Source: a virus
Virus record (IMG/VR): IMGVR_UViG_3300010148_000141
Coordinates: 1 to 21,963 of that record
Strand: one strand, 5' to 3'
DNA: 21,963 nt
Below the pieces are notes generated by a model. It worked only from the letters and a program-made list of their open reading frames with translations. It was not told where the DNA came from and did no database searches. This document shows positions 1 through 21,963 of this stretch, piece after piece. Both the position numbers and the translations under genes were made by a program. The stretch's first letter is position 1. Every line of letters starts with the position of its first letter.

Positions 1-2930
1 AGAAAAACTTTGCCCAATATCCATCAACATCATTTAATGCTAACAATCCTAGTGGTATTGTAAATTCTGAGTTAGGTGATGGTGATAAAGCTACTCCAGC
101 AGATGTTTATTGGAAAATATTTCATAAACCACCAATATGGGCAAGATACTATCACTGGGTTTATGCTAGGAATACATCTGTTGCTCAGTTCCTCCAGTTT
201 TCTGTAGATAATGCATATGTTAATAGAGGGGCTAAAGCTGGAGTTGATGAAGGTGAAGCAGAAAACGATACCAAAATATATATCTCTCTAAACACAATGG
301 ATGGTAGAGATTGGAGTTATAGCGAAAAAAACAGAGCCTTAATTGGTGACTGGAGTTTCGCAGAGGGAGATAGAATAAGGTTAATAAGTAAAGGAGACTT
401 AGATGCTGATGGTACTGACGATGGTGTTTTTGATGAGTATTATGATTTTAAAATTAGTGACATAGGTCATTTCCCAGGAAGATTCGAACTTGGTGATGAT
501 GAAGATGGAATCATGAAAGAAACACACGTGGTTTCTAACTCTCCTGTTGGTGGGGCTTTTAATGAACCACAATCTGGTGTTCAGGGTAAATTTATTATTT
601 TAGATGACCCAAAAATACCTAACTATGGTATAGCTGGTGCTGAGGGTCAACCAAATGGTAGAATACCAAACTGGCATAAAGTTGTGGTTGAGATATACAG
701 ACCTAGTAAAAACGAAAAAGAAGAAGAAACATTGTATTATGAGTTTGCTGAGAGAATGAATATTGGTGACCCTGGAACTAACGAAAGATTTCATCAAGGA
801 CCTTTAAGTAATCAAGATGGTTCTATTTACGATTCTAATGACAAAACATTGTTAGCACCTGCACAGGGAATATTTAAAAGGGGTGATATATGGTGGAAGC
901 CAAGAGAGATTCAAGCTGTATTAGAAGATGGTACTGCACTTGACATGAGGGCTATATATGTAGAGAGTTATTTTTTAAATGACTTTATGCAAACTAACCA
1001 CAACAACATAGGAAGGCCTAATGTTTTTTCAACATTTGCTAAGGAACAAAGGAGAGAGGCAACATTAACTTATTCTGATGTTTTCCAACCTGATACTCAA
1101 TATAATGGCTTACACTCATTTAACTTTAGTCAAAGACCATATATGGACTATGACTTATCTTTGGGTTCAATACAGAAGCTTGTTTCTAGAGATACTAATC
1201 TTGTTATGTTACAAGAAAACAAACTATCAACTATACTAGTAAACAAATCTATAATAACATCACCTTCAGGAGATGAGGGTATATCTCTATCTAATAATGT
1301 TCTTCCTGAGACTGCATCTCCAGTTGCTGGAGAATATGGTGTTTCTAAGAATCCAGAATCTGTAGCTGTGGAGGCTTCATCAATATATTTTGCAGATATA
1401 AAGAGAGGAGCTATCTTAAGATTAGCTAACAATGGACTTACAGTTATTTCTGATTATAAAATGACAGATTACTTTAGAGATAAGATGGACCAGTACCAAC
1501 AAATATTAGAATCAGAATATGAAGAAAAATTAGGTGGTGGTTTATTTATAATTGGTGGGTTTGACAGAAGACATAAGGAATACGTAATTAGTTTTCCACC
1601 AACATATAAAACAACTAAGTCTACATCTGACAAACCTAAGAAAGCTTTCTTTAATACAAATTCACAAGTTTTCCAAAGTGAGACCACAACATTTAACACT
1701 TTAAAAACAAGTGACAAAATTAAAACAAGTTTTTTAGATAAAGATTTACCTCAAAAATATGAGATAAATGGTAGAGAGCTTGATATAGACCCTGAAACTA
1801 TAGCTTTCCATGAGCCCTCAAACAGGTGGAGTTCTTTTTATACTTATTACCCAGAATATTATGGAGCATTAAACAGAACATTTATAAGTTTTAAAGATGG
1901 GCATTTATATAAACATGATATGGACTCAAACTGGCATAATCAATTTTATGAGTATCCATTTGCTGAAGAGTCAGAAATATCTTTCCCATTCAATGCTGAT
2001 GTATCAACTGTAAAAACTTTTAACTCCATATCTCTTGAAGGACCCTCTAAATATTCAGTAATCCCAATACTAACAGTTGCGTCTTCATCAGGTCCAGCCA
2101 CAATAACAGCAACAACAGGTAGTGCAAACCTAGAAGGCTCTAATGTAAATCTAACATCCTCTTCAGCAGACATTAAAGTTGGTGATGAAGTTTTTTACAA
2201 TGACAATGGAACATTTAGAACACTGGGGGTTATAACTGCCTTAACTGATTCAGATACTATTGTTACAAGTGTTGATGAAGTTAATGCTTTTATAACAGCT
2301 AGCACCACATCGTCAGGTGACGCACTAGAAGGTGTGTTTATTGTCTCTGCTGAAAAAAGTGCTTACAACACAAAATTAGAAACAAATATGAATAGCACTG
2401 AATTGGTTCATAGACTTTCTTATAATAACTCTGCTACCACATATTCAGGCTCTTGGGTAGATAGGGAAGATGTTCTTAGCACTCATATATCTAATGGCAC
2501 AACTAACACTTCTGGTGGAGAATACTTTGGTATAGGTCATGTTTCTTCAGACAATGGTAATGAAGAGATTTTTGGAAGCACCACATGGTCTGCTCTTGTT
2601 GGTGGAGTGGTTCAGGGAACAACAACTAACACAACCTTTACATCTGCAGGAATAAACATAGGGGATTCAATTTATTATGATAATAATGGAACTGAAACAC
2701 TAATTGGGGTGATAGATACTATTAATGAAGATAGAATGATTACATTAGCGTCTAATGCTACAACTTCTTTAGCAAATACTTTTATGTTTGTAAAGAAAAA
2801 TTCTACCATTGAAGGAGATAGATTAAAGGGAAATTATATGGATGCAACCCTAACAAAAAGGTCAAAAGATAAGATTCATTTATTTGCAGCAAATGCAAAT
2901 GTAATTAACAGTGAACTTAGCAATAAATAA
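1..2930 (+). CDS. Tail/neck structural protein, ring/stabilisation-like (5' partial)
   Basis: The frame is open from position 3 with no stop, so the ATG at 297 is an internal Met and the true start lies left of the window; 975 codons are visible. The stretch around nt 1340-1490 (G-V-S-K-N-P-E-S then Y-F-A-D-I-K-R-G then G-L-T-V-I-S-D-Y) and the end (nt ~2810-2880, G-D-R-L-K-G-N-Y) resemble motifs I recall from stabilisation/ring-type structural proteins of crAss-like and other Bacteroidetes podophages. Such proteins sit at the neck or tail of the virion. The C-terminal third holds two copies of a ~65-residue module, described separately. It is followed after 27 nt by the next structural gene on the same strand. 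There is no signal peptide in the visible part. The structural role is fairly secure from content and position. The specific ring/stabilisation assignment is recalled similarity, not a search result. Confidence 0.6.
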   Translation, partial: KNFAQYPSTSFNANNPSGIVNSELGDGDKATPADVYWKIFHKPPIWARYYHWVYARNTSVAQFLQFSVDNAYVNRGAKAGVDEGEAENDTKIYISLNTMDGRDWSYSEKNRALIGDWSFAEGDRIRLISKGDLDADGTDDGVFDEYYDFKISDIGHFPGRFELGDDEDGIMKETHVVSNSPVGGAFNEPQSGVQGKFIILDDPKIPNYGIAGAEGQPNGRIPNWHKVVVEIYRPSKNEKEEETLYYEFAERMNIGDPGTNERFHQGPLSNQDGSIYDSNDKTLLAPAQGIFKRGDIWWKPREIQAVLEDGTALDMRAIYVESYFLNDFMQTNHNNIGRPNVFSTFAKEQRREATLTYSDVFQPDTQYNGLHSFNFSQRPYMDYDLSLGSIQKLVSRDTNLVMLQENKLSTILVNKSIITSPSGDEGISLSNNVLPETASPVAGEYGVSKNPESVAVEASSIYFADIKRGAILRLANNGLTVISDYKMTDYFRDKMDQYQQILESEYEEKLGGGLFIIGGFDRRHKEYVISFPPTYKTTKSTSDKPKKAFFNTNSQVFQSETTTFNTLKTSDKIKTSFLDKDLPQKYEINGRELDIDPETIAFHEPSNRWSSFYTYYPEYYGALNRTFISFKDGHLYKHDMDSNWHNQFYEYPFAEESEISFPFNADVSTVKTFNSISLEGPSKYSVIPILTVASSSGPATITATTGSANLEGSNVNLTSSSADIKVGDEVFYNDNGTFRTLGVITALTDSDTIVTSVDEVNAFITASTTSSGDALEGVFIVSAEKSAYNTKLETNMNSTELVHRLSYNNSATTYSGSWVDREDVLSTHISNGTTNTSGGEYFGIGHVSSDNGNEEIFGSTTWSALVGGVVQGTTTNTTFTSAGINIGDSIYYDNNGTETLIGVIDTINEDRMITLASNATTSLANTFMFVKKNSTIEGDRLKGNYMDATLTKRSKDKIHLFAANANVINSELSNK
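2124..2345 (+). repeat. Protein-level repeat, copy A, in the tail structural protein
   Basis: This copy encodes a small module with the core I-K-V-G-D-E-V-F-Y-N-D-N-G-T and then L-G-V-I-T, ending in G-V-F-I-V. It matches copy B at 2604-2792 in the same order and spacing. The DNA has diverged, so the duplication is visible at protein level only. The alternating polar/hydrophobic pattern and the Thr/Ser-rich lead-in suggest a small beta domain, which is inference. Confidence 0.55.
2604..2792 (+). repeat. Protein-level repeat, copy B, in the tail structural protein
   Basis: This is the second copy of the module, with the core I-N-I-G-D-S-I-Y-Y-D-N-N-G-T and then I-G-V-I-D, ending in F-M-F-V. 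Both copies are preceded by a Thr/Ser/Asn-rich stretch. The ~85 residues between the copies look like part of the conserved backbone of the protein rather than a linker. The two modules may therefore be separate insertions rather than a simple tandem array. Confidence 0.55.
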
Positions 2931-2957
2931 AATAATAATTACTATATTTGTAAAACT

Positions 2958-4220
2958 ATGGCTAGAAAGAAGAAAAAATTAAAAGGTTTAAGTGCTGCTA
3001 AATACTTTATTGGTGGATTAATATCTGGAATAAAGGGAGCCAAAGAGTCTAAAAAAGCTATAGCTAAAGCTGAAGCTGATAGACAAGCTCAGTTAGCAAA
3101 AGAAGAGGAGCTTAGAAATAGTAGACAAAAACTAACAATGTCTCCTGAGATTGAGAAGATGAAAGAGGGTCTTGGTGGTGGAGAGATACAGAGAAGACAA
3201 GAAGCTGCTGAAAGAGCAAGAGCAGGTGCCATGGCTGCTGCAACAAGAGGTGGAACAAGGGTAGACCCATTTGCTGCTGCTAGAGCAGGACAACAACAGG
3301 AATCAGCATTAGCTTCTGAACAAGCTGCTGCTCAAAGAAAAGGATTGCAAGCAGGTGTTGCAGAGAGAGGAAAACTTAGAGGTATTCAAGAAGAAAGAGA
3401 AAAAGCTGATTATGCTAGGCAAGCTCAACTAGCTGATTATGCTAGAGAAGATGTTATGGCTGGTCAATCTAATTTAGCTTCTTATCAACAACAACAATAT
3501 GGTGCTATTGATGCAGGTATTGGTATGGCTGCAAGTGCTCTTATGTCAGACAGAAAAGAGAAAAAAAATATTAAGAAAGTTGGAAAAACAAAAGATGGTG
3601 TACCTGTAAGTGAGTTTGATTATAAAGACGATGAAGATGCTCCACAGGGCCCTGGTAGATACAAGGGTGTTATAGCACAAGACCTTGTAGGAACAAAGCA
3701 TGAGGGTGCTGTTAAAAAGATAGGTAAGAACACTTTGGGTGTTAATTATGGCAAACTAGATGTTAAGTTAGGTAAAATTAGTGGTGGTAAACTTAAAGAT
3801 AAAATGAAAAAATTTGCTAAAGGTGGTGTTCAAAAAGACATGATGGATGCTGGAGAAGCTGAGGTAACACCAGGAAAATTTTCTCATAAAGAAAACCCTA
3901 TTGATTTAGTTCAAAAAAATGGTGAAGAGGGTAAACCAGAAAAGATAGGTGAGATGACTGGAGGTGAAGCTATAGTTCCACCAAAGAATGTTAAGCAAAT
4001 GAGAAAGATGATTGAGAATAATGATGGTGAAAGCTTAGTTAAATTAATGGATAGACTATTAACAAAGTGGGATAAAGAGGCAAAGGACTCTGCTGAGTCT
4101 GCTGCTGAATTTGGAAAGACCATGGCAAAACATGGTGCTGTACATAAACCACGTGTACCATCAGGAAAACAAAAATTTAAATTTAGAAACCTAGGGAGAG
4201 GCTCTGTAGGTAAACTTTAA
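2958..4220 (+). CDS. Helical structural protein with internal S74-like chaperone domain
   Basis: This 420-residue protein falls into three parts. Residues 1-195 are Ala/Gln/Arg/Lys-rich and probably mostly alpha-helical, with a duplicated A-D-Y-A-R motif near 150-163. Residues ~197-272 look like an intramolecular chaperone auto-processing domain (peptidase S74): S197-D-R-K, then K-K-N-I-K-K, then G-V-I-A-Q-D-L, then G-V-N-Y-G-K-L. In that family the Ser of S-D-x-R is the self-cleavage nucleophile. Residues ~285-420 are a basic C-terminal segment containing G-G-E-A-I-V-P-P-K, a motif often seen in phage minor structural proteins. S74 domains usually sit at the very C-terminus of tail fibres, so both the middle placement and the non-fibre N-terminus are odd. 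The ATG at 2958 has no Shine-Dalgarno. It lies between two structural genes and is probably a minor virion or tail protein. Confidence 0.65.
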   Translation: MARKKKKLKGLSAAKYFIGGLISGIKGAKESKKAIAKAEADRQAQLAKEEELRNSRQKLTMSPEIEKMKEGLGGGEIQRRQEAAERARAGAMAAATRGGTRVDPFAAARAGQQQESALASEQAAAQRKGLQAGVAERGKLRGIQEEREKADYARQAQLADYAREDVMAGQSNLASYQQQQYGAIDAGIGMAASALMSDRKEKKNIKKVGKTKDGVPVSEFDYKDDEDAPQGPGRYKGVIAQDLVGTKHEGAVKKIGKNTLGVNYGKLDVKLGKISGGKLKDKMKKFAKGGVQKDMMDAGEAEVTPGKFSHKENPIDLVQKNGEEGKPEKIGEMTGGEAIVPPKNVKQMRKMIENNDGESLVKLMDRLLTKWDKEAKDSAESAAEFGKTMAKHGAVHKPRVPSGKQKFKFRNLGRGSVGKL

Positions 4221-4230
4221 AATACAACAT

Positions 4231-6111
4231 ATGCCAATAGCTAATGTATCAGACATAGTAGGTAGAAGAGACCTTGTAGCAGAAGCTCAAGGTTGGAGTG
4301 ACCAAATGATTAAGTGGAAGAAGCTTAAGATGATGCAGGAAGAGCATAAAGAGAAAACTAAACCCAAACCTTATAAATTTGATTTAGCTGAATTTGGAAC
4401 TGACAACGAGGCTATGCTTGGTTTACAGGAAGACTTAAATAACCAGGCTTATCAGTTTGCTATGGCCAACGCTGACGTTTTGAGAATAGACCCATACTCT
4501 GAAGATTGTGGACCAAATTGTAAAAGAGCACATAATGCTTTAAACAACATGAAAGGTGCAGCAAAAATATTCAACACATATGGTAATGATTTAAAAGATA
4601 GGTATGATTATTTATCTAGATTATACCACGAACAAGGAGATTTGTATGGCAACTCTGAAAATGCCCAAAAGCTAGTAGACATGCCAGGACTTTGGAAACA
4701 AGGTATGGCTGGTGAAACTTATAATTTTACTTTTGGTCCTGATGGAAGGTTGATGGTTGATGTAAAGAAAAAAAAACAAACTCAAAAAATTCAAACTGAC
4801 CCTGATGGAAATCCTGTTTTAAAAGATGGACAACCAGTAAAGATGTATATTGCTAAAGATGGTAACACAGAAGGAACTGAAGACCCCTCTAGAGCTGAGA
4901 AGGGTAAAGATGGTAATCCTTTACCTTTTATGGTAGATATGGATACAGGTCAAGATACTGACTTTGAGGTAACTCAAAAGAGTTTTGGAAACTTTTTAAC
5001 TGACTTAGGATTTAATGATGTTATTAAAAACACTGGAGCTGAAAATTTTGACAAAACTGTGTTTTCTTATTCTAAGATGGTAGATTTTGGAACAAATGAA
5101 ACAACTGGAGCTAAAAACTACGAAGACCATGAAAGAACGTCTAAACAAAAAATGGAAGCATTTATTTTTGGTGGCTCAGGTTCTTGGAATAATACAACTG
5201 GAACTGGTGATTTAGCTAGTCATTCCAGATATTTAGAAAAATTAGTACAACAAGACAAAGAGGAGGCTGATGATGCGACTCCAATAACAAAACAAGACCT
5301 TATTGATAAAGCTTATGAGTTAGGGAAAAGTTCATTAACTGGAAAGGACACTAAAAAAACAACTCAAGCTCAAACAGTGGAGCTTTATAATTTAGATATT
5401 CCTGGTGTAAACTATAAGACTACTGTTGATTACGATAATAATGGAAGTGTTATTCAGTCTGCAAAAATTGAGGATGGAGAATCAGTATCTTACCCTTTTC
5501 AGGGAAAAAGTTTCGCTACTGGTAGTTCTACTCAAAATTATATATCATTAAGTCATACAGTTAATCCTAACACCACAACCCTTACTACTGGTGATAACAA
5601 TTTTCAAACAGTTAATAGCAACACTGCTCTTGATTCTTTTGAGAAACCAAGAGATTTTCGTACTGGAACGATTGGTATTGCCCCATTTTATATTAACCCA
5701 ACAACTGGAAAGGGTAGGGCTTTATCTCAACAGGATTTAATAAAATTACAGGAAGAGTCTCCAGAGTTAGCAAAAAACATACAATTTAAAGTTGCTCTTT
5801 ATGGAAATATTGTTTTTAGTGGAACATCTGAGAAAAAGAAATTAGGGAATCTTGGAATACAATATACTGAAACTCAAGACAGTAAGGGTCTTTTGGTTCC
5901 AGCCATAGTAGAAGCTGGATTTTATGAAGAAAGAATTAAAGATATTAGAAGTTCAACTGACCCAAGTAAAACATCTAGAAATATAGAAACTTATGACAAT
6001 TTAACAATACAGGCAACAAATCAAACTAAAGCTTTTTTAGATGGTTTAACAGGTGATGTTCAGAATCAGAATCAACAAAATAATAATCCAGACCCATTAG
6101 GTATATTATAA
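4231..6111 (+). CDS. Unknown phage protein, probably structural/virion
   Basis: I do not recognise this 626-residue protein. It is soluble-looking, rich in Asn/Asp/Thr/Lys, with no signal peptide or membrane segment. Residues ~1-130 are probably helical and contain two close cysteines (D-C-G-P-N-C). The middle has short Asp/Gly turns (G-P-D-G-R, D-P-D-G-N) suggesting beta hairpins, and the last ~20 residues are Gln/Asn-rich. It starts 10 nt after the previous stop. Its TAA shares a base with the ATG of the giant gene (T-A-A-T-G at 6109-6113), so translation of the two is probably coupled. In podophages the gene just before a giant internal protein is often another internal or ejected virion protein. 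That is the best guess here, from position only. Confidence 0.6.
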   Translation: MPIANVSDIVGRRDLVAEAQGWSDQMIKWKKLKMMQEEHKEKTKPKPYKFDLAEFGTDNEAMLGLQEDLNNQAYQFAMANADVLRIDPYSEDCGPNCKRAHNALNNMKGAAKIFNTYGNDLKDRYDYLSRLYHEQGDLYGNSENAQKLVDMPGLWKQGMAGETYNFTFGPDGRLMVDVKKKKQTQKIQTDPDGNPVLKDGQPVKMYIAKDGNTEGTEDPSRAEKGKDGNPLPFMVDMDTGQDTDFEVTQKSFGNFLTDLGFNDVIKNTGAENFDKTVFSYSKMVDFGTNETTGAKNYEDHERTSKQKMEAFIFGGSGSWNNTTGTGDLASHSRYLEKLVQQDKEEADDATPITKQDLIDKAYELGKSSLTGKDTKKTTQAQTVELYNLDIPGVNYKTTVDYDNNGSVIQSAKIEDGESVSYPFQGKSFATGSSTQNYISLSHTVNPNTTTLTTGDNNFQTVNSNTALDSFEKPRDFRTGTIGIAPFYINPTTGKGRALSQQDLIKLQEESPELAKNIQFKVALYGNIVFSGTSEKKKLGNLGIQYTETQDSKGLLVPAIVEAGFYEERIKDIRSSTDPSKTSRNIETYDNLTIQATNQTKAFLDGLTGDVQNQNQQNNNPDPLGIL

Positions 6112-9100
6112 TGACTCAAGACGATAAAATAACAATAGAAGAATTAGCCCAAAGGTTAAAGGAAAAATATCCACAGTATCAATCGATGGATAACCAAGAA
6201 TTGGTTGATAAGGTTCTTTCCAAATATCCTGAGTATCAGAATGTCTTAAAAAAAAAAGACCAAAGCGAAGAAGACTTATTGGATGTGGAAGATGGTACAT
6301 CAGAGTTGGAAAATATTGGTTTGGACTCTTTACAAGCTGAAGAAAACACTCCAGTATACACAATAAATGGCGAAAACACTTCTAAAGAATCTGTACTAGA
6401 ATCTATAAATAATGATGAATTTATAGAGGGAGTTGTTAATGGAGATAATAATATAGATATTCAAAATGACGAAAGCACTTCTGAAATTCTTGTTAATAAA
6501 GTAAATGATTTTAATAATAAACAAGAAGAAAATAACAACACGCCTAATATAACCATAAATGAAGAAGCTGATGAAGAGCTTATAAAAACAGACCCAACTA
6601 AGGCTGTATCTAGAGAAAGCTTAGTCCCTATCCTTACCCAAGAAGATAAAATATCCCTAACAGGGGGGTTAACTAACAATGCAGTAAACCCTGTTGTAAA
6701 CCAGGCTTTAGCTGAAGTAAGAGATGTGTGGCCAGAGCAACCACTACTTAATATTGAGAGTGCTTATAGAGATGAAGAGCTAAATAAAAGCGTTGGGGGA
6801 CATGACCACTCTTACCATTTACATGGAATGGCTATAGACCTTACAGGCGATTCAGCAAAGGTGTTTTTAAATTGGGTTAACACAACTGAGGAAGGTAAAG
6901 CTTGGGCTGAAAAATGGACAGAAGGAGCTGATGGGGGTACTGGAATTATTTTAGAGTCAGAGGGAACTAGAAAAGAGCATGTTCATATACAGTTTAAAAA
7001 AGGACTTGGAAATCCTTTAACCAACTCTGAACCCTCAGCACTTCCTGAGGGAAATATGGAAACTATAGATAGAGTTTCTCAAACAAACCAGTCTGATGTT
7101 TCTGATGATGGATGGGTTTCAGGAGACACTCCAATGTTAAATCTTTCAGGAGTATCAAAAGAAGAAAAAAATAAGATACTATCTGAAATAGATGATACAT
7201 ACTCTAATTTTAATATAGAAGATGTATCTTCATTATATACTGAAAAAGAGTTAAAACACTTAAGAGACAAGCTAGAGTCTGAGGAGCTTATGGTCACTGG
7301 AGGTCGTACTCCAGGAGCAGTTAAAGAAAAGGGATTTGGCATAACAGACCCTTGGTGGAAATCTGACGAATACTTTAATGAATTAGTAAATAGACCAAGA
7401 AAAGTTATACAACAATATTTAAACAGTGGATGGGAGCATGTAGGAAATAGAAGCTACAAACATACTGAAACAGGAATTGTTATATCACCTGAAGACTCAG
7501 AGGGTAGAAACCCACTTATAGCAAATAGTTCTGCAATACCTGAGATGATAAAGTTATCTCAAGAAAATCCTGAATACTTGAGAGATTTGAATTATGTAAA
7601 AATAAAAGAACTATATGACAAGTTTAATCCAATTTTATCAAACTATTATCAACAAGAAATAGAGAAAAGTAGTGGAGATAAAAAAGAGCTTTTAGAGCAA
7701 GAGTTTAAAATTAATATGGGAGAGTTTGTTTTAGGTAAGACAAACAGTATGTTAAAGGGCTTGGAAAATAGCATTCCAGAGAGTGTTAATGAACAAACAA
7801 TAGAGGTTGGTAAAAAACTTTCTTTGATGGAGGACTGGTTAGTAAAACAACAAAAACTAATTAACTCATATCCTAAAACTGCATATGGATTTGTTGATAC
7901 TAGATATATGTCTGAGCAAGATATAGATAGTTATAATAGTTTAGTTAAAGACTATAACGAAAAGTATAATGGAATATATAAAAATCTATTAGGAGAACAA
8001 AATAAAATAATTGAAGACAACCCCAATTTAGGTGTTATAAACAATCTTTCAAGTGGATACAATGAGTCTGTTAAATATATCAATGCAGCTAGAGAAAATG
8101 AAATATGGAAATCCCATTATGATAAAATAATAAAGAGACAACAGGAGATAGATAAAGAGTGGAAGAACACACCTTGGACAGCAGTTCCAGCTTTTGCTCT
8201 AGCTCAAATTGCTTCAGACTTAACTGGAACAATGCTAAAAGGTATTGCTAGTGTTCCTGAGCAAATAAAAAGTATATTCTCTTATGAAAATGAATATGAC
8301 TTTACAGATAAAATATCAAGAGAGGTTGCTAAGGCTTGGGAAACATCTCCATTTAATATACCAAAACCAACTGCACTTAATAATGCTGAAGCTTTAGGTA
8401 AAGTTTATTCTTCAAATGTAGATGGAAACAACATTTACTTTGATGATAAAGGAAGAATAAAGCACATCCTAAATAAGGATGGATTAAAAGTTGAAGGTGG
8501 AACAGATGAATATAATAAAGCAGTAAAAGAATATAATGAAAATAAAGAAACATACCCTATAGAGGAAAGTTATCAGTGGGGAAATACTCTTTATAATGTT
8601 TTACATGCAGGTGGTGGTTTTGCTGTAGACATGGGACTTGCATGGTTAACTAGAGGTAGAGCAAAAAGTTTAGGTGCTGGTCTAAAAGCACAAAGATATG
8701 CTTTTGCAGGTGGATTAACTGGAGCAACAAACTTAAGAATGTATCATGGATTTAGAGAAGAGGCTATTAAACAGGGTTTATTACCTGGAGATGCTTCTAG
8801 GTTTGGTAATGAAGCTAGTGCTATAGTTAGTGCAATAGAATTATTAACACCTGATTTTGGTATGCTTAATGCATCAACTAAAAAGCTAGCAGCAAATGAA
8901 GTTTTTGATGCACTTTCTAGAACAACAAAGCAAGATGCAGTAGATAAAATAATTAGAAGAAACACTATAAATAATACGCTTTTTTATGGAACCATGGAAG
9001 GTTCTGAAGAGGTTTTTCAAAGTTTAGGTGTTGATGCACTTAAAGACAATTATTATCGTGAATATAACTTTGAAACAGAGGGTTTAAGTAGAAGGTCTGC

Positions 9101-12100
9101 AGAAGAGTTTTTAATTGGTGCTTTACTTGGGGGTGGTACAACTCTTGTATCTAATGTAAACACAAGTAGAGATTATATAGTAGATGACTTATATAAAGAT
9201 GCTCTTTTAACTTCCTACAACAACTATAAGTCTAAGGGTGGAAAGTCAGATATTTTTTCATACATAGACAACATGGTTGGTAAAAACATTGACCCTAAAA
9301 CCAAGTTTACTCAAACTGACGCTAAAAAAATGAAAGACAAGTTAACTAACCTTTTTGGAGAGTTAGATAATTTAGTTGGAGAGAATAAACTTTATGACAA
9401 TGACCTATCTAAAAGAGAGCTTTTAAACTTAGTGGAAGGCAAGAAAGTTGCTGAAGCACTTCAGGGTTCTTTAGACCCTGTTCAAGCTGAGTTAATGAAA
9501 AATAGAATAAAAGATTACGATAGTTCTATAAACAAAATACTCAAAGGGGCTGACCCAATAAAGGTTATGAGTGACCTTGCTATTAAAAATGACAATGCAG
9601 TAAATAACTATGTCAAAGGTTTTATGAAAAACACTGACATACCAGATGGGGCTAAAGCACTTATAAGACAGTTGTCATCTAATTCAATTACTACAGAGAG
9701 TCAGAAAAGGTTATATTTAGCTGCTTTATCAGAGGATATAAAGAGATTGGACAGTATGGACTCAGATAAGATGACAGATGTAGATAAAAAGAAACTAACC
9801 TTATACAAGAGAATAGAAAAAGATATTAACAATCTAAAAGTAAAAAAAGATGAAACAACAACTACCACTGCAACTGGAACAGAGGCTGGAAGAACTGCCA
9901 GAGGAACTGAAACTGAAGGTGTTGGAAAAGATACTGAACAGGCTGCAACAGAATCAGAAAAAACAACCCTCAATCAAAACATAGGTAAAAGGGTTTCTTA
10001 CAAAGGTAAAAAAGGAATACTTGCAAAAGACAAAAATGGTAATTTCATACTTAAACCTATAGGTAGGGGTAGGGGTGTGAAAATCAAAGGTGTTAAGAGG
10101 GGGAATATGAGAATGGGGACTGTTGGCCTTCAATATGAGGGGGCAAATATATCTGTTGATAATAATAATAATCTTACTATAGATGGACAAAATTCTGGAG
10201 AAATAGTTGGATTATATAAAGATGATTCAGGTGCTTTGGGTGGAGTGATTACTATTGACGATAAAGTTGGAGATTTAATTGTTAATAAAGATAAAACTAA
10301 ATCTAAGATTAGGAGACTTCAAAAAAGAAGAAACAATGGAGACATTTCTCAAAGAGAGTTTCTAAATAAAGTTAGAGAAATAGATGGTGTAAACATCTTA
10401 ACAGATAGTGATGTTAAGTTTGATGCTGCTTCTAATAAAGTTACAAACGATATTCTTAACGCTGGTGGTGTTGAGGTTATAACAATGGAGGATGTAGAAC
10501 AAATGATAGATGAGGCTATAAATGAGCTTGGTCAAGAATATCAGACAAAATCACAGAAAGCTAAACAAGAAAAATCTAATCAATCTAAAAGAAATAAAAA
10601 AGAAAATATAAAGCAAGAGAAGAGGTCTACTGAGCCCTTATTTGACTCAAGGTCTGGAACTGATATAGACTCCTTAATAGAAGAGTACGACAAGTTTGAG
10701 GGTGCAGAATACAGGGCAAAAGTTAGAATATTAAAACAAGCTAAGAACCTTTTTCAAACACAAGGACAAAGTGTTGTTATACATGATAATACTGAATCAG
10801 AAGTTGAATACTTTATAAACCAAGGATTTAACCCTGTCGAGGCAGTTAAATTAGCTGTAGGAGGTAATGGTTTTAATTTAGAGAGTGGTTTAGGTAATGA
10901 AGCAGTAATGCATATTAATTTTGAGCTAGCTAATGACAATACACTATTCCATGAGGCAGCTCATCCATTTGTAACATCTATATTTGAATATGCTAAACAG
11001 GGAAATAAAAATGCTAAGCAATTAGTTGAGAGCATAGAAAAAACATTACCAAAGGAATATTTAGACTTTGGATATAATCCAAAATCAGGATATGCAAAAG
11101 ACAAAAGTGGAAAAACACCATTGGATAAAAATGGCAATGTAGATAGAAAAAGGGTTACTAATAAATATGATTCAAATGGTCCACTTGCTGAAGCACTAGC
11201 TGAGTTTTTAGCAGATGCTGGTCTTAAAAAGTTTGATGATAATCAAAGCACTTTAAACAAAGCTATTAGTTACGCTAAATCAACTATAAGTTCAATACTT
11301 GGAATAGAAACTGATAATCCTGTAAACATAAGTCTAGAAGAGTTAAGTAACTTAACCAATATAGATGACGTTGCACAAATATTCAAAGAGTCTACATCAA
11401 GAGGGATGACAGTTAACGAGAAGGCCAGAGGTCAAGTTAAGCCAACAATTAAAAGACAAGTTGACAATTCTATCCCAGGTGAAGTTATTGCAGAAAATGT
11501 AACCATGACCAGCATAGACAGTGATGTTGGTCAAGATGTCTCACCCACTAATGTTGATAATGTAGAGAGGACATTTGAAGAGGGAGATGTTATAAGAGCA
11601 GATAGAGGTGATTATGAGGGGCAAACATTTACAGTTATAGCAGCAGATAGAGCTTTAACAGGTAATGTTAAGTCGCCAACAGGGGTGGAAATGGAGTTTA
11701 AAGGTGGAATGTATTTTCCATACGCTTTTAAAGGTTATGCTTGGGCTGTGCATGGTCCTGCAATTGGAACAAGACTTATTAACTCTGCTAAAGCAACAGA
11801 TGGCAGGGTTGCAGTAATGATTACAGGAGACAGAGGTATAGAGGGAAGTTTATTAATGTCTGAGTATATAATAAAAGAGTTCCAAAATGCTATAGATAAT
11901 AAAACAGCTAGTAAAAAAGATGTTCTAGAATTTATAAATGGGAAATTAAATAATAGGGCTATAAGAGAAGCTATAGACAAAAAAAAATTACTAGGCAATA
12001 GAAAAGGCATAAAAGATTTAGGTGAGATTATGCCTATATTTGAGCAACTAAGTTTTGCTGCAAGAAAATCATTTATTGAAAAAATTGTTGAATCCAAAGA

Positions 12101-15100
12101 CAGTACAATGAATAAATTTGGACTACCTGGTTCAGATGCAATTTTAGATTGGGTAAATGACCCAGACTTAAAAAATATTAGGAACTCAAGTGTAGTTTCT
12201 ATGGTTCAAATTGATGTAAACGACCCTAATGTAATTGTTGATACACAATCATCTGATTATGATGGGCCAATTCATGAGTCTTACAGGTATCTCATTAAAG
12301 GGAGTCCAATAACTGTTCTTAACAAGTCTATTCCTATTGAGGACCTAGTAGAATCTTATAGGGGTGAGAAATACTTGGAAAAAGGAAAGTTTTCCACAAG
12401 TAGAGCAGGATATGCAGTAGCTCAGTCAATGCCAGAAGTTAAGTTTCAAACATATGGAGACAATGGGTTTTCAGCATTAGATTCTGCTTTAGAATTTACA
12501 GACATAAACAGTGGTACACCAAAACAGTGGATAAAAGAAATAAAAAGAGTTGGAGATAGAAACACTCTTAATGAACTAAAGTTTGTGGGAATGAGAGATT
12601 TCTTAAAGTCTGTTGAAAGGTCTTACGCTGATGGACTTATACCAAAAGCTGCTATTCAAGATTATATATCTATGAATAATACCTCTATAGATATAGAAGA
12701 AAATACTATGAGAATTAGTAACCCTATGCTTGACTTGTCTACTGTAACTTTTGAAGATATAACAAACGAAGATGGTGAGAGAGTTTTATTAATAAGAGAT
12801 ATAAAGGCACCAAATAAAGATATGATGTCTAATACTCCACCAACAATAAGAACATTAATTAAGTTTGCTTCAGACAATAATTATGATTCTATTGCTTTTG
12901 AAAATGGCAACAAATTTAAAGGTTCAAAATCAGAGTTCTTTGATAGCGTTGTTCCTGAAGTTGTTAATGACATTATATCAGATATTAACCCAGGTCAAGG
13001 TGTGGTTTTAACTAGTGTTGATAATGTTGGCTATGTATCTGTTGATGTAACAAACCAAGTAACAAGTCTATCTGAGGATATGAGCAATCCATCTTCTAAA
13101 GAAGGATTTTTTGATAATAAAGATAAATTATTCTATACAACAAACCCTAAGTTTCAAAAATCTAACAGAATAAATTCTTTTAAAGAGTTTTTATTTGGAC
13201 AAGAACCCCTTGGGGAACAGATAATTAGAGAACTTAAACCAACAGGAAATATACCTAGAGAGGTTTTTGATTTAGGTGTACAATCTAAAAGCAATATTGA
13301 TGCAGAAAAGTTTGAGTTAAAAAAATTAATTGACAAACTTAGAAATATAATAGAAAGCAATCAGCAGAGTGGTAATCCAATATCATTAAGAGAAATAAAT
13401 GATGCACTAACAGACCCAACTGCTAAAATAAAATCATTAAACTCAGAGCTGTCTCTATATGAGAGTGATTTAGAAACGCTGGATAGAAATAATAAAAGCT
13501 ATGCTGCTGGTGTTGTTTTAGAAAAAATAAAAGACGTTGAGAAAACAATAAAAGAACTTAAGGATGGTCACGCAGGTAGAGCAACAGTAAAAGATTTAGA
13601 TTCTGCACCTGAGCTTCAAGACATGGTTAAAAAAGTTAGAAGAAAAATAGACTCTTTAAGTAAGAAATTGAAAAGCGTTGTTACAGATGGTCTTGGGGTT
13701 ACTATTGATGAAAACTTAGGCATATATATAAATAGACAATATAGAATATTTAATGACCAAAAATATAGAGAAAATATGGAGAACCTTATTAGCTCTATGA
13801 TTGAAGAAAAAGTTAGAACAGGTAAAATAAAAGAATCTATAGAGGGATTCGAAAGAGAGTATAATGTTATACAGAGTGCTATGAATTTCTTTGCAGAAAA
13901 ATATAAGAAGCACCTTAGCCAACAGGGACTTCCATCTGAGGAAATAAGTGAAGAGAGAGTTTTAAGGTTTGTTTCTGAGCTTTTCTTTAATAAGGATGAG
14001 AGAAGTGACTTTGTTTCATCTGTTCTTAAAACAAGAGATATTAATACCAGTATTTTTACCACAAGAAAAGATATACCTGATGCTATAAAAGATTTATATA
14101 GTCCAATAGAAAACCCTGTTTATAATATAGTCAATTCATTAACTAAAATGGTTGACGAATATGAAACAATGTACTTCAAAGCTTCTGCAGTTGAATCCTT
14201 AAATGGAACTTTTGTTTTTGATTCATCAAACAGACCTTTAGGTGAAGGTGGTAAGAAATATAGCAGCAAGTTTACTATAAAGTTTAACAACAAAACTTAT
14301 TATACAACTCAAGAACTTAAAGACTTTATTGAAGGCGAAGAAATAACCTTTAGTAAACCAATGAGAGTAGCACAATTTGTTAATGGTGTTATAAAGATTG
14401 GTAAAACTATTTGGTCTCCAAAAACTCACGTAAGAAACTTCTTTGGTAACATGTATTTTGCAGCCATTAATGGACATACTCCTGGTTCAAACTTTTTAGA
14501 AAGCTGGAGGATTATGCAAAATTTATTCGAAAAAAGCACAACCCAAGAGAGAGAAGATATGTTTGCCACAATGATTAGAGCTGGAATAATAGATTCTGTT
14601 TATGCAGACGAGTTAAAAGCTATATTGAAAGATGGTAATTTAGGTAAGCTTGGAGTTGAGTTATTTGAGAACAATGCAGATATAGATGTTATAAAAAAGA
14701 AAAATCCTGGTATTTTAAAAACAATTAATGACTTTACAAATAAAGCTTATCTATTTGAAGATGTTGTTTGGAAGGGTGCAGGTTTCTTAAGTGAGCTTCA
14801 GTTATATTTAGATGCAGGTTATACTAGAGAACAGGCTTTAAAAGAGGCCTCTGACAACATAAGAGGAGGATATACTACATATTCTCTTGTTCCTAAATTA
14901 GGTAAAAGACTTAGAAGAACAATACTTCTTAGTGATTTCGTATCATTCCCTGCTGAAGTTTTAAGAACAAGTTTAAATTCACTTTATATAGCACAAAAAC
15001 AGATAAGGTCAGGAAATAGAACATTAATGATACATGGCTTTAAAAGGTTATTTGGAATATATTTTGCAGTAAAAACAATGCCTCATATTATGACTGGACT

Positions 15101-16280
15101 AGCCACCTTTTGGGGTACAATACTTGAGTTTATTAAGAATCTATTTGATGATGAGCCTGAAGAAGGAGAAAACGATTTTATGAACTGGAAGCTCATGAAT
15201 GGAAAACAAGATATAGTTGGAGGATGGGAGTTTTTTGAAAACCTATCTGATTATTACGACAAAAAGAAAAAATTTGACTGGGAGCAAACTGGATTAGATG
15301 ATATAGATAGAGAAAAAATAATACAACTGTTTGCACCTGCTTGGATGAAATATGGAGATGTAAAACTTATCTCTGCTCAGTCAAATGAAAATGGACAATT
15401 CGATGGCACAATGTATGTATGGAACTCAAGCGATAATATGTCTGACGCTTTATGGAGGAGAGTTATAAATGCTCTTTCTAATACACCTGAAGATGACCCT
15501 ACGTTTAGAAAATATAATTACAGAGGAGACGTTCTCCCTATGATAGATGATGTTTTACACGCTGCCATTGAACCTTTTGTGAATAAAAGTATGTTAACTC
15601 AATTAACTGAAGAGATTATACAAAACAAAAAACAATCTGGAGGTAATATATCTAGCGATGACGATTCATGGTTTGAGGTTGTAGGTAAAAACTTTAAACA
15701 TGGATTAAAAAGTGTCGCACCTGGATTTGCTACACAAATTTACGACCTAATGGAGAGTTGGCAACCTGATTTATTTATGAGTGAAGAGGAATTAAAATAC
15801 AGTAAAAAAAGTTTTTTACATGAAGCTATGTCTTTCACTGGTAATAGATTCTCTAGATTTAATATACAAGAAAACTTTAATTATAAAGTTAGAGATGTTG
15901 TAACCAGCTTAAATGAGCTAAGACCAAAGGGAGAAAGTAGCAGGAAAATGAAAAAATATGTCAAAAGACAAATAGAATATTTAGATAAATTATATATTTA
16001 CTCTGAATTTTTTGGTATAGAAACAGAAGGGGTAAAGAAAGCTTTAATGAAAACTATGGATGATAGGTTTGATACAAACCAAAGCAACAGAGATAATATA
16101 ATTAGTCAATATGTTCGTGGATATGGTTTTGGAGAGGATATATACAACTTCTTAAATAGAGATAGGGTTTCTGTGCCTGACTTTGAAACATGGTCAAAGT
16201 CTAACGACTGGTCAGAGTTTTTGAAAAATTGGCAAACAGAACAAATACAAGAAACAATAGAAAAAGAATTAAGTGAATAA
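6111..16280 (+). CDS. Giant polyvalent virion protein with peptidase domains
   Basis: This 3389-residue protein is probably an internal virion protein ejected with the DNA. Residues ~8-45 hold two K-Y-P-x-Y-Q motifs, a recurrent N-terminal feature of phage internal proteins. Residues ~190-300 are an M15/VanY-like peptidoglycan peptidase: S217-A-Y-R220, S234-Y-H236-L-H-G239-M-A241-I-D243, and E289-H-V-H292 fit the S-x-x-R, S-x-H-x-x-G-x-A-x-D and E-x-x-H metal/catalytic motifs. Hydrophobic, Ala/Gly-rich stretches at ~689-716, 828-885 and 995-1016 could insert in membranes. A Thr/Glu-rich linker covers ~1247-1287 and a Lys-rich tract ~1479-1506. H1614-E-A-A-H1618 with E1694/E1698 downstream looks like a zincin centre. 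Residues ~1865-2270 recall polyvalent-protein domains (G-T-P-K-Q-W at 2135; Y-D-S-I-A-F near 2260). A coiled coil covers ~2400-2525. W-S-P-K-T-H-V-R-N near 2766 begins a LPD38-like region, with a hydrophobic segment at ~2980-3014. No frameshift is visible. Confidence 0.8.
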   Translation: MTQDDKITIEELAQRLKEKYPQYQSMDNQELVDKVLSKYPEYQNVLKKKDQSEEDLLDVEDGTSELENIGLDSLQAEENTPVYTINGENTSKESVLESINNDEFIEGVVNGDNNIDIQNDESTSEILVNKVNDFNNKQEENNNTPNITINEEADEELIKTDPTKAVSRESLVPILTQEDKISLTGGLTNNAVNPVVNQALAEVRDVWPEQPLLNIESAYRDEELNKSVGGHDHSYHLHGMAIDLTGDSAKVFLNWVNTTEEGKAWAEKWTEGADGGTGIILESEGTRKEHVHIQFKKGLGNPLTNSEPSALPEGNMETIDRVSQTNQSDVSDDGWVSGDTPMLNLSGVSKEEKNKILSEIDDTYSNFNIEDVSSLYTEKELKHLRDKLESEELMVTGGRTPGAVKEKGFGITDPWWKSDEYFNELVNRPRKVIQQYLNSGWEHVGNRSYKHTETGIVISPEDSEGRNPLIANSSAIPEMIKLSQENPEYLRDLNYVKIKELYDKFNPILSNYYQQEIEKSSGDKKELLEQEFKINMGEFVLGKTNSMLKGLENSIPESVNEQTIEVGKKLSLMEDWLVKQQKLINSYPKTAYGFVDTRYMSEQDIDSYNSLVKDYNEKYNGIYKNLLGEQNKIIEDNPNLGVINNLSSGYNESVKYINAARENEIWKSHYDKIIKRQQEIDKEWKNTPWTAVPAFALAQIASDLTGTMLKGIASVPEQIKSIFSYENEYDFTDKISREVAKAWETSPFNIPKPTALNNAEALGKVYSSNVDGNNIYFDDKGRIKHILNKDGLKVEGGTDEYNKAVKEYNENKETYPIEESYQWGNTLYNVLHAGGGFAVDMGLAWLTRGRAKSLGAGLKAQRYAFAGGLTGATNLRMYHGFREEAIKQGLLPGDASRFGNEASAIVSAIELLTPDFGMLNASTKKLAANEVFDALSRTTKQDAVDKIIRRNTINNTLFYGTMEGSEEVFQSLGVDALKDNYYREYNFETEGLSRRSAEEFLIGALLGGGTTLVSNVNTSRDYIVDDLYKDALLTSYNNYKSKGGKSDIFSYIDNMVGKNIDPKTKFTQTDAKKMKDKLTNLFGELDNLVGENKLYDNDLSKRELLNLVEGKKVAEALQGSLDPVQAELMKNRIKDYDSSINKILKGADPIKVMSDLAIKNDNAVNNYVKGFMKNTDIPDGAKALIRQLSSNSITTESQKRLYLAALSEDIKRLDSMDSDKMTDVDKKKLTLYKRIEKDINNLKVKKDETTTTTATGTEAGRTARGTETEGVGKDTEQAATESEKTTLNQNIGKRVSYKGKKGILAKDKNGNFILKPIGRGRGVKIKGVKRGNMRMGTVGLQYEGANISVDNNNNLTIDGQNSGEIVGLYKDDSGALGGVITIDDKVGDLIVNKDKTKSKIRRLQKRRNNGDISQREFLNKVREIDGVNILTDSDVKFDAASNKVTNDILNAGGVEVITMEDVEQMIDEAINELGQEYQTKSQKAKQEKSNQSKRNKKENIKQEKRSTEPLFDSRSGTDIDSLIEEYDKFEGAEYRAKVRILKQAKNLFQTQGQSVVIHDNTESEVEYFINQGFNPVEAVKLAVGGNGFNLESGLGNEAVMHINFELANDNTLFHEAAHPFVTSIFEYAKQGNKNAKQLVESIEKTLPKEYLDFGYNPKSGYAKDKSGKTPLDKNGNVDRKRVTNKYDSNGPLAEALAEFLADAGLKKFDDNQSTLNKAISYAKSTISSILGIETDNPVNISLEELSNLTNIDDVAQIFKESTSRGMTVNEKARGQVKPTIKRQVDNSIPGEVIAENVTMTSIDSDVGQDVSPTNVDNVERTFEEGDVIRADRGDYEGQTFTVIAADRALTGNVKSPTGVEMEFKGGMYFPYAFKGYAWAVHGPAIGTRLINSAKATDGRVAVMITGDRGIEGSLLMSEYIIKEFQNAIDNKTASKKDVLEFINGKLNNRAIREAIDKKKLLGNRKGIKDLGEIMPIFEQLSFAARKSFIEKIVESKDSTMNKFGLPGSDAILDWVNDPDLKNIRNSSVVSMVQIDVNDPNVIVDTQSSDYDGPIHESYRYLIKGSPITVLNKSIPIEDLVESYRGEKYLEKGKFSTSRAGYAVAQSMPEVKFQTYGDNGFSALDSALEFTDINSGTPKQWIKEIKRVGDRNTLNELKFVGMRDFLKSVERSYADGLIPKAAIQDYISMNNTSIDIEENTMRISNPMLDLSTVTFEDITNEDGERVLLIRDIKAPNKDMMSNTPPTIRTLIKFASDNNYDSIAFENGNKFKGSKSEFFDSVVPEVVNDIISDINPGQGVVLTSVDNVGYVSVDVTNQVTSLSEDMSNPSSKEGFFDNKDKLFYTTNPKFQKSNRINSFKEFLFGQEPLGEQIIRELKPTGNIPREVFDLGVQSKSNIDAEKFELKKLIDKLRNIIESNQQSGNPISLREINDALTDPTAKIKSLNSELSLYESDLETLDRNNKSYAAGVVLEKIKDVEKTIKELKDGHAGRATVKDLDSAPELQDMVKKVRRKIDSLSKKLKSVVTDGLGVTIDENLGIYINRQYRIFNDQKYRENMENLISSMIEEKVRTGKIKESIEGFEREYNVIQSAMNFFAEKYKKHLSQQGLPSEEISEERVLRFVSELFFNKDERSDFVSSVLKTRDINTSIFTTRKDIPDAIKDLYSPIENPVYNIVNSLTKMVDEYETMYFKASAVESLNGTFVFDSSNRPLGEGGKKYSSKFTIKFNNKTYYTTQELKDFIEGEEITFSKPMRVAQFVNGVIKIGKTIWSPKTHVRNFFGNMYFAAINGHTPGSNFLESWRIMQNLFEKSTTQEREDMFATMIRAGIIDSVYADELKAILKDGNLGKLGVELFENNADIDVIKKKNPGILKTINDFTNKAYLFEDVVWKGAGFLSELQLYLDAGYTREQALKEASDNIRGGYTTYSLVPKLGKRLRRTILLSDFVSFPAEVLRTSLNSLYIAQKQIRSGNRTLMIHGFKRLFGIYFAVKTMPHIMTGLATFWGTILEFIKNLFDDEPEEGENDFMNWKLMNGKQDIVGGWEFFENLSDYYDKKKKFDWEQTGLDDIDREKIIQLFAPAWMKYGDVKLISAQSNENGQFDGTMYVWNSSDNMSDALWRRVINALSNTPEDDPTFRKYNYRGDVLPMIDDVLHAAIEPFVNKSMLTQLTEEIIQNKKQSGGNISSDDDSWFEVVGKNFKHGLKSVAPGFATQIYDLMESWQPDLFMSEEELKYSKKSFLHEAMSFTGNRFSRFNIQENFNYKVRDVVTSLNELRPKGESSRKMKKYVKRQIEYLDKLYIYSEFFGIETEGVKKALMKTMDDRFDTNQSNRDNIISQYVRGYGFGEDIYNFLNRDRVSVPDFETWSKSNDWSEFLKNWQTEQIQETIEKELSE

Positions 16281-16282
16281 CT

Positions 16283-16783
16283 ATGAAACTAGAAGTAGCA
16301 AGAATATCAAGTGGACCAGATTCCACATCAGGAATATTATTTATAATAGATGACGCAGCAGATAGTCCCCATAGCGAGGGCTACAGATGTAAAAAAAGTT
16401 TTGTGTGTTACACATTAGAAGATGAAAAAAGAGATGAGAAAGTATTTGGAGAAACTAGAATCCCTGCTGGGACATATAAACTTAAACTCAGAACAGAGGG
16501 TGGATACCATCAAAAATATTCTAAGCGATTTCCTGATATTCATAGGGGCATGCTTCATGTCACTGATGTTCCTAATTTTGAGTATATTCTCATTCATTGT
16601 GGCAATACTGATGAACATACTGCAGGTTGTTTACTCGTTGGTGACTCGCAAGAAAACAATCAAATAATGGAAAATGGATTCATTGGAAAGTCCACTCAAG
16701 CTTATAAAAGAATATATCCAAAGATAGCAGAAGCACTACTTAATAACAAAGAAGTGTTAATAACTTACAAGAACATTGCATAA
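16283..16783 (+). CDS. DUF5675 family protein
   Basis: This 166-residue protein matches the DUF5675 pattern as I recall it: C-Y-T-L-E-D-E, G-E-T-R-I-P-A-G-T-Y, a K-Y-x-x-R-F-P segment, then I-L-I-H105-C-G-N108 and T113-A-G-C116-L-L-V-G. The family's biochemical role is not established to my knowledge. The His...Gly-Cys arrangement loosely resembles the active site of L,D-transpeptidase folds, so a cell-wall role is possible but unproven. It starts 2 nt after the stop of the giant virion gene and has no Shine-Dalgarno, so it is part of the late + strand operon. A second, hydrophobic ORF lies inside it in another frame (listed separately). The family assignment is fairly confident; the function is open. 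Confidence 0.75.
   Translation: MKLEVARISSGPDSTSGILFIIDDAADSPHSEGYRCKKSFVCYTLEDEKRDEKVFGETRIPAGTYKLKLRTEGGYHQKYSKRFPDIHRGMLHVTDVPNFEYILIHCGNTDEHTAGCLLVGDSQENNQIMENGFIGKSTQAYKRIYPKIAEALLNNKEVLITYKNIA
16422..16667 (+). CDS. Candidate nested membrane protein inside the DUF5675 gene (uncertain)
   Basis: This 81-codon ORF lies wholly inside the DUF5675 gene, shifted +1. Its product has a charged N-terminus (M-K-K-E-M-R-K), a hydrophobic stretch of about 35 residues (roughly 36-73), and a basic tail ending R-K-K-T-I-K. That is the layout of a small holin or spanin-like membrane protein. No ribosome binding site is visible, but most genes here lack one. A convincing 3-TM holin exists at 18312-18722, so a second one is not required. 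It may be a chance product of reading a beta-rich gene out of frame. Confidence 0.18.
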   Translation: MKKEMRKYLEKLESLLGHINLNSEQRVDTIKNILSDFLIFIGACFMSLMFLILSIFSFIVAILMNILQVVYSLVTRKKTIK

Positions 16784-16835
16784 CTAACAGATATTTTTAC
16801 TATCTTTAGCTTGTGTTTTTCATAATGTTTAGTTT

Positions 16836-16873
16836 TGGGAGGTTGATTTGATTCTGTATTAGGTCTCCTCCCA
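16836..16873 (+). terminator. Hairpin in the 108-nt gap before the basic protein gene
   Basis: A 7-bp perfect stem T-GGGAGG / CCTCCC-A (16836-16842 with 16867-16873) encloses a 24-nt loop and is followed by ATTCTTTT. GC-rich arms are unusual in this AT-rich DNA. The T-run is short and the loop long, so it may be a weak terminator or a regulatory hairpin. The 5' arm is Shine-Dalgarno-like and the 3' arm is anti-Shine-Dalgarno-like, and the ATG at 16892 lies 18 nt downstream. Confidence 0.35.
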
Positions 16874-16891
16874 TTCTTTTAAAAATTTAAA

Positions 16892-17176
16892 ATGAGAGAT
16901 TATAAAGACGAATATAAGAAGTTTCAATCTAGTCCTAAGCAGAGAGCTGATAATAGGAAAAGGAAGAGGGATAGATATAAACTAGAGAAAGGTGGAAAAG
17001 TATCTAAGGGTGATGGAAAAGAAGTACATCATGTTGGTGGTATAGATTCAAACAAACTAAGCATTACTTCTCCAAAAATAAACAGAAGCAAAAAGGGAGA
17101 AGGGGGTAGAAAAAAAGGAATAAAACATAACTACCCTAAAAAAAGAAAGTATGTTAATAAAAGAAAAAAAGACTAA
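16892..17176 (+). CDS. Small, highly basic HNH-like phage protein
   Basis: This 94-residue protein is about 36% Lys+Arg, so it very probably binds nucleic acid. The order S-S-P-K-Q-R, a run of K/R, V-S-K-G-D-G-K-E-V-H46-H47, then N54 and N64-R is one I recall from a widespread small phage family whose centre looks like a reduced HNH fold (D/E-V-H-H followed by Asn residues). The usual zinc-binding cysteines are absent, so nuclease activity is doubtful. It follows a 108-nt gap, the longest on the + strand, which holds a GC-rich hairpin. A true HNH gene begins 10 nt after its stop. It could be a DNA-binding or packaging-associated protein. Confidence 0.6.
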   Translation: MRDYKDEYKKFQSSPKQRADNRKRKRDRYKLEKGGKVSKGDGKEVHHVGGIDSNKLSITSPKINRSKKGEGGRKKGIKHNYPKKRKYVNKRKKD

Positions 17177-17186
17177 GCAACTTGGG

Positions 17187-17543
17187 ATGAATCCCAGCAC
17201 TGCTGCTCATAGGTTAAAAAAATCTATACTATTTAGCTTTGCAAAACAACTTGGACACAACTGGTGTTATCAGTGTGGTGCAGAAATAGAGGACATACAT
17301 AAATTCACTATAGAACATAAAAAACCATGGTTAGATTCAGATAATCCTTCTGATAACTTCTTTGATTTGGACAATATAGCATTCTCACATGCGAGCTGTA
17401 ATTATAGAGCAGCTAGAGTTAAAGATGGTATGCCATGTCCATCAGTTACAGCATATAGAAAAGGTTGTAGGTGTGATGGGTGCAAAGAGGCCAGAGCAGA
17501 ATATAGAAAGCAAAGAAAACTATTAAAAAAGAAAAATGACTAA
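17187..17543 (+). CDS. HNH endonuclease
   Basis: With a start at ATG 17187 the protein is 118 residues. C27-Y-Q-C30 and C71 are likely zinc ligands. The HNH core reads T-I-E-H44-K-K-P-W, L-D-N63-I-A-F-S-H68-A-S-C71-N. A second cysteine cluster, G-C94-R-C-D-G-C99, lies near the C-terminus, followed by a basic tail. The frame is open upstream to an ATG at 17151, which would overlap the previous gene by 26 nt. I prefer 17187 because the family normally begins M-N-P-x-x-A just before the core. HNH proteins of this type nick or cut double-stranded DNA, and some phage ones assist terminase. The downstream gene overlaps by 8 nt. Confidence 0.82.
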   Translation: MNPSTAAHRLKKSILFSFAKQLGHNWCYQCGAEIEDIHKFTIEHKKPWLDSDNPSDNFFDLDNIAFSHASCNYRAARVKDGMPCPSVTAYRKGCRCDGCKEARAEYRKQRKLLKKKND

Positions 17544-17766
17544 ACCAAGTTTTGTAGAAAAGGCAAAGAGCATTATTAAAGAAACAGCCAAACACATGTC
17601 AAGTGGTGCAAGAAATGTTTCAGAGGAAGAGTTCATCAAGAGAGCTGAGATATGTGACTCTTGTGTTCATTTTATTCATAAAACAACAACTTGTGGAATA
17701 TGTGGATGCTGGATGCATGTAAAAGCTAAATGGAAAACATCACAATGTCCTAAAGAAAAATGGTAA
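17536..17766 (+). CDS. Small Cys-rich zinc-binding phage protein
   Basis: This 76-residue protein has cysteines C40, C43, C53, C56, C58 and C71, in the pattern C-x-x-C, then C-G-x-C-G-C, then C-P-x-x-K-W. I recall this from many phages as a conserved small protein of unknown function (possibly DUF6171-like). Residues 1-35 are probably helical. The cysteine spacing implies a bound zinc. It overlaps the HNH gene by 8 nt (ATG at 17536 inside the preceding K-N-D-stop) and is followed 1 nt after its stop by the next ATG, so all three are likely translated together. Confidence 0.7.
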   Translation: MTKPSFVEKAKSIIKETAKHMSSGARNVSEEEFIKRAEICDSCVHFIHKTTTCGICGCWMHVKAKWKTSQCPKEKW

Positions 17767-17767
17767 T

Positions 17768-17911
17768 ATGAAAAGAATGGGTTTTGGCTTTCAGTTCTCT
17801 AATGGAATCTTATTTGGAATAAGACACTACGAGCCTGATGAAAAGTGTGATTACTATGAAGTACACTTTTACTTTGGGTTATTTGTTTTTTTTATTACGA
17901 TTGAATACTAA
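17768..17911 (+). CDS. Small conserved phage protein, 47 aa
   Basis: The protein begins M-K-R-M-G-F-G-F-Q-F-S-N-G-I-L-F-G-I-R-H and continues Y-E-P-D-E, ending in an aromatic, hydrophobic segment (Y-F-G-L-F-V-F-F-I-T-I-E-Y). I recall short phage/flavobacterial proteins with the same plan (start, G-I-R-H-Y, acidic turn, aromatic beta strand) and no known function. It starts 1 nt after the preceding stop. Its TAA (17909-17911) overlaps the TAG of the convergent - strand gene. The hydrophobic end is too short and polar-flanked to be a clear membrane anchor. Confidence 0.6.
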   Translation: MKRMGFGFQFSNGILFGIRHYEPDEKCDYYEVHFYFGLFVFFITIEY

Positions 17912-18054
17912 ACTCTAGACTTTATAGAATTTACTTTAGCCTGAAGCTCACTAACCTTAGATTCAAACCTTGCTCTTTTTATTTTTTTTCTGAGAGTATT
18001 AAGCATTGTTAGTTTTTCTCTCCACGCTTTCTTTTTCGCATTAGCTTTTCCCAT
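17908..18054 (-). CDS. Small basic helical protein, 48 aa
   Basis: The reading runs from ATG at 18054 to TAG at 17908. The protein starts M-G-K-A-N-A-K-K-K-A-W-R and ends Q-A-K-V-N-S-I-K-S-R-V. It is Lys/Arg-rich with a heptad-like pattern from about residue 15, so a single basic amphipathic helix or coiled coil is likely. Its start overlaps the end of the preceding coiled-coil gene by 14 nt. It is the last gene of the - strand cluster, and its stop overlaps the stop of the convergent + strand gene. I do not recognise a family. Confidence 0.55.
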   Translation of the reverse strand: MGKANAKKKAWREKLTMLNTLRKKIKRARFESKVSELQAKVNSIKSRV

Positions 18055-18331
18055 CAGTTTTTTCAATTGGTGTAAACACACCCTCCTCTAAATTAATTGT
18101 ACCATCTCCATATTTCTTCTTTAGTTTTTCTGTAAGTTTAGCTTCTTTAGATTGATTGCCTTTAAACTTGGCTGTCATATCGTTTTCTAGTTTTTCAAGT
18201 TCTGTTAACCTAGCTTTAACAAGTATGATGTCCATTTTGATTCTTCCAAAATCAAATGTCATTCTACTGTTTTCTGCTCTTAAGTCTTTTATTTCTTTTA
18301 GTTCTTTTTCTTCAATTTTTATTGTTTCCAT
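18041..18331 (-). CDS. Coiled-coil phage protein
   Basis: This 96-residue protein is mostly coiled coil (residues ~5-75, rich in Glu/Lys/Leu) and ends with K-K-Y-G-D-G-T-I-N-L-E-E-G-V-F-T-P. That closing motif is one I recall from a common group of small phage proteins of unknown role. It overlaps the end of the holin gene by 20 nt and the start of the 48-residue gene by 14 nt. A partner of the holin or a small structural protein is possible, but nothing in the sequence decides this. Confidence 0.65.
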   Translation of the reverse strand: METIKIEEKELKEIKDLRAENSRMTFDFGRIKMDIILVKARLTELEKLENDMTAKFKGNQSKEAKLTEKLKKKYGDGTINLEEGVFTPIEKTDGKS

Positions 18332-18722
18332 TTTCTTTAATTTTATTGTTAATTTTTACCTTCTCGATGGAACGACCAGCGAAATAGGCTGAATACACGC
18401 AAAGTAGCAAAGTTTGATAAATTGGGACGTATGCTGGTGAAATTGAAAACTCACCAAGATTCCCATCAAACACTGATATAACCACAAACACGAATGTTAA
18501 AAATATTAATGTTAGTGGTCTTATATTTGCTGGTAACCATCCAGCTTTAGCGTCAGCTTCCCACCTTCTCGTTACCTGTTCTTGAGCACTAGCTTTCGCA
18601 TTCTCAATCATTGTTTTCATCTGCAGTTTCAGAGATAATTTCTCCTCCTCTGTTGTTACCACCTCATCAATAATATTTGAAGCATTACCAATTAGTGATT
18701 TAAATAGTCCTCCTAGCATCAT
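18312..18722 (-). CDS. Holin, 3-TM superfamily
   Basis: This 136-residue protein has the layout of the GTA/phage 3-TM holin superfamily. An amphipathic helical N-terminal half (residues ~1-50) is followed by R-R-W-E-A-D-A-K-A-G-W-L-P-A-N-I-R-P, which is the family signature. Hydrophobic segments lie at ~70-86 and ~97-116, followed by F-A-G-R-S-I-E-K and a basic tail. Holins form lesions in the inner membrane to start lysis. The start is M-M; either ATG is possible. It overlaps both neighbours (23 nt upstream, 20 nt downstream). It lies in the cluster that also encodes the helicase rather than in the late + strand arm. Confidence 0.85.
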   Translation of the reverse strand: MMLGGLFKSLIGNASNIIDEVVTTEEEKLSLKLQMKTMIENAKASAQEQVTRRWEADAKAGWLPANIRPLTLIFLTFVFVVISVFDGNLGEFSISPAYVPIYQTLLLCVYSAYFAGRSIEKVKINNKIKENGNNKN

Positions 18723-19302
18723 GTTTTGTTTTGCGTGAGTATTTCTTTTTATTTTTATATGGCTTAGACCTTAAGTCCATTCCATTATTCTTAGCCTCAA
18801 TTTCAGAATCTCTTCTTGTCATTTTAGCTATCCTTTTTTTATCTGCCTCTGATATTTTAAGTTTCTCCTTTATCATATCAATACATTGAAGTATTTGTTT
18901 TTTACTTCCAGGCATGTAAAGTTCGTAATTTAAGTTGTTTTTTACAAGGTATTGTTTAAAAAGTTTCCATTTTAAATTAAAAACATCTGTCTTCATTCCC
19001 TTCACCTCTATTATCCATCCATCCTTAAGGTTTGTGAAGTCAGGTAAGTAGGTTGTGGACCTGATACCAGTCAAGGCCTGGTCAAACACCAACTTACCTT
19101 TCTTCTTTCTTTTCTCTATACTAACACCTTCATACCTAAACTTGTCCATCAGTATAAATTTTTCCTTTTCGTAGTCAAATTTTATACCTTCTTTTTTTAG
19201 TTCTGAGTAGGTAAAGGCTTCAAGTCTAGACCTAAATTCTATACCATCAATCTTAGTAATCTGAACATTCTTTACCCTACCTCTAGTCTTCCTATTTTTC
19301 AT
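18700..19302 (-). CDS. DUF1064-like PD-(D/E)XK nuclease
   Basis: This 200-residue protein begins with a basic stretch, then I-D-G-I-E-F-R-S-R-L-E28-A-F-x-Y-x-E-L-K. It continues with T-T-Y-L-P-D88-F and W-I-I-E99-V-K101-G. E28, D88, E99 and K101 fit the PD-(D/E)XK active site as arranged in the DUF1064/phage endonuclease family. The last ~50 residues are Lys/Arg-rich, suggesting DNA contact. It overlaps the secreted-protein gene by 11 nt and the holin gene by 23 nt. The likely role is a structure-specific or recombination endonuclease; the exact substrate cannot be read from sequence. Confidence 0.75.
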   Translation of the reverse strand: MKNRKTRGRVKNVQITKIDGIEFRSRLEAFTYSELKKEGIKFDYEKEKFILMDKFRYEGVSIEKRKKKGKLVFDQALTGIRSTTYLPDFTNLKDGWIIEVKGMKTDVFNLKWKLFKQYLVKNNLNYELYMPGSKKQILQCIDMIKEKLKISEADKKRIAKMTRRDSEIEAKNNGMDLRSKPYKNKKKYSRKTKHDARRTI

Positions 19303-19705
19303 AGTCTAATATAGGAACATTAGAAATATATTCCAAACCACGCCATTCTGTGGAGCTTTTATACCAGCCTGTTTCATTGTTGAAATTATAAAACAAAACA
19401 GCCATATCTCCACTCACTTCCAACCTGTCCCCAAATGGAACAGCATAACAATGATAGCCATCTGAATCAAGACCTATATATATAGCAGGAAAACTATTCC
19501 CTGTATCTTTATGTTTTCTATATATTCTAAATCCCCAATCAGTTATGTGCATTAACCTTGAGCCTTCAGAAATGTAGGAATTAATTTCCTCCCCCTCTGA
19601 CCAGTCAAAATTAACAGTTTCATTTACACTGTAAACTCCAGTCTTAACTTGTGCAAACCCTTGAAACGACAAGAGTATAAACACGAAAAAAAATGCTTTC
19701 TTCAT
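19292..19705 (-). CDS. Secreted/periplasmic protein with signal peptide
   Basis: This 137-residue protein starts M-K-K then a hydrophobic core F-F-F-V-F-I-L-L-S-F and a likely cleavage site at G-F-A / Q-V. A Gln right after the cleavage site is typical of Bacteroidetes exported proteins. The mature part (~118 residues) is aromatic-rich with one Cys and looks beta-rich. No family was recognised. Exported proteins are unusual in phage early or replication clusters. Possible roles include superinfection exclusion, envelope modification or a host-derived cargo gene, all inference. A short AT-rich gap of 31 nt with A-T-T-A-A repeats precedes it, and it overlaps the nuclease gene by 11 nt. Confidence 0.7.
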   Translation of the reverse strand: MKKAFFFVFILLSFQGFAQVKTGVYSVNETVNFDWSEGEEINSYISEGSRLMHITDWGFRIYRKHKDTGNSFPAIYIGLDSDGYHCYAVPFGDRLEVSGDMAVLFYNFNNETGWYKSSTEWRGLEYISNVPILDYEK

Positions 19706-19736
19706 AATAAATTAAATTAAATTAGTAATAAATTAA

Positions 19737-19985
19737 CTACTCGTCCAGAGAAACTTCCTCTGGTTTTTTTACACTAATACTTTTACTCAGTATTATTTCT
19801 AAGAAATAGTCGTAGTGTTTATTGTAATCTTTCTCAGCGTCTTCTGTATATTTTGCACCCACGTAATTATCATAAGTTTCCTCGTAAGGTGAAAACCCCA
19901 TAGCTTCATATTTTTTTTCTATTTTCTTTTGAGCTAGCCTTCCTGCCAACTGCTCTGCATGTATTTTAATTGTTGTATAACACAT
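19737..19985 (-). CDS. Unknown protein, 82 aa
   Basis: The protein starts M-C-Y-T-T-I-K-I-H-A-E-Q-L-A-G-R-L. It is highly charged and probably helical at the start, then rich in Tyr/Asp/Glu. It has no membrane segment and a single Cys, at position 2. The M-C-Y start followed by a helix with A-E-Q-L faintly recalls the first residues of SRAP/HMCES-type proteins, but it is far too short and lacks the rest of that domain. It is preceded by an AT-rich leader and, further upstream, by the structured element at 20016-20091, which may lie in its 5' leader. Confidence 0.5.
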   Translation of the reverse strand: MCYTTIKIHAEQLAGRLAQKKIEKKYEAMGFSPYEETYDNYVGAKYTEDAEKDYNKHYDYFLEIILSKSISVKKPEEVSLDE

Positions 19986-20015
19986 AATATATATATTAAT
20001 TAATACTCAGTTAAT

Positions 20016-20091
20016 ATAAGGGCACCTGTCAAAGAACACAATTTGAGGTTGGTGATGACCAAATCTAAAAACCTCACACAGGCACCCTTAT
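20016..20091 (-). promoter_or_regulatory. Structured intergenic RNA element
   Basis: Read as - strand RNA, AUAAGGGUGCCUGU (20091-20078) pairs along all 14 bases with ACAGGUGCCCUUAU (20029-20016), including two adjacent G-U wobbles. On the + strand the same two positions would be C/A mismatches, so the structure favours - strand transcription, matching the surrounding genes. Inside the loop, UGAGGUU pairs with AACCUCA, and GGU-CAUC-ACC forms a small hairpin beside it. The element begins 1 nt after the stop of the upstream gene and ends 30 nt before the next ATG. No U-run follows, so it is not an ordinary terminator. It could be a leader control element, an RNA processing/stability element or a small RNA. 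Confidence 0.5.
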
Positions 20092-20092
20092 T

Positions 20093-20356
20093 TTAATGTA
20101 CATCATTGCTCATTCCACATTTCTCTCTCCATTTCCATCCAGTTATTTTAACATCAACATTTTGCGTTGACTTTACTATTCTTTTCATTCTAGATATTAA
20201 AAACTCATTGTCATTTAATTCTTTTAAAGTGTCTCCAATTGCAGCAGTAACGTATGTTTCTTTATTCTTTTTTTGCGTGTCTTTTCTAACACCCTTCACC
20301 ATTCTCCAAGTGTTCCATTCGTACTCAAGTTCAATGTGCCATATTTGTTTTCTCAT
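20093..20356 (-). CDS. Unknown protein, 87 aa
   Basis: I choose the ATG at 20356 (M-R-K-Q-I-W-H-I-E-L) rather than the in-frame GTG at 20389. The ATG overlaps the TGA of the preceding small gene in a 4-nt A-T-G-A junction, a common coupling arrangement. The longer version would run 37 nt into that gene. The product is basic and Trp-rich (W-H-I-E-L-E-Y-E-W-N-T-W near the start, G-W-K-W near the end), with a probable central helix. It has no membrane segment or recognised family. The structured element follows its stop almost directly. Confidence 0.6.
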   Translation of the reverse strand: MRKQIWHIELEYEWNTWRMVKGVRKDTQKKNKETYVTAAIGDTLKELNDNEFLISRMKRIVKSTQNVDVKITGWKWREKCGMSNDVH

Positions 20357-20532
20357 TTTGTAAATATCTGTATATCCTCTACGTGACACATTTTATTTCT
20401 GCAAGTGTAGTGGCCCACAATTCCATCACCCTCCAAACCATAATCATCATAATCAAAGTCAGAGTTCCATAGCAATTCCTTCCTACATATTGAACAAATT
20501 ATACCTTCTTCTTCATCTTCCCTATATAACAT
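20353..20532 (-). CDS. Small four-cysteine zinc-ribbon-like protein, 59 aa
   Basis: The reading runs from ATG at 20532 to TGA at 20353. The protein starts M-L-Y-R-E-D-E-E-E-G, then C13-S-I-C16, an Asp/Tyr-rich middle (D-F-D-Y-D-D-Y), then Y-T-C44-R-N-K-M-C49-H. Two cysteine pairs ~30 residues apart suggest a zinc ribbon or similar zinc knuckle. It overlaps the nuclease gene upstream by 34 nt and the next gene downstream by 4 nt (A-T-G-A), which supports it being a real gene. The net acidic charge argues against simple DNA binding; a protein-interaction role is possible. Confidence 0.62.
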   Translation of the reverse strand: MLYREDEEEGIICSICRKELLWNSDFDYDDYGLEGDGIVGHYTCRNKMCHVEDIQIFTK

Positions 20533-20951
20533 AAGTCTATTGTTTTAATTTTTGTAAATAAATCTTTAGCCCCTGGCCTGGTTGCCATCTCGTAGAAATC
20601 CCAACCTTTAACCTTGTCTATACATTTGTCGTGAACAAACTCTTGTAAGTCATCTTTTTTAACCTCTATCCAATAATCTTCTGTCTCAAAGGCAAAACCA
20701 TCTGCCTCACCATAGAGCCATCCCCTTTTACCTAAAACATTCTTAAACTCAACAAAATGTATGTTCTCATCGTTTTTTTTAATTGCTTTAACATCTATCT
20801 TAACTCCATTTATTTCTAAATCCCAATGCTCACTGCAATCTTCTTCTTCTGTTGGGAGCCTTACATTCTTATAGAGTTTAGCATACTCTTTTTCAGCATG
20901 CTTGCCCCTTATCATATCTTCCTTTTTCTTTTTTTTACTCTTGTATTTCAT
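20499..20951 (-). CDS. PD-(D/E)XK nuclease-like protein
   Basis: This 150-residue protein starts with a Lys-rich stretch, then R-G-K-H-A-E20-K-E-Y. It continues with H-W-D44-L-E-I-N-G-V-K-I-D53-V-K55-A, which fits the (P)D-x(n)-D/E-x-K core of restriction-endonuclease-like folds. A later segment, K-N-V-L-G-K-R-G-W-L-Y-G-E-A-D, is one I recall from phage relatives. It lies directly after the helicase gene (17-nt overlap), so a role in DNA replication, recombination or host DNA breakdown is likely. It is distinct from the DUF1064-like nuclease downstream. Confidence 0.68.
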   Translation of the reverse strand: MKYKSKKKKKEDMIRGKHAEKEYAKLYKNVRLPTEEEDCSEHWDLEINGVKIDVKAIKKNDENIHFVEFKNVLGKRGWLYGEADGFAFETEDYWIEVKKDDLQEFVHDKCIDKVKGWDFYEMATRPGAKDLFTKIKTIDLCYIGKMKKKV

Positions 20952-21963
20952 GAAACTTAGTTAACTCCCTCTGAAATTTCAATCCCAGAACGCCTGTTCC
21001 AATATTCCTACCTTTAGCAAATATAATTTCTGCCAATCCTTCTGTGCTATTTCCTTTATCATCCTGCGTTATACCATAATACTCTGGTCTATAAACCAAG
21101 ACCACAACATCTGCTGCTTGTTCTATTTCTCCTGACTCTCTTAGGTCAGCTATAGTTGGTCTACTTTCAGACCTTTGACCTACACCTCTGTTCAGTTGGG
21201 ATAGAGCAATAATAGTTACATTAAGTTCTTTTGCTATATTCTTTAGTGCTCTAGCAACCTCAGAAACTTCCTGCTCTCTGCTCCTCCCTTTTTTATCGTT
21301 AGATACTAGTTGTAGGTAGTCAACCATAAATAACTTCACCTTCTTGGTTATAACGTATTGTCTTATCCTGTTAAGAAGATGTTTTAGAGAGGAGGAGGAG
21401 CATTCATCAACATACAGGGGTACTCTTTCTATTCTTCCTACACTTTCATATATTTTACTTAATTCTGTTTGGTCTAATGTTCCTTTCATTATCCATTTAT
21501 TATCTATTCCTGAGTCAGATGATACAAGCCTGCTCAGTAGCTGTTGTGAACTCATCTCATAAGAGAATAAGCAGGTAGGTGTTTTACCATAGAATGCACT
21601 ATTAAATGCAAAGGCAAGGGCAAGAGAAGTTTTCCCCATTGAGCTAGCACCCCCCACGATGACTAGGTCAGTCTCTTGCCATCCACCTGTAAATTTATCA
21701 AGGCTTTCAAAACCTGTTGTTATTCCATTTAGACCCTCATTGTTCATTTTATACTCAATGCTTTTCATAAGTCCATTGAGTTGCTGAGAAACATCTACTA
21801 TATTGTCCTTACTAACATTACCTATCTTGCCAACCTCTTGTTCGACAAAATCAACTATCTCAAAGACATCCTCACCATCATTAATCATCTTAGATATTTT
21901 ATGATTCATATCTAATAGTTGTTCCTTCTTCTTTTTCTCATTAAGTATAAGTATGCAGGTTAA
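20935..21963 (-). CDS. dnaB: Replicative DNA helicase, DnaB type (5' partial)
   Basis: The frame stays open from the ATG at 21909 to the window's right edge, adding 18 codons (ending E-Q-L-L-D before that Met), so the real start is outside and 342 residues are visible. Numbering from that Met: Walker A is G87-A-S-S-M-G-K93-T94; the catalytic Glu is S-Y-E118-M-S; Walker B is F-M-V-D197-Y-L-Q-L; the sensor Gln is S-Q238-L-N-R; L-R-E-S-G-E-I-E-Q-A-A-D follows; and the arginine-finger loop is A-K-G-R301-N-I-G-T-G. This is a complete RecA-like C-terminal domain, with a helical linker before it. The protein unwinds DNA ahead of the phage fork as a hexamer. A DnaB of usual length (~440-470) would need ~100 or more residues beyond the edge. 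Confidence 0.9.
   Translation of the reverse strand, partial: LTCILILNEKKKKEQLLDMNHKISKMINDGEDVFEIVDFVEQEVGKIGNVSKDNIVDVSQQLNGLMKSIEYKMNNEGLNGITTGFESLDKFTGGWQETDLVIVGGASSMGKTSLALAFAFNSAFYGKTPTCLFSYEMSSQQLLSRLVSSDSGIDNKWIMKGTLDQTELSKIYESVGRIERVPLYVDECSSSSLKHLLNRIRQYVITKKVKLFMVDYLQLVSNDKKGRSREQEVSEVARALKNIAKELNVTIIALSQLNRGVGQRSESRPTIADLRESGEIEQAADVVVLVYRPEYYGITQDDKGNSTEGLAEIIFAKGRNIGTGVLGLKFQRELTKFHEIQE

Follow-up and report, generated by a model that had tools for sequence, protein, structure and literature searches.

Small RNAs encoded beside phage tRNA genes are represented by RNA C and RNA D of phage T4, which are reported to be expressed and to have no known role or function (PMC3014915, PMC9697503). 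The R1.1 element of phage T7, located between genes 1.0 and 1.1, is an RNA of 60 nt, reported to contain an asymmetric internal loop of 4/5 nt (PMC6121014). The manA and wcaG motifs of T4-like cyanophages are structured RNAs which were reportedly detected by comparative genomics, mainly in marine metagenome and phage sequences (PMC2864571).

The stretch analyzed here, referred to as the window, comprises 21,963 nt (positions 1 to 21,963 of IMG/VR virus record IMGVR_UViG_3300010148_000141). It carries a structured element of 76 nt on the minus strand (20016–20091), which was delimited by fold, model search, and covariation. By comparison of related sequences, we show that the coding strand carries here a structured RNA that is conserved and is gained and lost as a unit. 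A literature search, limited to the accessible portions of the texts, returned no description of it, and we class it as a new family, outside of Rfam 15, of small structured phage RNAs.

Structure and covariation of the element

The outer stem P1 is formed by the arms AUAAGGGUGCCUGU (5′ arm, 20078–20091, minus strand) and ACAGGUGCCCUUAU (3′ arm, 20016–20029, minus strand), as supported by covariation and by a hand-made pairing. In the window it consists of 14 uninterrupted pairs, with a U-G and a G-U pair side by side, which confirms the stem of the original prediction. The covariation-supported inner stem P2 pairs GAGGUU (5′ arm, 20070–20075, minus strand) with AACCUC (3′ arm, 20045–20050, minus strand) and reaches seven pairs when a flanking U-A is counted. 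The P2 loop of the window holds a 3-bp hairpin (GGU-CAUC-ACC). An inner helix and a small hairpin had both been predicted within the loop; both are present in the window, and P2 covaries among the relatives, but the hairpin is not conserved, with all three pairs found in only two of the ten distinct versions (window and L002). The minus strand folds with −27.0 kcal/mol (z −3.93), and 1 of 200 shuffled sequences was equally good. Within a context of 181 nt the stem is kept, at a z of only −0.75. The plus strand of the window also folds (−23.7 kcal/mol, z −4.07), so that strand specificity is not readable from the window sequence by itself, and the proposal that the element pairs only when read from the minus strand was overstated for a single sequence.

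Alignment A8 contains the ten distinct versions and was fitted to the model, which favors the structure; 98.7% of its 226 cells are paired. Both sides changed in 8 of the 23 pairs, a value reached by 1 of 500 shuffles, and in 26 cells, a number reached by none of 500 shuffles. The covariation score was 0.416, compared to 0.233 for shuffled and at most 0.133 for slid alignments. All P1 cells are paired, with changes on both sides in 5 of 15 model pairs; for P2 this holds for 3 of 8 model pairs, while GAG/CUC is invariant in all ten versions. RNAalifold applied to A8 returned the same two helices, and the earlier MAFFT alignment A6, taken alone, is 100% paired, with both sides changed in four pairs. 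Both helices thus covary in related phages. Some relatives with the same gene order lack the element as a whole, which had been named as evidence against the prediction if a covarying stem were missing there; the fold is nevertheless found in every existing copy. The outcome of this check is mixed, though it can be explained.

The sense strand folds significantly in all ten versions (z −4.15 to −7.07). In the hand-made pairing of the ten versions, the 219 cells comprise 199 Watson-Crick pairs, 20 G-U pairs, and no A-C pair; the inner helix of L002 was given four pairs, with a further U-G and U-U left out. As the lines are kin, the 20 G-U cells do not represent 20 events. A-C cells would be expected if the opposite strand were the selected RNA, and their complete absence beside 20 G-U cells indicates selection on the minus-strand RNA, as predicted. 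In L019, the sense strand has a z of −5.7 and the opposite strand of −1.1; in the other nine versions the opposite strand still folds (z −2.8 to −6.2). Model R2 assigns 67.7–94.2 bits to the sense strand and at most 30.9 bits to the other strand.

Two unpaired motifs are kept in all ten distinct versions. One is UCAUCACC in the apical loop (20051–20058, minus strand; family UCRUY(N)CC), which ends this loop. The second is UGUUC in the 3′ strand of the internal loop (20034–20038, minus strand). The remaining parts of both loops vary in length and sequence. Such conservation is more than would be expected for a plain hairpin, although in this narrow family it is based on few independent lineages. 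When the complementarity of the two loops to phage sequence was analyzed for 11 sequences, no target was consistently above shuffled loops (except for the element's own other strand), so that pairing of the loops with a phage target lacks support. A pseudoknot between the apical loop and the UGUUC strand, hinted at by AUUUG-CAAAU in the window, was discarded since, as judged by eye, it is lost in L005, L006, and L011. The boxA-like sequence GUUCUUUGACA of the window was rejected as a shared function because, among the ten versions, only the window and L002 have it.

Element length varies between 72 and 76 nt in steps that are not divisible by three, which makes a conserved small protein unlikely. 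Rfam 15 yielded no match in the window at gathering score, and matches over the element at E values up to 10 were weak and far below the gathering scores. The element was also rejected as being a tRNA, because RF00005 matches only the neighboring tRNA, in five relatives, and ARAGORN found no tRNA in the window.

Distribution among related phages

With the upstream helicase gene as query, 80 loci were retrieved from viral_contigs. Among these, 31 loci with a close g98 (within L001–L036) were classified by what lies between g98 and the gene that follows it. The element alone is present in 3 of them (L001, L002, L034), a tRNA followed by the element in 10 (L005–L007, L010–L014, L019, L035), the tRNA alone in another 10 (L003, L004, L008, L009, L020–L025), and neither of the two in 8 (L016–L018, L028–L030, L032, L033). 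Two contigs from a pattern scan (L085, L091) have both tRNA and element; the window has the element alone. In total, 16 phage contigs including the window bear the element, in 10 distinct versions.

Model R1, which was built on the six sequences of alignment A6 with the window not among them, recovered the window element with 41.4 bits and an E value of 2.4e-7 (701,042 bases searched). A match of this quality, obtained with a model from six other sequences, exceeds chance. The 28 matches of R1 comprise the 16 sense copies, 11 matches to the opposite strand of these same copies, and one match in L037 (E 8.7), which we take as chance. Of 29 records searched as a whole, 10 have a strong match, with one copy per record. 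Weak additional matches in those records were found in G018 (E 0.117), where the match overlaps an open frame on the opposite strand and was judged to be chance, and in G026 (E 0.744).

Pattern scans of viral_contigs together with model screening revealed no element outside the clade. A search of 295 genomes from the class to which an Aquimarina belongs gave no match, which is a weak negative since it had no positive control and scored few candidates in each genome; a search of plasmids and phages with the element of L010 gave none either. When phages were searched with the element of L006, two records of one Bacteroides phage were obtained (E 0.2, inside a helicase gene), which were judged to be chance. 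Among the best matches listed for the helicase in phages are Riemerella and Cellulophaga phages (36–39% identity) as well as a Marinomonas and a Burkholderia phage at similar identity; a host from the Bacteroidota is weakly suggested.

In 12 of the 16 element-bearing contigs, a tRNA-Arg(UCU) gene is located directly 5′ of the element on the same strand, at the site which corresponds to position 20092 (minus strand) of the window, where the tRNA is absent. The original prediction did not include this gene, which neighbors the element in most relatives. The tRNA end is separated from the element stem by 3 or 7 bases. ARAGORN detected tRNA-Arg(UCU) in 13 of the 25 loci scanned; for the loci without a scan, the tRNA was read from near-identical sequence. 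It is a single gene without an encoded CCA, placed centrally in the early operon (L005:5692-5766 and equivalents). As AGA accounts for 73% of the arginine codons in six window genes (211 codons), a tRNA-Arg(UCU) suits the codon usage. Five of the contigs with the tRNA only (L020–L022, L024, L025) carry a small UGGUG...CACCA hairpin directly 3′ of the tRNA, at the place which the element occupies in others.

According to a tree of 24 helicases (without support values, and with L085 and L091 left out), the tRNA is older, and the element was gained once, in the clade of the window. It was lost at least three separate times (L003/L004, L008/L009, L016–L018), and the tRNA is missing from the window and from L002. 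Gene g82 first appears in the same clade and on the same tree stretch as the element, and both are absent from L008/L009. Judged by this reconstructed history, the element behaves as an accessory cassette.

Position within the early operon

The gene names g98, g82, g137, g150, and g200 were coined here after protein length. The element is oriented in the sense direction of the minus-strand early operon, with a DnaB-type helicase gene nearby, upstream. It starts one base past the stop codon of g98 (20093–20389, minus strand, 98 codons; likely start at 20356 according to the conserved alignment) and is separated at its other end by 30 bases from the ATG (19985) of g82 (19737–19985, minus strand, 82 codons; the protein begins with MCYTT). 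No known family was matched by g98, and g82 had no Pfam or PHROG match above the cut-off. Distant homologs of g82 are found at other positions in the outgroup phages L028, L032, L022, and L027.

Element and g82 are connected by a 30-nt leader (19986–20015, minus strand), of which the AGTATTAA part is kept in relatives without the element; this part reads GTATTAA in the element-less L016–L018. From the element to the g82 start, the distance is a constant 29–31 nt in all nine cases measured, and g82 is the downstream gene in all 13 element-bearing loci compared. Both g82 and its leader stay in place without the element in 5 of the 31 relatives (L003, L004, L016–L018), and g82 is thus independent of the element.

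The 3′ side of the stem continues with AUUAACUG. An intrinsic terminator was rejected because a U-run does not directly follow the stem, and the region 17800–21963 contains no terminator-like site on the minus strand. The original prediction had placed the element directly between two genes and without the U-run of a terminator, which agrees with these results.

Bacteroidota-type promoters follow the pattern TTTG-N-TANNTTTG. This pattern occurs three times in the window (2.5 expected), none of them close to the element, and shows no excess over chance in L179 and L016. Near-alike A+T-rich leaders (AATTTAATTTAATTTATTATG and similar) are found at 19706–19730 of the window (minus strand) and at L010:1290-1316. 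They are followed by unrelated genes and perhaps represent a common translation-start signal.

Elsewhere in the window, an ORF of 3389 codons (6111–16280) is present in a contig of no more than 22 kb, and a related frame of more than 2900 codons is present in L179; it probably codes for a giant virion-associated protein. An ORF of 81 codons (16422–16667), located in another frame within a 166-codon gene, codes for a hydrophobic stretch and is also open in L179 (8948–9193). It is a possible overlapping gene for a membrane protein.

Possible functions

In our preferred reading, to which we give about an even chance, the element is a gene of about 76 nt for a small structured RNA not described before, which would be processed from the early operon and act in trans. 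The RNA would be excised from the operon transcript; in the relatives with a tRNA, the 5′ cut would be made a few bases upstream by tRNA 3′-end processing. With its ends locked in a stem of 14–15 bp, the RNA might survive and might then act in trans via its two conserved loops. Such an accessory function may be useful in some hosts only. In a more specific variant, which we regard as improbable, the element would mimic the top half of a tRNA and divert tRNA-acting host enzymes or defense proteins as a decoy. The T-loop motif of a tRNA is located about 17 nt from the 3′ end; the element has a T-loop-like GUUC at 16–18 nt from its 3′ end and an acceptor-like helix of 14–15 bp. As a tRNA mimic, it would have evolved beside tRNA-Arg(UCU) and could persist without it.

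Because the g82 spacer is constant and the transcript is a predicted one, a role in cis, as a processing site or mRNA 5′ stabilizer, has to be reckoned with; taken together, we place the cis readings somewhat short of an even chance. Possible, although on balance doubtful, is a hairpin of the polycistronic mRNA that acts as an RNase III-type site or as a 5′-end stabilizer, as in T7 early mRNA, and would determine where the g82-g137-endonuclease-holin message downstream of it begins. The intercistronic position on the coding strand fits this, as does the 29–31 nt distance to the g82 start in 9 of 9 cases, and g82 joined the locus on the same tree stretch as the element. The stems of 14–15 and 4–9 bp around a one-sided internal loop also roughly resemble the R1.1 layout as described, but the internal loop of 1–2 versus 11–15 nt is unlike that of R1.1. 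Conserved unpaired motifs are unnecessary for such a site, g82 is found without the element in five relatives, and at least three losses argue against an essential processing step. This persistence of g82 in 5 of the 31 relatives also speaks against a riboswitch-like or protein-bound 5′UTR element that controls g82, which we consider unlikely even though the g82 start is about 30 nt downstream and g82 follows in 13 of 13 element-bearing loci compared. In addition, the 181-nt fold shows no alternative pairing that hides the g82 start, and model R2 finds no element where g82 homologs lie elsewhere (L022, L027, L028, L032).

A function at the DNA level only, as a cruciform or as a recombination or replication signal, would be in line with a long inverted repeat near a DnaB-type helicase gene, with the folding of the opposite strand, and with the cassette-like gain and loss. 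It is nevertheless highly improbable, given the 20 G-U versus no A-C cells and an opposite strand which hardly folds in L019 (z −1.1).

Comparison with known systems

Like manA and wcaG, the element is a structured RNA detected in phage sequence by comparative genomics; those motifs are reported as probable cis regulators, and the element matches no Rfam family. Its layout, a hairpin between genes in which two stems flank an asymmetric internal loop, is partly like that described for T7 R1.1. This loop has 4/5 nt in R1.1, while that of the element is much larger and one-sided (1–2/11–15 nt), and the element differs further by its conserved loop sequences and patchy presence. A T7 stretch of approximate placement, when folded, lacked a hairpin of the described R1.1 form and was not used.

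A parallel in setting is found in T4, where tRNA-Arg(UCU) is followed on the same strand by rnaD and rnaC (T4 stretch L180). RNA C (species 1) and RNA D (species 2) are thus, like the element in 12 of its 16 contigs, encoded directly 3′ of tRNA-Arg(UCU). They are 139 and 119 nt long and have other predicted folds, compared to 72–76 nt for the element, and model R2 had no match in L180 at E values up to 10. The T4 site has eight tRNAs, whereas the phages with the element have one. Expression of RNA C and RNA D is documented, whereas that of the element is predicted. Judged by these comparisons, the element has a comparable setting and is not homologous to the T4 RNAs.

Small RNAs known from phages are few, and a covariation-supported RNA family of uncultivated phages, which is absent from Rfam, is now added to them. 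Its close relatives form a natural comparison set, with the element only, the tRNA only, both, or neither at one locus. Since this is a second, unrelated case of an extra RNA beside tRNA-Arg(UCU), the question of why phages keep such RNAs there becomes testable.
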